Of a stretch of 64,000 nt of DNA, positions 1-64,000 are shown piece after piece. The DNA is from Mumia sp. zg.B17 (lineage in GTDB: Bacteria > Actinomycetota > Actinomycetes > Propionibacteriales > Nocardioidaceae). The stretch is taken from positions 248,001-312,000 of the forward strand of contig NZ_JAHWCI010000006.1 in assembly GCF_019550915.1 (NCBI RefSeq), in the 5' to 3' direction. Under the pieces are notes generated by a model. The model did no database searches. It saw only the letters and a program-made list of their open reading frames with translations, and had not been told where the DNA came from. Numbering within the stretch: the stretch's first letter is position 1; the number at the start of each line of letters is the position of its first letter. The translations under genes and the position numbers were made by a program.

Positions 1-2
1 AG

Positions 3-338
3 GGCGGCTACGGCGATCAGCCCCCCGGCGGGTATGGCAACCAGCCCCCCGGCGGCTACGGCTACACGCCTCAGGGCGATGGGCCGTACGGCGAGCCGCC
101 CAAGAACTCGCCCAAGGCGATCTGGGCGCTGGTCACGGGCATCCTGGGCCTCTGCTGCGGCCCGCTCGGCATCGTCGGCATCATCCTCGGCCGTAGCGCC
201 AAGGCGGAGATCGACGCCTCGAACGGCCGTCTCACCGGAGGCGGCCTTGCCCAGGCAGGCCTCATCATCGGCATCATCGCCGTCGTCCTCTGGGTCCTCA
301 CCGTGCTCGTGCGATTCGTCTTCTCGGCCGGCAACTAG
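3..338 (+). CDS. DUF4190 domain membrane protein (3' part)
   Basis: The gene is cut by the left edge; 111 residues are visible up to a TAG stop. The visible part starts with a Gly/Tyr/Pro/Gln-rich cytoplasmic stretch of GGYG and QPPGGYG units. A hydrophobic segment beginning KAIWALVTGILGL follows, then the short loop GRSAKAEIDAS and a second hydrophobic segment (AGLIIGIIAVVLWVLTVLV). This two-helix arrangement with a conserved glycine-rich loop is typical of DUF4190, a family of small actinobacterial membrane proteins of unknown function. The proline-rich tail resembles that of the nearby RDD protein. A strong hairpin follows the stop directly. Confidence 0.8.
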   Translation, partial: GGYGDQPPGGYGNQPPGGYGYTPQGDGPYGEPPKNSPKAIWALVTGILGLCCGPLGIVGIILGRSAKAEIDASNGRLTGGGLAQAGLIIGIIAVVLWVLTVLVRFVFSAGN

Positions 339-348
339 CCGGTCGACG

Positions 349-388
349 CGAAGCGCCCCTCACCGCACCTGCGGTGAGGGGCGCTTCG
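349..388. terminator. Bidirectional Rho-independent-type terminator
   Basis: A perfect 19-bp inverted repeat (349-367 and 370-388) with a 2-nt loop lies between the convergent DUF4190 and DUF2752 genes, 10 nt after the DUF4190 stop. There is no long T run, as is common in very GC-rich genomes. Confidence 0.85.
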
Positions 389-400
389 TCGCTCCGGGCA

Positions 401-826
401 CTAGGGAGCCAGCGACGAGCCCCACGGGGTGTTGCGGACCACGGTGAAGACGAAGCCGACCACGATCAGCACCACGCCGACACGCGACGTGATCGCGATC
501 ATCGGCGCTCGGGCGTCGCGGAGCCGACGAGGGATCCACAGGGCGAACGCGACGGCGAGGGTCGTGACGAGCAGGACCGCCAGGACGTTGCTCGAGAGAG
601 CGGCACCCACATCCAGGTCGGTGAGGGCGTGAACGGCACGCAGCCCACCGCAACCGGGGCAGGCCCAGCCCGTCACGGCCTGGAACGGGCAGAAGCCGTA
701 GCTCCCGGACGTGTTCGGGTCACGGAAGTGCAGCAGTGCCGCGGCGGCGATCCCGCCCGCCCCGACCAGGGCCGGCGTGCGCAGGGCACGCCACCTGGAG
801 ACGCGGGGCGGGACCTCCACCGGCAT
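401..826 (-). CDS. DUF2752 domain membrane protein
   Basis: A 141-residue protein with the DUF2752 hallmark: a GSYGFCPF segment followed by GWACPGCGGLRAVHAL (about residues 41-67), flanked by three to four hydrophobic helices. The family has no established biochemical role; the paired Cys could bind metal or form disulfides, which is inference. It starts at ATG 826, 2 nt after the stop of the RDD gene, so it is probably the last gene of the his-linked transcript. In related actinobacteria a DUF2752 gene commonly lies with HGxxPAAW and Trp-region membrane proteins near trpC, and that association is kept here. Confidence 0.85.
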   Translation of the reverse strand: MPVEVPPRVSRWRALRTPALVGAGGIAAAALLHFRDPNTSGSYGFCPFQAVTGWACPGCGGLRAVHALTDLDVGAALSSNVLAVLLVTTLAVAFALWIPRRLRDARAPMIAITSRVGVVLIVVGFVFTVVRNTPWGSSLAP

Positions 827-828
827 GG

Positions 829-1530
829 TCACGCCTTCACGACCACCGACGACACGATCATGTCGTGCCAGGTCTGCTTCTTCTTGTCCCACAGGGGCCA
901 GAGGAGGTCGAGGAAGCACAGGCTGGACAGCACGCTGTAGAGCAGCCAGCGCAGCACACCCGTGCCGGCGCCCTGTGGCTGACCGGTCTTCAGGTCGACG
1001 ACCTTGATGCCGAGAATCTGCTTGCCGATGCTCTGGCCGCCCTTGCCCTGGCGGGTGCCCTGGTTCCAGATCTGGAACGCGAGGCCGACGAGGAAACCGA
1101 GGATCAGGATGATCACGCCGGCGGTCATGAGGCCGCTGTTGCTGACCTCGCTGGTCGTCGTGCCGAAGGAGTCGGTCTCGGTCTCCGTCGCCGCACCCAT
1201 CATGACGGCGCCGATGACCACCGGGATGATCATGATGAGCCACGCGATGATCCCGTCGATGAGGAGCGCACCGACCCGTGACCACCAGCCCGCGTACGGC
1301 GCCGGAGGCTGGTAGTCCTGGACCTGCCCATAGCCGCTCCCCCCGTACTGGCCGTACTGCGGCGGCTGCTGACCGTAGCCCTGCGGCGGCGGACCGTAGC
1401 CCTGCGGCGGCGGACCGTAGCCCTGCGGCGGCTGGCCGTAGCCCGGGGGCGGGGGCTGCTGGCCGTACGGCGGGGGCTGCTGGCCGTACGGCGCGGGCTG
1501 CTGCGGCGGGTACGGCGGTTGGTCGGACAC
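829..1530 (-). CDS. RDD family membrane protein with Pro/Gln/Tyr-rich N-terminus
   Basis: A 233-residue protein. Residues 1 to about 80 are low-complexity (QQPPPYG, PPQGYG units), partly encoded by a 21-bp tandem repeat. The rest is an RDD domain: helix 1 (YAGWWSRVGALLIDGIIAWLI) with the conserved Arg/Asp pair, a second membrane segment ending in the NQGTRQGKGGQSIGKQILGIKV motif region, and a terminal segment ending in WHDMIVSSVVV. RDD proteins are membrane proteins of mostly unknown function. GTG 1530 is chosen because an AGGGAG ribosome site precedes it at the right distance. Confidence 0.85.
   Translation of the reverse strand: MSDQPPYPPQQPAPYGQQPPPYGQQPPPPGYGQPPQGYGPPPQGYGPPPQGYGQQPPQYGQYGGSGYGQVQDYQPPAPYAGWWSRVGALLIDGIIAWLIMIIPVVIGAVMMGAATETETDSFGTTTSEVSNSGLMTAGVIILILGFLVGLAFQIWNQGTRQGKGGQSIGKQILGIKVVDLKTGQPQGAGTGVLRWLLYSVLSSLCFLDLLWPLWDKKKQTWHDMIVSSVVVKA
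1371..1433. repeat. Three 21-bp tandem repeats inside the RDD gene
   Basis: Three near-identical 21-nt units (1371-1391, 1392-1412, 1413-1433) encode the QGYGPPP heptad in the disordered N-terminus of the RDD protein. Such an in-frame array can change copy number without a frameshift. Confidence 0.85.
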
Positions 1531-1596
1531 GGGATCTCCCTCGGGGTCACCACCGCTCGAGCGGTGGGATGTGCGTACGGCCGAAGTCTGGCGGAA

Positions 1597-1785
1597 TCAG
1601 TGCTCCTTCGCGCCGAGACCCGCCGCAGACATCACCTTGCCGACGAGGGCCGAGCCGAGGACGAGCGCGACGCCGATCCAGAACAGCACCCAGGCGGGGC
1701 CCATCAGCAGCGCCACACCGCCGACGGTGAAACCGATCAGGCAGATGACGACCGCAGTCCAAGCGGCCGGGGAGGAACCATGCAT
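1597..1785 (-). CDS. HGxxPAAW family small membrane protein
   Basis: A 62-residue protein beginning MHGSSPAAWTAV, exactly the HGxxPAAW signature that names this actinobacterial family. Two hydrophobic helices follow (about residues 9-31 and 34-50), then a short polar C-terminus. Its function is unknown. A ribosome site (GAGAGG) precedes ATG 1785. In relatives the gene sits next to Trp-region membrane protein and tryptophan genes; here it keeps the first neighbour but no trp gene is adjacent. Confidence 0.85.
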   Translation of the reverse strand: MHGSSPAAWTAVVICLIGFTVGGVALLMGPAWVLFWIGVALVLGSALVGKVMSAAGLGAKEH

Positions 1786-1848
1786 CGTGCAAACCTCTCT
1801 ACGACGGGTCGTGCTCGCAGGCGAGCGTCAGGGGGGATGCCGCTCAGC

Positions 1849-2427
1849 CTAGACGGTCGGGTCCTCGCCCCGGTCGAGTGCCTTCCACGGGTCCTCGTCG
1901 GTCTGGGCCCGCTGCTGCCCCACGGAGTCGTAGCGGCGCCCCATCGACGGCCAGCCCCGGCCCCAGCGCACGACCGCGAGCCCGGCCAGCGCGGGGAGGA
2001 CGAGCGCGACGAGGCACGCCCATCGCCAGGCCGTGCCGGTCGCCCGGTCGGCGAGCCGATCCTGCAGCGCGGCGTCACCTGCCATCGCGGGCGAGTCGGC
2101 GAGCGACGTGACCAGCGCGTCGTGGACGGCATCACCGCCGGTCGCCACGACCACGATCGCGCCGACGGACGCGAGCGCCACCAGGAGACCCACGCCGGTC
2201 CGGACCCGACCGGCGCTCGCGAGCACGGCGACGCTGCCGGCGAGCGCGACGAGGGCGAGCCCGCCGACGACCGGGAGTGCGTCGTTCCCGCTCACCGAGA
2301 CCGCGTCGCGGGCGAGACCCTGGGTCTCCACCGTGACCTTCGACCAAGGCTGCGACGCGGCGAAGAAGGCCGCCGCCGCTCCCACCACGCCGAGCAGGAC
2401 GGTCAGGCCGTAACCGCGGCGGTTCAC
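1849..2427 (-). CDS. Trp-region conserved membrane protein (Trp_oprn_chp)
   Basis: A 192-residue protein with four predicted helices. The pattern is a first helix followed by [13 protein letters not shown], a central pair of helices, and a C-terminal [17 protein letters not shown] motif followed by an acidic tail. This is the layout of the actinobacterial Trp-biosynthesis-associated membrane protein family (TIGR02234 type), whose function is unknown. GTG 2427 overlaps the hisI stop by 4 nt, implying translational coupling. In many relatives trpE lies between hisI and this gene; here there is no room for it. Confidence 0.88.
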
Positions 2428-2792
2428 CGCTCCGACCCCAGCAGCACGTCGTCGTCGAAGCAGGTCCGTGCCCCGGTGTGGCAGGCGGGACCGGTCTGCG
2501 CCACCGTGACGAGAAGGGTGTCGCCGTCACAGTCCAGCCGGACCTCGCGCACCTCCTGGACGTGGCCCGAGGTGGCGCCCTTGACCCAGTACTCCCGCCG
2601 ACTGCGGCTCCAGAACGTCGAACGCCCCGAGGTCAGCGTGCGACGCAGCGCCTCGTCGTCCATCCACCCGACCATGAGGACCTCGCGCGTGTCCGCCTCC
2701 TGGACGACGGCGGGGACGAGACCGTCGGCGTCCCGCTTGAGGCGAGCGGCGATCGCAGGGTCGAGGCGTGCGGAGTCAGTCACGCCAGCCAT
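2424..2792 (-). CDS. hisI: Phosphoribosyl-AMP cyclohydrolase
   Basis: A 122-residue cytoplasmic enzyme that opens the ring of phosphoribosyl-AMP, step 3 of histidine synthesis. Family motifs are clear: [21 protein letters not shown] near the N-terminus, [20 protein letters not shown] (about 58-78), and the Zn/Mg-binding Cys pattern with C88, C104 and C111. There is no HisE domain, so the pyrophosphohydrolase must be encoded elsewhere. ATG 2792 overlaps the upstream ABC gene by 17 nt; a GTG three codons later (2783) is an alternative. It is the last his gene of the operon. Confidence 0.95.
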
Positions 2793-4674
2793 TGTCCCAG
2801 GCAGCACCAGCGGCGTCGTCGAGGCCGTCGGGCGAGGGCGACGCCTCGATGCCCAGGTGGGCCTGGGCCACCCAGGAGGCGTGCAGGCGGGCGTACGTCC
2901 CGTGACCGGCGGCGAGCCGGGCGTGCGGTCCGTCCTCCACGAGGCGTCCCGCATCGAAGACGAGCACCCGGTCGGCCGCCTCGGCGGTCGAGAGACGGTG
3001 AGCGATCACCACCGACGTCCGGCCGGCCAGCAGGTGCTCCAGCGCCCGTGACGCCCGCATCTCGGTCTGCGGGTCGACCGCGCTCGTCGCCTCGTCGAGA
3101 ACCAGCAGATCAGGATCGGCGAGGTAGGCGCGGACGAGCGAGACGAGCTGCCGCTCACCCGCCGACATCGACTCGCCACGCTGCCCGACCTGGGTGTCGA
3201 GCCCGTCAGGAAGGGACATGAACCAGTCGTCGATCTGCAACGCGGCGAAGGCCTCGCGCATGCGCTCGGGAGACGCGTCGAGATCCCCGTAGCGGAGGTT
3301 CTCGGCGAGCGACGCGTCGAAGAGAAAGCCCTCCTGCGGCACCATCACCACCCGCTTGCGCAGGGTCGCGAAACCGATGTCTCGCAGGTCGACGCCGTCG
3401 AGCGTCACCCGGCCGTCCGACGGGTCGGTCAGGCGCGTGAGGAGCTTCGCGAACGTGCTCTTGCCGGAGCCGGTCTCGCCGACGACGGCCACCCTCTGCT
3501 CGGCGGGGATGGTGACGTCGAGGTCGTGGAGCACGTCCGGACCACCCGGGTAGGCGAAGCGCACGCCTTCGAACCCGACCTCGAGGGCACCGCCGGGCAG
3601 GACCGACCGCCCCTCGCCCGGGTCACGGATGTCAGCGGGCGTGTCGAGGATCTCGATCACCCGGCGCCAGGACGAGATCGCGTTCTGGGCCTCGGTCAGC
3701 ACCTGGGTCGCGGTCTGGACGGGACCGACGAACAGCGACACGAGGAACGCGAAGGCGATCACGCCGCCCAGGGTCAGGTCTCCAGCCACGCCGAGCAGCA
3801 CGCCGACGACGATGACGGCCGCGTTGGCGAGGCCTCCCGCGATCCCCGCCGAGGCGAAGGTGCCGGCGACCAGCCGCTGTGCCCGCACGTTGGCCCGCAG
3901 GTTGGTGTCGATGGCCTCGTCGATGCGGCGCTGGGTGCGGCGCTCCACGGCGTACGCGCGGACGACGGATGCGCCGACCACCGGCTCGGCGATCACGCCC
4001 AGCATCGTGCCGACCGTGGCACGCGCATGGTCGTACGCCCGCGACATCCGACCCTGGAGCAGCACCAACGTGAGGACCAGCGGGACGAAGCAGGCCCAGA
4101 CGACGAGCGTGAGCTCCCAGCTGTAGAACGCCATGATCACGGTCGCGACGGCGACCTGGCCGACGCTGGTGACGATCATGATCCCGTTGAACTGGAGGAA
4201 CAGCGACACCTGGTCGATGTCGGACGTGACACGCGAGACCAGCGCGCCCCGGCGCTCGTGGTTCTGGGTGAGGATCGACAGGTCGTGCACGTGGCGGAAC
4301 GCCTTGATCCGCAGCTCTGAGAGCCCTCGCTCGCTGGCGGAGAAGAGCCGGACCTTCATCGCCCACGCGCACACGGCGGTGAGAAGGACGACGAGGGCGG
4401 CCACGGCGCTCCATCGCAGCACCACACCCTCGTCGGGCCCGCCCTCGGTGGCAAGGCCGCGGTCGATCGCGACCTGGACGACGATCGGGACCACGGCGCC
4501 GCCGACCGTGCTCAGCGCGGCGAGGAGCAGGGTGAGGGGAAGCCCTTTGGAGAGGGCGGGCGACAGCGCGAACCCTCGGCGGATGACGTCGAGCCCGCGG
4601 ACCCGGGGCGCTCCGCCACCGCCGACACCGGTCATGGGCGGTGCGGTCGGCGTGGCCGTCGTCTGCGTGCTCAC
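2776..4674 (-). CDS. ABC exporter subunit, canonical ATP site (heterodimer partner 2)
   Basis: A 632-residue half-transporter with a six-helix exporter domain (about 40-330) and a nucleotide-binding domain (about 365-600). Walker A is GETGSGKST (399-407), Walker B LLVLDE (523-528, catalytic Glu present) and the switch His is H558. The ABC signature is MSAGE (503-507) rather than LSGGQ. Together with the degenerate Walker B of the gene just upstream, this predicts a heterodimeric exporter with one consensus and one degenerate ATP site, as in the TM287/288 type. The substrate is unknown. GTG 4674 overlaps the partner's stop by 4 nt, and hisI begins inside its 3' end. Confidence 0.92.
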
Positions 4675-6479
4675 GGCGCCTCCCGGGTCTGGTCGTAGGC
4701 CTGGACGATGTCGGCGTACTCCGGCGAGCGCGCGACCAGCTCGGCGTGGGTGCCGCGGTCGACGACCTTCCCTCCACGCAGGAAGAGCACCTCGTCGGCG
4801 AGGGAGATGGTGGCCTTGCGGTAGGCGACGATGAACACCGTCGGTCCGGCGCCGGAGGCGGTGGAGCGGGCGAGCGCGGACAGGATCCGCTGCTCGACGT
4901 CGGGGTCGAGGGCACTGGTGGCATCGTCGAGGACGAGCAGCCTGGGGTCGCGGACGAGGGCGCGGGCGAGCGCGAGCCGCTGGCGCTGACCACCGGAAAG
5001 CGTGGTGCCGCGCTCCCCCAGCTGCGTGTCGAGGCCGTCCGGGAGGGCGTCGACGAACCCGCTCGCCTGGGTCAGCTCCAGCACCTCACGCAGGCGTGCG
5101 TCATCGACGTCCGCGCCGAGGGTGATGTTGTCGCGAACGGTGTCGTCGAAGACGAACGTGTGCTGCGGCACCAGCGCGACCGCCTCGGCGAGCGCGTCGT
5201 GGGTCAGTGACGCGATGTCGGTGCCGTCCAGCCGGATCGTGCCCTCCTCCGGGTCGACCAGACGGTCGAGGAGGGACGCGAGGGTGCTCTTGCCCGATCC
5301 GGTCAGCCCGACGACCGCGGTGACCGTGCCGGGCTCGAGCGTGAAGCTGAGGTCCTGGAGCACCGGGCGGCCCGGGTCGTACCCGTAGGCCACCGCGTCG
5401 ACGTCGACGCGGAGCGCACCGTCGCCGGGCAGCCCTTCACGGCCGTACGGCATGTCGCCCGTCGCGCGGAGGACAGCCTGGATACGGTCCCATCCGACGA
5501 CGGTGCGTGGGAGCTCGCCGAGCACCCACCCGAACGCGCGGACCGGGAAGCCCACGACCGTGAAGAGGTAGGCGACCTGCACCACGGCGCCCGCCTCGAT
5601 GTCACCGGCGATCACCCGCTCGACGCCGATCACCACGACGAGCAGGACCGCGAGGTTGGGGAGCATCTCGATCAGGGGGTCGAAGACCGAGCGGATCCGG
5701 CCCGAGGCCACGTTGGCGTCGCGGAGCTCTCTCGTGACGGCGGCGAAGCGCGCGGTCTCCTCGTCCTCGCGGCCGAGCGTCTTGACGACCAGGGCTCCGT
5801 CGAACGACTCGTGCGCGACGGCGCTGACCCGGCCGCGCAGCTCCTGGGCGCGGGTCACCCGCGGTGACAGCAGGCGCTGGTAGCCGACGTTGATGGTGAA
5901 CAGCAGGGGGAAGACCACGAGACCGACGACGGTGAGCACGATGTCGGCGGTGAGCATCGCCGCCACGGCGGTGACGAGCATCGCCGCGACGCCGACCGCC
6001 ATCGGCAGCGGCATCATCACCGCCCAGGTGGCCTCGACGTCGGCGTTGGCGTTGGACAGCAGCTGGCCGGTCGGGTGGCGGGCGTGCCACGACATCGGCA
6101 GCGCGAGATAGCGGCGGGTGACCTTGCGGCGGTACGAGGCCATGAGCCGGTAGTAGACGATGCCGCCGACCAGACGGCGCACGATCACGCCCCAGGCCCG
6201 GAGCAGGGCGACCGAGATGAAGAGCAGGCTCGCGACGACGGCAGCGCCGGTGGCGAGCTCGCCGTCACGGAACGACGGGACCACCACGTGGTCGGTCGCC
6301 CACCCGAGCACCCAGGCGTCGGCCACCGTCATCGCGCCGTAGACGAGAGATCCGACGACCGCGAGCGCGAAGCGACGGCGCTCCTCGGCCACGCCTCGCC
6401 CGATGATGCCGAAGCCGCGCCGGGTGACGCTGCGGGTCGGCCGGCTCGCCGTACGGGGGGAGACCTGCGCGGAGCTCAC
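4671..6479 (-). CDS. ABC exporter subunit, degenerate ATP site (heterodimer partner 1)
   Basis: A 602-residue half-transporter with an exporter-type membrane domain (about 35-325) and an ATPase domain. Walker A is GLTGSGKST (391-399) and the signature LSGGQ (494-498) is canonical. The catalytic Glu after Walker B is Asp (LLVLDD, D519) and the switch His is Tyr (VAYRK, Y553). These changes mark the inactive-type Walker B/H-loop of heterodimeric exporters. GTG 6479 overlaps hisF by 4 nt and the stop overlaps the partner gene by 4 nt, so both subunits are co-translated with his genes. The link to histidine metabolism is positional only. Confidence 0.92.
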
Positions 6480-7237
6480 CGGACGACGTGCCCGGCGTTG
6501 CGAAGCGCACTCTTGACGTCGCCGACCGTCAGGGTGCCGAAGTGGAAAACGCTGGCGGCGAGAAGAGCGTCCGCCCCGGCGTCGACCGCCTCGCAGAAGT
6601 GCTCCGGCGTGCCGGCGCCCCCGCTCGCGATCAGCGGCACCCCGGTGACGGTGCGGGCGGCCCGGATCATCTCCAGGTCGAACCCGTCGCGGGTGCCGTC
6701 GGCGTCCATCGAGTTGAGGAGCACCTCGCCGATGCCGAGCTCGGTCGCGGCGCGCACCCAGGCGATGGCATCGCGTCCGGCGGACTGCCGCCCGCCGTGG
6801 GTGGTGACCTCGAAGCCGGACGGCTGGTCGGCGGCACGGCGCGCATCGACGCTCAGCACGAGCACCTGGTTGCCGAAACGATGGGCGATCTCGGCGATCA
6901 GCTCCGGTCGCTGGAGAGCCGCAGTGTTGACCCCGACCTTGTCGGCGCCGGCTCGCAGGAGCCGGTCGACGTCGTCGACGGTGCGTACGCCGCCGCCGAC
7001 CGTCAGCGGGATGAAAACCTGCTCGGCCGTCTGCGACACGACGTCGAACGTCGTCGCGCGGGCGTCGGAGGACGCGGTGATGTCGAGGAAGGTGAGCTCG
7101 TCGGCGCCCTCGACGTCGTAGACGCGGGCCATCTCCACCGGGTCGCCGGCATCACGGAGGTCGACGAAGTTGACCCCCTTGACGACGCGGCCGGCGTCGA
7201 CGTCGAGGCAGGGAATGACACGGATCGCCAGCGTCAC
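6476..7237 (-). CDS. hisF: Imidazole glycerol phosphate synthase, cyclase subunit
   Basis: A 253-residue (beta/alpha)8-barrel that, with HisH, turns PRFAR and glutamine-derived ammonia into imidazole glycerol phosphate and AICAR. The two catalytic aspartates sit in the CLDVD motif near the N-terminus (Asp at about 11-13) and in LSVDARR near residue 130. Phosphate-binding segments [11 protein letters not shown] and [12 protein letters not shown] are intact. GTG 7237 overlaps the priA stop (GTGA), and the stop overlaps the first ABC gene the same way, so hisF is the link between the priA transcript and the ABC pair. Confidence 0.97.
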
Positions 7238-7980
7238 CGAGCGCTGCCCGGGTCTGCTTCGGAGACGGCCTGGAGCGCCTCGGGGAGGGTGAAGTTGCCG
7301 GCGTACAGCGCCGTCCCGACGATCGCGCCCTCGACGCCGATGCCGGCCAGTCCGGCGAGGGCGCGCAGGTCGTCGAGCGTGGTGATGCCGCCCGAGGCGA
7401 CCACCGGACGGTCGGTGACCGCGCAGACGTCGCGCAGAAGCTGGAGGTTGGGACCCTGGAGCATCCCGTCCTTGTTGACGTCCGTCACGACGTAGCGGGC
7501 GCAGCCCTCCGCGTCGAGCCTCGCGAGCACCTCGTAGAGGTCGCCGCCCTCACGGGTCCATCCGCGGGCTGCGAGCGTGCGGCCGCGGACGTCGAGACCC
7601 ACGGCCACCCGGTCGCCGTACGTCGCGATCGCCTTGGCGCACCAGTCGGGGTCCTCGAGCGCGGCGGTGCCGATGTTGACCCGGCGGCAGCCGGTGGCCA
7701 TCGCGCGCTCGAGGGAGGCGTCGTCGCGGATACCGCCCGACATCTCGACCTTCATCTCCACGGAGTCGACGATCCGCGCGAGCAGATCGGCGTTGGAGCC
7801 ACGGCCGAAGGCGGCATCGAGGTCGACGAGGTGCAGCCACTGCGAGCCGCCCTCCTGCCAGCGCAGAGCCGCCTCGAGGGCGTCGCCGAACGCCTTCTCG
7901 GAGCCGGCCACCCCCTGGACGAGCTGGACGGCCCGCCCTTCGATGACGTCGACGGCGGGGAGGAGCTCGAGCGTGGTCAC
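7234..7980 (-). CDS. priA: Bifunctional HisA/TrpF isomerase PriA
   Basis: A 248-residue barrel isomerase. Actinobacterial PriA acts on ProFAR (histidine) and phosphoribosylanthranilate (tryptophan). D11 in LLPAVD and the TDVNKDG segment (167-173) hold the acid/base aspartates. The GWTREGG loop (W141, R143) is the PriA-specific loop. Position 19, Arg in the M. tuberculosis and Streptomyces enzymes as I recall them, is Gln here (AVQLVQG). The start is GTG 7980, 7 nt after a TACGAT -10 element, so it is probably leaderless. No separate trpF is in the window, consistent with a dual role. Confidence 0.95.
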
Positions 7981-7987
7981 GTCCTTG

Positions 7988-7993
7988 ATCGTA
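7988..7993 (-). promoter_or_regulatory. -10 element of a leaderless priA promoter
   Basis: TACGAT lies 7 nt before GTG 7980 in the gap left by the sulfite-oxidase-like gene. It would let priA-hisF-ABC-hisI be transcribed separately from hisD-hisH. Confidence 0.5.
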
Positions 7994-8044
7994 CTGACCC
8001 GGTCGGACAGGGACGCCCGAGGCCAGCACTCGGGACCACCGGTG

Positions 8045-9271
8045 TCAGGCGACGGCCACCCGGTTCTGGACGACGGCCGAGAAGAAGTATCCGCCGTCGT
8101 TGAACGGCACCTGGTCCGGCTGGGTGCGCCCGGTGACGTCGGTCGCGCGGGCCAGCAGCACGTGTTCCCCCGAGGACCGGGGCCGCCACGGGTGCGACCA
8201 CTGCGTCCAGCCACTGCCGCGGGCGCGGTCGGTACGCGCGCGCTGCCACGTCTCGCCACCGTCGGTGCTCACCTCGACGCGGCGGATCGCTCCCGCACCC
8301 GACCACGACCGCCCGGTCAGCACCGTGCGGCGACCGCTCGCCAGCCCGGTCGGCGGCTCGAACGCCGACTTCACCGGGAGGACGGTCAGGGGCGGCGAGT
8401 CCGCGGGGTAGTCCGGCCCGGTCATCCGGTACCACTTCGTGTTCCAGGGCGAGGTCAGGGTCGTACGCGACACCTCGAGCTCGCCGAGCCACTTGATGCT
8501 GGCGATGCCGACCCAGCCCGGCAGGAGCAGGCGTACGGGGAAGCCGTGGTCGGGCAGCAGCGGCCGCCCGTCCATCGCGTAGACGAGCAGGGCGTCCTCG
8601 AGGGCCTTGGCGACGGGGAACGGGCGGCGCACACGCCCGTAGTCGACTCCCCCGCTGACGAACGGCTCGTCGAGCCCGGTGGCCTGGATGTCGACCGCGT
8701 CGCGACGGATCCCCAGCCGCCGCAGGACGAGTGACAGCGGCACCCCGGTCCAGCGCACGGTCCCCACCGCTCCGAGGCCCCACGCCGTCCCGCTCACCGG
8801 CGTCCCCTGCTGGGTCGCGAACAGGGTCCGACCGTTTCCGGTGCACTCCAGGACGGTGGTGACGGTCCGCGCCGGGAGACGACGGAGGTCGCGGTAGGTC
8901 AGCACGTGCGCTCGCTCCGGCGTGCGGGGATCCGCGAGGCCGTCGCCGTGGATCCTCAGCTCCCAGGTGCGGGCGTCGATGATCGGTGTGCGCGTGTGGT
9001 TGCGGACGAAGAGCCGCTCGGGTGCCGTGAGGTAGCGGCGCGGGTCCACCGAGTCCCACCGCATCTCCGCGTTGGTCCCGAGCGGCACGAACCACTCCGG
9101 GGGCAGCGGCTTGAGGATCGGTCCTTCGGTCAGAGGGAGGAGAGACCCTGGGGCGGGTGCCGCTGCGGCCGCCGATCCTCCGACCGCGCGCGCAGCGACG
9201 AGGGCGGCGGCCGCGCCGGCACCGAGCCGGAGGACGTCGCGACGGGCGTAGGACGACGAGGCAGGCGGCAT
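8045..9271 (-). CDS. Tat-exported sulfite-oxidase-like molybdopterin enzyme
   Basis: A 408-residue protein with a twin-arginine signal ([21 protein letters not shown], from residue 10) and probable export as a folded enzyme. The SUOX-type molybdopterin domain contains the Mo-ligand Cys in VLECTGNGR (C143), [15 protein letters not shown] and [18 protein letters not shown]-terminal dimerisation domain starts near 290 ([11 protein letters not shown]). No haem domain is fused, so the electron acceptor is separate. The substrate could be sulfite or another oxyanion or sulfoxide. It splits the his operon between hisH and priA, is not part of that pathway, and has its own leaderless-type promoter. 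Confidence 0.9.
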
Positions 9272-9278
9272 GCCCGTG

Positions 9279-9284
9279 ACGCTA
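9279..9284 (-). promoter_or_regulatory. -10 element of a leaderless promoter for the sulfite-oxidase-like gene
   Basis: TAGCGT is followed by 7 nt and then ATG 9271. There is no ribosome site, which fits leaderless transcription. Confidence 0.5.
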
Positions 9285-9360
9285 GAGGGCGTCGATCCTC
9301 GCGGGCAGGGTTTCGCGCGCTCCGATCACAACGCTCGCGCAGGTCGTCTCGCGCACGCGC

Positions 9361-9996
9361 TCAGGAGAGCGACCGTACCCAGTTGCGCAGCAGCGCCGCG
9401 CCCGCGTCGCCGGACTTCTCCGGGTGGAACTGGGTGGCCGAGAGCGGCCCGTTCTCCGCGGCGGCCACGAACCGGTCTCCCCCGTACGACGCCCAGGTGA
9501 CCCGCGCCGGCATCGCCGCATGGGTGTCGGTCAGCTCCCAGCGGCGTACGCCGTAGGAGTGGACGAAGTAGAACCGCTCGTCGGCGATCCCGTCGAACAG
9601 GACCGAGTCGGCGGGTGCCTCGACGGTGTTCCACCCCATGTGCGGCACGATGTCGGCGTCGATCCGCTCCACGGTGCCAGGCCACTCGCCGCACCCCTCG
9701 GTGCGCACCCCGTGCTCGATCCCGGTCTCGAAGAGGATCTGCATCCCCACGCAGATCCCGAGCACCGGACGTCCTCCGGCGAGCCGTCGACCGATCAGCT
9801 GGTCGCCGCGGACCGCCCGCAGACCCTGCATGCAGGCGGCGTACGCCCCGACCCCGGGCACGACGAGGCCGTCCGAGCCGAGGGCGGTGGCGAAGTCGGA
9901 GGTCAAGGTCACGTTCGCGCCGGCCCGCTCGAGCGCGCGCACCGCCGACCGCAGGTTGCCCGACCCGTAGTCGAGCACGACGACGTCCGGGCTCAC
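9361..9996 (-). CDS. hisH: Imidazole glycerol phosphate synthase, glutamine amidotransferase subunit
   Basis: A 211-residue class I glutamine amidotransferase that feeds ammonia to HisF. The catalytic triad is visible: C82 in LGICVGMQ, and H191 with E193 in QFHPEKSG. The glycine-rich strand [11 protein letters not shown] is conserved. GTG 9996 overlaps the hisB stop by 4 nt. Its partner hisF lies about 2.1 kb downstream, beyond the inserted sulfite-oxidase-like gene and priA. Confidence 0.97.
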
Positions 9997-10613
9997 AGGG
10001 CACCCTTCGTGCTCGGCACCCCGGTCTCGCGCGGATCGCGCTCGACGGCCTGGCGCAGGGCCCGGGCGACGGCCTTGAACTGGGCCTCCGCGATGTGGTG
10101 CGGGTCGCGACCGGCCACGAGCCGGACATGCATCGTCAACCCCGCGTGGTGGGCGAGCGACTCGAGGACGTGCTGCGTGAGGGAGCCGCTGTACTGACCG
10201 CCGATGACGACCGTCACCTGCGACTCGGGCTCACCGCTGTGCACGAAGTAGGGGCGTCCCGACACGTCGACGACAGCCTGGGCGAGCGCCTCGTCCAGGG
10301 GCACGAGCGCGTCGCCGTACCGTCGGATGCCGGCCTTGTCGCCCAGCGCGGCCTTGATCGCCTCGCCGATGCAGATCGCGGTGTCCTCGACCGTGTGGTG
10401 GGCGTCGATGTGGAGATCACCCTCCGACCGCACCGTGAGGTCGATCAGCGAGTGGCGCGAGAGCGCGGTGAGCATGTGGTCGTAGAAGCCGACGCCCGTG
10501 GAGATGTCGTGCGTCCCGGTACCGTCCAGGTCGACCTCCACCACGACGTGGGACTCGGAGGTCTTGCGCTCCACCCGGGCGCGGCGGGGTCCGGTGGTCT
10601 CGATCGTGGTCAT
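9993..10613 (-). CDS. hisB: Imidazoleglycerol-phosphate dehydratase
   Basis: A 206-residue enzyme that dehydrates imidazole glycerol phosphate to imidazole acetol phosphate. The two metal-binding motifs appear as repeats: [14 protein letters not shown] with [12 protein letters not shown] (about 42-76) and [16 protein letters not shown] with [17 protein letters not shown] (about 144-186). It is the monofunctional form without a phosphatase domain. ATG 10613 overlaps the hisC stop (ATGA); the stop overlaps hisH. Confidence 0.97.
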
Positions 10614-11713
10614 GCGTTCTCCTGACGGATCGACGGGGTCTCGAGGGTGGTGACCAGGGCCTCGCGGAAGGCCGTCATCTCCTCGGGCGTGCCGACGCTG
10701 ACCCGCAGCCACCCCTCGGGACCGGTCTCGCGGATGAGGACGCCCTGGTCGAGCAGGCCCTGCCACACGGCGTGCCGGTCGCCGAACGTGCCGAACAGCA
10801 CGAAGTTGGCGTCGGAGTCGACGACCTCGAGGCCCTGCTCGCGCAACCAGCGTGCCGTCTCGTCCCGCGTCTCCCGAAGCTCGGCCACCCGGGCCAGCAT
10901 CTCGTCGGCGTGACGCAGCACGGCGAGCGCCACGGTCTGGGTGACGGCCGACAGGTGGTACGGGAGGCGGACGATGCGGAGCGCGTCGACGATCGCGGGG
11001 TCGGCCGCCAGGTAGCCGACCCGGCCCCCGGCGAAGGCGAACGCCTTGCTCATCGTGCGTGTGACGACCAGCCGGGGGTGCTCGCCGAGCAGCGTTAGCG
11101 CGGTCGGGGTCTCAGGCCGGCGGAACTCCGCGTACGCCTCGTCGACGACGACCAGGCCGGGCGCCGCGTCGCAGACCGCGCGCACCGCCTCGAGGGTCAA
11201 CGACTCCCCTGTCGGGTTGTTGGGCGACGCGAGCAGGACGACGTCCGGCTGCTCCGCGGTGACCAGGGCGAGCGCGGCCTCGACGTCGAAGGTGAAGTCG
11301 TCGGCGCGGCGACCGGTGAGCCAGCGCGTGTGGGTGTTGCGGGCGTACTCGGGATACATCGAGTACGTCGGGGTGAACGACGCGGCAGTCCGCCCCGGGC
11401 CGCCGAAGGCCTGCAGGATCTGCTGCATGACCTCGTTGGAGCCGTTGGCCGCCCACACCGCGTCGGCGGTGAGACCGTGCCCGAGGTACGACGCCAACGC
11501 CGTCCGCAGCGCCCACGCCTCACGGTCGGGGTAGCGGTTGAGGTCCGTGGCGACCACGCGCAGCGACTCGGCGACGTCGTCGGCCGTGGCCTTGGACGGG
11601 CCGTACGGGTTCTCGTTGACGTTCAGCTGCACGGGGACGTCGAGCTGCGGCGCGCCGTACGGCTCGAAGCCTCGGAGATCGGCCCGGATGGGCACCCACT
11701 CCGGGACGCTCAC
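10610..11713 (-). CDS. hisC: Histidinol-phosphate aminotransferase
   Basis: A 367-residue PLP enzyme of fold type I that transfers the amino group from glutamate to imidazole acetol phosphate. The Schiff-base lysine is K223 in [26 protein letters not shown] (162-170) and [10 protein letters not shown] (188-197) are the usual PLP-binding segments, and [10 protein letters not shown] is the substrate-binding N-terminal motif. GTG 11713 overlaps the hisD stop by 4 nt. Confidence 0.97.
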
Positions 11714-13038
11714 GAGCCGCTCCTCCCCTCAGGTGCGTCGAGACGCGCCGACACGGCCGCGCCGTGGGACGGGAGGTCCTCTGCCTCGGCGAGGACCACG
11801 ACCTCGGGGCCGACCTCACGCAGCGCCGGCTCGTCGTAGGTGACGACCTGCATGGTCTTGCAGAACGAGCGCACCGACAGCCCCGAGGAGCGGCACGCGC
11901 AGCCTGCGGTGGGGAGCACGTGGTTGGAGCCGGCCGCGTAGTCGCCGAGCGAGACCGGCGACCAGCTCCCGACGAACACCGCGCCGGCGTTCTCGACCTG
12001 CGAGGCGACACCGGCGGCGTCGGCGGTCTGGATCTCCAGGTGCTCGGCGGCGTAGGCGTTGACGACCTCGAGGCCCTGCTGCACGTCGCGGACGAGAACG
12101 GTCGCCGACTGCGTGGAGGTCAGCGCGGTCTCGATGCGCTGGGCGTGCTTGGCCGCGGGCACCTGGCGGGCCAGCTCCTCGTCGACGGCGTCGGCCAGAG
12201 CGGGGCTCGGGGTCACCAGCACGGCCGCCGCGAGGGGGTCGTGCTCGGCCTGGCTGATCAGGTCCGCGGCGACGAAGGCCGGTGTCGCCGTGTCGTCGGC
12301 CAGGATCGCGATCTCCGTCGGCCCGGCCTCGGAGTCGATCCCCGTCACGCTCTGCACCAGGCGCTTGGCCGCCACCACGTAGATGTTGCCCGGTCCGGTG
12401 ACCAGGTCGACCGGCTCGCACGGGCCGGCGCCATAGGCGAACATCGCGATCGCCTGGGCGCCGCCGACGGCGTACACCTCGTCGACACCCAGCAGCGCGC
12501 ACGCTGCCAGGACCGTCGGGTGCGGAGCGCCGCCGTACTCGCGCTGCGGCGGCGTCGCCAGGGCCAGCGACCGGACGCCCGCGACCTGGGCCGGGACGGC
12601 GTTCATGATGACGCTCGAGACCAGCGGGGCGAGCCCGCCCGGGACGTACAGGCCGACGCGTCCGACCGGCACGATGCGCCGCTCGACACGGGCTCCGGGG
12701 CCGAGGTCGGTGACGACGTCGCGATCGAGCTCGGCCTCGCAGGTCGCGCGGAGCCGGCGGATCGACTCCTCGAGCGCGGCGCGGACGTCGGGCGCCAACG
12801 ACGCGAGCGCAGCGTCGGCCTCCTCGGCCGGCACCGCGAGGGACGCGCGTTGCACCTGGTCGAACCGCTCGGTCGCGTCCAGCACCGCCGCCTCACCGCG
12901 GTGTCGCACGTCGTCGACGACCGGACGGACGACCTCGACGGCCGCCTCGACGTCGAACGGCGCGCGAGGAAGCAGCGCGCGGTACTGCGCGGGAGTCGTG
13001 CCCGCGGGGGTCTCCCGCAGGTCGGTGCGACGGATCAT
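11710..13038 (-). CDS. hisD: Histidinol dehydrogenase
   Basis: A 442-residue zinc enzyme that oxidises histidinol to histidine in two NAD-dependent steps. Recognisable segments are [43 protein letters not shown] and the catalytic Glu-His pair in [19 protein letters not shown] and the C-terminal [10 protein letters not shown] supply metal ligands. It is the first gene of the his operon. ATG 13038 follows a TAGACT -10 box by 6 nt, so the operon mRNA is probably leaderless. Confidence 0.97.
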
Positions 13039-13044
13039 GCCTCA

Positions 13045-13050
13045 AGTCTA
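13045..13050 (-). promoter_or_regulatory. -10 element of the his operon (leaderless)
   Basis: TAGACT on the minus strand, 6 nt before hisD ATG 13038. No consensus -35 was seen. No histidine-codon leader peptide precedes hisD, so classical attenuation is not apparent. Confidence 0.55.
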
Positions 13051-13092
13051 CGGAGAGTGACGCGTCGGCCCTGCCCGTGTCCGCCGCGCGGC

Positions 13093-13098
13093 TAGGCT
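13093..13098 (+). promoter_or_regulatory. -10 element of a leaderless promoter
   Basis: TAGGCT, 6 nt before GTG 13105. It diverges from the hisD promoter about 45 bp away. Confidence 0.55.
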
Positions 13099-13104
13099 GA
13101 CGGC

Positions 13105-13767
13105 GTGGCACGCGCGATCCCGCTGTTCCCCCTCGGAAGCGTCGTCCTCCCGGGACAGACGGTGTCCCTGCACGTCTTCGAGGACCGCTACCGCGAGCTC
13201 GTCACCTATCTGCTCGACCTCCCCGAGCCCGAGCGCCGGTTCGGCATCGTGTCGATCCGCGAGGGCTACGAGGTCGGCGAGAGCGGGGTGCAGTCCATCC
13301 ACCGGGTGGGTGTGGAGGTGGCACTGACCGACGTGACCGGCTACGACGACGGCCGGTACGACGTGACCGTGGACGCGATCGGCCGGATCCGGCTCGACGC
13401 GGGTGTCACGGGCGAGAGCTTCATGTGGGGCCACGTCGAGGACCTGGAGGAGCCCGTGGGCGAGGGAGCGGTCGTGGCCGCCGACAAGGCGCACGCCGTG
13501 TTCGACGTCTACCGCACCGAGCTCAACCGCTTCCGGCTGGACGCGAGCGTCGACGACCTGCCGGGCGACCCGGTCGACCTCTCCTACCTCCTGGCCTCGA
13601 GTGCGGTGCTGACGCTCCCCGACCGCCAGGAGCTGCTCGAGGCGGACGACGCGGCCGAGAGGCTGCGCCGCTACCACCACCTGATGATCACCGAGATCGG
13701 TGCCATGAGGGCGGTGCCGAGCCTCCCCGCCGTGGACGTGGCCCGTACCGCCTGGTCGCCCAACTAA
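13105..13767 (+). CDS. Lon N-terminal substrate-binding domain protein
   Basis: A 220-residue protein made of the Lon/ASB substrate-binding domain alone. It opens with IPLFPLGSVVLPGQTVSLHVFEDRYRELV, the typical start of this domain, and continues with RFGIVSIREGYEVG and a helical C-terminal half. There is no AAA+ or protease domain, so it cannot degrade proteins itself. Stand-alone versions are common in actinobacteria and poorly understood; an adaptor role is only a guess. It diverges from hisD and converges on the baeRF2 gene. GTG 13105 appears leaderless. Confidence 0.85.
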   Translation: MARAIPLFPLGSVVLPGQTVSLHVFEDRYRELVTYLLDLPEPERRFGIVSIREGYEVGESGVQSIHRVGVEVALTDVTGYDDGRYDVTVDAIGRIRLDAGVTGESFMWGHVEDLEEPVGEGAVVAADKAHAVFDVYRTELNRFRLDASVDDLPGDPVDLSYLLASSAVLTLPDRQELLEADDAAERLRRYHHLMITEIGAMRAVPSLPAVDVARTAWSPN

Positions 13768-13896
13768 CGCGGCCAGGTGGCGGCTCGTCCCGTCCGCCCG
13801 TCCGCCCGTCCGTCGGCCCCGTCCGCGACGTGAAGGGTTCGGGTCGCTTTTCAGACGCAGAAACGACCGGAGCTCGACACGTCGCGGACGACGGCC

Positions 13897-15060
13897 TCAG
13901 GCGGGCTCGACCAGGCCCGAGGGCTTCGCGGGATCCCAGCGCAGCACCGCACCGACCCCGTCGGTGAGGAGGTCGTCCTCGCCGTAGACGATCGTGATGC
14001 CGGCGTCCTGCTGCGCCGCGGCCGTGCCGAGCGCGATGTCGCCGCGTCGCGCTCGGGCATCTCCGGACGAGAGCTGACGGATCTCGTCGCGGTGCATGGA
14101 CAGCTCGAGCGGCTTGTCACCCACCCAGACCATGACATCGGCAAGCGTGCTGACCGGTCCTGCGACCTCGTCGGTGATGAGAAGCTCCTCCACCTGCGCC
14201 TTACGCAGGGCGTCGATGACCCGGTCGATGCCCGTCACGGCCATGGCGTTGCGGCCGAGCTCCTGACGGAAGCGGTCGACCGAGGCTGCCCGGCGCCGGA
14301 CCCGGAACGCCTCGAGCACCTCGTCCACCTTCGCCTCGAACGCACCGTTGATCCCGTTGTGACGAGCGCCGCCCGGCACGTGCTCGGTGAGGTCCTTGGC
14401 GGCCGCGCCGAGCGCACCGTGAACCAGCGCGACGGCCCGGACGTCTCCGGTGATGACGAGGAGGTCAGGACGACGCTCGCTCACGATCCGGTCGAGATCC
14501 GCGGCGACGGTCTCGGCGTTGCGCTCCCACGAGTCCTCGACGCGGCTCTCGATCCGCTTGTGCGAGAGTCCTCCCCCGCGGATCTTGTTGAGCACGTCGT
14601 GGTCACCGTCCACGCTCTCGCGGACCGGTGAACCGCCGACGGCGCCGGAGGTGGAGTCGTACAGGGTGACGTCGGCGCCGGTCCGGTCGATCGCCGCCAG
14701 GAGATATCTGACGGTGTCGTCGGCCTCCCGCGCGAGGGCGAACACATCCGGCCCCGTGGAGAGGACGGCCTCGTCCTTGCGGGGCGGGAAGAGGAGCAGG
14801 CGGTCCATGAGGATGCCTTCGTCCGAGGCGACGATGAGACGCCCGTGCGGACCTGTGGCCCTGGTCGGCTGCAGCACCTGCTCTTCCAGCACCGCTGACA
14901 TCTCCGGCGTGATCCCTTGCCCGTCGAGCGAGCGGCGAAGCTCGGACCATCGCGCCGCGACGGTCCGGTCCCCGCTCTCGGTGTCGCGACTTGCGTCCAT
15001 GACCACGGTCGCCAGCATCTCGTCGGACGGAAGCTGCTCAGTCAGCCACTGGAAGTGCAT
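13897..15060 (-). CDS. baeRF2/Rv2629-like release-factor-fold protein
   Basis: A 387-residue protein resembling Rv2629, a member of the bacterial archaeo-eukaryotic release factor group (baeRF family 2). It has an N-terminal VMDASRDTESGDRTVAARW segment, a central domain with LVITGDVRAVALVHGAL, a GGARHNGINGAF stretch near 245 that takes the place of the GGQ-type loop, and a C-terminal L7Ae-like part. Relatives of this fold act on peptidyl-tRNA or ribosomes under stress, but no activity can be claimed. A good ribosome site (GAGGGG) precedes ATG 15060. The gene is monocistronic. Confidence 0.75.
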   Translation of the reverse strand: MHFQWLTEQLPSDEMLATVVMDASRDTESGDRTVAARWSELRRSLDGQGITPEMSAVLEEQVLQPTRATGPHGRLIVASDEGILMDRLLLFPPRKDEAVLSTGPDVFALAREADDTVRYLLAAIDRTGADVTLYDSTSGAVGGSPVRESVDGDHDVLNKIRGGGLSHKRIESRVEDSWERNAETVAADLDRIVSERRPDLLVITGDVRAVALVHGALGAAAKDLTEHVPGGARHNGINGAFEAKVDEVLEAFRVRRRAASVDRFRQELGRNAMAVTGIDRVIDALRKAQVEELLITDEVAGPVSTLADVMVWVGDKPLELSMHRDEIRQLSSGDARARRGDIALGTAAAQQDAGITIVYGEDDLLTDGVGAVLRWDPAKPSGLVEPA

Positions 15061-15211
15061 GCGTGCCCCTCTCTGCGGTGGGATCCCGGTCCTGCCTGCA
15101 GGGTCACGCGCTGAGCGCCCCTGGGCAGGTCATCGGCTTGCCTCCACCCTGCCCCAGCCCGACGTTGCGGACAACCGTGATGCACCGGCGGCTCGGGGCC
15201 CCGGCTGGCCG

Positions 15212-15832
15212 TCAGACGCCGACGGGAGGCAGCGGCGCGTCGCCGCGGTGCGTGCCGGCGGCCGGCTCCCGCGGGAGGGTCAACCACGCGACGAGGAGCA
15301 GCCCGAGGAGCGCGGCGACCGGCCAGACGAAGAGCATCCCGTACGCGTCGAGGGCGACCTGCCCGGAGACCGTGGCACCCGCCGGCCGCGAGCCGACAGT
15401 CGGCTCAGGGGGCCCGGCCAGCACGCCTGTCCCCCATGCCACCAGCGCACCGACGACGGCGCCCAGAGCAGTCCGGACGATCACGGCGTTGCCGCCGGCG
15501 CGTCCCCAGAGCCAGGTGGCGACAGAACCCCACAGCGCCGCGATCACCGCGCCGATCCAGGCATAGGTGACTTCGACGCCGAACTGCGCGGTCGACGCCG
15601 CCTCGTCTGCGCTCAGCCCGGACTGGTCGCCGATCCGGACGACGGTGTACTGGATGGGGTCGCTGAGCAGGGCCCAGAGGACCCCGGCGACGGCACCGGC
15701 AACGACGAAGCCGACCACCGTCGCGAAGCCACCCTTGCGTGTCCTGCGCACACGTTCCTCCTGTGCCCTGCGCCCGCGACGGGCGCGGTGTCCATCCTCC
15801 CCCACGGGGTACGGACGCGTCGGCGCGGTCAC
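15212..15832 (-). CDS. Four-helix membrane protein of unknown function
   Basis: A 206-residue protein not recognised as a named family. A basic N-terminus ([20 protein letters not shown]) leads to four hydrophobic helices at about 36-55, 86-107, 116-137 and 165-186, with an extracytoplasmic loop after helix 1. The C-terminus is proline-rich. GTG 15832 overlaps the dnaE stop by 4 nt (GTGA), which fixes the start and implies coupling to dnaE. Confidence 0.75.
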   Translation of the reverse strand: MTAPTRPYPVGEDGHRARRGRRAQEERVRRTRKGGFATVVGFVVAGAVAGVLWALLSDPIQYTVVRIGDQSGLSADEAASTAQFGVEVTYAWIGAVIAALWGSVATWLWGRAGGNAVIVRTALGAVVGALVAWGTGVLAGPPEPTVGSRPAGATVSGQVALDAYGMLFVWPVAALLGLLLVAWLTLPREPAAGTHRGDAPLPPVGV

Positions 15833-18800
15833 GAGACGAGGCAGCCGGGACCGAGCAGTGCCTTGAGGTCGGCGATCAACGACGACGACGGGGACACGCG
15901 AAGGCGCGGGTCCAGGCGCATGAGCTTGGTGCTCTTGGTCCCCACCAGACGCAGGTGGACCTCGGTGGCGCCGGGGTGGCTCGCGAGGACGTCGCGGAGC
16001 TGGTCGAGAGTTGGCGGGGTGCAGCGCGCGGTCGGGATCGAGAGGACGACGGGACCATCGTCACCCACGCTCAGATCCGCAGCCGTGAGCTCGGTCGCCG
16101 CGATCTCGGGCGTGTCCTCCTTGCGCTTGAGGCGTCCCTTGACCACCACCACCGCGTCCTCGACGAGAAGGTGCCCCGACAAGGTGTAGACCGACGGGAA
16201 GAGCATCACGTTGACCGCACCCTCGAGGTCCTCGACGGTCACGATGGCCCAGGGATCGCCCTTCTTGGTCAGCTTGCGCTGGATCGAGGTCACCAGGCCG
16301 GCCACCGCGATCTGCGCCCCGTCGGGTCGCTCCTCGTCGGCGATCACATCGCCGATCGTGCAGTCGCTGGCCGCACGGAGGACGTGCTCCAGACCGAACA
16401 GCGGATGGTCGGAGACGTACAGGCCGAGCATCTCGCGCTCGTGGGCGAGCAGCGTCGTCTTGTCCCACTCGTCGAGGTCGGGGACGACGACGGCCGAACC
16501 GGCGAACCCGGCATCGGCGTCGTCGAGGCCGGCGAAGAGCGAGTCCTGCCCGATCGCCTCGTTGCGCTTGATGTCGACGTACTGGTCGACGGCATCCTCG
16601 TGGACGGTCACCAGGGCGCGGCGGTGGTGCTTGAGCGAGTCGAAGGATCCGGACTTGATCAGCGACTCGATCACGCGCTTGTTGCAGACGACCGGCGGGA
16701 CCTTCTCCATGAAGTCGGCGAAGTCGGTGAACGGGGACTTCTCCGTCCGCGCCTCGACGATGGCGTCCACGACGTTGTGCCCCACGTTGCGCACGGCTGA
16801 CAGACCGAACCGGATGTCGCGGTCGACGGCCGTGAAGTTGGCCTCGGAGTCGTTGACGTCGGGCGGAAGCACCTTGATGCCCATCCGGCGGCACTCGTTG
16901 AGGTAGATCGCCGACTTGTCCTTGTCTCCGCGCACGCTGGTGAGGAGGGCGGCCATGTATTCGGCCGGGTAGTGCGCCTTGAGGTAGGCGGTCCAGAACG
17001 ACACGACTCCGTACGCCGCCGAGTGCGCCTTGTTGAAGGCGTAGTCGGAGAACGGCAGCAGGATGTCCCACAGCGTCTTGACCGCCGCCGCCGAGAAGCC
17101 GCGCGCGTTCATGCCGGCGGAGAAGTTCTCGAACTGCTTGTCCAGCTCGGACTTCTTCTTCTTGCCCATCGCGCGGCGGAGCAGGTCGGCCTGTCCGAGC
17201 GAGTAGCCCGCCAGCTGCTGCGCGATGGCCATGACCTGCTCTTGGTACACGATCAGGCCGTACGTCTCGCCCAGGATGTCCTCGAGGGCGTCAGCGAGCT
17301 CGGGGTGGATCGGCTCGACCTTCTCGCGCCCGTTCTTGCGGCGGGCGTACTTGTTGTGCGAGTCGGCGCCCATCGGGCCGGGACGATAGAGCGCACCGAC
17401 GGCGGAGATGTCCTCGAAGCTGTCGGGGCGCATGCTCCGCAGCAGGGCTCGCATGGGGCCGCCGTCGAGCTGGAAGACGCCGAGGGTGTCGCCGCGCGAC
17501 AGCAGCGCGAAGGTCTCCTCGTCGCTCAGCTCGAGGTCCTCGAGGACGACCTCCTCGCCACGGTTGGCGCGGATGTTGTCGAGGGCGTCGTCGAGGACCG
17601 TGAGGTTGCGCAACCCCAGGAAGTCCATCTTGATCAGTCCGAGCGCCTCGCACGTCGGGTAGTCGAACTGGGTGATGATCGCGCCGTCCTGCTCGCGCTT
17701 CATCACCGGGATGATGTCGAGCAACGGCTCGCTCGACATGATGACGCCGGCGGCGTGGACGCCCCACTGACGCTTGAGGCCCTCGAGGCCGACCGCCGTG
17801 TCGACCACGCGCTTGGCGTCGGGGTCGGTGTCATAGAGCGACCGGAACTCGCCGCCCTCGTTGTAGCGGGCGTGCCCGGCGTTGAAGATCTCCTTGAGCG
17901 GGACGTCCTTGCCCATGATCACCGGCGGCATCGCCTTGGTGATCCGCTCTCCCATGGAGAACGGGTAGCCCAGCACGCGCGACGCGTCCTTGACGGCCTG
18001 CTTGGACTTGATCGTGCCGTAGGTGACGATCTGCGAGACACGGTCGTCGCCGTACTTGTCGGTGACGTAGCGGATGACCTCGCCGCGCCGACGCTCGTCG
18101 AAGTCGACGTCGAAGTCGGGCATCGAGACACGGTCGGGGTTGAGGAACCGCTCGAAGATCAGGCCGTGGACGATCGGGTCCAGATCGGTGATGCGCATCG
18201 CGTACGCGACCATCGATCCGGCGCCGGAGCCTCGGCCGGGCCCCACTCGGATGCCGTTCTCCTTGGCCCAGTTGATGAAGTCGGCAACGACGAGGAAGTA
18301 TCCGGCGAAGCCCATCTTGAGGATGACATCGACCTCGAAGTCGGCGCGGGCCCGCACCTCCTCCGTGATGCCCTGGGGGTAGCGCTCAGCCAGCCCGCGG
18401 TCGACCTCCTTGAGGAGCCACGTCTCCTCCGATTCGCCCTCGGGGACCGGGAACCGCGGCATGAAAGTGCCGTTGCCCTCGGTGAACTCGACCTCGCACC
18501 GCTGCGCGATCAGCAGTGTCGTGTCGCACGCCTCGGCCAGACCGGCGTCCTGCTCCCAGATCTGCCGCATCTCCTGCGGCGACTTGATGTAGTAGCCGTT
18601 GCCGTCGAACTTGAACCGCGTCGGGTCGGCCAGCGTCTTGCCGGACTGCACGCACAGCAGCGCCTCGTGCGCCGTGCTGTCCTCCGGGTTGGTGTAGTGC
18701 GAGTCGTTGGTGGCGACGAGGCGGAGGTCGAGGTCCTTGGCGAGGCGCAGGAGGTCGTCCCGGACCCGCGTCTCGATCGAGAGGCCGTGGTCCATGAGCT

Positions 18801-19365
18801 CGACGAAGAAGTTGTCACGGCCGAAGATGTCCATGAACTCAGCGGCGGACTGGCGAGCCCTCGCGTAGTCGCCGATGCGGAGCCACGTCTGCACCTCGCC
18901 GGACGGGCACCCGGTCGTCGCGATGAGCCCCTCGGCGTACTCGGCGAGAAGCTCGCGGTCGGCACGGGGCTTGTAGAAGAAGCCCTCGAGCGAGGACCGC
19001 GACGACAGCCGGAACAGGTTGTGCATCCCGGTGGTGCTCTCGGCGAGCAGCGTCATGTGCGTGAACGCACCGCCGCCCGAGACGTCGTCACCGCCGCCCT
19101 TGTTCCACTGGACGCGCTTGCGCTCCGAGCGGTGGGTGTCGGGGGTGAGGTAGGCCTCCATGCCGATGATCGGCTTGACCCCGGCCGCCTTCGCCTTGGC
19201 GTAGAAGTCGTACGCCCCGAACACGTTGCCGTGGTCGGTCATCGCGATGGCGTCCATCCCGAGCTCGGCCGTCCGCGCGAACATCTCGGTCAGCCGGGCC
19301 GCCCCGTCGAGCATGGAGTACTCGGTGTGGACGTGCAGGTGCACGAACGAGTCGGCGCTCGACAT
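15829..19365 (-). CDS. dnaE: DNA polymerase III alpha subunit (DnaE1 type)
   Basis: A 1178-residue replicative polymerase. The N-terminal PHP domain starts FVHLHVHTEYSMLDG and keeps the metal-ligand segments (MTDHGNVFG, GMEAYLTP, ATTGCPSGE, VATNDSHYTN), so PHP proofreading as in mycobacterial DnaE1 is likely. The polymerase active site contains SMPDFDVDFDERRRGEV with its catalytic aspartates. Tandem HhH, the OB fold (AVAGLVTSIQRKLTKKG) and the C-terminal domain follow. ATG 19365 is chosen because AGGAGG lies 10 nt upstream; an in-frame ATG 20 codons earlier lacks one. Confidence 0.97.
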   Translation of the reverse strand: MSSADSFVHLHVHTEYSMLDGAARLTEMFARTAELGMDAIAMTDHGNVFGAYDFYAKAKAAGVKPIIGMEAYLTPDTHRSERKRVQWNKGGGDDVSGGGAFTHMTLLAESTTGMHNLFRLSSRSSLEGFFYKPRADRELLAEYAEGLIATTGCPSGEVQTWLRIGDYARARQSAAEFMDIFGRDNFFVELMDHGLSIETRVRDDLLRLAKDLDLRLVATNDSHYTNPEDSTAHEALLCVQSGKTLADPTRFKFDGNGYYIKSPQEMRQIWEQDAGLAEACDTTLLIAQRCEVEFTEGNGTFMPRFPVPEGESEETWLLKEVDRGLAERYPQGITEEVRARADFEVDVILKMGFAGYFLVVADFINWAKENGIRVGPGRGSGAGSMVAYAMRITDLDPIVHGLIFERFLNPDRVSMPDFDVDFDERRRGEVIRYVTDKYGDDRVSQIVTYGTIKSKQAVKDASRVLGYPFSMGERITKAMPPVIMGKDVPLKEIFNAGHARYNEGGEFRSLYDTDPDAKRVVDTAVGLEGLKRQWGVHAAGVIMSSEPLLDIIPVMKREQDGAIITQFDYPTCEALGLIKMDFLGLRNLTVLDDALDNIRANRGEEVVLEDLELSDEETFALLSRGDTLGVFQLDGGPMRALLRSMRPDSFEDISAVGALYRPGPMGADSHNKYARRKNGREKVEPIHPELADALEDILGETYGLIVYQEQVMAIAQQLAGYSLGQADLLRRAMGKKKKSELDKQFENFSAGMNARGFSAAAVKTLWDILLPFSDYAFNKAHSAAYGVVSFWTAYLKAHYPAEYMAALLTSVRGDKDKSAIYLNECRRMGIKVLPPDVNDSEANFTAVDRDIRFGLSAVRNVGHNVVDAIVEARTEKSPFTDFADFMEKVPPVVCNKRVIESLIKSGSFDSLKHHRRALVTVHEDAVDQYVDIKRNEAIGQDSLFAGLDDADAGFAGSAVVVPDLDEWDKTTLLAHEREMLGLYVSDHPLFGLEHVLRAASDCTIGDVIADEERPDGAQIAVAGLVTSIQRKLTKKGDPWAIVTVEDLEGAVNVMLFPSVYTLSGHLLVEDAVVVVKGRLKRKEDTPEIAATELTAADLSVGDDGPVVLSIPTARCTPPTLDQLRDVLASHPGATEVHLRLVGTKSTKLMRLDPRLRVSPSSSLIADLKALLGPGCLVS

Positions 19366-19419
19366 CGGGGTGGGGCCTCCTGGAAGAACGGGCCGGCGAG
19401 GGGGTCGATGACAGCCTAC

Positions 19420-19473
19420 GACCACCGACCGACACCCGGGACGAGGCTCGCGGGGTGGTCTCGATCGGTGGTC
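19420..19473 (-). terminator. Probable terminator after rluD
   Basis: A 9-bp stem (19420-19428 with 19465-19473) and an inner CACCC/GGGTG pairing form a hairpin immediately after the rluD stop and ahead of dnaE. There is no U tract. Confidence 0.45.
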
Positions 19474-19481
19474 GGCAGGTG

Positions 19482-20429
19482 TCAGTCGGCGTTGCGGATG
19501 ACCTCGAGCGCACGCTCCAGGTCGTCGGGGTACGGCGAGGTGAACGTCACCCAGTCACGGGTCCGAGGATGCTCGAAGCCGAGCCTGTGGGCGTGCAGCC
19601 ACTGGCGCTCGAGCCCCACCCGCTTGGTCAGCGTGGGGTCCGAGCCATAGAGCGGGTCACCGACGCACGGGTGCTTCAGCGCGGCCATGTGGACTCGGAT
19701 CTGGTGCGTACGACCGGTCTCGAGCTTGATCTCGAGGAGGCTCGCGAAGCGGTGCGCCTCGAGCGTCTCGTAGTGCGTCACGCTGGCCCGTCCGTCGGCC
19801 ATCACGGCGAACTTCCAGTCGTGCTTCGGGTGACGGGCGATCGGGGCGTCGACCGTGCCCTCGAGCGGGTCCGGGTGCCCCTGCACCATCGCGTGGTAGG
19901 TCTTGTCGACCTCGCGCTCGCGGAAGGCGCGCTTGAGGACGGTGTAGGCGTGCTCCGACTTCGCGACGACCATCAGCCCGCTGGTCCCGACGTCGAGCCG
20001 CTGGACGATGCCCTGTCGCTCCGGGGCGCCCGAGGTGCTGATCCGGAAGCCGGCGCCGGCCAGGTGACCCACGACGGTCGGCCCGGTCCACCCGACGCTG
20101 GGGTGGGCGGCGACCCCCGCCGGCTTGTCGACGACGACGATCTCGTCGTCGTCGTGGACGATGCGGAGGTCGTCGACGATCTCGGGGACAACCTCGGCGA
20201 CGTCGCGCTGCCGCGGGATCTCGACCTCCAGGAACGCCCCGGCCTCGACGCGGTCCGACTTGGACGCCGGCTTGTGGTCCACCGTGACCAGGCCGTCGGC
20301 GACGAGCTCGGCGACACGGCTGCGCGAGAGGCCCAGGAGGCGGGCCAGCGCGGCGTCGAGCCGCTCGCCCGCGAGCCCGTCCGGGACGAAGTAGGCACGC
20401 TGCTCCGCGGCTGCGGCGGGGCCGGTCAT
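19482..20429 (-). CDS. rluD: RluA/RluD family rRNA pseudouridine synthase
   Basis: A 315-residue enzyme that isomerises specific uridines in 23S rRNA. An S4 RNA-binding domain (about 18-70, [22 protein letters not shown]) precedes the synthase domain. The catalytic Asp is D145 in [29 protein letters not shown] and [10 protein letters not shown] near the C-terminus are conserved. Substrate choice within the family (RluD versus RluA or RluC) cannot be decided from sequence alone. ATG 20429 overlaps the lspA stop (ATGA), the usual lspA-rluD coupling. Confidence 0.92.
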
Positions 20430-21019
20430 GGCGCTTCCGGCTCGGAGCCGGCCTTCTTGGCTGCCCGGGTGCCGTCGAGACCGACACCGCGGACGGTCTG
20501 CAGGACGATGATGACCGCCGCGATGTTGATCATCACGTCGGCGATGTTGAAGACCGGCCAGTTGGGTGGCCAGTCGGGGAACTGCAGAAAGTCGACGACG
20601 TGGCCCTCGAGCGGCGAGGGCTCTCGGAAGATCCGGTCGGTCAGGTTGCCCAGGGCGCCTGCCAGGAGGAGACCCAGTCCGACGGCCCACAAGGGGTCGC
20701 GCAGCTGTCGGGCCATCCGGATCACGACCACGCACACCGTGATGGCGATGAGCGTGAGCACGATCGTGAACCCGGTCGCCATCCCGAAGGCGGCGCCCGG
20801 GTTGCGCAGGAAGGTGAGGTGGAGCACGTGCGGCACGAGGACGACGGGGTCGGCGTCCTCGAGGCGTGCGACGGCGATGATCTTGGTGATGAGGTCGGTG
20901 AGGTAGCCGACCAGCGCGACCACCGCGAACAGCACGATCCGTCGGGACCGTGCTGGGGGGTGGTCGGCGTCGTGATCGGGGGTCAGCGACGTTCCTCGCG
21001 TTGCTTGCATGTCATGCAC
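20426..21019 (-). CDS. lspA: Lipoprotein signal peptidase
   Basis: A 197-residue inner-membrane aspartyl protease that removes signal peptides from prolipoproteins. Four helices begin near 28, 64, 84 and 155. The catalytic pair is D128 in GNLTDR and D161 in FNIAD; NPGAAFG is also conserved. The first 25 residues are polar and longer than usual. ATG 21019 overlaps the upstream zinc-finger gene by 37 nt; ATG 21010 is an alternative, and no later start is possible before helix 1. Confidence 0.95.
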
Positions 21020-21870
21020 AGTGTGGCACGGGGGAACGCCATCAGCCGCATCTTCCCGATCGGCTGACCGCAGATCTCGCAGTTGCCGTAGGTGCCGGCC
21101 TCGATCCGGGCGAGGGCCTTCTCCACCTGGAGGAGAAGCTCGCGGTGGTTCGCGGCGAGCGACATCTCCGCGTCGCGCTCGAGGGACGTGGAGCCCACGT
21201 CGGCCTGGTCGTTGCCCGCCCCGTCTACTCCCCCGCTGAGGAGGTCGGCGAGTCCACGCTCGGCCACCTGGATCTCGTCCAGGAGTCGGGTCCGGTCGGC
21301 CTCCAGCGCGGCTCGGACCTCCGAAATCTCGTCGGCGGACCAGGGAGCCTCGTCGGCCTTGACAGCCAAGGAGCCGGTCGTCGTCGGGTTCGTCACAGTT
21401 CTCGGTGCTCCTGTCGTACGGGGTCGCTTCGCGGCGCCCTTGGCTGGTGTCTTCTTCGCGGTCGCCTTCTTGACCGGCGCCGCCTTCTTCGCGGTCGCCT
21501 TCTTGACCGGCGCCGCCTTCTTCGCGGTCGCCTTCTTGACCGGCGCCGCCTTCTTCGCGGTCGCCTTCTTGACCGGCGCCGCCTTCTTCGCGGTCGCCTT
21601 CTTGACCGGCGCCGCCTTCGTGGCGGTCGTCTTCTTAGCCGCCGGCGACTTCTTGGCGGTCGCCTTCTTAGCCGGCGCCGCCTTCTTGGCCGCCGGCGCC
21701 TTCTTCAGGGTCGCCTTCTTGGCCGGCGCCGCCTTCGTGGCGGTCGTCGTCGTGGCCGGCGCCTTCTTCGAGGGCGTCGCCTTGCTCGCCACCTTGCGTG
21801 CGGCACCCTTCACGGCTGCCACGCCGCGCGACGCGGCACTGCGCTTGCTGGTCTTGGTCGTGCTCGCCAT
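20983..21870 (-). CDS. DksA/TraR-type zinc-finger protein with histone-H1-like basic tail
   Basis: A 295-residue two-part protein. Residues 1 to about 160 are almost only Lys, Ala, Pro, Thr and Val, with five exact [11 protein letters not shown]-type 11-mers, like the tail of histone H1 or HupB. Residues 175-295 form a DksA/TraR-like coiled coil ([24 protein letters not shown]) and a four-Cys zinc finger (C264, C267, C285, C288; CEICG...CMTC). Such proteins bind RNA polymerase in the secondary channel; the tail should bind DNA or RNA. ATG 21870 has a GAGGGG site. It lies directly upstream of lspA. Confidence 0.88.
21451..21615. repeat. Five perfect 33-bp tandem repeats (basic tail)
   Basis: Five identical 33-nt units begin at 21451, 21484, 21517, 21550 and 21583, followed by degenerate copies to about 21730. 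Each encodes an 11-residue Lys/Ala/Pro/Thr/Val unit. Perfect identity at the DNA level suggests recent expansion or homogenisation. Confidence 0.95.
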
Positions 21871-22029
21871 CTCTGGCCCCCTCGATGTGCACGAAATGCC
21901 ACACATCGAGGCCATCCGCTCGGGATCGCCTCGATGTGACGTGGTGCCCGAACAATAGGCGGGCGTTCGGCCGTTCACAAGCCGATTTGCCTGTGTCGCC
22001 CGCTCTGCCCGACTCCTGGCGCGCTGCAC

Positions 22030-22035
22030 TAGACT
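22030..22035 (+). promoter_or_regulatory. -10 element of the ileS leader promoter
   Basis: TAGACT lies 15 nt before the first strand of the T-box Stem I base and would start transcription near 22042. No clear -35 was seen. The rest of 21871-22041 holds the divergent zinc-finger gene's 5' region and no gene. Confidence 0.5.
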
Positions 22036-22041
22036 GGTGTC

Positions 22042-22306
22042 CGCCGCAGGCATCGACGAGGACGCGCGGCGTACGTCTCCTGAGCACGAGCGATCCGGGG
22101 TTGGTGCGAGCCCGGAGCTTAGCCGTACGCCGTATCACCTCGGAGCCGCCGGAAGAACGGCGCACACCGTGCGCTCACTAGACCCGCGCAGCGGCAGACC
22201 AGAGAGGGTGGGCGGATCGTCGTCCACCAAGGAGGGTGGTACCGCGGGGCCGAGCGCCTCGTCCCTTCGCCGAGCCGAAGCTTTCGTGACTTGTCGGAGG
22301 AAGACC
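22042..22306 (+). promoter_or_regulatory. T-box riboswitch, isoleucine type, ileS leader
   Basis: The near-universal T-box sequence AGGGTGGTACCGCGG is at 22233-22247. Stem I has an outer helix 22057-22061/22138-22142 and an inner helix 22068-22075/22124-22131. They flank an internal loop whose 3' side (22132-22137) holds ATC, an isoleucine codon, at 22134-22136. That is the place of the specifier loop. Actinobacterial ileS T-boxes usually control translation: uncharged tRNA-Ile frees the ribosome site. Here GGAGG (22296-22300) lies about 50 nt after the T-box, which suits that mode, and no U-rich terminator is visible. Confidence 0.92.
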
Positions 22307-25300
22307 GTGACCGCCGCGTACCCCGCTGTTCCCGCCCACGTGGACCTACCCGCCATGGAGCGCGACATGATCGCGCTCTGGGAGCGGGAAGGCACCTTCG
22401 AGACCTCGCTCGAACAGCGCGACGGCGCCCCGCGCTGGACGTTCTACGAGGGGCCTCCGACCGCCAACGGCACGCCGGGCGTTCACCACGTCGAGGCACG
22501 GGTCTTCAAGGACGTGTTCCCGCGGTTCCGCACGATGCAGGGCTACCTGGTCGAGCGCAAGGGCGGCTGGGACTGCCACGGCCTCCCCGTCGAGATCGCC
22601 GTCGAGAAGGAGCTCGGCTTCAACGGCAAGCCCGACATCGAAGCCTTCGGTGTCGCCGAGTTCAACGCGAAGTGCCGCGAGGCGGTGCTGCGCAACGTCG
22701 GCCTGTTCGAGCAGATGACCGAGCGGATGGGCTACTGGGTCGACACCGACAACCCGTACCGCACGATGGACACGCCGTACGTCGAGAGCGTCTGGTGGGC
22801 TCTGCAGCAGATCTTCGACAAAGGGCTGCTCGCGGAGGACTACCGCGTGGCGCCGTACTGTCCGCGATGCGGCACCGGCCTGAGCGACCATGAGGTCGCC
22901 CAGGGGTACGAGTCGGTCGTCGACCCGTCGGTCTACGTGCGCTTCCCTCTGACCTCTGGTCCCCTGGCCGGCGAGGCGTCGTTGCTGGTCTGGACGACCA
23001 CGCCGTGGACGCTGGTGTCCAACGCGCTGGTCGCGGCCAAGGCCGACATCACGTACGTGGCGGTCAGCAACGGGCACGAGACGCTCGTCGTCGCCGAGCC
23101 CTTGGTCGAGACGGCGCTCGGCGAAGGATGGACGGTCGATGCGCGCTTCGAGGGCGCCGAGCTCGAGGGGTGGACGTATGCGCGCCCGTTCGACCTCGTC
23201 GACTGGCCCGACGACAACGCGCACTACGTGGTGACCGAGGACTACGTCACCACCGACGACGGCTCGGGCCTGGTCCACCAGGCGCCAGCGTTCGGCGCGG
23301 ACGACTTCGCGTCCGGGAAGCGCAACGGCGTGGCGATGGTCAACCCGATCGACCCCACCGGCCACTTCGAGGACGGGCTGGACCTGGTCGGCGGCGCGTT
23401 CTTCAAGAAGGCCGACGCGATCCTGGTCGAGGACCTCGAGCGTCGAGGCCTGCTCTTCCGCCACCTCCCCTACGAGCACAGCTACCCGCACTGCTGGCGC
23501 TGCCACACGCCGCTGATGTACTACGCCTCCCCCGCCTGGTACGTCCGCACCACGGCAGCCAAGGACGCACTGCTGCGCGAGAACGAGGGCACCAGCTGGT
23601 TCCCGCAGACGATCAAGTGGGGCCGCTACGGCGACTGGCTGCAGAACAACGTCGACTGGTCCCTGTCGCGCAACCGCTACTGGGGCACCCCGCTGCCGAT
23701 CTGGCGCAACGACGCCGATCCCGGCCGGCTGGTGTGCGTCGGGTCGCTCGCGGAGCTGTCGGAGCTCACCGGGCGCGACCTGTCCGACCTCGACCCGCAC
23801 CGCCCGTACATCGACGACGTCACCTTCACGGTCGAGGGCGAGGAGGGCACCTACCGTCGAGTGCCGGAGGTCATCGACGCATGGTTCGACTCCGGGTCAA
23901 TGCCCTTCGCGCAGTGGGGATACCCGCACCTGCCCGGCTCGGAGGAGAAGTTCCGCCAGGCCTTCCCCGCCCAGTACATCTGCGAGGCGATCGACCAGAC
24001 GCGGGGATGGTTCTACTCGCTGATGGCCGTCTCGACCCTCGTCTTCGACCAGAACTCGTACGAGAACGTCGTCTGCCTGGGCCACATCCTCGCCGAGGAC
24101 GGCCGCAAGATGTCCAAGCACCTGGGCAACATCCTGCTCCCCGTCCCCTTGATGGACGAGCACGGCGCCGACGCCGTCCGCTGGTTCATGGCCTGCTCCG
24201 GCTCGCCGTGGCAGGCCCGCCGTGTGGGGCACTCGGCGCTGCAGGAGATCGTGCGCAAGGTCCTGCTGACCTACTGGAACACCGTCGCCTTCCACGTCCT
24301 GTACGCGCGCACCGCCCACTGGTCGCCTGCCGACGGCGCACCGCCCGTCGCGGAGCGCCCGATCCTCGACCGCTGGCTGGTCTCGCGGACACAGGGCCTG
24401 GTCTCCGAGGTCACGACCTGCCTGGAGCGGTTCGACACCCAGCGCGCCGGCGCCCTCCTCTCGCAGTTCGTCGACGACCTGTCCAACTGGTACGTCCGCC
24501 GCTCCCGGCGCCGGTTCTGGAGCGGTGATCCTGCGGCGCTCGCGACCTTGCACGACACGCTCGACGTGCTCACGCGTCTGATGGCGCCGTTGGTCCCGTT
24601 CGTCACCGAGCGGGTCTGGCAGGACCTCGTCCGTGCGTCCGACCCCGATGCGCCGCCGTCGGTGCACCTGGCGTCGTGGCCCGTGGCCGACGAGTCGCTG
24701 GCGGTCAAGGGTCTGGACGAGCAGGTCGCGCTCGCGCGGCGGGTCACCGAGCTGGGACGTGCCGCACGCGCCGAGGCCAAGGTCCGGACGCGGCAGCCGC
24801 TTCGCCGTGCGCTGGTCCCCTCACGTGCGTGGGAGCAGCTCGGCGACGAGCTTCGGGCAGAGGTGTGCGACGAGCTCAACGTCGGCTCCCTGGAGTCTTT
24901 GGCGGCTGCGTCGGGTGACCTCGTGGAGCACTCGGCCAAGGGCAACTTCCGCAGCCTCGGCAAGCGGTTCGGCAAGCAGACGCCGAAGGTGGCCGGTGCT
25001 GTCGCAGAGGCCGACGCCGCCGAGCTCGCCGCAGCCGTCGCGGACGGCGGGTCGTACGCCCTGCAGGTGGACGGCGAGACGATCGAGGTGACGGCCGACG
25101 ACGTCATCGTGTCGGAACGTCCTCGAGAGGGCTGGGCCGTCGTCAACGACCAGGGCGAGACCGTCGCGCTCGACCTGGACCTCGACGAGGACCTCCTCCG
25201 GGCCGGCACCGCACGCGAGGTCGTCCGCATGCTCCAGGAGGCGCGCAAGAACGCCGGTCTCGACCTCACCGACCGGATCCGCGTGACGTGGGCGGCCGAG

Positions 25301-25450
25301 GGAGAAACCGCGGAGGCGGTCCGGGCCCATGAGTCCACGATCGCGGACGAGGTCCTCGCGGTCGAGATCGCGCAAGGTCCGGCAGTCGTCGACGGACACG
25401 TGGCGACCGACGAGGACCTGGGGGTGACCGTCTCGCTGCGCAAGGCCTGA
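22307..25450 (+). CDS. ileS: Isoleucyl-tRNA synthetase
   Basis: A 1047-residue class I synthetase that charges tRNA-Ile. The N-terminal signature reads PPTANGTPGVHH. The usual HxGH is GVHH (G58-V59-H60-H61), the swapped GXHH form. The second signature is DGRKMSKHLGN. The editing domain (TTTPWTLVSN, TDDGSGLVHQAP) and the tRNA-binding C-terminal domain are complete. GTG 22307 is chosen because GGAGG ends 6 nt upstream; an earlier in-frame GTG at 22286 has none. It is controlled by the T-box in front and ended by a strong hairpin. Confidence 0.96.
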   Translation: MTAAYPAVPAHVDLPAMERDMIALWEREGTFETSLEQRDGAPRWTFYEGPPTANGTPGVHHVEARVFKDVFPRFRTMQGYLVERKGGWDCHGLPVEIAVEKELGFNGKPDIEAFGVAEFNAKCREAVLRNVGLFEQMTERMGYWVDTDNPYRTMDTPYVESVWWALQQIFDKGLLAEDYRVAPYCPRCGTGLSDHEVAQGYESVVDPSVYVRFPLTSGPLAGEASLLVWTTTPWTLVSNALVAAKADITYVAVSNGHETLVVAEPLVETALGEGWTVDARFEGAELEGWTYARPFDLVDWPDDNAHYVVTEDYVTTDDGSGLVHQAPAFGADDFASGKRNGVAMVNPIDPTGHFEDGLDLVGGAFFKKADAILVEDLERRGLLFRHLPYEHSYPHCWRCHTPLMYYASPAWYVRTTAAKDALLRENEGTSWFPQTIKWGRYGDWLQNNVDWSLSRNRYWGTPLPIWRNDADPGRLVCVGSLAELSELTGRDLSDLDPHRPYIDDVTFTVEGEEGTYRRVPEVIDAWFDSGSMPFAQWGYPHLPGSEEKFRQAFPAQYICEAIDQTRGWFYSLMAVSTLVFDQNSYENVVCLGHILAEDGRKMSKHLGNILLPVPLMDEHGADAVRWFMACSGSPWQARRVGHSALQEIVRKVLLTYWNTVAFHVLYARTAHWSPADGAPPVAERPILDRWLVSRTQGLVSEVTTCLERFDTQRAGALLSQFVDDLSNWYVRRSRRRFWSGDPAALATLHDTLDVLTRLMAPLVPFVTERVWQDLVRASDPDAPPSVHLASWPVADESLAVKGLDEQVALARRVTELGRAARAEAKVRTRQPLRRALVPSRAWEQLGDELRAEVCDELNVGSLESLAAASGDLVEHSAKGNFRSLGKRFGKQTPKVAGAVAEADAAELAAAVADGGSYALQVDGETIEVTADDVIVSERPREGWAVVNDQGETVALDLDLDEDLLRAGTAREVVRMLQEARKNAGLDLTDRIRVTWAAEGETAEAVRAHESTIADEVLAVEIAQGPAVVDGHVATDEDLGVTVSLRKA

Positions 25451-25466
25451 GCAGGTCGCCGACGTG

Positions 25467-25506
25467 CGAAGGCCCCCTCCGACCCGATGGTCGGAGGGGG
25501 CCTTCG
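25467..25506. terminator. Bidirectional terminator between ileS and divIVA
   Basis: A perfect 17-bp stem (25467-25483 with 25490-25506) around a 6-nt loop, 17 nt after the ileS stop. It separates two convergent transcripts. Confidence 0.88.
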
Positions 25507-25530
25507 AACGTGCGGTGAAGAGCCGGTGGC

Positions 25531-26307
25531 TCAGGAGCGCTCGTCGTCGCCGAACAGCGACTTGAGACGGCGCGGCGCGTGCTCCGGGGTGGGGGACCCG
25601 TGCACCGCCGCAGGCGTCGGGCTGCTGGTCGGCAGCGACGCCGCGACCGGCTGCTCGCCCTCGAGGTGCGAGAGCTGCGCCTGGAAGTAGCTCTTGAGGC
25701 GGCTGCGGTACTCGCGCTCGAAGGTGCGGAGCCGCTCGAGCTCGCGGTTGAGGTCGTCGCGCTCCTTCTCGATGTTGCCGAAGGCCTGCTGGCGGCGCTC
25801 GGCGGTCTCGGCGTCGAGCTTCTGGGCGCGCATCCGCGCCTCGCTCTCGAGCCGCTCCGCCTTGCCCCGAGCCTCGTTCTCGACCCGGTCGGCCTTGGTC
25901 CGGGCCTCACCCAGGATCCGGTCGGCCTCGTTCTTGGCGGCGTCGACGAGCTCGTCGGCGTTGTGCGTCGCGATCTCGAGGAGGCGGGCAGCGGCGCTGG
26001 AGGCGTCACCCACCGACGAGGAGGCCGGCGACTGCGCCTGGACCGGCATCGGAGCCGGCGGCGGCGGAGCCATCGGCGCCGGAGCCGGGGCGGGCGCGCG
26101 GAAGCTGTCGAACGACGAGGTCGACGAGCCGGAGCCGGACGAGGCGGAAGCGAGCTTGCTCCTCAGGTCCTCGTTCTCCAGGGTCAGACGCTCGAGCTCG
26201 GCCTCAACCTCGTCGAGGAACTGGTCGACCTCGCCCATGTCGTAGCCCTCACGAAGGCGGACCGGGGTAAATCGCTTGTTCCGCACGTCCTCTGGCGTCA
26301 ACGGCAT
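25531..26307 (-). CDS. divIVA: DivIVA/Wag31 polar growth protein
   Basis: A 258-residue coiled-coil protein that marks poles and septa and recruits the elongation machinery in actinobacteria. The N-terminal lipid-binding domain MPLTPEDVRNKRFTPVRLREGYDMGEVDQFLD is clear. A Ser/Pro/Ala-rich linker (about 60-105) leads to a long coiled coil (about 105-210, with repeated NEA.R and RLESEARMRAQKL-type heptads) and a short tail ending RRLKSLFGDDERS. A GAGGTG site sits 6 nt before ATG 26307. It is the last gene of the dcw cluster. Confidence 0.96.
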   Translation of the reverse strand: MPLTPEDVRNKRFTPVRLREGYDMGEVDQFLDEVEAELERLTLENEDLRSKLASASSGSGSSTSSFDSFRAPAPAPAPMAPPPPAPMPVQAQSPASSSVGDASSAAARLLEIATHNADELVDAAKNEADRILGEARTKADRVENEARGKAERLESEARMRAQKLDAETAERRQQAFGNIEKERDDLNRELERLRTFEREYRSRLKSYFQAQLSHLEGEQPVAASLPTSSPTPAAVHGSPTPEHAPRRLKSLFGDDERS

Positions 26308-26435
26308 GGTTTCACCTCGGGGTCATGTTTCATCGGACAGTCCTGACAACGGTACTTGGTCGGGGAAGCCATCCCTGCGGCACCCCGTGGGGAACCACCT
26401 TAGTGCGACTCCCCCGCGGGAAAGAAGGCTCATGC

Positions 26436-26729
26436 TCAGCGGAAGAAGATCTGAGCGTTGATGATCTGGAGAAGGTAGAGGCCGATCAGCAGCACCATCG
26501 GCGACAGGTCGAGCGCCATCCCGCCGAAGCGGATCGGCGGGATCACGCGGCGCACCGCCCGCATCGGCGGATCGGTGACCGAGTAGATCGCCTCGCAGAA
26601 CACGAGCACGAAGCCCTTGGGCTGCCACGAGCGTGACAGCACCTGGACCCAGTCGATGACGAAGCGGGCCAGCAGGAGCAGGATGCACGCCCACAGAACG
26701 AAGTTGATGACCTCACCGACGACGACCAT
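26436..26729 (-). CDS. YggT family membrane protein
   Basis: A 97-residue protein with two hydrophobic segments (about 7-27 and 75-94) and the YggT motif SVTDPPMRAVRRVIPPIRFGGMALDLSP between them. YggT proteins between sepF and divIVA are linked to division or turgor tolerance in several bacteria, but the mechanism is unknown. It lies 20 nt after sepF. Confidence 0.9.
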   Translation of the reverse strand: MVVVGEVINFVLWACILLLLARFVIDWVQVLSRSWQPKGFVLVFCEAIYSVTDPPMRAVRRVIPPIRFGGMALDLSPMVLLIGLYLLQIINAQIFFR

Positions 26730-26749
26730 GAACGACAGTGTGTCCTACG

Positions 26750-27250
26750 TCAGCTCTGGTTGAAGAACCCGCCCTGCGCGAGGCGCTGGCGATCCTCCGC
26801 AGTGACCGTCACATTGGGCGGCGAAAGAAGGAACACCTTGCTCGTGATCCGCTCGATCGACCCGTAGACGGCGAAGATGAGTCCGGCCGCGAAGTCGACG
26901 AGACGCTTGGCGTCGTTGTCGTCCATCTCGCTGAGGTTCATGATGACCGGGGTGCCCTCGCGGAAGTGCTCGCCGATGATCCGGGCCTCGTTGTAGGTCC
27001 GCGGGTGCAGCGTCGTGATCCTCGTGAACTCTGCCGGCGCGGGCACGACCGTCGGGGTCGACGCCGGTCGGCGCCGGTCGTCGATCCGGGCGACAGGCCG
27101 CGGCTCCGCCTCGCGCACGGCCGGGCCCGCCGGTCGGACGGGCCGACGCGCGGCCTCCGGCTCCGACTCGTAGTCGTCGTACTCGTCGTACTCGCCGGAC
27201 TGCTCGACGAGGCCGAGGTACTCACCCATCTTGCGCATCGCGCCAGCCAT
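26750..27250 (-). CDS. sepF: Cell division protein SepF
   Basis: A 166-residue protein that tethers FtsZ to the membrane, the usual anchor in actinobacteria that lack FtsA. The amphipathic N-terminus [16 protein letters not shown] binds membrane. An acidic then Pro/Arg-rich linker (about 20-75) follows, then the FtsZ-binding core [47 protein letters not shown] (given in two adjoining parts of the family consensus). ATG 27250 is preferred to ATG 27292 because GGGAGG lies 7 nt upstream of it. Confidence 0.94.
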
Positions 27251-27324
27251 CGCCTGACCTCCCTGAAAACCACGCTGCTTGCTCGAACTCATGAACCGGC
27301 GGTGTGCTCACCGTCGCCCTCAAC

Positions 27325-28050
27325 CTACCGGAGCGGAGGGCGCTCTCCGAGCACCGAGCGCCCGATCCGTACGTGTGTCGCGCCGTGCTTGACAGCCACC
27401 TCCAGGTCACCGCTCATGCCCGCGGAGATCGCCGTCGCACGCGGGTACGCCGCCGCGACGCTGGCCGCCACCTCCGCGAGGCGCGCGAACGCGTCGTCGG
27501 GGTCGGCGTCGAGGGGGGCCACGGCCATCACGCCTTCGAGCCGCAGCGCCTCTGCCGCGTCGACCTGCGCGGCGAGCCCCAGGACGTCGCCGGGGGCGGC
27601 GCCGGCCCTCCCGGCGGGGTCGTCGTCGCGGCCCTCGAGGTTGACCTGGACGAGCACGCCGAGGGTACGGCCCGCCTGACGCGCTCCACGGTCGAGCGCA
27701 TCGACGAGCCTGGGCCGGTCCACCGAGTGGACGACGTCGGCGTAGCGGGCCACCGCGGCAGCCTTGTTGGTCTGCAGGGCGCCCACGAAGTGCCACCGGA
27801 GGGCGGCGGCAGGATCGCCCGCCTCCTCCCGCTTGCGGGCCGCCTCCGGGTGGCGGTTCTCGCCGACGTCGGTGACCCCCAGGTCGGCGAGGAGCGCGAC
27901 GTCGGAGGCAGGGTAGGTCTTGGTGACCACGATCAGGGTGATCTCGTCCGGTGCGCGACCGGCCATGGCGGCCGCGGTCTCGATGCGGTCGCGGACCGCA
28001 CGGAGGCTGCGGGCGAGCTCGTCACGGCGTGCGTCGTGGGTGTCGGTCAC
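27325..28050 (-). CDS. YggS family PLP-binding protein (PLP homeostasis)
   Basis: A 241-residue alanine-racemase-like barrel that carries PLP without known catalysis and keeps PLP and amino-acid pools in balance. The PLP lysine is K44 in IVVTKTYPASD. LADLGVTDVGENR, WHFVGALQTNKAA and SAGMSGDLEVAVKHGATHVRIGRSVLG are the family motifs. The N of the usual GENRVQE motif is kept, but it continues as HPEAARK. GTG 28050 lies 4 nt after the pgeF stop. This place between pgeF and sepF is standard in actinobacterial dcw clusters. Confidence 0.93.
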   Translation of the reverse strand: MTDTHDARRDELARSLRAVRDRIETAAAMAGRAPDEITLIVVTKTYPASDVALLADLGVTDVGENRHPEAARKREEAGDPAAALRWHFVGALQTNKAAAVARYADVVHSVDRPRLVDALDRGARQAGRTLGVLVQVNLEGRDDDPAGRAGAAPGDVLGLAAQVDAAEALRLEGVMAVAPLDADPDDAFARLAEVAASVAAAYPRATAISAGMSGDLEVAVKHGATHVRIGRSVLGERPPLR

Positions 28051-28054
28051 GCGC

Positions 28055-28798
28055 TCAGCCTCGCACGCGGACGAGCGCGGCGAGCCGGCCGGAGCGCTCA
28101 CCCTGGCGCCGGTAGGAGAAGAAGTCCTTCTCCCCCTCGATCGTGCACATCGGGTGGTGGTCGGCGAGGTCGACGACGTCGACGTCCGCGGCACGGAGCT
28201 GGCCGGCGACACCGGCCGCCAGGTCCAGGGCAGGCGTGCCGCTCCGGGTCTGTGCCCACGTGCCGGTGACCTGGCGTGCAACCTCGTCACGCATCGCCTC
28301 CGGGACCTCGTAGCAGTGCCCGCACGCACGAGGTCCCAGCCACGCCGTGATCCGCTCGGCACCCAGGGCACGCATCGCCTCGACCGCGGCACCGGCGACG
28401 TCGAGGACGACGCCCTTGCGCCCGGCGTGGACGACCGAGGCGACCGCGTTCTCGTCGTCGACGAGCACGACAGGAAGGCAGTCGGCCACCCGGACGACGA
28501 GCACCGCGCCCGGCACAGCTGTCACCAGCGCGTCGGCAGCGGCGCGCGGGGCGGTCGGGTCGTCGTCGGCCGTCACGACACGGACACCACGGCCGTGCAC
28601 CTGGCGTACGAGATGCGTCCGGTCAGGGTCCCCACCGAAGGCCTCGACGGCGTCTCGAAGGTTGCGCGCGACTGTGGCCTCGTCGTCGCCGTTGCTCGCC
28701 CCCAGGTTCAGCGAGGCCCAGGGACCCGTGCTGTGACCGTCGTGACGGTCGGTGAACGCGAGGTCGGCGCGGGAGAGGGTCTCGTGGAAGGCGAACAC
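28055..28798 (-). CDS. pgeF: PgeF/YfiH purine nucleoside-type laccase-domain protein
   Basis: A 247-residue multicopper-oxidoreductase-fold protein. Relatives act as peptidoglycan editing factor or purine nucleoside phosphorylase rather than laccase. The metal-site residues are H68 (VRQVHGRGV), C107 (RVADCLPV) and H124 (SVVHAGRKG), plus CGHCYEVPEAM. The usual HAGWRG motif is HAGRKG here. GTG 28798 abuts the ftsZ TAA with no spacer, so it should be translated by ribosomes ending on ftsZ. Confidence 0.92.
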   Translation of the reverse strand: MFAFHETLSRADLAFTDRHDGHSTGPWASLNLGASNGDDEATVARNLRDAVEAFGGDPDRTHLVRQVHGRGVRVVTADDDPTAPRAAADALVTAVPGAVLVVRVADCLPVVLVDDENAVASVVHAGRKGVVLDVAGAAVEAMRALGAERITAWLGPRACGHCYEVPEAMRDEVARQVTGTWAQTRSGTPALDLAAGVAGQLRAADVDVVDLADHHPMCTIEGEKDFFSYRRQGERSGRLAALVRVRG

Positions 28799-30058
28799 TT
28801 ACTTCAGGAAGTCGGGGATATCGAGGTCGTCCTCGAAGGGATCGACAGCCTGACGCTTCGGGGTCGACGGCCGAGCCCCGTTGCCTGAGCCGGTCGCCGG
28901 ACCCGTGACAGGGGACGGGCCGCGCGAGGCACGGGACTCGGTGGTCGGGGTGGTGCTGTCGCCGGCCTGGCTGCGCACCCCCACGGGGACACGGTCGCCG
29001 CGGCTGGCCGTCTCCGCCGGCGCTGCCGGTGCGGCGGGCGGCTCCTTGGTCACGGGCCGGGCCGGCGCTGTGTCGCGGCGCAGGGCTGGACGTGACGCGT
29101 CGCGTCGTTTGGGCGTGCCTCCGTCGAAGCCTGCGGCGATGACGGTGACACGCACCTCGTCGCCGAGGGCGTCGTCGATCACGGCACCGAAGATGATGTT
29201 GGCCTCGGCGTGAGCTGCCTCGCTGACGAGCGCCGCGGCCTCGTTGATCTCGAAGAGGCCGAGGTCGGACCCGCCGGCGATCGAGAGCAGCACGCCGTGC
29301 GCACCGTCGATCGACGCCTCGAGCAGAGGGCTGGAGACGGCCATCTCCGCGGCCGCCACCGCGCGGTCGTCTCCCCGAGCGGACCCTATTCCCATCAACG
29401 CTGAGCCGGCATCAGACATCACGGACTTGACGTCGGCGAAGTCGAGGTTGATCAGGCCCGGCGTCGTGATCAGGTCGGTGATGCCCGAGACGCCCTGGAG
29501 GAGGACCTGGTCGGCCTGCTTGAACGCGTCGAGCATGGTGACGTTGCGGTCGCTGATCGACAGCAGCCGGTCGTTCGGGATGACGATCAGCGTGTCGACC
29601 TCCTCCCGCAGCCCTTCGATGCCGTCATCGGCCTGGTTGGCGCGGCGTCGACCCTCGAAGGAGAACGGGCGGGTGACGACGCCGATCGTGAGGGCGCCCA
29701 GCGAGCGGGCGATGCGGGCGACCACCGGCGCACCGCCGGTGCCCGTGCCGCCTCCCTCACCTGCGGTGACGAACACCATGTCGGCGCCCTTGAGCACCTC
29801 TTCGATGTCGTCCGCGTGGTCGTCGGCCGCCTGTCGCCCGGTGTCGGGGTTGGCGCCGGCGCCGAGGCCGCGGGTGAGCTCGCGACCGATGTCGAGCTTG
29901 ACGTCGGCGTCGCTCATCAGCAACGCCTGGGCGTCGGTGTTGATCGCGATGAACTCGACTCCCTTGAGGCCGGCCTCGATCATCCGGTTGACCGCGTTGA
30001 CGCCACCTCCGCCGATGCCGACGACCTTGATCACGGCCAGGTAGTTCTGAGCTGCCAC
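28799..30058 (-). CDS. ftsZ: Cell division GTPase FtsZ
   Basis: A 419-residue tubulin-like GTPase forming the division ring. The start is [22 protein letters not shown], the tubulin signature GGGTGTG is at 102-108, and the T7 loop is [12 protein letters not shown] disordered Pro/Ala/Arg/Ser-rich linker (about 320-405) ends in the conserved tail [10 protein letters not shown], which binds SepF. GTG 30058 has a GAGGGG site. A 241-nt gap before it holds a promoter region with a 21-bp palindrome. Confidence 0.98.
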
Positions 30059-30153
30059 GATGGTGCCCCTCACGTGCTTGTGTGTCCGAGTCTTCACGAG
30101 GCACCGCAGTCCGGTGTCGGCGCCACAGGCTCCGAGCGGTGAGCCCAGAACCC

Positions 30154-30186
30154 TAACCCTCAAGTTCAGGGTTATAGTTATGTCAA
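30154..30186 (-). promoter_or_regulatory. ftsZ promoter region with palindrome
   Basis: On the minus strand TTGACA (30186-30181) and TATAAC (30176-30171) are followed by a palindrome, TAACCCT-N7-AGGGTTA (30154-30174). The two hexamers are too close to be one promoter, so which acts is open. The palindrome overlaps TATAAC, the position of a repressor site. FtsZ is usually transcribed both from the cluster and from its own promoter. Confidence 0.55.
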
Positions 30187-30299
30187 CCTCGTGTCTGTGC
30201 ATGAACCTACGTGCTCGACCGCGCCGCTCTGCGCCGACACGCCGCCGGTCCCGCCGCTCCTCGTCGAGATGTCACCCACAGAGCGTGCTCGGAGGTCGG

Positions 30300-31013
30300 T
30301 CACGGCCGGATGGTCGGCCGTTCAGGTGCACGGACGTCGTACGCGCTGGCCTTCTGGGGCAGCAGCGCCGAGAGGACCTGGGCCTTCAGACCGGCATGGT
30401 CGGCGCTCCCCCAGGCGACCTCGGCACCGTCCCGCAGCTCGAGCGTGATCCCGTCCCGACTGCTCACCCGGACCTCACGGACCCTCCGGGCGAGGTCTCG
30501 GTCCATCGCGCGGACGGCGTCGGCCGCCTCCTTCAGCGCCTCCGCCCTGGGCCCCGACCCCGAGGCGAGGACGACCCGCGGCAGCCGGCGCGGCGTCTTG
30601 CCGGCAGGGGGATAGACGACTCCGTCGCGATCGAGCAGGCGTACGTCGTCGCCGGACAGGCGTGCCACAGGAGTCCGCTCGGTGACCTCGACGACGACCG
30701 AGCGCGGCCACCGGCGGCTGACGTCGACGGTCGCCACCTGCGGGATCTGCTCGACACGTTCGCGCACGGCCTCCACGTCGAGGCGCGCGAGGGGACGGCC
30801 CTCCACGACGTCGGCGCGTGCGCGGACCACGCTCGGCGACACGGTGGTCGCCCCACGGACCTGGACGGAGTGGGCACCCAGGACGGACGTCTCGAGGGTG
30901 ACCCACGCGCCGGCGCCGATCACGGCGAGCGCGGCCGCCACGAGGAGGTACGGACGCAGCCGCCCGAGCCGCGCCCGCCAGCGCCGCCCTGCGAACCGGT
31001 CCGTGACGGTCAC
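30300..31013 (-). CDS. ftsQ: Cell division protein FtsQ/DivIB
   Basis: A 237-residue bitopic division protein. A short basic cytoplasmic part precedes one helix (about 22-40). The POTRA domain follows (SVLGAHSVQVRGATTVSPSVVRARADV, about 43-110), then the beta domain (ERTPVARLSGDDVRLLDRDGVVY and on). It connects FtsZ-level assembly to FtsL and FtsI in the wall space. GTG 31013 overlaps the murC stop by 4 nt. Confidence 0.92.
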   Translation of the reverse strand: MTVTDRFAGRRWRARLGRLRPYLLVAAALAVIGAGAWVTLETSVLGAHSVQVRGATTVSPSVVRARADVVEGRPLARLDVEAVRERVEQIPQVATVDVSRRWPRSVVVEVTERTPVARLSGDDVRLLDRDGVVYPPAGKTPRRLPRVVLASGSGPRAEALKEAADAVRAMDRDLARRVREVRVSSRDGITLELRDGAEVAWGSADHAGLKAQVLSALLPQKASAYDVRAPERPTIRP

Positions 31014-32434
31014 GAGCCCGCTGCCCTCTCCCGCAGACGCGCGACGAGCCGGGGTCCGACGGTCGTGATGTCACCGGCGCCGAGCAGGAGGACGAGGTCA
31101 CCCTCCGCCGCGAGGTCGGCCAGCTGGGCGTCCAGCGTCTCGAGGTCGGCGCCCGCGTGGACGTCCTCCGGCGGGAGGGACACCGCCTCCCGAACGAGGG
31201 CCGAGGTCACGTCGGGGTCGGCGTCCTCGCGGGCGAGATAGACGTCGGTCACGACGACGACGTCGGCCGCGCTGAGCGCCTCCCCCATCGCCGTGCCGAA
31301 GATTCGGGTCCGGCTGACGAGGTGGGGCTGGAACGCCACGACGACCCGCCCGTCACCCGCGAGTGCCCGCGCCGCCTGGAGGTCACCGGCGATCTCGACC
31401 GGGTGGTGGGCGTAGGAGTCGTACACCGTCACGCCGGCACCCTCGCCGATCCGCTCCATCCGCCGGCTCGCGCCGGTGTAGGCCGCGAGACCGGCTGCGG
31501 CGTCGGCGAACGACGCGCCGCACTCGAGCGCGGCGCCGAGCGCTCCGAGAGCGTCGACGACGTAGTGCTCCCCCGGGACCTGCAACCTGACCCGCCCGAG
31601 CGACTCCCCCCGGCGGACCACGGCGAACGAGGTGCCTCCACCCTCCGTCACCAGGTCGGTGCCGCGCAGCTCCGCCGACTCGCCGAGACCGGCGCGCAGG
31701 ACCCGCAGCCCACGTCCCTCGGCACGGGCCTCCAGCGCCGCAGCACCGGGATCGTCGACGCAGAGCACGAGGAACCCGTCAGGCGAGACGCGGTCGACGA
31801 ACCGCGCGAAGGCCTGCTCGTACGCCTCCGGCGTACCCCAGACGTCGAGGTGGTCGGCGTCGACGTTGGTGACCACGGCGGCGTACGGCTCGTAGACGAG
31901 GAAGGCGCCGTCGCTCTCGTCGGCCTCCGCGACGAACCAGCGACCCGTGCCGGCGTGCGCGTTGGTCCCGAGCGAGGCGACCGGCGCCCCGATCGCGTAC
32001 GAGGGGTCGAGCCCGGCGTGCACCAGCGCGCTCGCCAGCATCGACGTCGTCGTCGTCTTGCCGTGGGTGCCGGCCACCGCCACCACGTCGTGCCCGACCA
32101 TCACCGACTGCAGACCCGCGGACCGTGGATACAGCCGCAGGCCGCGTGCCAGGGCCGCCACGATCTCCGGGTTGTCGGCGCGGACCGCGGTCGTCGCGAT
32201 GACGGTGTCGGCCTCACCGAGGTTGTCGGCCGCCTGTCCCACCGTCACTGTCGCCCCGTCACGCTCGAGCGCCCTGAGGAGGTCCGAGTCGGCCGCATCG
32301 CTGCCCTGCACGGTGATGCCCCGCTCGAGCATGATGCGCGCGATCGCCGACAGGCCGGCGCCGCCGATGCCGACGAGGTGGACCACGCCGAGCCGTTCGG
32401 CCGCGTCGATCTGCTCCGGGACCTCGATCTTCAT
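31010..32434 (-). CDS. murC: UDP-N-acetylmuramate-L-alanine ligase
   Basis: A 474-residue Mur ligase that adds L-Ala to UDP-MurNAc. The N-terminal Rossmann motif is HLVGIGGAGLSAIARIM (19-35), the ATP loop is AGTHGKTTTT (121-130), and YDSYAHHPVEIAGDLQAAR is the conserved C-terminal-domain start. ATG 32434 overlaps the murG stop; the stop overlaps ftsQ. No ddl gene lies between murC and ftsQ, unlike in E. coli. Confidence 0.97.
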   Translation of the reverse strand: MKIEVPEQIDAAERLGVVHLVGIGGAGLSAIARIMLERGITVQGSDAADSDLLRALERDGATVTVGQAADNLGEADTVIATTAVRADNPEIVAALARGLRLYPRSAGLQSVMVGHDVVAVAGTHGKTTTTSMLASALVHAGLDPSYAIGAPVASLGTNAHAGTGRWFVAEADESDGAFLVYEPYAAVVTNVDADHLDVWGTPEAYEQAFARFVDRVSPDGFLVLCVDDPGAAALEARAEGRGLRVLRAGLGESAELRGTDLVTEGGGTSFAVVRRGESLGRVRLQVPGEHYVVDALGALGAALECGASFADAAAGLAAYTGASRRMERIGEGAGVTVYDSYAHHPVEIAGDLQAARALAGDGRVVVAFQPHLVSRTRIFGTAMGEALSAADVVVVTDVYLAREDADPDVTSALVREAVSLPPEDVHAGADLETLDAQLADLAAEGDLVLLLGAGDITTVGPRLVARLRERAAGS

Positions 32435-33528
32435 CCCTGCGCCGCCTCACCGGCAGCCTCGAGCACGATCCTGGCCAGCACCTCGTCGGCGTCACGGGGC
32501 ATCAGGTGCGACGCCGCCGTGGACATCCGCGTCAGCCGGTCGGGATCGCGCAGCAGCGACACGACCGCGGTCGCCACCCACTCGGGCGTCAGCGCCGCGT
32601 CGTCGACGAGGATGCCGCCGCCGGCGCCGACGACCGGGTGTGCGTTGAGCGCCTGCTCGCCGTTGCCGATCGGCAGCGGGACGAAGATCGCGGGCAGTCC
32701 CACGGCTGCCACCTCGGCGACCGTATTGGCCCCCGACCGGCAGACGATCGCGTCAGCAGCGGCGTAGGCCAGGTCGATGCGGTCGATGAACGGGAGGGTG
32801 ACGTACGGCGGCTCGCCCGGTCCACGCTCGACCTGCGCCTCCTCGACGCGGCCTGCGGCGTGCAAGACCTGCACGCCGGCAGCGGCGAGCTCGTCGGCGG
32901 CGCCCGACACGGCCTCGTTGATGCGCCGTGCGCCCTGCGATCCGCCCGTCACGAGCAACGTCGGGAGCTCGGGATCGAGCCCGAACGCACGGCGGGCCTC
33001 GGCGCGCTCGGCGCCCCGGTCCAGACGCGCGATCTGCTCGCGCATCGGCAGGCCGATGTAGCGCGAGCTCGGCAGGGGCGTCTCGGGGAAGCTGGTGAAG
33101 ACACGCGAGGTGAACCGCGCTCCGAGCTTGTTGGCGACGCCGGGGAGGGCGTTCTGCTCGTGGACGACGATCGGCACCTTGCGCTTGCGGGCGACGAGGT
33201 AGGCAGGGACCGACACGTAGCCGCCGAACCCGACGACGACGTCCGGACGCACCCGGTCGAAGACCTCACCGGTCGCCTTGACGGTCCCGGCGAGCCGGCC
33301 GGGAACCCGGAGCAGGTCGGCTCCCACGCTGCGTGGGAGCGGCACCGCCGGGACCAGCTCGAGGGGGTAGCCCGCCTGCGGGACCAGCGTCACCTCCAGC
33401 CCTCTGGGGGTCCCCAGTGCCGTGATCTCCGCCTCGGGGGTGAGCCTGCGGACCGCAGCAGCGGTGGCCAGCAGGGGTGAGATGTGGCCGGCGGTGCCTC
33501 CGCCGGCCAGCAGGACGCGTGGCGCCAC
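32431..33528 (-). CDS. murG: UDP-GlcNAc:lipid I transferase MurG
   Basis: A 365-residue GT-B glycosyltransferase on the inner membrane face that converts lipid I to lipid II. GGGTAGHISPLLATA at the N-terminus is the diphosphate-binding loop. Other motifs are VVGFGGYVSVPA, HEQNALPGVANK, LLVTGGSQGARRINEAV and the UDP-GlcNAc site AIVCRSGANTVAEVAAVGLPAIFVPLP (as two neighbouring segments). GTG 33528 lies 3 nt after the ftsW stop. Confidence 0.97.
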   Translation of the reverse strand: MAPRVLLAGGGTAGHISPLLATAAAVRRLTPEAEITALGTPRGLEVTLVPQAGYPLELVPAVPLPRSVGADLLRVPGRLAGTVKATGEVFDRVRPDVVVGFGGYVSVPAYLVARKRKVPIVVHEQNALPGVANKLGARFTSRVFTSFPETPLPSSRYIGLPMREQIARLDRGAERAEARRAFGLDPELPTLLVTGGSQGARRINEAVSGAADELAAAGVQVLHAAGRVEEAQVERGPGEPPYVTLPFIDRIDLAYAAADAIVCRSGANTVAEVAAVGLPAIFVPLPIGNGEQALNAHPVVGAGGGILVDDAALTPEWVATAVVSLLRDPDRLTRMSTAASHLMPRDADEVLARIVLEAAGEAAQG

Positions 33529-33531
33529 CGA

Positions 33532-34851
33532 TCATCCTTCCTCGCGGACGATGCGTCCGACAGGTCGTGGGGCAGGTTTGATGGGGTCGTGCAGCGGCAC
33601 CGTACCGCTCGCGCCGCGCCCCCGAGCACGGCGGCGTCGGTGCGCCCGCAGCGCCGTCTGCGCACCAGGCTCGTTGCGCGCGAAGTTGGCGAGCATCCCG
33701 AGCGCGACCACGGTCGGGACGAGTGCGGAACCACCGTAGGAGATGAGCGGCAGAGGGATGCCGATGACCGGCAGCATGCCGAGCACCATCCCGATGTTGA
33801 CGATCGTCTGGACCATCAGCCAGACGGTGATCCCGGCGGCCGCGAGGCGGCAGAACGGGTCGCGCGCCCGTCGCGCGATGCGGAAGCCGACGTAGGCCAG
33901 AAGGCCGAAGAGCAGCAGCACGCTGAGGGCTCCCACCAAGCCGAGCTCCTCGCCGATCACGGCGAACACGAAGTCGGTGTGGGCTCCCGGCAGCGAGCCC
34001 CACTTCTGCCGGCTATATCCGAGCCCTACCCCAAACCACTGGCCGGTCGCGAGCCCCATCAGTCCGTGGGCGGCCTGGTAGCCGCTGTTCTGGGCGTCGG
34101 CGAAGGGATCGGTGAACGAGGTGATGCGCTGCAGACGCTCTGCGCTGGAGCGCACGAACACCAGGACCACGGCACCGATGCCGAGGAGCGAGACCAGGAA
34201 GAGGCGTCCCGGAAGTCCGGCGACGAAGAGCAGGCCCAGAATGATCGCGAAGAGCACGAGCGCCGTACCGAGGTCGCGCTGCAGCACGACGAGCATCGCG
34301 ACGAACCCCGTCACCGGCAGCATCGGCAGGAGGACGTGCTTCGGCTGGTGCAGCAGGCGCTGCTTGCGGGCGAAGAGGTCGGCCGTCCACAGCACGATCG
34401 CGAGCTTCGCGACCTCCGACGGCTGGATGAGGAACGGGCCTCCGAAGTCGAGCCAGTTCTGGTTGCCACGCACCTCCTCGCCCAGCGGGGTGAAGGTCAG
34501 GCCGAGCAGCACCAGGGCCAGCAGCAGCAACGGGTAGACGCACCATCGCATCGCGCGCAGCGGCATCTTCCACGCCACCAGGCCCAGCACGAGGGCCGCC
34601 ACGAGGAAACCTCCCTGGCGGGCGGCGATGGCGTAGGGACTTCCGTTGTTGAGCTGGGAGGTGACCGAGCTGGCGCTGAGCACCATCACCATGCCGAAGC
34701 CGATGAGCAGGCCGGCGACCGCCAGCACGAGGTAGTAGGAGGTCAGGGGCTTCTCGAGGGTGTCGCGCAACGTCGCGACCCACGTGTGCCTGCCCGACCT
34801 CGCCACCGGTCGCCTCCCGCTCGTGTGCTCGTCGGGCGGCGGCGGTCTCAC
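33532..34851 (-). CDS. ftsW: Septal SEDS glycosyltransferase FtsW
   Basis: A 439-residue membrane enzyme that polymerises lipid II at the septum with FtsI. Ten hydrophobic helices are visible from about residue 38. SEDS motifs include GNQNWLDFGGPFLIQPSEVAKLA, VLQRDLGTALV (catalytic Asp region), HTDFVFAVIGEELG and LPLISYGGSALV. The N-terminal 35 residues are polar, and a 35-residue Arg-rich tail ends the protein. GTG 34851 overlaps the murD stop (GTGA); more upstream in-frame codons would lie inside murD. Confidence 0.95.
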   Translation of the reverse strand: MRPPPPDEHTSGRRPVARSGRHTWVATLRDTLEKPLTSYYLVLAVAGLLIGFGMVMVLSASSVTSQLNNGSPYAIAARQGGFLVAALVLGLVAWKMPLRAMRWCVYPLLLLALVLLGLTFTPLGEEVRGNQNWLDFGGPFLIQPSEVAKLAIVLWTADLFARKQRLLHQPKHVLLPMLPVTGFVAMLVVLQRDLGTALVLFAIILGLLFVAGLPGRLFLVSLLGIGAVVLVFVRSSAERLQRITSFTDPFADAQNSGYQAAHGLMGLATGQWFGVGLGYSRQKWGSLPGAHTDFVFAVIGEELGLVGALSVLLLFGLLAYVGFRIARRARDPFCRLAAAGITVWLMVQTIVNIGMVLGMLPVIGIPLPLISYGGSALVPTVVALGMLANFARNEPGAQTALRAHRRRRARGRGASGTVPLHDPIKPAPRPVGRIVREEG

Positions 34852-36320
34852 CGTCGCGTCGCCGCGTGCCTGGCCACGGCTGCGGCGAAGGAGTCGCCTC
34901 GCTCCGCGTAGCTCGTGAACTGGTCCAAGGACGCGCACCCCGGGGCGAGCAGCACCGTGTCGCCGGGCCGGGCGAACCGCACTGCCGCGTCCACGACGCG
35001 ATCCATGAGCACATCCTTGCCCGCATCGACCTCGACGACCGGCACCTCCGGCGCGTGTCGCCGCAACGCGTCCCGGATCACGGCGCGGTCGGCGCCGATC
35101 AGCACCGCCGCCCGCAGCCGAGAGCCCGTGCGCTCGACGAGACCGTCGAACGTCGTGCCCTTGGCCTGTCCGCCGGCCACCCAGACGACCGAGGGGTACG
35201 CGAGGAGCGACCCGATCGCCGCGTGCGGGTTGGTGGCCTTGGAGTCGTCGACGAACGTGACGCCGTCGACCTCCGCGACCTGCTGGATCCGGTGGGCTCC
35301 GGGCTGGTAGGCCCGCAGCCCGTCGCGCACGGCGACAGGCGGCACCCCGTGGGCACGGGCGAGCGCGGCGGCCGCCAGTGCGTTGGCGACCACGTGAGGC
35401 GCGGGCGGCTCTCCCGCGGGACCGGCGAGGTCACCCAGCGTGGCAAGCTCTGCGGCGCTGGTCGTGCGCTCGGGGACGAAGGCGCGGTCGGCGAGCACGT
35501 CGTCGACCATGCCGACCATCCCGACCGACGGCACGCCGAGGGTGAACCCGATCGCGCGCGCGCCTTCCTGCACGTCGGCGTCGCGCACCAGACGCTCGGT
35601 GGCCGGGTCGTCGACGTTGTAGACGCACGCCCGCTCCACGTGCTCGTAGATCCTGCCCTTGTCACGGGCGTAGTCGGCCGGGCCACCGTGCCAGTCGAGG
35701 TGGTCGTCGGCGACGTTGAGCACGGCCGACGCCTCGCAGGCCAGGGATCGGGCGAAGTGCAGCTGGAAGCTCGACAGCTCCACGGCCAGCACGTCGTAGC
35801 CTGCGGGGTCCATCACCGCCTCGGTCACCGGGACCCCGATGTTGCCCACGGCGGGCGCACGGAGCCCGGCGGCAGCGAGGATCGACTCGAGCATCTGGAC
35901 GGTGGTGGTCTTGCCGTTGGTGCCGGTGACCGCGAGCCAGGGTGCCGCGCCCGGTTCGCGCAACCGCCACGCGAGCTCGGGCTCGGACCAGACCGCGACG
36001 TCGCGGGCCTGCGCCGCCTCGGCGACGATCGGCGTGCGAGGTGGCAGTCCCGGGAACGGAACGAGGAGAGCGGCCCCGGCGGGCAGGGTCGCGGTCGCAC
36101 CCGGACCCAGCCGCACCTCCGCCCCGAGCACCTCGAGGATGCCCGCCCGCTCGCGCAGGAGGTCGCCCTCGCCGTCGTCGAGGATGGTGACGCGCGCACC
36201 GACCTGCACCAGGGCGTCCGCGGCGGCGTAGCCGCTGGCGCCCAGGCCGGCGACGACGGCGTGCACCCCCTCCCACGAGTCGTGCCGTCCGAGGTGGTCC
36301 ACAGAGGGCTCGGCGGTCAC
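34848..36320 (-). CDS. murD: UDP-MurNAc-L-Ala-D-glutamate ligase
   Basis: A 490-residue Mur ligase that adds D-Glu. The N-terminal nucleotide fold is [18 protein letters not shown], the ATP loop is [15 protein letters not shown], then [11 protein letters not shown], and the C-terminal domain has [17 protein letters not shown] and [13 protein letters not shown] 36320 overlaps the mraY stop; its own stop overlaps ftsW. Confidence 0.97.
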
Positions 36321-37381
36321 AGTCCGCTGACCCACTCGGAGTAGAAGATGCCCAGGCCGAGCGCTACGAAGAGCCCGCTGATGATCCAGAACCGGACGAC
36401 GATGGTGATCTCGGCCCACCCCATCAGCTCGAAGTGGTGCTGCAGCGGCGCCATCCTGAACAGCCGCTTGCCCCCCGACATCTTGAACCACCCGACCTGG
36501 AGGATCACCGACAGCGTGATGATGACGAACAGGCCGCCGAGGACCAGGAGGAGGACCTCCGTACGGGTCATGATCGCGAAGCCGGCCATCGCGCCGCCCA
36601 GCGACAGCGACCCGGTGTCGCCCATGAAGATCTTGGCCGGTGAGGCGTTCCACCACAGGAAACCGAAGCAGGCGCCGGTGAGGGCGGCCGCGACCACGGC
36701 GAGGTCGAGCGGGTCTCGGACGTCGTAGCACTTGGGGCCGGGGTTGAAGGCGCACGACTGGTTGCTCTGCCAGAGGTTGATCAGCATGTAGGCGCCGAAG
36801 ACCATCACGGACGCTCCGGTCGCGAGACCGTCGAGACCGTCGGTGAGGTTGACCGCGTTGCTGGTGCCCCAGATCATCACGAGCACCCAGATGACGATCA
36901 GCGCGGCGGGGACGGTCCACCCGGGGATGTCACGGATGAACGAGATGCCCTCGGAGATCGGGGTCCGACCGTTCGCGTCGGGGAAGCTGAGCGCGAGCAG
37001 GGCGAAGCTGAGCGCGACGAGCGCCTGCCCCGCCAGCTTTGCCTTGGACCGAAGACCGAGGCTGCGCTGCTTGATCACCTTGATGTAGTCGTCCAGGAAC
37101 CCGACCAGCCCGAGCCCGACGAAGAGGTAGAGCAGCAGGACCGCTGAGGCCGACGGCACGCTCCCCGTGATCAGCTTGGCCAGCGCGTAGGCCAGGACGA
37201 CCGAGATGATGATCACCAGGCCGCCCATGGTCGGCGTCCCGCGCTTGGTGTGGTGCGAGGTAGGACCGTCGTCGCGGATCAGCTGCCCGTAGCCCTTGCG
37301 GACGAGCAGACGGATCGCCAGCGGTGTGCCGAGCAACGTGCCGATCAGCCCGAAACCGCTGGCGATCAGAATGGCCCTCAT
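36317..37381 (-). CDS. mraY: Phospho-MurNAc-pentapeptide transferase MraY
   Basis: A 354-residue ten-helix membrane enzyme that makes lipid I from UDP-MurNAc-pentapeptide and undecaprenyl phosphate. Catalytic-face motifs are [50 protein letters not shown] and [19 protein letters not shown]; the terminal motif is [14 protein letters not shown] large loop around residues 215-230 ([14 protein letters not shown]) carries two Cys. ATG 37381 overlaps murF. Confidence 0.98.
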
Positions 37382-38820
37382 CGACCGTCGTTCCCTTCGT
37401 CGTCGCGTCCTCCGCCGTCCTCGGGCTCGGTGCCCGCGACTCGTTCGTGCTGCGCCGGTGGCGAGAGCAGCGCGTCAGCCACCCGCTCCAGACCACTCGC
37501 GCGAGAGGCCTTCACCAGCACGATGTCACCCGGGCCGGCGTACGTCCGCAGCCACGCGACGGCGTCGTTGACGTCGTCGACGGCGACGGACGGAGCGCCG
37601 GCGGCGAGCACCGCCTCGTGGATCGGGCGTGCGCCCGACCCGACGGCGACCACGTGGGTGACACCGAGGTCCGCGGCGAGACTACCAACGTCGGAGTGGG
37701 CACGGTGAGACGCATCGCCGAGCTCGAGCATCTCTCCGAGGACGGCCACGACCCTCCCCTCGCCCCGCATCGCCGCCACCGCGCTCAGCGCGGCTGCCGT
37801 CGACTCCGGGTTGGCGTTGTAGGCGTCGTTGACGACCACGAGGCCGTCGTCGCGCACGAGGCGCTCCATCCGCCAGGCCGAGCGCGTCGTGGCCGCACCG
37901 AGGGCGTCGCTCACGGTCGGAAGGTCCATGCCGACCGCGAGTGCCACCGCGGCCGCCGCAGCAGCGTTGGAGGCCTGGTGAGCACCGAGCAGCGGGACGT
38001 GGACCCCGACGCTCTCGTCACCGGCGACCAGCCGGAAGCGAGGCTCGCCGTCGGGTCCGACGGCGAGGTCGCGCACCGCCACGTCGGCGCCGTCGGACAT
38101 GCCGTAGGTCACCACCCGCGCCCTCGTGCGTGTCGACATCGCCGCGACGGTCGCGTCGTCGGCGTTGAGCACCGCCACACCCTGCGGAGGGAGCGCTTCC
38201 ACGAGCTCGCCCTTCGTGCGCGCGATCGTCTCCACCGACCCGAACTCACCCAGGTGGGCCGACCCGACGCTGAGGACGGCGCCGACGTCCGGGCGGGCGA
38301 TCGCACACAGCTCGGCGATGTTGCCCAGCGCTCGCGCCCCCATCTCGACGACGAGGAACCGGGTGTCGGGGTCGGCGCGCAGCACGGTGAGCGGCACCCC
38401 CAGCTCGTTGTTGTAGTTGCCTGCGGTGGCCACGGTCGTCCCCGCACGGGTGAGGACCTGCGCCAGCAGGTCCTTCACACTGGTCTTGCCCTGCGACCCG
38501 GTCACCCCTATGACCGTGCAGCCGTCCAGCCGGTCGCGCACGTCGGCCGCGAGCGTGCCGAGCGCTCGGGTCACGTCGTCGACGACCACGCAGGGGCCGT
38601 CGACCCGGCGCTCGCCGAGGACGGCGGCGGCACCCGCCCGCAGCGCCGCGGGCGCGTATTCATGACCGTCGACGTGCTCGCCCCGGACGGCGACGAAGAG
38701 CCCTCCGGACGCGACGTCGCGCGAGTCGAGCGTGGCGGGGCCGGTGACGACCACGTCGTCGGAGTCGTAGGCCGTACCGCCGACGAGGTCGGCGACGCGG
38801 GCGAGCGAGGTCGCGATCAC
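37378..38820 (-). CDS. murF: UDP-MurNAc-tripeptide-D-Ala-D-Ala ligase
   Basis: A 480-residue Mur ligase that adds D-Ala-D-Ala. The ATP loop is [17 protein letters not shown], followed by [26 protein letters not shown] and, in the C-terminal domain, [17 protein letters not shown]. The last 35 residues (after [12 protein letters not shown]) are acidic and Gly-rich and look disordered. GTG 38820 overlaps murE and the stop overlaps mraY. Confidence 0.97.
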
Positions 38821-40373
38821 CCGTCTCTCCTCTCCCGGTCACGCAGCGCCTCGGCGACGACCTCGCGGTCGTCGAACCGGTGCACGACGTCGCCCACGAC
38901 CTGTCCGCTCTCGTCGCCCTTGCCCGCCACGACGACCGTGTCGCCGGGCCGGGCGTCGGCGACGGCGTGGGCGATGGCCGCCCGTCGGTCGCCGATCTCG
39001 ACCAGCGTCGCGGTGGCCCCGCGGAGGATGGCGTCCTGCGCCCCGGCCAGGATCGCGGCCCGGACCGCGGCCGGCTCTTCCGTGCGCGGGTTGTCGTCGG
39101 TGACCACCACCACGTCGGCGAGCTCAGCAGCGACGGCGCCCATCAGCGGGCGCTTGCCGGGGTCGCGGTCGCCGCCGGCGCCGACCACGACCAGCAGCCG
39201 CCCGGGGCCCAGCCCACGCAGGGACGCCAGCACCGCTCGGAGGGCGTCGGGCTTGTGCGCGTAGTCGACCAGGGCGACGAAGTCCTGACCCACGTCGACG
39301 GGCTCCATCCTGCCCGGCACGCCGGTGCAGGCGGCGATCCCGGCCAGCGCGTCGTCGACCGCACGGCCAGTCGCGGTGACGGCTGCGAGGACGGCGAGCG
39401 CGTTGGCGACGTTGAAGCGGCCCGGCAGGCCGACGACGAGCGTCTTCTCCTGACCGTCCGGTCCGACGACCTCTGCGGTCGAACCGGAGGGGGTGCTCTC
39501 CAACGACGCGACCCGCCAGTCGGCCTCCTCGCGCCCGTCCACCGAGACCGTGGTCACCGGGAGGGCGGTCTCCGCGGCCAGCCGACGGCCGTACGGGTCG
39601 TCCACGTCGACGACGGCGTGGCCGGCGTGCTCGGGAGTGAACAAAGACGCCTTGGCCGCGAAGTAGTCCTCGACGTCGGCGTGGAAGTCGAGGTGGTCGC
39701 GGCCCAGGTTGAGAAAGACCGCGACGTCGTAGACGACACCGTCGACGCGGTGCAGCGCGAGGGCGTGGCTGGAGACCTCCATCACGACCGCGTCGGCCCC
39801 GTGGTCGCGCATCACCGCGAAGAGCGCGTGCAGCGCCGGGGCCTCGGGAGTCGTCAGCGCCGAGCTGACCGGACGGTCCTCCAGGAAGGCGCCGGTCGTG
39901 CCGATCACGCCCACACGGTCGCCGCACGCCCGCAGCGCAGATGCCATCAGGAAGGCACTGGTCGTCTTGCCCTGCGTGCCCGTGATCCCGATCGTCGTCA
40001 CGCTCTCGGCAGGCCAGCCGTAGACGTGCGCAGCGACGCGACCGAGCACCTCTCGGGGGTCGTCTAAGCGGAGGACGGGCACGTCCACGCCGGCCTCGGA
40101 GAGAAGGTCGGCACCTGGCCCGTCGGTGAGCACGGCCACGGCGCCGGACGCCACGGCGTCCGCGGCGAAGCGCGCCCCGTGGGTTCGCATCCCCGGGAGC
40201 GCGGCGTAGAGGTCGCCGTCCCGCACGTCGCGCGACGACAGGGTGACACCGGTGACGACGCCTCCCGTACCGCCGACGAGGGTGGCGCCGACAGCCTCGG
40301 CGAGATCATCGAGAGCGACCGGGACCACCGAGGGCGGTCGCGTGTCGAGAGGGGTGAGAGGCTCAGAAGACAT
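38817..40373 (-). CDS. murE: UDP-MurNAc-tripeptide synthetase MurE, diaminopimelate type
   Basis: A 518-residue Mur ligase that adds the third stem residue. The ATP loop is GITGTQGKTTSAFLM. VTDDNPRTEEP contains DNPR, the motif of diaminopimelate-adding enzymes, so the wall uses a DAP isomer, as expected for this group. GKGDESGQVVGDVVH is the C-terminal carboxylate-binding part. ATG 40373 lies 21 nt after the ftsI stop; a TACGCT box there may give a separate promoter. Confidence 0.97.
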   Translation of the reverse strand: MSSEPLTPLDTRPPSVVPVALDDLAEAVGATLVGGTGGVVTGVTLSSRDVRDGDLYAALPGMRTHGARFAADAVASGAVAVLTDGPGADLLSEAGVDVPVLRLDDPREVLGRVAAHVYGWPAESVTTIGITGTQGKTTSAFLMASALRACGDRVGVIGTTGAFLEDRPVSSALTTPEAPALHALFAVMRDHGADAVVMEVSSHALALHRVDGVVYDVAVFLNLGRDHLDFHADVEDYFAAKASLFTPEHAGHAVVDVDDPYGRRLAAETALPVTTVSVDGREEADWRVASLESTPSGSTAEVVGPDGQEKTLVVGLPGRFNVANALAVLAAVTATGRAVDDALAGIAACTGVPGRMEPVDVGQDFVALVDYAHKPDALRAVLASLRGLGPGRLLVVVGAGGDRDPGKRPLMGAVAAELADVVVVTDDNPRTEEPAAVRAAILAGAQDAILRGATATLVEIGDRRAAIAHAVADARPGDTVVVAGKGDESGQVVGDVVHRFDDREVVAEALRDRERRDG

Positions 40374-40381
40374 CGCAGCCG

Positions 40382-40387
40382 AGCGTA
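40382..40387 (-). promoter_or_regulatory. Possible internal -10 element before murE
   Basis: TACGCT, 8 nt before ATG 40373, in the largest intercistronic gap between rsmH and ftsQ. The spacing is 1-2 nt more than at the other leaderless sites, so this is weaker. Confidence 0.3.
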
Positions 40388-40394
40388 TCGAGTC

Positions 40395-42134
40395 TCACCA
40401 CTTGACCGGCGTCCTGGGCGCACGCGACCCGCTCGGCGCGATGCCGTAGCGCTGCAGGGACTGCTGCATGATGTCTCGGAAGACCGGGCCTGCCGTGCCG
40501 CTGCCCGATCCTCCCCCCTGCGGGTTGTCCAGCACGACGTAGGTGAGGAAGCGCGGCTTCTCCGCGGGCGCGAACCCGATGAACGACACGGTGTTCTCGC
40601 CGCGCACGTACCGCCCGGTGTCGGGGTTCACCCGCCAGGCGGTGCCGGTCTTCCCGGCGACCCGGTAGCCGGGGATCGACACGTTGGGCGCCGACCCCCG
40701 CGGCGAGGTGACCGCCTCCATCATCGTCGTGACCATCGACGCGGCCTCGGGCGAGACGACCTCACGGGACTCGGGCGCCTTCCGCGGGACCGTGGTGCCG
40801 TCGGCACGACGGACCTCGGTGACCAGGGTCGGGCTGGTGTAGCGGCCGCCGTTGGCGATCGCTGCGACCGCGGCGGTCTGCTGCATCGCCGTCACCGAGA
40901 TCCCCTGACCGAACGAGATGGTCGCGTGCTGCGCCCTCGACCACCGCTCCGCCGGGGTGAGGATGCCTCGCGACTCCGATGACAGCCCGACGCCCGTGGG
41001 CTGACCGAACCCGAACTTCGTCAGGTAGTCGTGCATCGTCGCGTCGTCCATCTGCTGGGCCAGGGCGATCGTGCCGAGGTTGGACGACTTCGCCACCACA
41101 CCCGCGGCGGTGAGCCGCAGGCGTCCGTGGTCCCACCAGTCGCTGATCGTGAACCCGTCGAGACGCAGCTCGCTGGGCACCCGGACCTTGGTCTGCGGCG
41201 TCACGAGACCGGCGTCGGCGAGCGCGGCCATCGTGACGACCTTCTGCACCGAGCCCGGCTCGTAGACGTTCTGCACGGCGCGGTTGTTCATCGACGCCGG
41301 CGTGACGGTCGAGCGGTCCTCGGCGTCGAACGTCGGGAGCTGCGACAGCTGCAGCACCTGCATCGTCTCGAGGTCGACCGTGATCGCGACGCCCCAGTCG
41401 GAGTCGCTCGCGCGCACGGCCGCGGCGAGACGCTTGTCGGCGTACCACTGGAGGTCGCGGTCGATCGTGGTCACCACGTCGGCGCCAGGCACCGCCTCCT
41501 TCATCGTCTGACGCGCCAGCGGGATGCGTACCCCCTTGGGGGAGGTCTCGTAGGTCGCCTTGCCGTCGCTGCCCGTCAGGTCGTCGTCGAACGCCTTTTC
41601 CAGCCCGCTGGTGCCCTCGCCCGTCTCACCCGAGACCAGGCCGATCAGCGTGGCGCCGAGAGTGCCACCGGGGTACGTCCGGACCGCGTCGCGCTCCGTC
41701 GTCACACCGTTGAGGAGGCCAGCGTCGGCGAGCTTCGCCATCGCGCTGCTGGCCTGGTAGGCCGGGACCTTGCGGGCGACGTAGACGAACTGCGTCCCCT
41801 CGCGTCGCAGCTTCGTCACCGTGTCGAAGTAGTCGACGCCCAGCTCCGCGGCGAGGATGCTCGCAATCTCGGTGGCCGGCTTGGCGGTGAACCTCGGGTT
41901 GGCGATGATCGACTGCGCGTCGAGCGAGGTGGCCAGAGGTTCACCGTCGCGGTCGAGGATCCGCCCACGGTCGGCGTGCAGCACCGTCGGCTGCACCGTC
42001 TCCTTCAGAGCACGCTCGGCGTACGCGTTCGCGTCGACACCCTGGATCTGGAAGAGGCGGCCGGCGAAGATCACGAGGAGGGTCGCGACGACCACGAAGC
42101 AGAAGCGCGCACGGTTGCGGACCGCCGGACTCAC
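40395..42134 (-). CDS. ftsI: Septal class B penicillin-binding protein FtsI
   Basis: A 579-residue bitopic transpeptidase. The cytoplasmic tail is short and one helix (about 10-28) is followed by a dimerisation domain (HADRGRILDRDGEPLATS). The transpeptidase domain carries SxxK (S295-VQ-K298), SxN (S350-S-N352) and KTG (495-497). No PASTA domain is present, unlike some Gram-positive FtsI proteins. GTG 42134 overlaps ftsL by 4 nt. It pairs with FtsW, encoded downstream in the same cluster. Confidence 0.96.
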   Translation of the reverse strand: MSPAVRNRARFCFVVVATLLVIFAGRLFQIQGVDANAYAERALKETVQPTVLHADRGRILDRDGEPLATSLDAQSIIANPRFTAKPATEIASILAAELGVDYFDTVTKLRREGTQFVYVARKVPAYQASSAMAKLADAGLLNGVTTERDAVRTYPGGTLGATLIGLVSGETGEGTSGLEKAFDDDLTGSDGKATYETSPKGVRIPLARQTMKEAVPGADVVTTIDRDLQWYADKRLAAAVRASDSDWGVAITVDLETMQVLQLSQLPTFDAEDRSTVTPASMNNRAVQNVYEPGSVQKVVTMAALADAGLVTPQTKVRVPSELRLDGFTISDWWDHGRLRLTAAGVVAKSSNLGTIALAQQMDDATMHDYLTKFGFGQPTGVGLSSESRGILTPAERWSRAQHATISFGQGISVTAMQQTAAVAAIANGGRYTSPTLVTEVRRADGTTVPRKAPESREVVSPEAASMVTTMMEAVTSPRGSAPNVSIPGYRVAGKTGTAWRVNPDTGRYVRGENTVSFIGFAPAEKPRFLTYVVLDNPQGGGSGSGTAGPVFRDIMQQSLQRYGIAPSGSRAPRTPVKW

Positions 42135-42580
42135 TCGCGGGCTCCCACGGCGGCCGGCGACGGCCCTCCGACCCCGGAAGGGCTCTCGCCCCGGGCGGCG
42201 GGCTCCGGGTCGCCGACGACCTTCCCGTCGGAGAGTCGCAGGAAGACGGGAGTCGTGTTGGGCACCATGCCGAGCTCTGCGGCTCGCTCCGCGAGTGCCG
42301 CCGGGGTCGCACGCTCCTCGACCTCGAGGGACAGCTGGGCGTGCCTGCTCTGCAGCGTCTCCGCCTCCTTCTCCAGCTCGGCGAGCTGGAAGGCGCCGTT
42401 CTGCATCGAGGTGTTGAGGAGCAGCAGACCGACGAGCCCACCGGCGAGCAGGGTGACCACGAGGAGCACGAAGGGCGCGCGCGGCGAACGGGGGCGAGCG
42501 GCCGGGACGACGCGCAGGGGACTGCGCGTCGGCTGCGGACGACCCGGCGCCCGGCGCGGAGCGCTGTGGACGACACTCAT
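42131..42580 (-). CDS. ftsL: FtsL-like septum protein
   Basis: A 149-residue bitopic protein. A basic, Pro/Arg-rich cytoplasmic part (1-35) leads to one helix (about 36-56) and a short coiled coil ([26 protein letters not shown]). The C-terminus is Pro/Gly-rich. Sequence similarity in FtsL is low; position between rsmH and ftsI is the main evidence. ATG 42580 overlaps rsmH (ATGA). Confidence 0.82.
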
Positions 42581-43527
42581 GCTGCCTCCTTCACTCGCTC
42601 GACGACGCGAAGCCTGACGGGCTTCGCGCGGGGGTTCTGCTCGATCTCGGCCTCCGACGCCGTCTCGGCGCCGCGGGTGACGAGTCGGAACCGGGGCTCG
42701 AGGGCCTCGGGGACGACGGGGAGTCCTGGCGGGACGTCCAGCCGGGTGACCTTCGCGAACGCCTGCTTGACGATCCGGTCCTCGAGGGAGTGGTAGGCCA
42801 TGGACACGACTCGACCACCGAGGCCGACCGCGTCCAGCGCGGCCGGGACAGCACGCCGGAGCACGCCGAGCTCGTCGTTCACCTCGATGCGCAGTGCCTG
42901 GAAGGTCCGCTTGGCGGGGTTTCCGCCGGTGCGCATCGCCGCCGCGGGGAGGGCCTCGCGGACCAGCGCCACCAGTTCGTCGCTCGTGCGCAGGGGTGCT
43001 TCGGCCCGCCTCCGTACGATCGCGTCGGCGATCCGCCCCGCGTGCTTCTCCTCGCCGTAGGTCCGCAGGATGCGGGCCAGGTCGTCCCGGCTGTAGGTCT
43101 CGAGGACCTCCGCCGCGGTCGTCCCCTCACTCCCCATGCGCATGTCGAGCGGAGCAGGGCGGGAGTACGAGAAGCCGCGCTCGTCGAGGTCGAGCTGCAT
43201 CGAGGAGACGCCCAGGTCGAACAGGACGGCATCGACGTGGGAGCGCCCGGCCTCGGCGATCGCCTCCTCGAGCTGGTCGTACACCCCCTCGAAGAAGGTC
43301 ACCCGGTCTCCGAAGGGAGCGAGGCGCTCGCGAGAGCGCCGGAGGGCCTCGGGATCACGGTCGATCCCGATCAGCTGCACGCCGGCGAAGCGCGACAGCA
43401 CCGCCTCCGCGTGCCCGCCCAGGCCCAGCGTCGCGTCGACCAGGACCGCGTCGCTTCCGGCCAGGGCGGGCGCGAGGAGCTCGACCGTCCGATCCAGCAG
43501 CACCGGTACGTGCTTCGTCTCACCCAT
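42577..43527 (-). CDS. rsmH: 16S rRNA m4C1402 methyltransferase RsmH
   Basis: A 316-residue SAM-dependent enzyme. [20 protein letters not shown] is the typical start and [15 protein letters not shown] the SAM loop. [48 protein letters not shown] and [15 protein letters not shown] (each a family block) are intact. ATG 43527 is fixed by that start, but it lacks a good ribosome site. It is preceded by a tight hairpin and by a short upstream frame that ends inside it. Confidence 0.97.
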
Positions 43528-43558
43528 GCGTCCCGGCCCCGGGACGTCCGACCACCAT
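43520..43558 (-). CDS. Candidate 12-codon leader peptide overlapping the rsmH start
   Basis: ATG 43558 follows GAGGGG at a 5-nt spacing, a better ribosome site than rsmH has. It reads [12 protein letters not shown] and stops at TGA, overlapping rsmH by 8 nt in another frame. A perfect GTCCCGG-N2-CCGGGAC hairpin (43530-43545) lies inside it, 2 nt before the rsmH ATG. Ribosomes on the short frame would melt the hairpin and reinitiate at rsmH. This is inference from layout; the peptide itself may have no function. Confidence 0.35.
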
Positions 43559-43652
43559 CTCGACCCCTCGTTCCGTGTGGTTCAGCGTTGTGTGCGCCTC
43601 GATCCGCTACCCGTGCGGTCTGATCGCGGGTGGTTCGTCCGGCCAGGTCCCT

Positions 43653-43720
43653 GGCCGCTTGCCCTGGGAAGTCACCTCTTGGCACCGGGGAAGTGGAGCC
43701 AGGAGGTGGAGCAAGCGGCC
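43653..43720. other. Two-tier inverted repeat in the mraZ-rsmH spacer
   Basis: An outer 10-bp stem (43653-43662 with 43711-43720) encloses an inner stem (43674-43683 with 43698-43707, one wobble pair). It would fold in the mraZ-rsmH mRNA. A conserved structured RNA called the mraW motif is known upstream of rsmH (mraW) in actinomycetes; this could be an instance, but I cannot match it to the consensus from memory. Confidence 0.5.
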
Positions 43721-43743
43721 CAGAGGCCTCGACGGACGAGCCT

Positions 43744-44175
43744 CTAGAGCAGTCCCTCGATCACCTCCTCCGAGAGGGTCGCGAAGCTCTCCTCCTGCTC
43801 GTCGGAGTACTCCGCCCAGCGTGCGGCGTCCCAGATCTCGACCCGCTCCATCGCCCCGACGACCACGCAGTCGCGGTCGAGCCGGGCGTAGTCACGCAGA
43901 GGTCCCGGGACGGTGATGCGGCCTTGCTTGTCGGGAACCTCGTCCGAGGCGCCCGAGAACAGGACGCGGACGAAGTCGCGAGTGGCCTTGTTGGTGAACG
44001 GCGTCTTGCTGATCCGGTCGCTGAACTCCTGGAAGCTCGCCTGCGGCCAGACGTAGATGCAGCGGTCCTGCCCCTTCGTCAGCACGAGACCCTCCGTGAG
44101 CCGGTCGCGGAACTTGGCGGGGAGGAACAGGCGACCCTTGTCGTCGAGTCGAGGCGTGTATGTGCCGAAGAACAT
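43744..44175 (-). CDS. mraZ: Transcriptional regulator MraZ
   Basis: A 143-residue protein of two AbrB-like halves. Each half has the DxxxR motif: [17 protein letters not shown] and [18 protein letters not shown]. MraZ forms rings that bind short direct repeats in front of its own gene and tunes the dcw cluster. ATG 44175 is set by the conserved [15 protein letters not shown] start. Three GTGG-type repeats at 10-bp spacing lie 76 nt upstream. Confidence 0.96.
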
Positions 44176-44250
44176 CGCACCGCACACTCCCTCGTCTCGC
44201 GCCGCCGAACCGGACACCCGAGGACCCGAAAGTCGATGACCGGCTGTTGC

Positions 44251-44277
44251 TCCACTTTGCGCCACCATACTCCACAA
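44251..44277 (-). promoter_or_regulatory. MraZ box array in front of mraZ
   Basis: On the minus strand, three direct repeats, GTGGAG, GTGGCG and GTGGAG, recur at exactly 10 bp (beginning at 44275, 44265 and 44255). This matches the known form of MraZ operators: short G-rich repeats with a helical-turn period. A TATGGT -10 candidate (44269-44264) lies inside the array, so binding would block the promoter. The rest of 44176-44555 holds no gene. Confidence 0.65.
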
Positions 44278-44407
44278 CGCACCACGAATGCCGATCTTGC
44301 ACGTCGGCGCGCCCTCCTGACGCCGTCGCGCACGAGAGGGCAGGTCAGGCGTCGATGCCTCGCGATCGCTGGAATCCCAGGCACTCCCCTGGCCGTGGCG
44401 CAGAGGA

Positions 44408-44434
44408 TGGGGAAGAGTGGAGGAGAAGTGGAGG
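44408..44434 (+). promoter_or_regulatory. Second, outward-facing MraZ-like box array before moxR
   Basis: On the plus strand TGGGG, TGGAG and TGGAG begin at 44408, 44418 and 44429 (10- and 11-bp steps), the same GTGGAG core as before mraZ but pointing at moxR. MraZ control of the moxR operon is inferred from this symmetry. Confidence 0.4.
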
Positions 44435-44483
44435 ACGAGAGCGCGCGCTCCGCGTTCCGAGGTGGCCCGTTGGGACGCGCGGG

Positions 44484-44489
44484 TAGTCT
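44484..44489 (+). promoter_or_regulatory. -10 element of the moxR operon
   Basis: TAGTCT, about 67 nt before GTG 44556 and 50 nt after the last box of the plus-strand array. No convincing -35. Confidence 0.4.
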
Positions 44490-44555
44490 CGGAACCTCCG
44501 GGGGGTGATCGCGTCATCTCCCGACCGAGCCCCGCTGGAGCCCCAGGAGACTGCC

Positions 44556-45551
<996 letters not shown>

Positions 45552-45552
45552 C

Positions 45553-46791
45553 GTGCGCTCGACGCTCGGTGCTCTGACGTCGCGCGGCCGCGCGTTCCTG
45601 GCCGCGGGGACCACCGTGGTGCTCGGGGGCATGTTCCTGGGACTCGACCTCCTGGTCCGCATCGGCGCCCTCGCGCTCGCGCTGCCGCTGCTGGCGGTCA
45701 TCGCGGTCGCTCACAGCCGGAGCACGGTGGGCGCCAGCCGCGAGGTGTCGCCGGCGCGGGTGCCTGCGGGCACGGACGTCGACGTGTCGCTCGACCTTTC
45801 CGGCCGTGGTCGAGGCACGTCGGGCACCCTCCTCCTGGAGGACCGGCTGCCCGACGCCCTGGGGGGCGACCGCCGCTTCGCCGTCGACACGGTCGGAGCG
45901 CGGTGGCAGTGCCCGGCCCGTTATCGACTGGTTCCTCGGCGGCGCGGCTTCTATTCCCTGGGTCCCCTGTCGGTCCGGGTCGGAGACCCCTTCGGCTTCC
46001 TGTCCGTCCGCAAGACCTTCCACACCACGACGCCCCTCGTCGTCACCCCCACCATCCACCCGCTCGGCCGGCTGTGGGCGGGAGGCGTGGGGACCGAACA
46101 GGGAGAGCACCGGGTCCGGCTCGGCTCGAACGGACGCCCCGACGACGCCTCCGTACGCGAGTACCGCATCGGCGACGACCTCCGCCGCATCCACTGGCGC
46201 ACGACGGCGCGGACCGGAGAGCTGATGGTCCGCCGCGAGGAGGAGGGTCGCCACGCCGACGTCACCGTCTACCTCGACACCCGCCGCCACGTCCACCGCC
46301 CTGGCTCGGACGGCTCCTTCGAGTGGGCGGTGTCGGCAGCCGCCTCGGTCGTCGCCCACTTCGCCGGCAACGGGTGGGACGTCCGTCTGATCACCGACAC
46401 CACCGACTCCCACGACTCCGCACGTGACGAGCTCGGCCTGATCCTCGACGACCTGGCCGCCGTACGCATGTCGGCCCGGCGCGGGAGCGACCTGGTGCCC
46501 GCCGACGTGATGGCGTCGCGAGGAACGGTCGTGGCCATCGTCGGCGGAGCAGACCCGGACTCGCTGGAGCACGTCAACCGGTGCTCGCTCGGCGCCGGAC
46601 GGCGACTGGCCCTGGTGCTCGACGGCGACGGCTGGCTGCGCGGGGCCCACGGTGGTTCGGGCACCGCGGCCGACCTCGCCTCCTCGGCACGCGCGCAGGG
46701 TTGGGCCGCCACGGCGGTCGGCGGCGGCGACACGGTGGGCGAGGCGTGGCACGCCCTTGCGGCCCAGTCCACGAAGGATGCGGTGCGATGA
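45553..46791 (+). CDS. DUF58 domain membrane protein
   Basis: A 412-residue protein. Two adjacent helices lie at about 14-50 (FLAAGTTVVLGGMFLGLDLLV and ALALALPLLAVIAVA). The DUF58 signature is REYRIGDDLRRIHWRTTARTGELMVR (about 200-225), followed by a von-Willebrand-like fold. It probably is the partner of the MoxR ATPase; the role is unknown, perhaps in wall or envelope maintenance. GTG 45553 starts 1 nt after moxR stops; the end overlaps the transglutaminase gene (ATGA). Confidence 0.92.
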   Translation: MRSTLGALTSRGRAFLAAGTTVVLGGMFLGLDLLVRIGALALALPLLAVIAVAHSRSTVGASREVSPARVPAGTDVDVSLDLSGRGRGTSGTLLLEDRLPDALGGDRRFAVDTVGARWQCPARYRLVPRRRGFYSLGPLSVRVGDPFGFLSVRKTFHTTTPLVVTPTIHPLGRLWAGGVGTEQGEHRVRLGSNGRPDDASVREYRIGDDLRRIHWRTTARTGELMVRREEEGRHADVTVYLDTRRHVHRPGSDGSFEWAVSAAASVVAHFAGNGWDVRLITDTTDSHDSARDELGLILDDLAAVRMSARRGSDLVPADVMASRGTVVAIVGGADPDSLEHVNRCSLGAGRRLALVLDGDGWLRGAHGGSGTAADLASSARAQGWAATAVGGGDTVGEAWHALAAQSTKDAVR

Positions 46792-49103
46792 ACGCGTCGG
46801 TGGCGCACACGTTCTGGGTCGGGCTGTGGGTGTGGCTGCTTGCGGTCACGACGGGAGCCGCGTTCTCGCCGCTGGTGGCCGACAGCCGCTTCCTGCTCGA
46901 GGGCGCGCTCGGCGCCGCGGCCGTGGTCCTCGTCGGCGTCGTCGTCCGCGCGGCAGGCGGACGCCGACCCGTCGTCGTCGCCGCGCAGGCCGCGGTGACG
47001 CTCGGGTGGCTCACCGCGGCGTACGGGGCAGGCACCGGGATCGCCGGGGTGATTCCTACCCCCGACACGCTCGAACGTGCCGGTGCCCTGGCCGAGGCGA
47101 CCTATCTGCACGCCCAGCGATATGCGGCGCCTGTCCCCGACACCGCGGCGCTCACCGCGACCCTCGCCGCCCTCGTCATCGTCCTGGCGCTGGTGATCGA
47201 CGTCCTCGCCGCCGAGCTGCGATGGACGCCGGCCCTCGGGCTCGTCCTCCTCGCCGTCGTCATGGTGCCGGCGACCCTCCTCGAGGGTCGCTCGCCGCTC
47301 CTCGTGTTCGTCCTGGGCGCTGCGGCGTACGCCGGCCTGCTCGCCGTCACGCGCAACGACGACGGCCGTGCCTGGGGACCGCGCGTCACCGCGGTCGGCT
47401 CCCAGCCGCGGGACCCCGTCGACTCCGCGGTCGGGCACGTGCGCGCGTCGATTCCCGCGGTCGGGATCGCGATCGGCGCGATCGCCGTCGCCCTGGTCGT
47501 CCCCCTGGTCACGCCGACCGCCGGTGAGAGCTTCCTCGACGGGGCCGGCTCGGGTGCCGGATCCGGCATCGGCACGGGCCTCGACAACCCGGTGCTCGAC
47601 ATGCGCCGCAACCTCCGCGGACAGAGTCGCGACGTCCTCCTGACGATGACCGAGGAGAAGGACGCGCCCCGGCCGCGATACGTCCGGCTCGCCTCGATGC
47701 AGTCGGTCGGCGACCAGGGGTGGACCCTCGGTGACCGCGTCGGTGCCGGCCAGCAGCTCGACGACGACCTCCCGTCGGTGCCGGGTCTCAATCCCGGCGT
47801 GCCGACGACGACAGCGCGCTACCGGACCGCGGTCTCACCCGGGTTCGAGACGCGCTGGCTCCCCCATGTCTATGCTCCGACCGCCGTGAGGCTCGAGGAC
47901 TCCTCCGGTGTCGAGATCAACCGGAGCATGCTCGACATCAGTCGCCTCCCACGTCTCGGGTCCTTCGCCGGAGCGTCCTACGACGTCGAGGTCATGGTCG
48001 CGCGTCCGACTCAGGCCGACCTGCGCACCGCTCCTGCCTCGACGCTGACGATGTCGTCCTACGTCGATCTCCCCTCCTCCACGCCGGATGTCGTGAACGA
48101 ACGCGCGGAGGAGGTCACCGCCGGCGCGTCCAACGCGTTCGACCGTGCCCTCGCTCTCCAGCGGTGGTTCCGTCAGGACGGTGGCTTCAAGTACTCGCTC
48201 GCCCAGCGCCCCGGATCGGGGATGGAGACGATCGAGGCCTTCCTCACCGACGATCGGGTCGGCTACTGCGAGCAGTTCGCCACCGCGATGGCAATGATGG
48301 CCCGGTCGTTGGGGATCCCCTCACGCGTCTCCGTCGGCTTCCTCTCCGGTGAGCCCGCCCGTCAGAAGGGCACGTGGGTCTTCCGGGGAACCGCCATGCA
48401 CGCGTGGCCCGAGCTGTACTTCGCGGGCGTCGGCTGGATCGGCTTCGAGCCGACACCTGGCGGCAGCGGCTACACACCTCCGACGTTCGCCGAAGGCTCG
48501 GCCGACCCGCAGGAGGCTCCGGACCCGTCAGCAGACCCGACGGCGCTGCCGACCGGCGCCGCGTCCCCGGCTCCGGGCAGCGCTGAGGCAGACGCCGCGG
48601 GGGACGCCGCTGACGGCGGAGGGTCGTGGGTGCCCGTGGCCCTCGTGGTGCTCGGGCTCCTCACGGTCGCGCTCGCCGTCCCCGCGGCCGTCCGCACCGC
48701 CCGGCGACGCCGTCGACGCGCGGCCCACGACGATCCGGCGGCGGCAGCCGAGGACGCCTGGGCAGAGGTCCGCGACACCGCGACCGACCACGGGATCGGT
48801 TGGACCGAAGGCGTCTCACCGCGAACGTCGATCGCGCCGCTGCGGGCACGGCTGGACGACGACCCGGTGGCGCGAGAGGCGATCGACACGCTCGTCGACG
48901 CGGTCGAGCGCAGTCGCTACGCGCCTGTCTACGAGCCGGCAGACCTCACCGCGGTGGTCGACCACCTTGTCGGTGCGACGGCGGCCAGCGTCACGCGCCG
49001 GCAGCGACTGGGTGCCGCGGTGCTCCCCCGGTCGGTCCTCGTGCCGGCCGAGCGGCGTGTCGGGGTCCGGGAAGAGGACGAGGTTCTTTCGCTGCGGGAG
49101 TAG
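46788..49103 (+). CDS. Transglutaminase-like membrane protein (TgpA type)
   Basis: A 771-residue protein with six N-terminal helices (to about 245), a large extracytoplasmic region, a transglutaminase core, and a further helix near 620-645 with a cytoplasmic tail. The catalytic Cys is C494 (VGYCEQFATAMA) and the His is H538 (GTAMHAWPELYF); the third acidic residue is likely in GFEPTPG. A Pro/Ala/Asp-rich linker precedes the last helix. The moxR-DUF58-transglutaminase trio is a common set whose substrates are unknown. Confidence 0.93.
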   Translation: MNASVAHTFWVGLWVWLLAVTTGAAFSPLVADSRFLLEGALGAAAVVLVGVVVRAAGGRRPVVVAAQAAVTLGWLTAAYGAGTGIAGVIPTPDTLERAGALAEATYLHAQRYAAPVPDTAALTATLAALVIVLALVIDVLAAELRWTPALGLVLLAVVMVPATLLEGRSPLLVFVLGAAAYAGLLAVTRNDDGRAWGPRVTAVGSQPRDPVDSAVGHVRASIPAVGIAIGAIAVALVVPLVTPTAGESFLDGAGSGAGSGIGTGLDNPVLDMRRNLRGQSRDVLLTMTEEKDAPRPRYVRLASMQSVGDQGWTLGDRVGAGQQLDDDLPSVPGLNPGVPTTTARYRTAVSPGFETRWLPHVYAPTAVRLEDSSGVEINRSMLDISRLPRLGSFAGASYDVEVMVARPTQADLRTAPASTLTMSSYVDLPSSTPDVVNERAEEVTAGASNAFDRALALQRWFRQDGGFKYSLAQRPGSGMETIEAFLTDDRVGYCEQFATAMAMMARSLGIPSRVSVGFLSGEPARQKGTWVFRGTAMHAWPELYFAGVGWIGFEPTPGGSGYTPPTFAEGSADPQEAPDPSADPTALPTGAASPAPGSAEADAAGDAADGGGSWVPVALVVLGLLTVALAVPAAVRTARRRRRRAAHDDPAAAAEDAWAEVRDTATDHGIGWTEGVSPRTSIAPLRARLDDDPVAREAIDTLVDAVERSRYAPVYEPADLTAVVDHLVGATAASVTRRQRLGAAVLPRSVLVPAERRVGVREEDEVLSLRE

Positions 49104-49167
49104 CCCGCGGGGCGAGAGTCGGAAGCTCGGTCCCGAGCGTGCACGCCCGCTCAGGAGGCCGCAGCCG

Positions 49168-49569
49168 TCAGGAGCCGGAGTCGTCGCGCCGGCGGCGCCA
49201 GCGCTCCTCCATGCGGTGCATGAAGGAGTCCGAGGTGCTGCCGCTGCCCTGCTTCGGACGCGGCGGCGCGGTCTGGGTGGACTCGTCAGGTCCTTCGACG
49301 TCACGCGAACGCCACGTCGTGAGGAAGAAGTAGGCGCCCGCGACCATGAGGGCGAACCCGGCAACTCCGACGGGCGTCGAGGCGGCGATCACGCCGATCA
49401 TCAGCATCGCGACCCCCGCGACGAAGCCGATCGACGCCAGGACGATGATCCGGCGAGCGCGGGCTCGGAGCTTCGAACCGCGCAAGGTCGAAGCGAGTCG
49501 CGGGTCTTCGGCAGCAAGCGCCTGCTCAAGTTGCTCGAGCAGTCGCTGCTCTTCCTCTGAGAGCGGCAC
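49168..49569 (-). CDS. DUF3040 domain membrane protein
   Basis: A 133-residue protein starting PLSEEEQRLLEQLEQALAAEDPRLASTLRG, the DUF3040 signature. Two helices (about 41-62 and 66-86) and a basic C-terminus follow. The family is restricted to actinobacteria and commonly lies near mraZ. Function unknown. GTG 49569 has a GGGGAGG site. Confidence 0.92.
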   Translation of the reverse strand: MPLSEEEQRLLEQLEQALAAEDPRLASTLRGSKLRARARRIIVLASIGFVAGVAMLMIGVIAASTPVGVAGFALMVAGAYFFLTTWRSRDVEGPDESTQTAPPRPKQGSGSTSDSFMHRMEERWRRRRDDSGS

Positions 49570-49716
49570 TTCGGGCCTCCCCTGAACTCGACCGGCGGTT
49601 GCCGCCGGACCTTGGGTGTCCAGTCTAGGCAGGCGTCATCGGCTGCGCCACAGCACGGGCTATTGTTTGTGCGCAGGGGGGCAACGGCTCCCGTCTGCCA
49701 TCCCGGAAGGACGCCG

Positions 49717-50538
49717 ATGCGCCGGTCCACCACCCTTGTCTGCTCTGCCGCCCTGGCCTTCTCAGGACTCGCTCTCGGCGCTGGGTCGCCGGCGAGCGCA
49801 GCCCCGGCCGCCGTGGTGCCGGCCGTGGTGTCACCGGCCGCCGTCGGCCAGTCCACGGTCGCGGCCGCGCCGGCAGCCCTCCGCGCAGCCAAGCCCTCCC
49901 GCAAGGACCGGTTCTACCGGGCGACGACGCGTCCGGGCGACCGCGACCGGTCGGTGACGTCGATCAAGCACGTCCGCGAGCTCCAGTACCGCCTGCGTTG
50001 GGCCGGCGTCTACGGAGGCTCGGTCAACGGCGTCTACACCGCCCGCACCGCGAAGGCCGTCAAGAAGTTCCAGAAGCGCCACGGGCTCAAGCGCTCGGGC
50101 GTGGCGAACACCGCGACCTGGAAGCGCCTCATCCAGAAGACGGTGCGTGGCAAGTCCAAGATCCCCAAGCGGTGCAAGTCGTCGGGCTGGAACGCCTGCT
50201 ACGACCGCCGTCGGCACCAGGTCGTGCTCTACCGCAACGGCACGCTGTGGAACAGCTGGCTGGTGCGTGGCGGCGCCGCCTCGTCGAAGACCCGCACCGG
50301 CAAGTTCACCGTGTTCTCCCGTAGCAAGAACCACGTCAGCTCGATCTACGAAGCCAAGATGCCGTACGCGCAGTTCTTCTCGGGCGGTCAGGCCTTCCAC
50401 GCCTCCTACCTGATGATGGACCCCTTCGTCGGGCACAGCCACGGCTGCGTGAACCTCTACATCCCCGACGCCAAGCAGCTGTGGGCGCTGACCTCCAACA
50501 AGAAGCTCAAGGTGACCGTCTACGGCGCCTGGAGCTGA
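49717..50538 (+). CDS. Secreted L,D-transpeptidase with peptidoglycan-binding domain
   Basis: A 273-residue exported protein. The signal peptide ends near residue 28 (SPASAAP). A PG_binding_1 domain (about 78-140, HVRELQYRLRWAGVYGGSVNG) is followed by a YkuD catalytic domain. The active site is in GHSHGCVNLYIPDA (H242, C244). It would form 3-3 cross-links or attach proteins in the wall. The protein is unusually Lys/Arg-rich. ATG 49717 has GGAAGG upstream; TATTGT at 49661 is a possible -10. Confidence 0.92.
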   Translation: MRRSTTLVCSAALAFSGLALGAGSPASAAPAAVVPAVVSPAAVGQSTVAAAPAALRAAKPSRKDRFYRATTRPGDRDRSVTSIKHVRELQYRLRWAGVYGGSVNGVYTARTAKAVKKFQKRHGLKRSGVANTATWKRLIQKTVRGKSKIPKRCKSSGWNACYDRRRHQVVLYRNGTLWNSWLVRGGAASSKTRTGKFTVFSRSKNHVSSIYEAKMPYAQFFSGGQAFHASYLMMDPFVGHSHGCVNLYIPDAKQLWALTSNKKLKVTVYGAWS

Positions 50539-50570
50539 GGGCGCCGGCGAGCGCTGGCCCCCACAACCAG

Positions 50571-50576
50571 TACGGT
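50571..50576 (+). promoter_or_regulatory. -10 element of a leaderless promoter
   Basis: TACGGT, 6 nt before ATG 50583, with no ribosome site between. Confidence 0.45.
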
Positions 50577-50582
50577 CGCCCG

Positions 50583-51059
50583 ATGACTGCGACACATCCG
50601 AGGGTCCAGCAGGTGATCCAGGCCCTTGCCGATCGTGGGGTCGTCGACGAGGTCGTGCGGATGCTGCCCGACTCCGTACGTACGGCGCAGGAGGCGGCCG
50701 ACGCACTCGGCGTCGACGTCGCCGCGATCGCCAACAGTCTCGTCTTCGACGGCGGGGGCGAGGTGGTGCTTGTCCTGACCAGCGGCGCGCACCGCGTCAA
50801 CACCGAGGCCCTGGCTGCCGCCCACGGACTGCCGACGCTCGAGCGTGCCCGGCCCGAGGCGGTCCGGGCCGCGACCGGCCAGGTGATCGGCGGGGTGGCG
50901 CCGGTCGGCCACCCCGCACCGCTTCGGACCTTCGTCGACCTCGCCCTGAGGGAGCACGAGGTGGTCTGGGCGGCGGCCGGCCATCCGCGCGCGGTGTTCG
51001 CAACCTCGTTCGACCAGCTCGTCGCGATCACGGGCGGCACTCCCACCGAGGTCGCCTGA
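50583..51059 (+). CDS. YbaK/EbsC-type aminoacyl-tRNA deacylase
   Basis: A 158-residue single-domain protein. HPRVQQVIQALADRG, a central VAAIANSLVFDGGGEVVLVLTSG, a GQVIGGVAPVGH loop and the C-terminal GHPRAVFATSFDQLVAITGG are YbaK-family motifs. These enzymes remove wrongly attached amino acids from tRNA (for example Cys from tRNA-Pro). The exact substrate is not readable from sequence. Confidence 0.9.
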   Translation: MTATHPRVQQVIQALADRGVVDEVVRMLPDSVRTAQEAADALGVDVAAIANSLVFDGGGEVVLVLTSGAHRVNTEALAAAHGLPTLERARPEAVRAATGQVIGGVAPVGHPAPLRTFVDLALREHEVVWAAAGHPRAVFATSFDQLVAITGGTPTEVA

Positions 51060-51252
51060 CCCGGCAGCGCCGATCACCCGGAGACATGGAGCTGCCCGCC
51101 CGGCTCGACCCCCGACGCGAGCCGGACGAGCAGCGTCGCCACCATCGTCTCGCGCGTGAGCGCCGATCCACATGAGCATTCGTACTCAGATCGTGACCTG
51201 AGCGAGGACCGCGACGTGCACGTCGGCGCGTCGGCGCGTCGGCGTCGCTCGG

Positions 51253-51258
51253 TAGCCT
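51253..51258 (+). promoter_or_regulatory. -10 element of a leaderless promoter
   Basis: TAGCCT, 6 nt before GTG 51265. Confidence 0.5.
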
Positions 51259-51264
51259 GACCCG

Positions 51265-52545
51265 GTGGCTGACGTGGTGGTGGTCGGGGGCGGGTTCGCG
51301 GGCATCTCTGCTGCGGTCCGCCTGGCCAAGATGCGGCACCGCGTCGTCCTGCTCGAGGCCGACGACCGTCTCGGTGGGCAGCTCCGGCCGTACGAGGCGG
51401 GAGGCTGGTCCTTCGACCACGGGTGGTCGGAGCTGACGCTGCCCGCGACGGTGCGTGACCTCTTCAAGAAGTCCGGCCGGCCGCTCGAGCGCGTCCTCGA
51501 CCTCGAGCCTCTTGCCGTCGCCCGGCGGCATGTGTTCGACCGCGACCTCGTTCTCGACCTTCCCTCCGGCAGCCGGGGAGCCCAGACCGACGCGATCGAC
51601 GCCGTGCTCGGCCGTGGCACGGGCGAGCGGTGGACCCGGTGGCTCGACGGGTTCGACGACGCGTGGGAGGTGCTGCGCCACGTCGCGCTCGGCCGGCCGC
51701 TGGCCGGACGCGACGACTTCGACCGTGAGCAGTGGCGGACGCTGCGGACGCGCCTGTCGCTCGAGCGCGCGGCTCGACGCGGTCTTCGCGATCCTCACCT
51801 GCGCGCGCTCGTGCTCGACCGCCACCGGCTCGACGGGCAGCAGCCCCGTTCGATGCCCGCCTTCCTCGGGGTGTACGACCTGGTCGAGCGTTCGTTCGGC
51901 CGCTGGCGGATCGCCGGCGGCTCGACGGCCCTCCTCGCGGCGCTCGAGCGACGGCTGGAGGAGCGGCGGGTGGAGATCAGGCTCGGCGTGCGTGCCCACG
52001 ACGTGACAGGGACCGACGTCGTCGACGGTGTCCTCACCGACGACGGCAGGGTCGGCGCGGACGTCGTCGTGTGGGCAGCCCCGACCGGACCGGGCGGGCG
52101 GTCGGAGACCGACGCCCTCCCCCGGGTGCCGTCGGCGGTCACCTACCTCGGCCTGGGCCCGTACGCCCCCCGGCTGGCTCAGCAGACGGTCGTCCACGGC
52201 ACCCCCGTCCGGGTCACGCCCAGCGCTACGCACACGGGCGACGGGCAGGCATGGACGGTCGAGCACCTCGCCGCCGAAGACCCCGTGCTGACCTTGCGCC
52301 GGGTCGGGATCGACGTCGGCGACCACGTCGTCCACCGGGAGGACGTGAGCCCGGTCGACGTGGCGCGCCGCCACGGGGCGCGCCACGGCTGGCAGTGGTC
52401 GGGGTGGCGTACGGCGTTCACGCTCCCCGGGGTCGGGCCGGAGCGACGCGGCCTGCTCCGGGTCGGCGTCAACGCCCACCCAGGCCCGTCGACCGAGCTG
52501 GTCGCACTCGGGACCGCCGCGGCGGCCGAGACCCTCCGACCATGA
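51265..52545 (+). CDS. FAD-dependent oxidoreductase, amine oxidase/phytoene desaturase-like
   Basis: A 426-residue flavoprotein. The FAD-binding start is ADVVVVGGGFAGISAAVRLAK followed by VVLLEADDRLGGQL, the second dinucleotide motif of amine oxidases and carotenoid desaturases. The middle part is divergent, and the C-terminus LVALGTAAAAETLRP closes the FAD site. The substrate is unknown; a prenyl lipid is possible because a polyprenyl diphosphate synthase gene lies 1.3 kb downstream, but that is inference. GTG 51265 appears leaderless. Confidence 0.85.
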   Translation: MADVVVVGGGFAGISAAVRLAKMRHRVVLLEADDRLGGQLRPYEAGGWSFDHGWSELTLPATVRDLFKKSGRPLERVLDLEPLAVARRHVFDRDLVLDLPSGSRGAQTDAIDAVLGRGTGERWTRWLDGFDDAWEVLRHVALGRPLAGRDDFDREQWRTLRTRLSLERAARRGLRDPHLRALVLDRHRLDGQQPRSMPAFLGVYDLVERSFGRWRIAGGSTALLAALERRLEERRVEIRLGVRAHDVTGTDVVDGVLTDDGRVGADVVVWAAPTGPGGRSETDALPRVPSAVTYLGLGPYAPRLAQQTVVHGTPVRVTPSATHTGDGQAWTVEHLAAEDPVLTLRRVGIDVGDHVVHREDVSPVDVARRHGARHGWQWSGWRTAFTLPGVGPERRGLLRVGVNAHPGPSTELVALGTAAAAETLRP

Positions 52546-52555
52546 GGCCGACCGC

Positions 52556-52834
52556 TCAGCGGCGCCCGTGGGTGCCGGTGTGGCTCCACTCCTGACGGAG
52601 ACCGGTGACGAGCGAGCCGAGATAGTGGGGACGCTCGATGCCGTCGTCCTCGACGCCACAGGTCGCCACCCCCAGACCGACGCTCACCAGGCCGCTGGTC
52701 CACCACGCGACGACGAGGAGGCCCCCGTGGACGCCTCCGTGGAAGTACAGGTAGGCGCAGCCGACGAACACGACGGCCCCGATCAGACCGCCGAGCACCA
52801 GCATCCCCCGCTTGCGGTGCTGCTCCCGAGTCAC
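52556..52834 (-). CDS. Small two-helix membrane protein, unknown function
   Basis: A 92-residue protein with a basic start (REQHRKRGM), two hydrophobic helices (about 10-29 and 35-55), and a polar end. It is not recognised as a named family. GTG 52834 is the first start after the upstream spacer. It converges on the FAD oxidoreductase with a 10-nt gap. Confidence 0.6.
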   Translation of the reverse strand: MTREQHRKRGMLVLGGLIGAVVFVGCAYLYFHGGVHGGLLVVAWWTSGLVSVGLGVATCGVEDDGIERPHYLGSLVTGLRQEWSHTGTHGRR

Positions 52835-52899
52835 AACGTCAGGATCGCACCGCTGGGGTCCACGCGCCGGACGCAGGCGATGGCCGCGCGTGTCGCAGG

Positions 52900-53790
52900 T
52901 CACATCACGGGGAGCGGAGCGAGGCTCTCGTAGATGCGCCGAGTCGCCGTCGAGCGGTTGAGCGTGTAGAAGTGCAGGCCCGGCGCCCCGCCCTCGAGGA
53001 GCGCGTCGCACAGCTCGGTCGCGACCAGCGTCCCCTCCGCACGCAGGCCGTCGGGATCGTCGGCCCACGGCTCCAGCCGTGAGACCACCGACGGCGGCAC
53101 GTCGTGACCCGAGAGCTCGGCCATGCGGGAGATCTGCTTGAGGTTCGTGATCGGCATGATGCCCGGCACCACGGGGATCTCGCATCCTCGGGCGCGGACG
53201 CGCTCCACGAGCGCGAAGTAGTCCTCGGCGAGGAAGAAGAAGTCGGTGACCACGAACTCCGCCCCGGCGCGGGCCTTGGCCACCACGACGTCGGCGTCCG
53301 CCTCCAGGCTGGAGGACTCGCGGTGTCCCTTCGGGTACGCCGCCGCACCGACGCAGAAGGTCCCCAACCCCGCGACCAGGGCGACCAGCTCGTCGCCGTG
53401 GTCGAGGCCGCCCGGGTGCGGCGTCCAGGGCGCACCGGGACCTCCGACCGGGTCACCGCGCAGCGCGAGGATGTTGCGCACACCCGCGGCCGCGTACTGG
53501 CCGAGCACCGTACGAAGGTCGTCGCGCGACTGGCCGACGCAGGTCAGGTGCCCCATCGGGCGGAGCGTGGTCTCGGTGGCGATGCGCTCGGTGATGCGCA
53601 CGGTGCGGTCACGGGTGGACCCGCCGGCGCCATACGTCACCGAGACGAACGTCGGGTGCAAGGGCTCCAGCTCGCGGATCGCCGTCCACAGCGCGCGCTC
53701 GCCGGCGTCGTTCTTCGGCGGGAAGAACTCGAACGAGAAGCTCGGCGCCGAGGCGGCGATGTCCTCGCTGAGACGGCGGGCGGTCGACAT
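52900..53790 (-). CDS. metF: Methylenetetrahydrofolate reductase
   Basis: A 296-residue FAD enzyme that reduces methylene-THF to methyl-THF for methionine synthesis. Motifs: FSFEFFPPKND (catalytic Glu), FVSVTYGAGGSTRDRT, HLTCVGQSRDD, NILALRGDP, DFFFLAEDYF and VPGIMPITNLKQISRM. ATG 53790 is preceded by TTAAAG at 7 nt, so it may be leaderless. It diverges from the polyprenyl synthase, as the M. tuberculosis Rv2172c and Rv2173 genes do. Confidence 0.96.
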   Translation of the reverse strand: MSTARRLSEDIAASAPSFSFEFFPPKNDAGERALWTAIRELEPLHPTFVSVTYGAGGSTRDRTVRITERIATETTLRPMGHLTCVGQSRDDLRTVLGQYAAAGVRNILALRGDPVGGPGAPWTPHPGGLDHGDELVALVAGLGTFCVGAAAYPKGHRESSSLEADADVVVAKARAGAEFVVTDFFFLAEDYFALVERVRARGCEIPVVPGIMPITNLKQISRMAELSGHDVPPSVVSRLEPWADDPDGLRAEGTLVATELCDALLEGGAPGLHFYTLNRSTATRRIYESLAPLPVM

Positions 53791-53797
53791 GACCTCA

Positions 53798-53803
53798 CTT
53801 TAA
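53798..53803 (-). promoter_or_regulatory. Possible -10 element of metF
   Basis: TTAAAG, 7 nt before ATG 53790. It deviates from the TAnnnT form seen at neighbouring leaderless genes. Confidence 0.3.
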
Positions 53804-53863
53804 CCGGGCGTACGGCCGCAGGCGGCGTTCCGGCCGAGTCGTGGACGTCGGCGTGGACGTCGG

Positions 53864-53869
53864 TAGGGT
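53864..53869 (+). promoter_or_regulatory. -10 element of a leaderless promoter
   Basis: TAGGGT, 7 nt before GTG 53877. Confidence 0.5.
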
Positions 53870-53876
53870 GGAGATC

Positions 53877-54932
53877 GTGTCCGACTCCCCCGACCTCTCG
53901 ACCCGGGTCGGTGAGGAGCTCCAGGCCTTCGCGGCCGCCCAGCGCGAGCGACTCGCCCCCCTCGGGCCCCGCCTGATCCCCTTCCTCGCCGCCGCGTCGG
54001 AGGCCGCGGCAGGCGGCAAGCGTCTCCGCGCGGCGTTCTGCCACGCGGGGTGGGTCGTCGGCGGCGGGACCGGCGACGACGCGGCAGTCGCTCGCGCGTC
54101 CGCCGCCCTCGAGTGGCTCCAGGCGAGCGCGCTCGTGCACGACGACGTGATCGACGCCTCGCTGACTCGGCGTGGCAACCCGTCCGCGTACGCCGCCTTC
54201 GCGATCGCCCACCGAGCGGCCGGCTGGTCAGGAGACCCCGACGCGTACGGCACCGGGGCGGCGCTCCTGCTCGGCGACCTCCTGCTCTCCTGGTCGGACG
54301 AGATGTTCCGTACGTCCGGGTTCGCACCCGCCGTCGTCGCACGGGCCACCCCGTACCTCGATGCCTGCAAGACCGAGGTGGTCTCGGGCCAGTTCCTCGA
54401 CCTCGTCGGCCAGGCGATCGGCGAGAGCTCGGTCGAGGAGGCGCTGCGAGTGGTGCGCTACAAGGCGGCGAAGTACACCGTGGAACGCCCCCTCCACCTC
54501 GGTGCGGCCCTGGCGGGGGTCGGTCAGGACACGATCGACGCGCTCAGCGAGTACGCCGTCCCGCTCGGCGAGGCGTTCCAGCTGCGCGACGACGTGCTCG
54601 GCGTGTTCGGCGACCCGGCGGTCACCGGCAAGCCGGCCGGCGACGACCTCCGCGAGGGCAAGCAGACGGTGCTCGTCGCGCACGCCTACGAGCGGGCGAC
54701 GAGCGAGCAGCGCGCGGCTCTCGACGGAGGGCTCGGTGATCCGTCTCTCACCCCGGAGGCGGTCGACCGCCTCCGCGACGTGATGCGTGACACCGGTGCC
54801 CTGGCTCGGCTCGAGGAGGACATCGTCGCCCTCGAGGACCGGGCGTCAGCCGCGCTCACGCATCCGCGGCTGGCGCCGTACGCCGGGTTGCTCTCGGATC
54901 TCGCGACCCGCGCGGTGCGTCGCTCGGCCTGA
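53877..54932 (+). CDS. Polyprenyl diphosphate synthase (IdsA2-like)
   Basis: A 351-residue trans-prenyltransferase that condenses IPP units onto an allylic diphosphate. The first Asp-rich motif is HDDVID (D89, D90, D93). The second is LRDDVLGVFGD (D238, D239), lacking the third Asp of the classical DDxxD, as in several actinobacterial members. GGKRLRAAF is the IPP-binding segment. Chain length cannot be read safely. GTG 53877 is preferred to ATG 53841 because it follows a -10 box by 7 nt. Gene order matches idsA2 (Rv2173). Confidence 0.92.
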   Translation: MSDSPDLSTRVGEELQAFAAAQRERLAPLGPRLIPFLAAASEAAAGGKRLRAAFCHAGWVVGGGTGDDAAVARASAALEWLQASALVHDDVIDASLTRRGNPSAYAAFAIAHRAAGWSGDPDAYGTGAALLLGDLLLSWSDEMFRTSGFAPAVVARATPYLDACKTEVVSGQFLDLVGQAIGESSVEEALRVVRYKAAKYTVERPLHLGAALAGVGQDTIDALSEYAVPLGEAFQLRDDVLGVFGDPAVTGKPAGDDLREGKQTVLVAHAYERATSEQRAALDGGLGDPSLTPEAVDRLRDVMRDTGALARLEEDIVALEDRASAALTHPRLAPYAGLLSDLATRAVRRSA

Positions 54933-54950
54933 GCCGGTCGGGCGCTTCGC

Positions 54951-55337
54951 TCAGAAGCCGAGCGCCTGCGCGCGCCGGCGGACCTCACGGCCGCGGCCCT
55001 CGCGCAGCGCGTCGACCGGGCGACCCGGCAGCGTGTCGTCGGCGGTGAAGAGCCAGACCGCCGCCTCCTCGTCGGTGAAGCGTGCATCCCCCAGGAGCAC
55101 CAGCGTGCCGCGAAGCCCTTCGAGCGGGGCGCCGTCGACCAGGAGCAGCGCGGGGACACGCTGCTTCGACGACGACGCCGTGCGCACGGCGAGCAGGTCC
55201 CGCTCGCGCACCTTCTGGCGTACGCGGCTCACCGTCGTCTCCAGCGCCGTCGCAGCCTCGTCCAGCGTGAGCCACTCGTCAACGAGCTCGTCGAGCTGTT
55301 CGCCCGTCGTCGGGACGGATCCGGTCTCGTCAGCCAT
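54951..55337 (-). CDS. Rv2175c-like DNA-binding protein
   Basis: A 128-residue protein with a winged-helix N-terminal half (WLTLDEAATALETTVSRVRQKVRERDLLAVR) and a C-terminal LVDGAPLEGLRGTLVLLGDARFTDEEAAVWLFTADDTLPG. This is the pattern of Rv2175c, a DNA-binding protein phosphorylated by PknL in M. tuberculosis. It is divergent from the pknL homologue here too. Targets are unknown; control of the shared promoter is plausible. Confidence 0.88.
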   Translation of the reverse strand: MADETGSVPTTGEQLDELVDEWLTLDEAATALETTVSRVRQKVRERDLLAVRTASSSKQRVPALLLVDGAPLEGLRGTLVLLGDARFTDEEAAVWLFTADDTLPGRPVDALREGRGREVRRRAQALGF

Positions 55338-55383
55338 GGGTCAAGACTCGCACGACCCGACGGAGTCGCCTCCGCCGGTCGGG

Positions 55384-55402
55384 GTAGGCGCTCACCTACA
55401 CT
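55384..55402 (+). promoter_or_regulatory. pknL promoter with overlapping palindrome
   Basis: TACACT (55397-55402) is a good -10. GTAGG-N6-CCTAC (55384-55399) forms an inverted repeat overlapping it. The spacer also serves the divergent Rv2175c-like gene, so this is a candidate site for that regulator. Confidence 0.4.
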
Positions 55403-55472
55403 GAGGCGGGGCCGTTCCCCGCGTTGGCCTGCCCGGACCACGATCCGGCCCGCACGCCGTGAGGAGGTGACC

Positions 55473-57497
55473 GTGACGACACTCGACGACGATCTGCTCG
55501 TAGGACGAGTGCTCGACGGTCGCTACCACCTGCGCAAGATCCTCGCCCGCGGCGGCATGGGCACCGTCCTGCTCGCCACCGACACGCGCCTCGACCGTAC
55601 CGTCGCGGTGAAGGTGATGCAGTCCGGTCCCGACGCCGACGGCTTCACCACGCGCCTCCAGGGCGAGGCACGGGCCGCAGCCCGCCTCAGCCACCCCAAC
55701 GTCGTCGCGGTGTTCGACCAGGGGGCCGACCTGGGGCTCCTGTACCTCGTCATGGAGTACGTCGCCGGCCACACTCTCCGCGACGTGATCAGCCGCGAGG
55801 CCCCGCTGCCCCCTCGCCGCGTGCTCACTCTCGTCGAGCCGCTGCTGCTGGCGCTCTCGGCGGCGCACGACGCACGGATGATCCACCGCGACGTGAAGCC
55901 CGAGAACGTCCTCATCACCCCCGACGGACAGCTCAAGGTCGCCGACTTCGGCCTCGCCCGGGCGATCAGCTCTGACTCCCAGGCGACGGGCGGCGTCCTG
56001 GTCGGGTCCGTCTCGTACCTCGCCCCCGAGCTCGTCCTCAACGAGGCCGCCGACGCCCGCTGCGACGTCTACGCGGTCGGCGCGATGATGTTCGAGATGC
56101 TGACCGGCTCCAAGCCGCACACCGGTGAGACCCCGCTCCAGGTCGCCTACCAGCACGTCCACGCCGACGTCCCCGCGCCGTCGACCCTGGTGGCCGGCAT
56201 CCCGCCGTACGTCGATGCGCTGGTCGCCCGCGCGACAGCGCGCGACCGCGACCAGCGCTCCGCCGACGCCCGGGTCCTCCTCCACCAGGTGCGCAGAGTC
56301 CGGTCCGCGTTGGAGGCTGACGTCGCCGACGACGTCGAGCTCACCCAGGACCTGCGTCTGCACAAGATCGTGATGGCTCCGAGCGACGAGATCCCGCACC
56401 ACCCGACGGAGGCGATGACGGCCCTCGCGCCCGCCGACGCCGCGCACGACCACTGGGGGCCGCGCGACCCCTCCGCGGACGCGCCGACGACGGTGGCGTC
56501 GTACGCCGACGGTGACCACGGCGGCTACGAGGCGACCCGGACCGTCACCCGCGACGCGTCCGGCATCCCCTCAGCGCCCGCGTCTCCCCCGTCGACGCCC
56601 CGCGGCGGACCACGGAGCCGGCGCGGGCGACTCCTGCTCGTCGGAGTCCTCCTCGTCGCGCTCCTCGCGGCGGGCGCCGGCTGGTGGTACGGCGTGGCGC
56701 GCTACGACTCCGCACCCGACCTCGTCGGGCTGCCGCTCGCCGAGGCGCGCGCCGAGGGAGAGCGCGCGGGCTACGTGGTCGAGACAGGCGGTGACTCCTA
56801 CAGCGAGACGGTCGCCCGCGGGTCGGTCGTCTCCACCGACCCCGGTCCCGGCGGACGAATCCTTCCCGACGGCACGCTGACGCTCACCGTGTCCAAGGGC
56901 AAAGAGCGCTACCCCCTCCCCGACCTCGAAGGCATGTCCGAGAGCGAGGCGGAGCAGGCGCTGGCCGACATCAAGGCCGTCGTCGGTCAGGTGGACCGCA
57001 AGTACGACGACTCCGTCGAGCTCGGTGACGTGATCGCCGTCTCGTTGCCGGTCGGACGGATGATCCGGCCCGACACCGAGGTCGACCTGGTGGTGAGCAA
57101 GGGACGGCGCCCGGTCAAGGTGACCGACTACACCGGCAAGCCGGTCGACCGGGCTCAGCAGGAGCTTGAGAAGGCGGGCTTCGAGGTCGAGGTCACGCGG
57201 GTCAACGACGACGAGGTCCCCAAGGACGAGGTCATGAGTCAGGACCCCTCGGGCGGCACGGCCTACAAGGGCGACACTGTCACGCTCACGGTCTCCGACG
57301 GTCGCGAGCCCATCGAGGTCCCCGGCGTGGTCGGCAAGAACGTCGATGACGCGCGGGCCATCCTGGAGGCCGCCGGCTTCGTGGTCGAGGTCGAGAAGGA
57401 GCGCATCCACTTCGGGAGCAACCTGGTCTCCCGGCAGTCGCCGGGCGGTGGCGACGAGGCTCCGCCCGGGTCCACGATCATCCTCAGGATCGTTTGA
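55473..57497 (+). CDS. pknL: PknL-like serine/threonine kinase with four PASTA domains
   Basis: A 674-residue transmembrane kinase. Kinase domain about 17-280: glycine loop ARGGMGTV, K47 in VAVKVM, HRDVKPEN (138-145), DFG (158-160) and SYLAPE. A linker rich in Pro, Ser and Asp leads to one helix (about 386-406) and four PASTA repeats (about 412-674) that should sense muropeptides or lipid II. GTG 55473 is chosen since GAGGAGG lies 5 nt upstream; GTG 55467 overlaps that site. The position next to the Rv2175c homologue supports PknL identity. Confidence 0.93.
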   Translation: MTTLDDDLLVGRVLDGRYHLRKILARGGMGTVLLATDTRLDRTVAVKVMQSGPDADGFTTRLQGEARAAARLSHPNVVAVFDQGADLGLLYLVMEYVAGHTLRDVISREAPLPPRRVLTLVEPLLLALSAAHDARMIHRDVKPENVLITPDGQLKVADFGLARAISSDSQATGGVLVGSVSYLAPELVLNEAADARCDVYAVGAMMFEMLTGSKPHTGETPLQVAYQHVHADVPAPSTLVAGIPPYVDALVARATARDRDQRSADARVLLHQVRRVRSALEADVADDVELTQDLRLHKIVMAPSDEIPHHPTEAMTALAPADAAHDHWGPRDPSADAPTTVASYADGDHGGYEATRTVTRDASGIPSAPASPPSTPRGGPRSRRGRLLLVGVLLVALLAAGAGWWYGVARYDSAPDLVGLPLAEARAEGERAGYVVETGGDSYSETVARGSVVSTDPGPGGRILPDGTLTLTVSKGKERYPLPDLEGMSESEAEQALADIKAVVGQVDRKYDDSVELGDVIAVSLPVGRMIRPDTEVDLVVSKGRRPVKVTDYTGKPVDRAQQELEKAGFEVEVTRVNDDEVPKDEVMSQDPSGGTAYKGDTVTLTVSDGREPIEVPGVVGKNVDDARAILEAAGFVVEVEKERIHFGSNLVSRQSPGGGDEAPPGSTIILRIV

Positions 57498-57511
57498 CCG
57501 GTCCATCGGTC

Positions 57512-57535
57512 GTCGTACCGTCCGGACGGTACGAC
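57512..57535. promoter_or_regulatory. Perfect 24-bp palindrome between pknL and nfo
   Basis: A 12+12-bp perfect inverted repeat without a loop (GTCGTACCGTCC and its complement) starts 15 nt after the pknL stop and ends 1 nt before the nfo -10 box. It may be a pknL terminator, an nfo operator, or both. It does not match an actinobacterial LexA box. Confidence 0.6.
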
Positions 57536-57536
57536 C

Positions 57537-57542
57537 TAAGAT
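57537..57542 (+). promoter_or_regulatory. -10 element of a leaderless nfo promoter
   Basis: TAAGAT, 7 nt before GTG 57550. Confidence 0.5.
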
Positions 57543-57549
57543 GGTCGGC

Positions 57550-58437
57550 GTGCCGAACCCCTCCCCCTCTGCCCCCGTCACGCACGCCCGCAACCCTCTG
57601 GGGGCGCACATCGCCGTCGGAGCCGGGCTCGCCCGAGGTGCGTGGACGACCATGCGCGCCCTCGGGGCCGACACGCTCCAGGTCTTCGCCGGGAACCCGC
57701 GTGGATGGGCGGCGTCGGCGGGCAACCCGGGCCAGGACGCCGCGTTCCGCCAGCGGTGCGAGGACGAGGACGTGCCGGCGTTCGTCCACGCGCCGTACCT
57801 GGTGAATCTCGGCAGCCCGAACCCCACGACGTACGAGAGGTCGATCGCCGCGGTCGCGCACAACCTCGGACGCACCGCCGCCATCGGGGCGCAGGGTCTG
57901 GTCGTCCACACCGGGTCCTGCGTCGACGACGGGGCGTACGACACGGGCCTCAAGCAGGTGCGCGAAGGGCTTCTTCCGCTCCTCGACGCGCTCCCGGATG
58001 ACGGCCCACGACTGCTCCTCGAGCCCACCGCCGGACAGGGGCGATCGCTCTGCGCCCGGGTCGACGACCTCGAGCCCTATCTCGACATCCTCGAACACCA
58101 CCCTCGCCTCGGCATCTGCCTCGACACGTGCCACGCCTTCGCGGCCGGCGAGCCGCTCGACGAGCCAGACGGGGTCGCCACAACCCTCGAACGCCTGGTG
58201 AAGATCGCCGGGCCGGGTCGGCTGGCGCTGGTCCATGCCAACGACTCGATGGACGTGCGGGGGAGCTTCAAGGACCGGCACGAGCGGATCGGGCAGGGGC
58301 ACATCGGGACGGAGGCGTTCGCGGCGCTGCTCGCGCACCCGGCGACTGCGGGCGTGCCGTTCGTGCTCGAGACACCGGGGGGCGACGCCGCGACCGCCGA
58401 GGATCTCGTCCTGCTCGCCGGGCTCCGCGACCGCTAA
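57550..58437 (+). CDS. nfo: Endonuclease IV (AP endonuclease family 2)
   Basis: A 295-residue Zn enzyme that cuts DNA 5' of abasic sites. The metal ligands appear as VHAPYLVNLGS, VVHTGSC, LLEPTAGQG, CLDTCHAFAAG, LVHANDSMDV, DRHERIGQGHIG and VLETPGG. The fold starts at GAHIAVGAGLARGAW. GTG 57550 is taken because it follows a -10 box by 7 nt; ATG 57541 lies inside that box. The TAA stop touches the 21-bp repeat array. Confidence 0.95.
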   Translation: MPNPSPSAPVTHARNPLGAHIAVGAGLARGAWTTMRALGADTLQVFAGNPRGWAASAGNPGQDAAFRQRCEDEDVPAFVHAPYLVNLGSPNPTTYERSIAAVAHNLGRTAAIGAQGLVVHTGSCVDDGAYDTGLKQVREGLLPLLDALPDDGPRLLLEPTAGQGRSLCARVDDLEPYLDILEHHPRLGICLDTCHAFAAGEPLDEPDGVATTLERLVKIAGPGRLALVHANDSMDVRGSFKDRHERIGQGHIGTEAFAALLAHPATAGVPFVLETPGGDAATAEDLVLLAGLRDR

Positions 58438-58685
58438 CTTCCTCCGCCCGCGGGTCACCCTCTCGCAGTCGCGAGTCACCATCTCGCGCCCGCGAGTCAC
58501 AGTCGAACTCCGGGAACTGACCCACGAACACCAAAGACTGACCCGCTAGCGCAAGAAACTGACCCGCGGGCGGAAGGGGGTGACCCGCGGGCGGAAGGAG
58601 GTGACCCGCGGGCGCAAGAAACTGACCCGCGAGCGGAAGAGGGTGACCCGCGAGCGCCAGGGACTGACCCGCGGGCAGTCAGCGA
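58437..58685. repeat. 21-bp repeat array: 3 inverted and 8 direct units filling a convergent spacer
   Basis: Eight head-to-tail units of exactly 21 bp, consensus TGACCCGCGGGCGGAAGAGG plus one base, start at 58518, 58539, 58560, 58581, 58602, 58623, 58644 and 58665. On the left three units of the same sequence run in the opposite direction (58437-58457, 58458-58478, 58479-58499), joined by 18 nt (58500-58517). The first unit starts on the last base of the nfo stop and the last covers the pyridoxal kinase stop. The two arms can pair into a long cruciform or RNA stem. Each unit contains CCCGCGGG or a variant. In frame it would read (V/L)TRGRKK. Confidence 0.92.
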
Positions 58686-59536
58686 AGGCGCTCGACCGCG
58701 AACTCCATCGGCGGGTCGGCGATGACATCCTGCGCGGCCACCACTTCCATCTCCCGCGCCCCGGTACGGCGGGTGTGCTCGAGGATGCCGAAGATCGACG
58801 AGGCGACCGTGCCCAGCGCACCGGGCACGTCCATGTCCGACTGCAGGAGGCGGCCGAGGAACATCGACGTCGTCGCGTCGCCGGATCCGGCGACCACGTT
58901 CATCTCCAGCTTCGGCGTGGTCACCACGTACGCCCCCGTGTCGTCGACGGCCACCATCGAGATGGTCTTCTCGCTGGGGTCGAACACCTCGACCGAGGTC
59001 ACGAGCACGATGCGGGGTCCACGCGCGCGCAACGCGTCGACGGCCGCCAGCAGCGCATCGAGGGAGCCGACCTCGGCGCCGGTCAGCAGCTCGAGCTCGA
59101 ACTGGTTGGGCGTGGTGATGTCGGCCGCGGGGACGATCCGGTCGCGCATCAGCTCCGCGATGCCCGGTCGCACGTAGACGCCGCGTCCGCGGTCGCCGAT
59201 CACCGGGTCCGCGCAGTAGACGGCACGTGGGCTGGCCGCCTTGACCTGCGCGACGGCATCGAGGATGACCTCGGCGATCTCAGGCGCCCCCTGGTAGCCG
59301 GAGAGGACCGCGTCGAGGGAGGGGAACACTCCCCGCTCGGCGACACCGGTGATGACGTCGGCGACCTGGGACGCCTCGAAGACGGTGCCACGCCAGACGC
59401 CGTAGCCGGAGTGGTTGGAGAACGCGACCGTGTTGACCGGCCATGTATCGACGCCGAGGCGCTGGAGCGGGAAGACGGCCGAGCTGTTGCCTGCGTGGCC
59501 GTACGCGACGGAGGACTGGATCGAGAGCACCTGCAC
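58679..59536 (-). CDS. pdxY: Pyridoxal kinase (PdxY/PdxK type)
   Basis: A 285-residue ribokinase-fold enzyme that phosphorylates pyridoxal to PLP. Motifs: VLSIQSSVAYGHAGNSSAVFPLQ, GYQGAPEIAEVI, YCADPVIGDRGRGVYV, TPNQFELELLTG and VAGSGDATTSMFLGRLL, the last holding the anion hole and catalytic Asp. GTG 59536 follows TACGCT by 7 nt. The stop is inside the last unit of the 21-bp array. Confidence 0.93.
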   Translation of the reverse strand: MQVLSIQSSVAYGHAGNSSAVFPLQRLGVDTWPVNTVAFSNHSGYGVWRGTVFEASQVADVITGVAERGVFPSLDAVLSGYQGAPEIAEVILDAVAQVKAASPRAVYCADPVIGDRGRGVYVRPGIAELMRDRIVPAADITTPNQFELELLTGAEVGSLDALLAAVDALRARGPRIVLVTSVEVFDPSEKTISMVAVDDTGAYVVTTPKLEMNVVAGSGDATTSMFLGRLLQSDMDVPGALGTVASSIFGILEHTRRTGAREMEVVAAQDVIADPPMEFAVERLR

Positions 59537-59543
59537 GAAGCAC

Positions 59544-59549
59544 AGCGTA
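59544..59549 (-). promoter_or_regulatory. -10 element of a leaderless promoter (pyridoxal kinase)
   Basis: TACGCT, 7 nt before GTG 59536. Confidence 0.5.
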
Positions 59550-59623
59550 CGACCTGTCGAGCCGACGGGCGGTGCCGACCGACTCTCCACCGACGAGGCC
59601 GGGCGGCCTGCGGCGTACGGAAG

Positions 59624-60958
59624 TCAGCGTGCGCGCAGCATCTCCGCGACGAGGAACGCCAGCTCGAGGGACTGGGCACGGTTGAGGCGCGGGTCGCAGA
59701 GCGTCTCGTAACGGTGCGTGAGGTCTGCCGCGACGAGCTTGCCGCCACCACCGACGCACTCGGTCACGTCGTCACCGGTGAGCTCGACGTGGACGCCGCC
59801 CGGCCAGGTCCCGAGCGCCCGGTGCACCTCGAAGAAGCCGCGCACCTCGTCGATCACGTCGTCGAACTCGCGCGTCTTGTAGCCGTTGTCCGTGGCGAAG
59901 GTGTTGCCGTGCATCGGGTCGCTGATCCACGCGACCTGGACGCCGGCGGCGTGGACCTTCTCCACGAGCACGGGCAGCAGGTCGCGGATCCGGTCGGCAC
60001 CGAAGCGGGTCACGAAGGTCAGCTTGCCGGGGATGTTCTCCGGGTTGAGCTTGTGCGCGTACGCGAGGGCGTCGTCGGGTGACGTCGTCGGGCCGAGCTT
60101 GATGCCGACCGGGTTGGCGATCCTGCTGAGGAGCTCGACGTGCGCCCCGTCGAGCTGGCGGGTCCGCTCGCCGATCCACAGGAAGTGCCCGGAGACGTCG
60201 TAGAGGTGACCGGTGCGCGAGTCGACGCGGGTGAGCGCCTGCTCGTACTCCAGGAGGAGCGCCTCGTGGGACGAGTAGAAGTCGACGGTGTGGAACTCGT
60301 CGGGGTCGACCCCGATCGCGTCCATGAAGGCGAGCGCCTTGTCGATCTCGTTGCCGATCGTCTCGTACTTGGTGCCCACCGGGCTGTTGCGGACGAAGTC
60401 GGAGTTCCAGGCGTGCATCTTGCGCAGGTCGGCGTAGCCGCCCTGGGTGAAGGCGCGGGCGAGGTTCAGGGTGGCGGCCGACGCGTGGTAGACCTCGAGC
60501 AGACGCTGCGGGTCGTGGGCCCGCGCCTCGGGCGTGAACTCGAAGCCGTTGACCGCGTCGCCGCGGTAGGCCGGCAGCGTCACACCGTCGCGGGTCTCGG
60601 TGTCGCTCGAGCGCGGCTTGGCGTACTGCCCGGCGATCCTCCCGATCTTGACGACCGGCACGCTCGCGGCATAGGTGAGCACGACGGCCATCGACAGCAG
60701 GACGCGCAGCTTGTTGCGGATGTTGTCGGCGTTGACGCCGTCGAAGGTCTCGGCGCAGTCACCACCCTGCAGCACGAACGCCTCACCGCGCGCCACGGCG
60801 CCCAGCTTGTCGCGCAGCTGGTCGGCCTCGCCGGCGAACACCAGCGGCGGCATCCCCCGCAGTCGCTGCACCGCGGCGTCACGGGCCGCGGGGTCAGCGT
60901 ACGTCGGCTGCTGCGCGGGGCCCATGGCGCGCAGGGCTTCGAGGCTCGGGATGCTCAC
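59624..60958 (-). CDS. aroG: 3-deoxy-7-phosphoheptulonate synthase, class II
   Basis: A 444-residue plant-type DAHP synthase that joins PEP and erythrose 4-phosphate, the first step of the shikimate pathway. The metal Cys is C68 in QGGDCAETF; other ligands lie in WISDPMHGNTF and VHVELTGDDVTECVGG. RIAGQYAKPRS and YEQALTR are typical. GTG 60958 follows TACCCT by 6 nt; a longer reading to ATG 60985 would span the promoter. Gene order matches aroG (Rv2178c). Confidence 0.96.
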   Translation of the reverse strand: MSIPSLEALRAMGPAQQPTYADPAARDAAVQRLRGMPPLVFAGEADQLRDKLGAVARGEAFVLQGGDCAETFDGVNADNIRNKLRVLLSMAVVLTYAASVPVVKIGRIAGQYAKPRSSDTETRDGVTLPAYRGDAVNGFEFTPEARAHDPQRLLEVYHASAATLNLARAFTQGGYADLRKMHAWNSDFVRNSPVGTKYETIGNEIDKALAFMDAIGVDPDEFHTVDFYSSHEALLLEYEQALTRVDSRTGHLYDVSGHFLWIGERTRQLDGAHVELLSRIANPVGIKLGPTTSPDDALAYAHKLNPENIPGKLTFVTRFGADRIRDLLPVLVEKVHAAGVQVAWISDPMHGNTFATDNGYKTREFDDVIDEVRGFFEVHRALGTWPGGVHVELTGDDVTECVGGGGKLVAADLTHRYETLCDPRLNRAQSLELAFLVAEMLRAR

Positions 60959-60964
60959 GATCCC

Positions 60965-60970
60965 AGGGTA
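60965..60970 (-). promoter_or_regulatory. -10 element of a leaderless aroG promoter
   Basis: TACCCT, 6 nt before GTG 60958. Confidence 0.5.
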
Positions 60971-61020
60971 CGACGCCCCGCCCACGGGGCTCTCCCGGTC
61001 CCGGTCGGCGGGACGAGCCG

Positions 61021-62046
61021 TCAGCCGAGCAGCGCCGCCACCTCGGCATACCGCTCGGGCGACACGGTCTTGAGCTGCCCCACCGCGTCGGCCAGCGGAA
61101 CCCGGGTGATGTCGTCACCCCGCAGGGCGACCATCGAGCCCCATGCCCCGTCGACGACCGCCTCGACGGCGTGAAGTCCGTAGCGGGTCCCGAGGCTGCG
61201 GTCGTACGCCGTCGGCGTGCCGCCGCGCTGCACGTGCCCGAGCACCGCGGCCCGGGTGCTGGGGTCTTGCGCCCGCGCGAACTCGGCGGCCAGCCAGTCA
61301 CCGACGCCACCGAGCTGGGTGTGTCCGAACGCATCGGTGCCGGCGTTGGCGAGCACCTCGGCACCATCCTCGGGGACCGCACCCTCAGCGACGACGACGA
61401 TGGGAGCACGTCCCCTCGCGACGACGCGGGCGCACCGCTCGAGGACATCGTCGACGACGACCGGCTGCTCCGGGATCAGGATGTCGTCGGCGCCACCGGC
61501 GAGACCGGCGCGCAGCGCGATCCAGCCCGCGTGCCGTCCCATCACCTCGAGGACGATCGGACGGTGGTGGGACTCGGCGGTGGTGCGAAGCCGGTCCACG
61601 GCCTCGGTCGCGATCACGACGGCGGTGTCGTGACCGAGCGTGATGTCGGTCGCGGAGAGGTCGTTGTCGATCGTCTTGGGCACTCCGACGACGGCGACGC
61701 CCTCGTCGGCGAGGGCGTGCGCCACCCCCAGGGTGTCCTCGCCCCCGATCGCGATGAGCGCGTCGCAGCCGGCGGAGTCGAGTCCTGCGCGCACCCTCGC
61801 GATCCCGTCGTCCATGGCGACCGGGTTCGTGCGCGAGGATCCGAGCATCGTGCCGCCGCGGTCGAGCAGGTCGGCGACGTCGTCCCAGCCGAGCGGGCGG
61901 GTGTCGACGTCGATCGGCCCCCGCCAGCCGTCACGGAAGCCGACGATCTCCATCGACGACTCCGACCGGGCACGGCCGACGATCGCTCTGAGGGCCGCGT
62001 TGAGACCGGGGCAGTCTCCGCCACCGGTCAGCACTCCGACTCGCAT
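61021..62046 (-). CDS. pfkA: 6-phosphofructokinase, probably pyrophosphate-dependent
   Basis: A 341-residue enzyme of the PfkA group. GGGDCPGLNAALRAIVG, VPKTIDNDLSATD and EVMGRHAGWIALRAG are family motifs. The phosphoryl-donor residues are D104 (in GGEDT, 101-105) and K124 (in PKTIDND). ATP enzymes have Gly at 104; Asp there with Lys at 124 is the pyrophosphate pattern, as in Amycolatopsis methanolica PFK. It would then act reversibly in glycolysis. ATG 62046 has a GGAAGGGGAG site. Confidence 0.9.
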   Translation of the reverse strand: MRVGVLTGGGDCPGLNAALRAIVGRARSESSMEIVGFRDGWRGPIDVDTRPLGWDDVADLLDRGGTMLGSSRTNPVAMDDGIARVRAGLDSAGCDALIAIGGEDTLGVAHALADEGVAVVGVPKTIDNDLSATDITLGHDTAVVIATEAVDRLRTTAESHHRPIVLEVMGRHAGWIALRAGLAGGADDILIPEQPVVVDDVLERCARVVARGRAPIVVVAEGAVPEDGAEVLANAGTDAFGHTQLGGVGDWLAAEFARAQDPSTRAAVLGHVQRGGTPTAYDRSLGTRYGLHAVEAVVDGAWGSMVALRGDDITRVPLADAVGQLKTVSPERYAEVAALLG

Positions 62047-62082
62047 GTGACTCCCCTTCCAGCGTCAGCGGCGGTGTGGTGG

Positions 62083-62727
62083 CTACTCGTCGAGCCCGCG
62101 CTCGATCGCGTAGCGGACCAGCTCGACCCGGTTGTGCAGCTGGAGCTTGCGCAAGGTGTTCTGGACGTGGTTCTGGACCGTACGGTGGCTCAGCACCAGG
62201 CGTTCGGCGATCTGCTTGTAGGTCAGACCCTTGGCGACGAGGCGCAGCACCTCGGTCTCCCGCTCGGTCAGGCGGGGCGCGTCCGGCTCGTCGGTCGGGG
62301 GTGCCTCCGACAGCCGGCGGTACTCGCCGAGCACGAGGCCCGCGAGCCCGGGCGTGAAGACCGATTCTCCACGAGCCACCGCCTGGACCGCGTCCAGCAG
62401 CGCCTCGCGTGACGCCGACTTGACGAGGTAGCCGCTCGCACCGGCCTTCACGGCGTCGAGGACGTCCTGCTGCTCGCCGGAGGCGCTCAGGACGAGGACC
62501 TTGGTGTCGAGCCCGCGCTGGGTCAGCGTCGCGGTCACCTCGACGCCGTCGGGAGCGGGGATGTTGAGGTCAAGCAGGAGGACCTCCGGCCGCGTGGCGA
62601 GCACCCGGTTGATCGCGTCGACGCCGTTGGCCGCGGTCGCGACCACGTCGAGGCCTGCCTCGGTCAGATCACGCGCGACGCCCTCCCGCCACAACGGGTG
62701 GTCGTCCACAACCATCACTCGCACCAT
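62083..62727 (-). CDS. NarL/LuxR-type response regulator (MacR-like)
   Basis: A 214-residue regulator. Receiver domain 1 to about 120: DD at 8-9, phosphorylation site D53 in LLLDLNIP, K105-type Lys in GYLVKSAS. The C-terminal LuxR helix-turn-helix is LTERETEVLRLVAKGLTYKQIAERL followed by SHRTVQNHVQNTLRKL. It is paired with the MacS-like kinase just upstream. ATG 62727 follows TAGGGT, overlapping the kinase stop, by 7 nt, so it could also be made alone. Confidence 0.92.
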   Translation of the reverse strand: MVRVMVVDDHPLWREGVARDLTEAGLDVVATAANGVDAINRVLATRPEVLLLDLNIPAPDGVEVTATLTQRGLDTKVLVLSASGEQQDVLDAVKAGASGYLVKSASREALLDAVQAVARGESVFTPGLAGLVLGEYRRLSEAPPTDEPDAPRLTERETEVLRLVAKGLTYKQIAERLVLSHRTVQNHVQNTLRKLQLHNRVELVRYAIERGLDE

Positions 62728-62734
62728 GGGCCGC

Positions 62735-62740
62735 ACCCTA
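62735..62740 (-). promoter_or_regulatory. -10 element of a leaderless promoter (response regulator)
   Basis: TAGGGT, 7 nt before ATG 62727; its first bases are the stop codon of the kinase gene. Confidence 0.4.
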
Positions 62741-63898
62741 TCGCGCGCCTGTGGGCCACGACACACGCGTCAGGGGTACGGAGAGCTCCCACTCGCACCC
62801 CTGTCCGCCGGTGTCGACGAGGTCAGCGCTCCCGCCCAGGTCACGCAGACGTCCCTTGATCGACGTGGCGACACCCATCCGGCCCTCGGCCTCCGCCTCC
62901 TCCAGCCGTCCTGACGGGATCCCGGGTCCGTCGTCGCGCACGCTCACGACCACCCGGTCGCCGACGGTCTCGAGCAGGATCCACGTGGACGGCTCCGGCC
63001 CGCCGTGGAGCGTGGTGTTGGCGCGGCACGCCCGGATGGCAGCGACCAGCTCCTCGACGACCTCCGCCGGAAGCATGACCGGACGGCTCGGCGTCGCGAC
63101 GCTCACCCGCGGCTCCGCCAGCGTGTCGAGGGCACGGCCCAGGTCGATCATCTGACCGTCGGTCGTCGGCTCGTCGCGTCCCCGGGACTGGATGAGACTC
63201 CGCAGCGCCAGCTCCTGCTCCCCCGCCAGACGCCCCAGCTCGGCGGCCTCGCCTCCGATCTCGTTGCCGCGTCGCTGGACCAGCGCGAGGATCTGGAGAA
63301 CGCCGTCGTGCACCGCGCGACCGAGCCGCTCGCGCTCGCTGGCCATCGCCGCCGCACGCTCGGCCTCGACCCTGCGCACCGCCGAGACCCTCAGGGCGTG
63401 GGCGCAGAAGCCGACGAGCATAGAGGCGAGGACCATCAGGAAGATGTTGCCGACGGTGGACGAGTTGACCGTCGGACGCATGGTGACGTCGACGGTCTGC
63501 ACGATGGCGGTGGCGAGCAGCCCTCCCGTGACCCCCCAGCGCACCGCCCAGCACACGACGACGGTGGTCACCCAGTAGGTGGTGAGGGTGAACGTGTGCT
63601 CGGCGAGCATCTCGGGCGTGTGGACGTACTGCGTCGAACGCAGGAGCGCCAGGGTGACCACCATGTCGACGATGAAGACCCACGTCGCGCGGTGGCGGGG
63701 CTCGTACAGCCACGTGACCACGCCCGACCAGATGACCATCACGCCGATGAGCAACCACGCTGCGACAGGATGCTCGAAGTCGCGCCAACGGGCGGCGTTG
63801 ACGCCGACGGCGTAGACCAGCGTCACGGCCCGCAGGACGGTGAGGACACGGTAGAACTGGTCGTCGACCTGCTGCGCAGCGCGCGTCACGCGGTCCAT
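62738..63898 (-). CDS. MacS-like sensor histidine kinase
   Basis: A 386-residue kinase. Five or six N-terminal helices (about 18-170) form the MacS-type membrane sensor. A HisKA_3-like segment follows with the phospho-acceptor H197 in LGRAVHDGVLQIL. The ATPase domain has CRANTTLHG (N box region) and RDDGPGIPSGR. The N box is less typical than in NarX-type kinases, as is usual in this family. In Streptomyces MacRS affects morphology and antibiotic output; the signal is unknown. It lies next to the cognate regulator. Confidence 0.88.
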   Translation of the reverse strand: MDRVTRAAQQVDDQFYRVLTVLRAVTLVYAVGVNAARWRDFEHPVAAWLLIGVMVIWSGVVTWLYEPRHRATWVFIVDMVVTLALLRSTQYVHTPEMLAEHTFTLTTYWVTTVVVCWAVRWGVTGGLLATAIVQTVDVTMRPTVNSSTVGNIFLMVLASMLVGFCAHALRVSAVRRVEAERAAAMASERERLGRAVHDGVLQILALVQRRGNEIGGEAAELGRLAGEQELALRSLIQSRGRDEPTTDGQMIDLGRALDTLAEPRVSVATPSRPVMLPAEVVEELVAAIRACRANTTLHGGPEPSTWILLETVGDRVVVSVRDDGPGIPSGRLEEAEAEGRMGVATSIKGRLRDLGGSADLVDTGGQGCEWELSVPLTRVSWPTGAR

Positions 63899-63907
63899 GC
63901 TCGCGGC

Positions 63908-64000
63908 CTACGACGCCTTCGGGAGCTCGCGGGGCGGAGCGTCCGAGAGCGACTCGGGCCCTGGCCTGCGAGAGCGGGATGCGTACGTGTCGACGTACTC
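63908..64000 (-). CDS. 3' end of a gene running off the window
   Basis: An open frame of 30 residues ends at TAG 63908, 10 nt before the kinase start. It ends in a charged, Pro/Arg/Ser-rich tail (DTYASRSRRPGPESLSDAPP), like a disordered C-terminus. Too little is visible to name it. An acyltransferase gene lies here in some relatives, which is only a synteny-based guess. Confidence 0.45.
   Translation of the reverse strand, partial: EYVDTYASRSRRPGPESLSDAPPRELPKAS

What the first reader, a model, noticed from the sequence alone, without database searches (positions are those of the whole stretch)
58437..58685. Strict 21-bp repeat array with inverted arms filling a convergent intergenic spacer
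Eleven units of one 21-bp sequence, three leftward and eight rightward, occupy all 241 nt between nfo and the pyridoxal kinase gene and run into both stop codons, with no drift in period. Both arms, read outward, keep an open frame of (V/L)TRGRKK heptads. The arms are complementary, so a long cruciform or mRNA stem is possible. It is not a CRISPR (no spacers) and not a simple terminator. It could be a bidirectional terminator, a protein-binding array, or a selfish repeat family that seeds in gene ends.
Basis: partly seen in the sequence, partly recalled or inferred. Interest (0 to 1): 0.7.

Follow-up and report, generated by a model that had tools for sequence, protein, structure and literature searches.

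The report
Nuclease-linked outward-facing repeat arrays
A patch of strictly spaced 21-letter DNA repeats between two bacterial genes is one of about twenty such arrays in this genome, and relatives keep the same kind of array around the gene for a probable DNA-cutting enzyme, which suggests a little-known self-spreading repeat and enzyme pair.

Summary
In detail: 3 leftward and 8 rightward 21-bp units lie in the 241-nt nfo-pdxK spacer, without period drift.

The array is not unique. One search counts 19 such loci in this genome, each a run of GTGACCCGCG-type cores with 11-nt spacers; all 12 two-armed ones face outward.

The family recurs in all six species of the genus (probably Mumia), in Aeromicrobium and probably Nocardioides. 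Each genome has mainly one dialect, with a 21- or 22-bp period. A 22-bp period argues against a translated heptad repeat. Of 65 classifiable Mumia loci, 44 lie between convergent genes, against 55 of 353 junctions at large.

In 11 genomes one gene family lies beside or between such arms: an AbiEi-antitoxin-like part joined to a nuclease whose modelled fold resembles homing endonuclease I-Bth0305I and Vsr.

Best reading: a REP/RAYT-like selfish repeat family whose core this nuclease recognises. Recognition, cutting and copying are inferred; a test for recently copied unit types was negative. A terminator role is disfavoured by arrays inside dnaE2 and another gene.

The parts
58438..58500 (-). 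left arm: three 21-bp units reading leftward (starts 58438, 58459, 58480); the two inner ones carry the CTC core GTGACTCGCG
58501..58516 (.). centre between the two arms, not a unit
58517..58684 (+). right arm: eight 21-bp units reading rightward (starts 58517, 58538, 58559, 58580, 58601, 58622, 58643, 58664); the first is degenerate and the last overlaps the pdxK stop codon
57550..58437 (+). nfo, deoxyribonuclease IV (TIGR00587 188 bits, cut-off 130); convergent neighbour; start codon uncertain
58679..59590 (-). pyridoxal kinase pdxY/pdxK (NF004398 356 bits, cut-off 292); convergent neighbour

Best explanation
The array is one copy of a dispersed repeat family of Nocardioidaceae. Its conserved part is a roughly 10-bp core, GTGACYCGCG or GTGACYCGTC, repeated every two helical turns (21 or 22 bp) in arms that face outward. 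A probable partner enzyme sits between two arms in many genomes: an AbiEi-antitoxin-like part joined to a Vsr/I-Bth0305I-like nuclease. I think the family behaves like a REP/RAYT or homing-endonuclease system. The nuclease binds the phased cores and cuts or nicks near them, and repair from other arrays adds, removes and renews units. Copies persist where they do little harm: between convergent stop codons, where the core resembles a compact stop-stop junction (TGA-CYCGCGR-TCA), and in protein linkers. At a two-armed junction such as this one the transcript may also form a 3'-end hairpin as a by-product. Shown: dispersal, period, outward arms, placement, species dialects, nuclease between arms, predicted fold. 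Partly shown: the core as the conserved part. Inferred: recognition, cutting, copying by repair, selfishness.
Confidence: 0.48

Rival explanations
1. Host-serving array of binding sites. A resident DNA-binding protein (perhaps the AbiEi-like part of the nuclease, or another factor) covers the phased cores and acts as a polar fence against read-through, or organises the chromosome at convergent gene ends.
For: Period of two helical turns in several genera; outward polarity; the same junctions kept in several species with different unit sequence; variable positions behave as independent sites, as in a motif.
Against: Patchy: only 59 of 341 family genomes match the three-core pattern, and 22 of 341 match the reversed control by my count of the listing. 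Only 1 of 5 convergent junctions in the window is filled with an array. In dnaE2 the array lies in the direction that a fence should block.
Confidence: 0.23
2. Bidirectional transcription terminator or mRNA 3'-end hairpin made by the two complementary arms.
For: Strong folding at this locus on both strands (z -6.0 and -7.0); convergent placement; no T-tailed terminator found in the spacer; some other convergent spacers of about 60-90 nt in the sampled stretches hold a visible hairpin of other sequence (by eye).
Against: Single-arm loci and arms separated by a gene; no co-variation between arms of a locus; arrays inside dnaE2 and inside a 591-aa reading frame of G004.
Confidence: 0.15
3. Passive satellite. 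Slippage at compact stop-stop junctions that happen to contain the core, with no enzyme; the nuclease locus is one more junction.
For: Adjacent units are more alike than distant ones in G000 (0.669 falling to 0.561), though not in G002; single-core stop-stop junctions exist; G005 has two- and three-unit arrays.
Against: Same core at unrelated junctions and in other genera, although the searches asked for it; nearly uniform period and sixth base within a genome; recurrent bracketing of one nuclease family in 5 neighbourhoods.
Confidence: 0.11
4. Translated heptad-repeat protein.
For: Two frames open on each arm in the window.
Against: Period 22 in two species does not keep a frame.
Confidence: 0.01

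Closest known systems
REP/BIME elements with RAYT transposases (REPtrons); PMC3733652 read by passages, PMC2817692 seen in a search listing
   Same: Short dispersed repeats at gene 3' ends, often convergent, sometimes inside genes; an enzyme gene flanked by the same repeats; species-specific families.
   Different: The unit is not a GTAG- or CGTC-tagged palindrome but a direct repeat with a non-palindromic core at a 21/22-bp period, in outward arms; the enzyme is a predicted Vsr-like nuclease, not a tyrosine HUH transposase.
Vsr-like homing endonuclease I-Bth0305I (PDB 3r3p) and Vsr (1cw0)
   Different: Joined to an AbiEi-antitoxin-like part and bracketed by repeat arrays; I-Bth0305I is named a mobile intron protein in the PDB.
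AbiEi antitoxin (PDB 6y8q)
   Different: No AbiEii toxin gene was looked for; a nuclease domain follows instead.
Dispersed non-coding satellites of prokaryotes (PMC6749651, passages read)
   Same: Tandem repeats scattered in intergenic DNA; for one species the authors infer satellite transposition.
   Different: Outward arms, abutting stop codons, linked nuclease.
Plasmid iterons and Tn7/Mu transposon ends (recalled)
   Same: Direct repeats of about 20-22 bp; Tn7 and Mu ends carry several roughly 22-bp transposase sites in inverted orientation.
   Different: No replication or transposase gene was seen at the window locus; no transposon termini or target duplication seen.

Membership tests
CRISPR array | near-identical repeats separated by unique spacers of similar length | tested here: not met
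   spacers are variants of one species consensus
REP/BIME | palindromic unit of 20-40 bp with a GTAG or CGTC tag | tested here: not met
   consensus GTGACCCGCGAGCGCCAGAGA, by inspection; definition from the abstract and passages of PMC3733652
REP/BIME | many dispersed copies, mostly downstream of genes | tested here: met
REP/RAYT | tyrosine (HUH) transposase gene flanked by the repeats | not tested
   no whole-genome search for the transposase was made; the recurrent flanked gene is a predicted nuclease
intrinsic terminator | GC-rich hairpin followed by a T run | tested here: not met
   0 found in 58300-58850 by a simple consensus scan
Rfam RNA family | covariance-model match | tested here: not met
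   no match up to E 1 in 58300-58850
Vsr/EDxHD homing endonuclease | catalytic-domain fold | tested here: met
Vsr/EDxHD homing endonuclease | active-site E, D, H, D residues | tested here: inconclusive
   E201, D233, H251 and D260 invariant in 8 of 8 sequences; their assignment to the motif is recalled, not computed
Vsr/EDxHD homing endonuclease | cuts an allele lacking the element and is copied in | not testable with these tools
   needs enzyme assay and crosses
AbiEi antitoxin | winged-helix N-terminus plus C-terminal AbiEi domain | tested here: inconclusive
Tn7/Mu-type transposon ends | defined termini and target-site duplication | tested here: inconclusive
   none seen by eye at the window locus; no empty site available
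plasmid iteron | replication initiator gene next to the repeats | tested here: inconclusive
   neighbours are nfo and pdxK; no match of the array to plasmid records

The most novel reading that the evidence does not exclude
A new class of selfish element: a two-part AbiEi-like/Vsr-like nuclease that recognises helically phased core sites, brackets its own gene with them, and through cutting and repair seeds, expands and rewrites non-autonomous arrays across the genome, each species evolving its own enzyme and site dialect.
Probability: 0.35. Interest if true: 0.88.

Novelty: new variant of a known kind. Interest (0 to 1): 0.74.

Why it matters
If true, repeat families tied to a dedicated enzyme are not limited to HUH transposases (REP/RAYT). 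A little-studied nuclease family (DUF559/MTES_1575) would gain a cellular substrate and a testable role. The strict period and genome-wide dialects would give a natural record of an enzyme and its DNA sites changing together. It would also explain a class of convergent-gene spacers that could otherwise be taken for terminators or coding repeats.

Tried and rejected
Coding repeat: rejected, period 22 in G003 and G004. Long stem as the selected feature: no arm co-variation, and genes between arms. Inter-locus copying of whole unit types: not detected. Vertical inheritance of unit sequence by locus: not detected, 7 orthologous G000-G002 pairs 0.506 against 0.520, p 0.86. Core conservation without the match filter: weaker than one search suggested. 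An early idea that G000 and G004 are sister species, from the second nfo copy, was dropped after flank identity (G002-G004 85.4%, G000-G004 82.4%). Minimal hairpin CGRGTCA-TGACYCG as a widespread terminator: 4-7 per genome against 0-2 control, not pursued. dnaE2 empty site in G002 and G005: two 200-kb stretches fetched, only a homologue at 27% (taken for DnaE1) found. First strict scan of genome contigs: 0. Array against plasmids and phages: no match. Nuclease against phages: none; plasmids: 5 weak matches at 29-35%. Of these only L351 and L352 were examined: TRF lists one 21-bp imperfect repeat in L351 about 1.5 kb after the gene, none with this core next to the gene. Papers: ten searches showed no report of this array or of DUF559 nucleases with dispersed repeats in the rows listed (at most 20 per search; one search found none at all); the library lacks most subscription journals. 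Rows dropped: L126 and L154 were left out because their genome (G114) is sampled by other loci; both are outward. L240, L261, L237 and L235 do not appear by its stricter unit rule; L062, L063 and L222 gave no arm. The '+' chain of L258 lies inside a gene call and is not.

Full report
Observation. The window holds 3 minus-strand and 8 plus-strand 21-bp units between nfo (ends 58437) and pdxK (ends 58679), with a 16-nt centre. The neighbours are deoxyribonuclease IV and pyridoxal kinase. There is no Rfam match, and simple scans show no T-tailed terminator and no promoter-like site. A search of the own genome (G000, 3.86 Mb, 18 contigs) with the 17-base unit, up to 1 mismatch, gives 96 hits against 16 for the reversed pattern.

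Organism. G001 contig C7 has the length of a Mumia xiangluensis contig (NZ_WJYO01000007.1) and its array at the matching place. I infer that the genus is Mumia (Nocardioidaceae). Genus g20 of the tool is taken for Aeromicrobium because G114 matches Aeromicrobium sp. Root472D3 in contig length and array place; g7 is taken for Nocardioides only from its size.

Anatomy. Over 150 units at 19 G000 loci, positions 1-10 (GTGACCCGCG) look conserved and positions 11-21 much less so. This is partly built in, because units were accepted by matching the core. In strict register without that filter, 75 of 100 internal G000 slots, 37 of 50 in G002, 20 of 26 in G001, 20 of 28 in G003 and 6 of 9 in G004 have at most 2 core mismatches, and the contrast in information is weaker. 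The outermost unit of an arm keeps the core (9.58 of 10 match, same caveat) while its variable part, which meets coding sequence, does not (4.61 of 11 against 7.95 in middle units). Of 100 Mumia arms not inside a gene call, 79 have a gene 3' end as nearest feature on their outer side, 66 of them within 12 nt; in 13 arms the gene on the inner side ends with the TGA of the innermost unit. All 30 two-armed Mumia loci face outward, as do 14 of 16 in other Nocardioidaceae; the 2 exceptions are both in G164. One Frankiaceae locus is outward and one Amycolatopsis locus inward. A further fetch of 20 loci added 11 two-armed loci, all outward.

Placement. Of 69 Mumia loci, 44 are convergent, 18 co-directional, 3 divergent, 1 at a contig edge and 3 inside gene calls. 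The base rate is 55 convergent of 353 junctions in two 200-kb stretches and the window, p 6e-21. Gene calls come from a simple codon-usage script of mine and may err. Single cores can be the whole stop-stop junction, TGA-CCGCGAG-TCA, at two places of G002.

Dialects. With any spacing of 11-41 bp allowed and 0 control hits, G000, G001, G002 and G005 show 21 bp (76 of 79, 14 of 15, 4 of 5, 3 of 4 pairs) and G003 and G004 show 22 bp (22 of 23, 16 of 16; my count of the listing). The sixth base of the unit is mainly C in G000 and G002 and mainly T in G001, G003, G004 and G005; of the loci counted, one G003 locus departs from its genome. Fifteen groups of orthologous loci were found, for instance G000, G002, G003 and G004 at one junction, each in its own dialect. 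One group rests on dnaE2 homology, where the Aeromicrobium array lies elsewhere. At the pdxK junction G004 has 22-bp CTC units, G002 one or two CCC units, and G001, G003 and G005 none; in G001, G002, G004 and G005 the gene facing pdxK is not nfo. The closest pair of the three sharing most loci, G002 and G004 (85.4% in flanks), differ in both period and core. Unit sequences are not inherited by locus, nor are whole unit types visibly copied between loci. So the shared consensus is either old or kept by selection; this is the weakest link of the copying model.

Beyond the genus. In 341 family genomes the three-core pattern with free gaps matches 59, against 22 with reversed-control matches by my count. 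Among the places listed, genomes with many hits (in g20 and g7) again show mainly one dialect each, 21 or 22 bp; an exception such as the 18-bp run of G127 may be a coding repeat. The patterns contained the core, so they cannot show arrays with another core.

Not a terminator by design. In G000 four 21-bp units and in G004 three 22-bp units lie inside dnaE2 (NF004225, 1461 bits for the G000 protein), in a linker that is 15 residues shorter in an Aeromicrobium homologue; in G004 a two-armed array lies inside a 591-aa reading frame. Left and right arms of a locus are no more alike than those of different loci, although the window array folds well.

Verdict. A real, dispersed, dialect-forming repeat family with a probable partner nuclease. 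The physical association is shown for 11 genomes; mechanism is inferred. It works like a REP/RAYT pair but fails the REP unit definition, so it is not filed as one.

Noticed in passing
L064:2861-2944 (own genome) and L228:2702-2766 (G004): Array inside the coding sequence of error-prone DNA polymerase dnaE2, with period 21 in one species and 22 in the other; protein linker of different sequence.
   Followed up: partly
L246:2535-2655 (G004): Two-armed 22-bp array inside a 591-aa reading frame without an NCBIfam match.
   Followed up: partly
L242:2561-3500 (G004): Nuclease reading frame interrupted in a species whose arrays are short.
   Followed up: partly
G000:C9:393992-394867 (L085): Second nfo copy, 95% identical in protein to G004 but 81% to the window's nfo, followed by what looks like a broken eamA-like gene; possible transfer.
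   Followed up: no
L309 and L308 (G164), L147 (Amycolatopsis): Arrays whose arms face inward; G164 also has the most divergent nuclease.
   Followed up: no
window 52545-52900: 354-nt convergent spacer with two core-like sites (one exact) that are not in an array.
   Followed up: no
window 21451-21687: 33-bp tandem repeat, 7.2 copies at 93% match, probably a coding repeat.
   Followed up: no
window 1362-1503: Two adjacent 21-bp tandem repeats of other sequence, probably coding.
   Followed up: no
L311-L330: Several convergent spacers in G002 and G005 are under 15 nt; some of about 60-90 nt hold a long hairpin (by eye).
   Followed up: no
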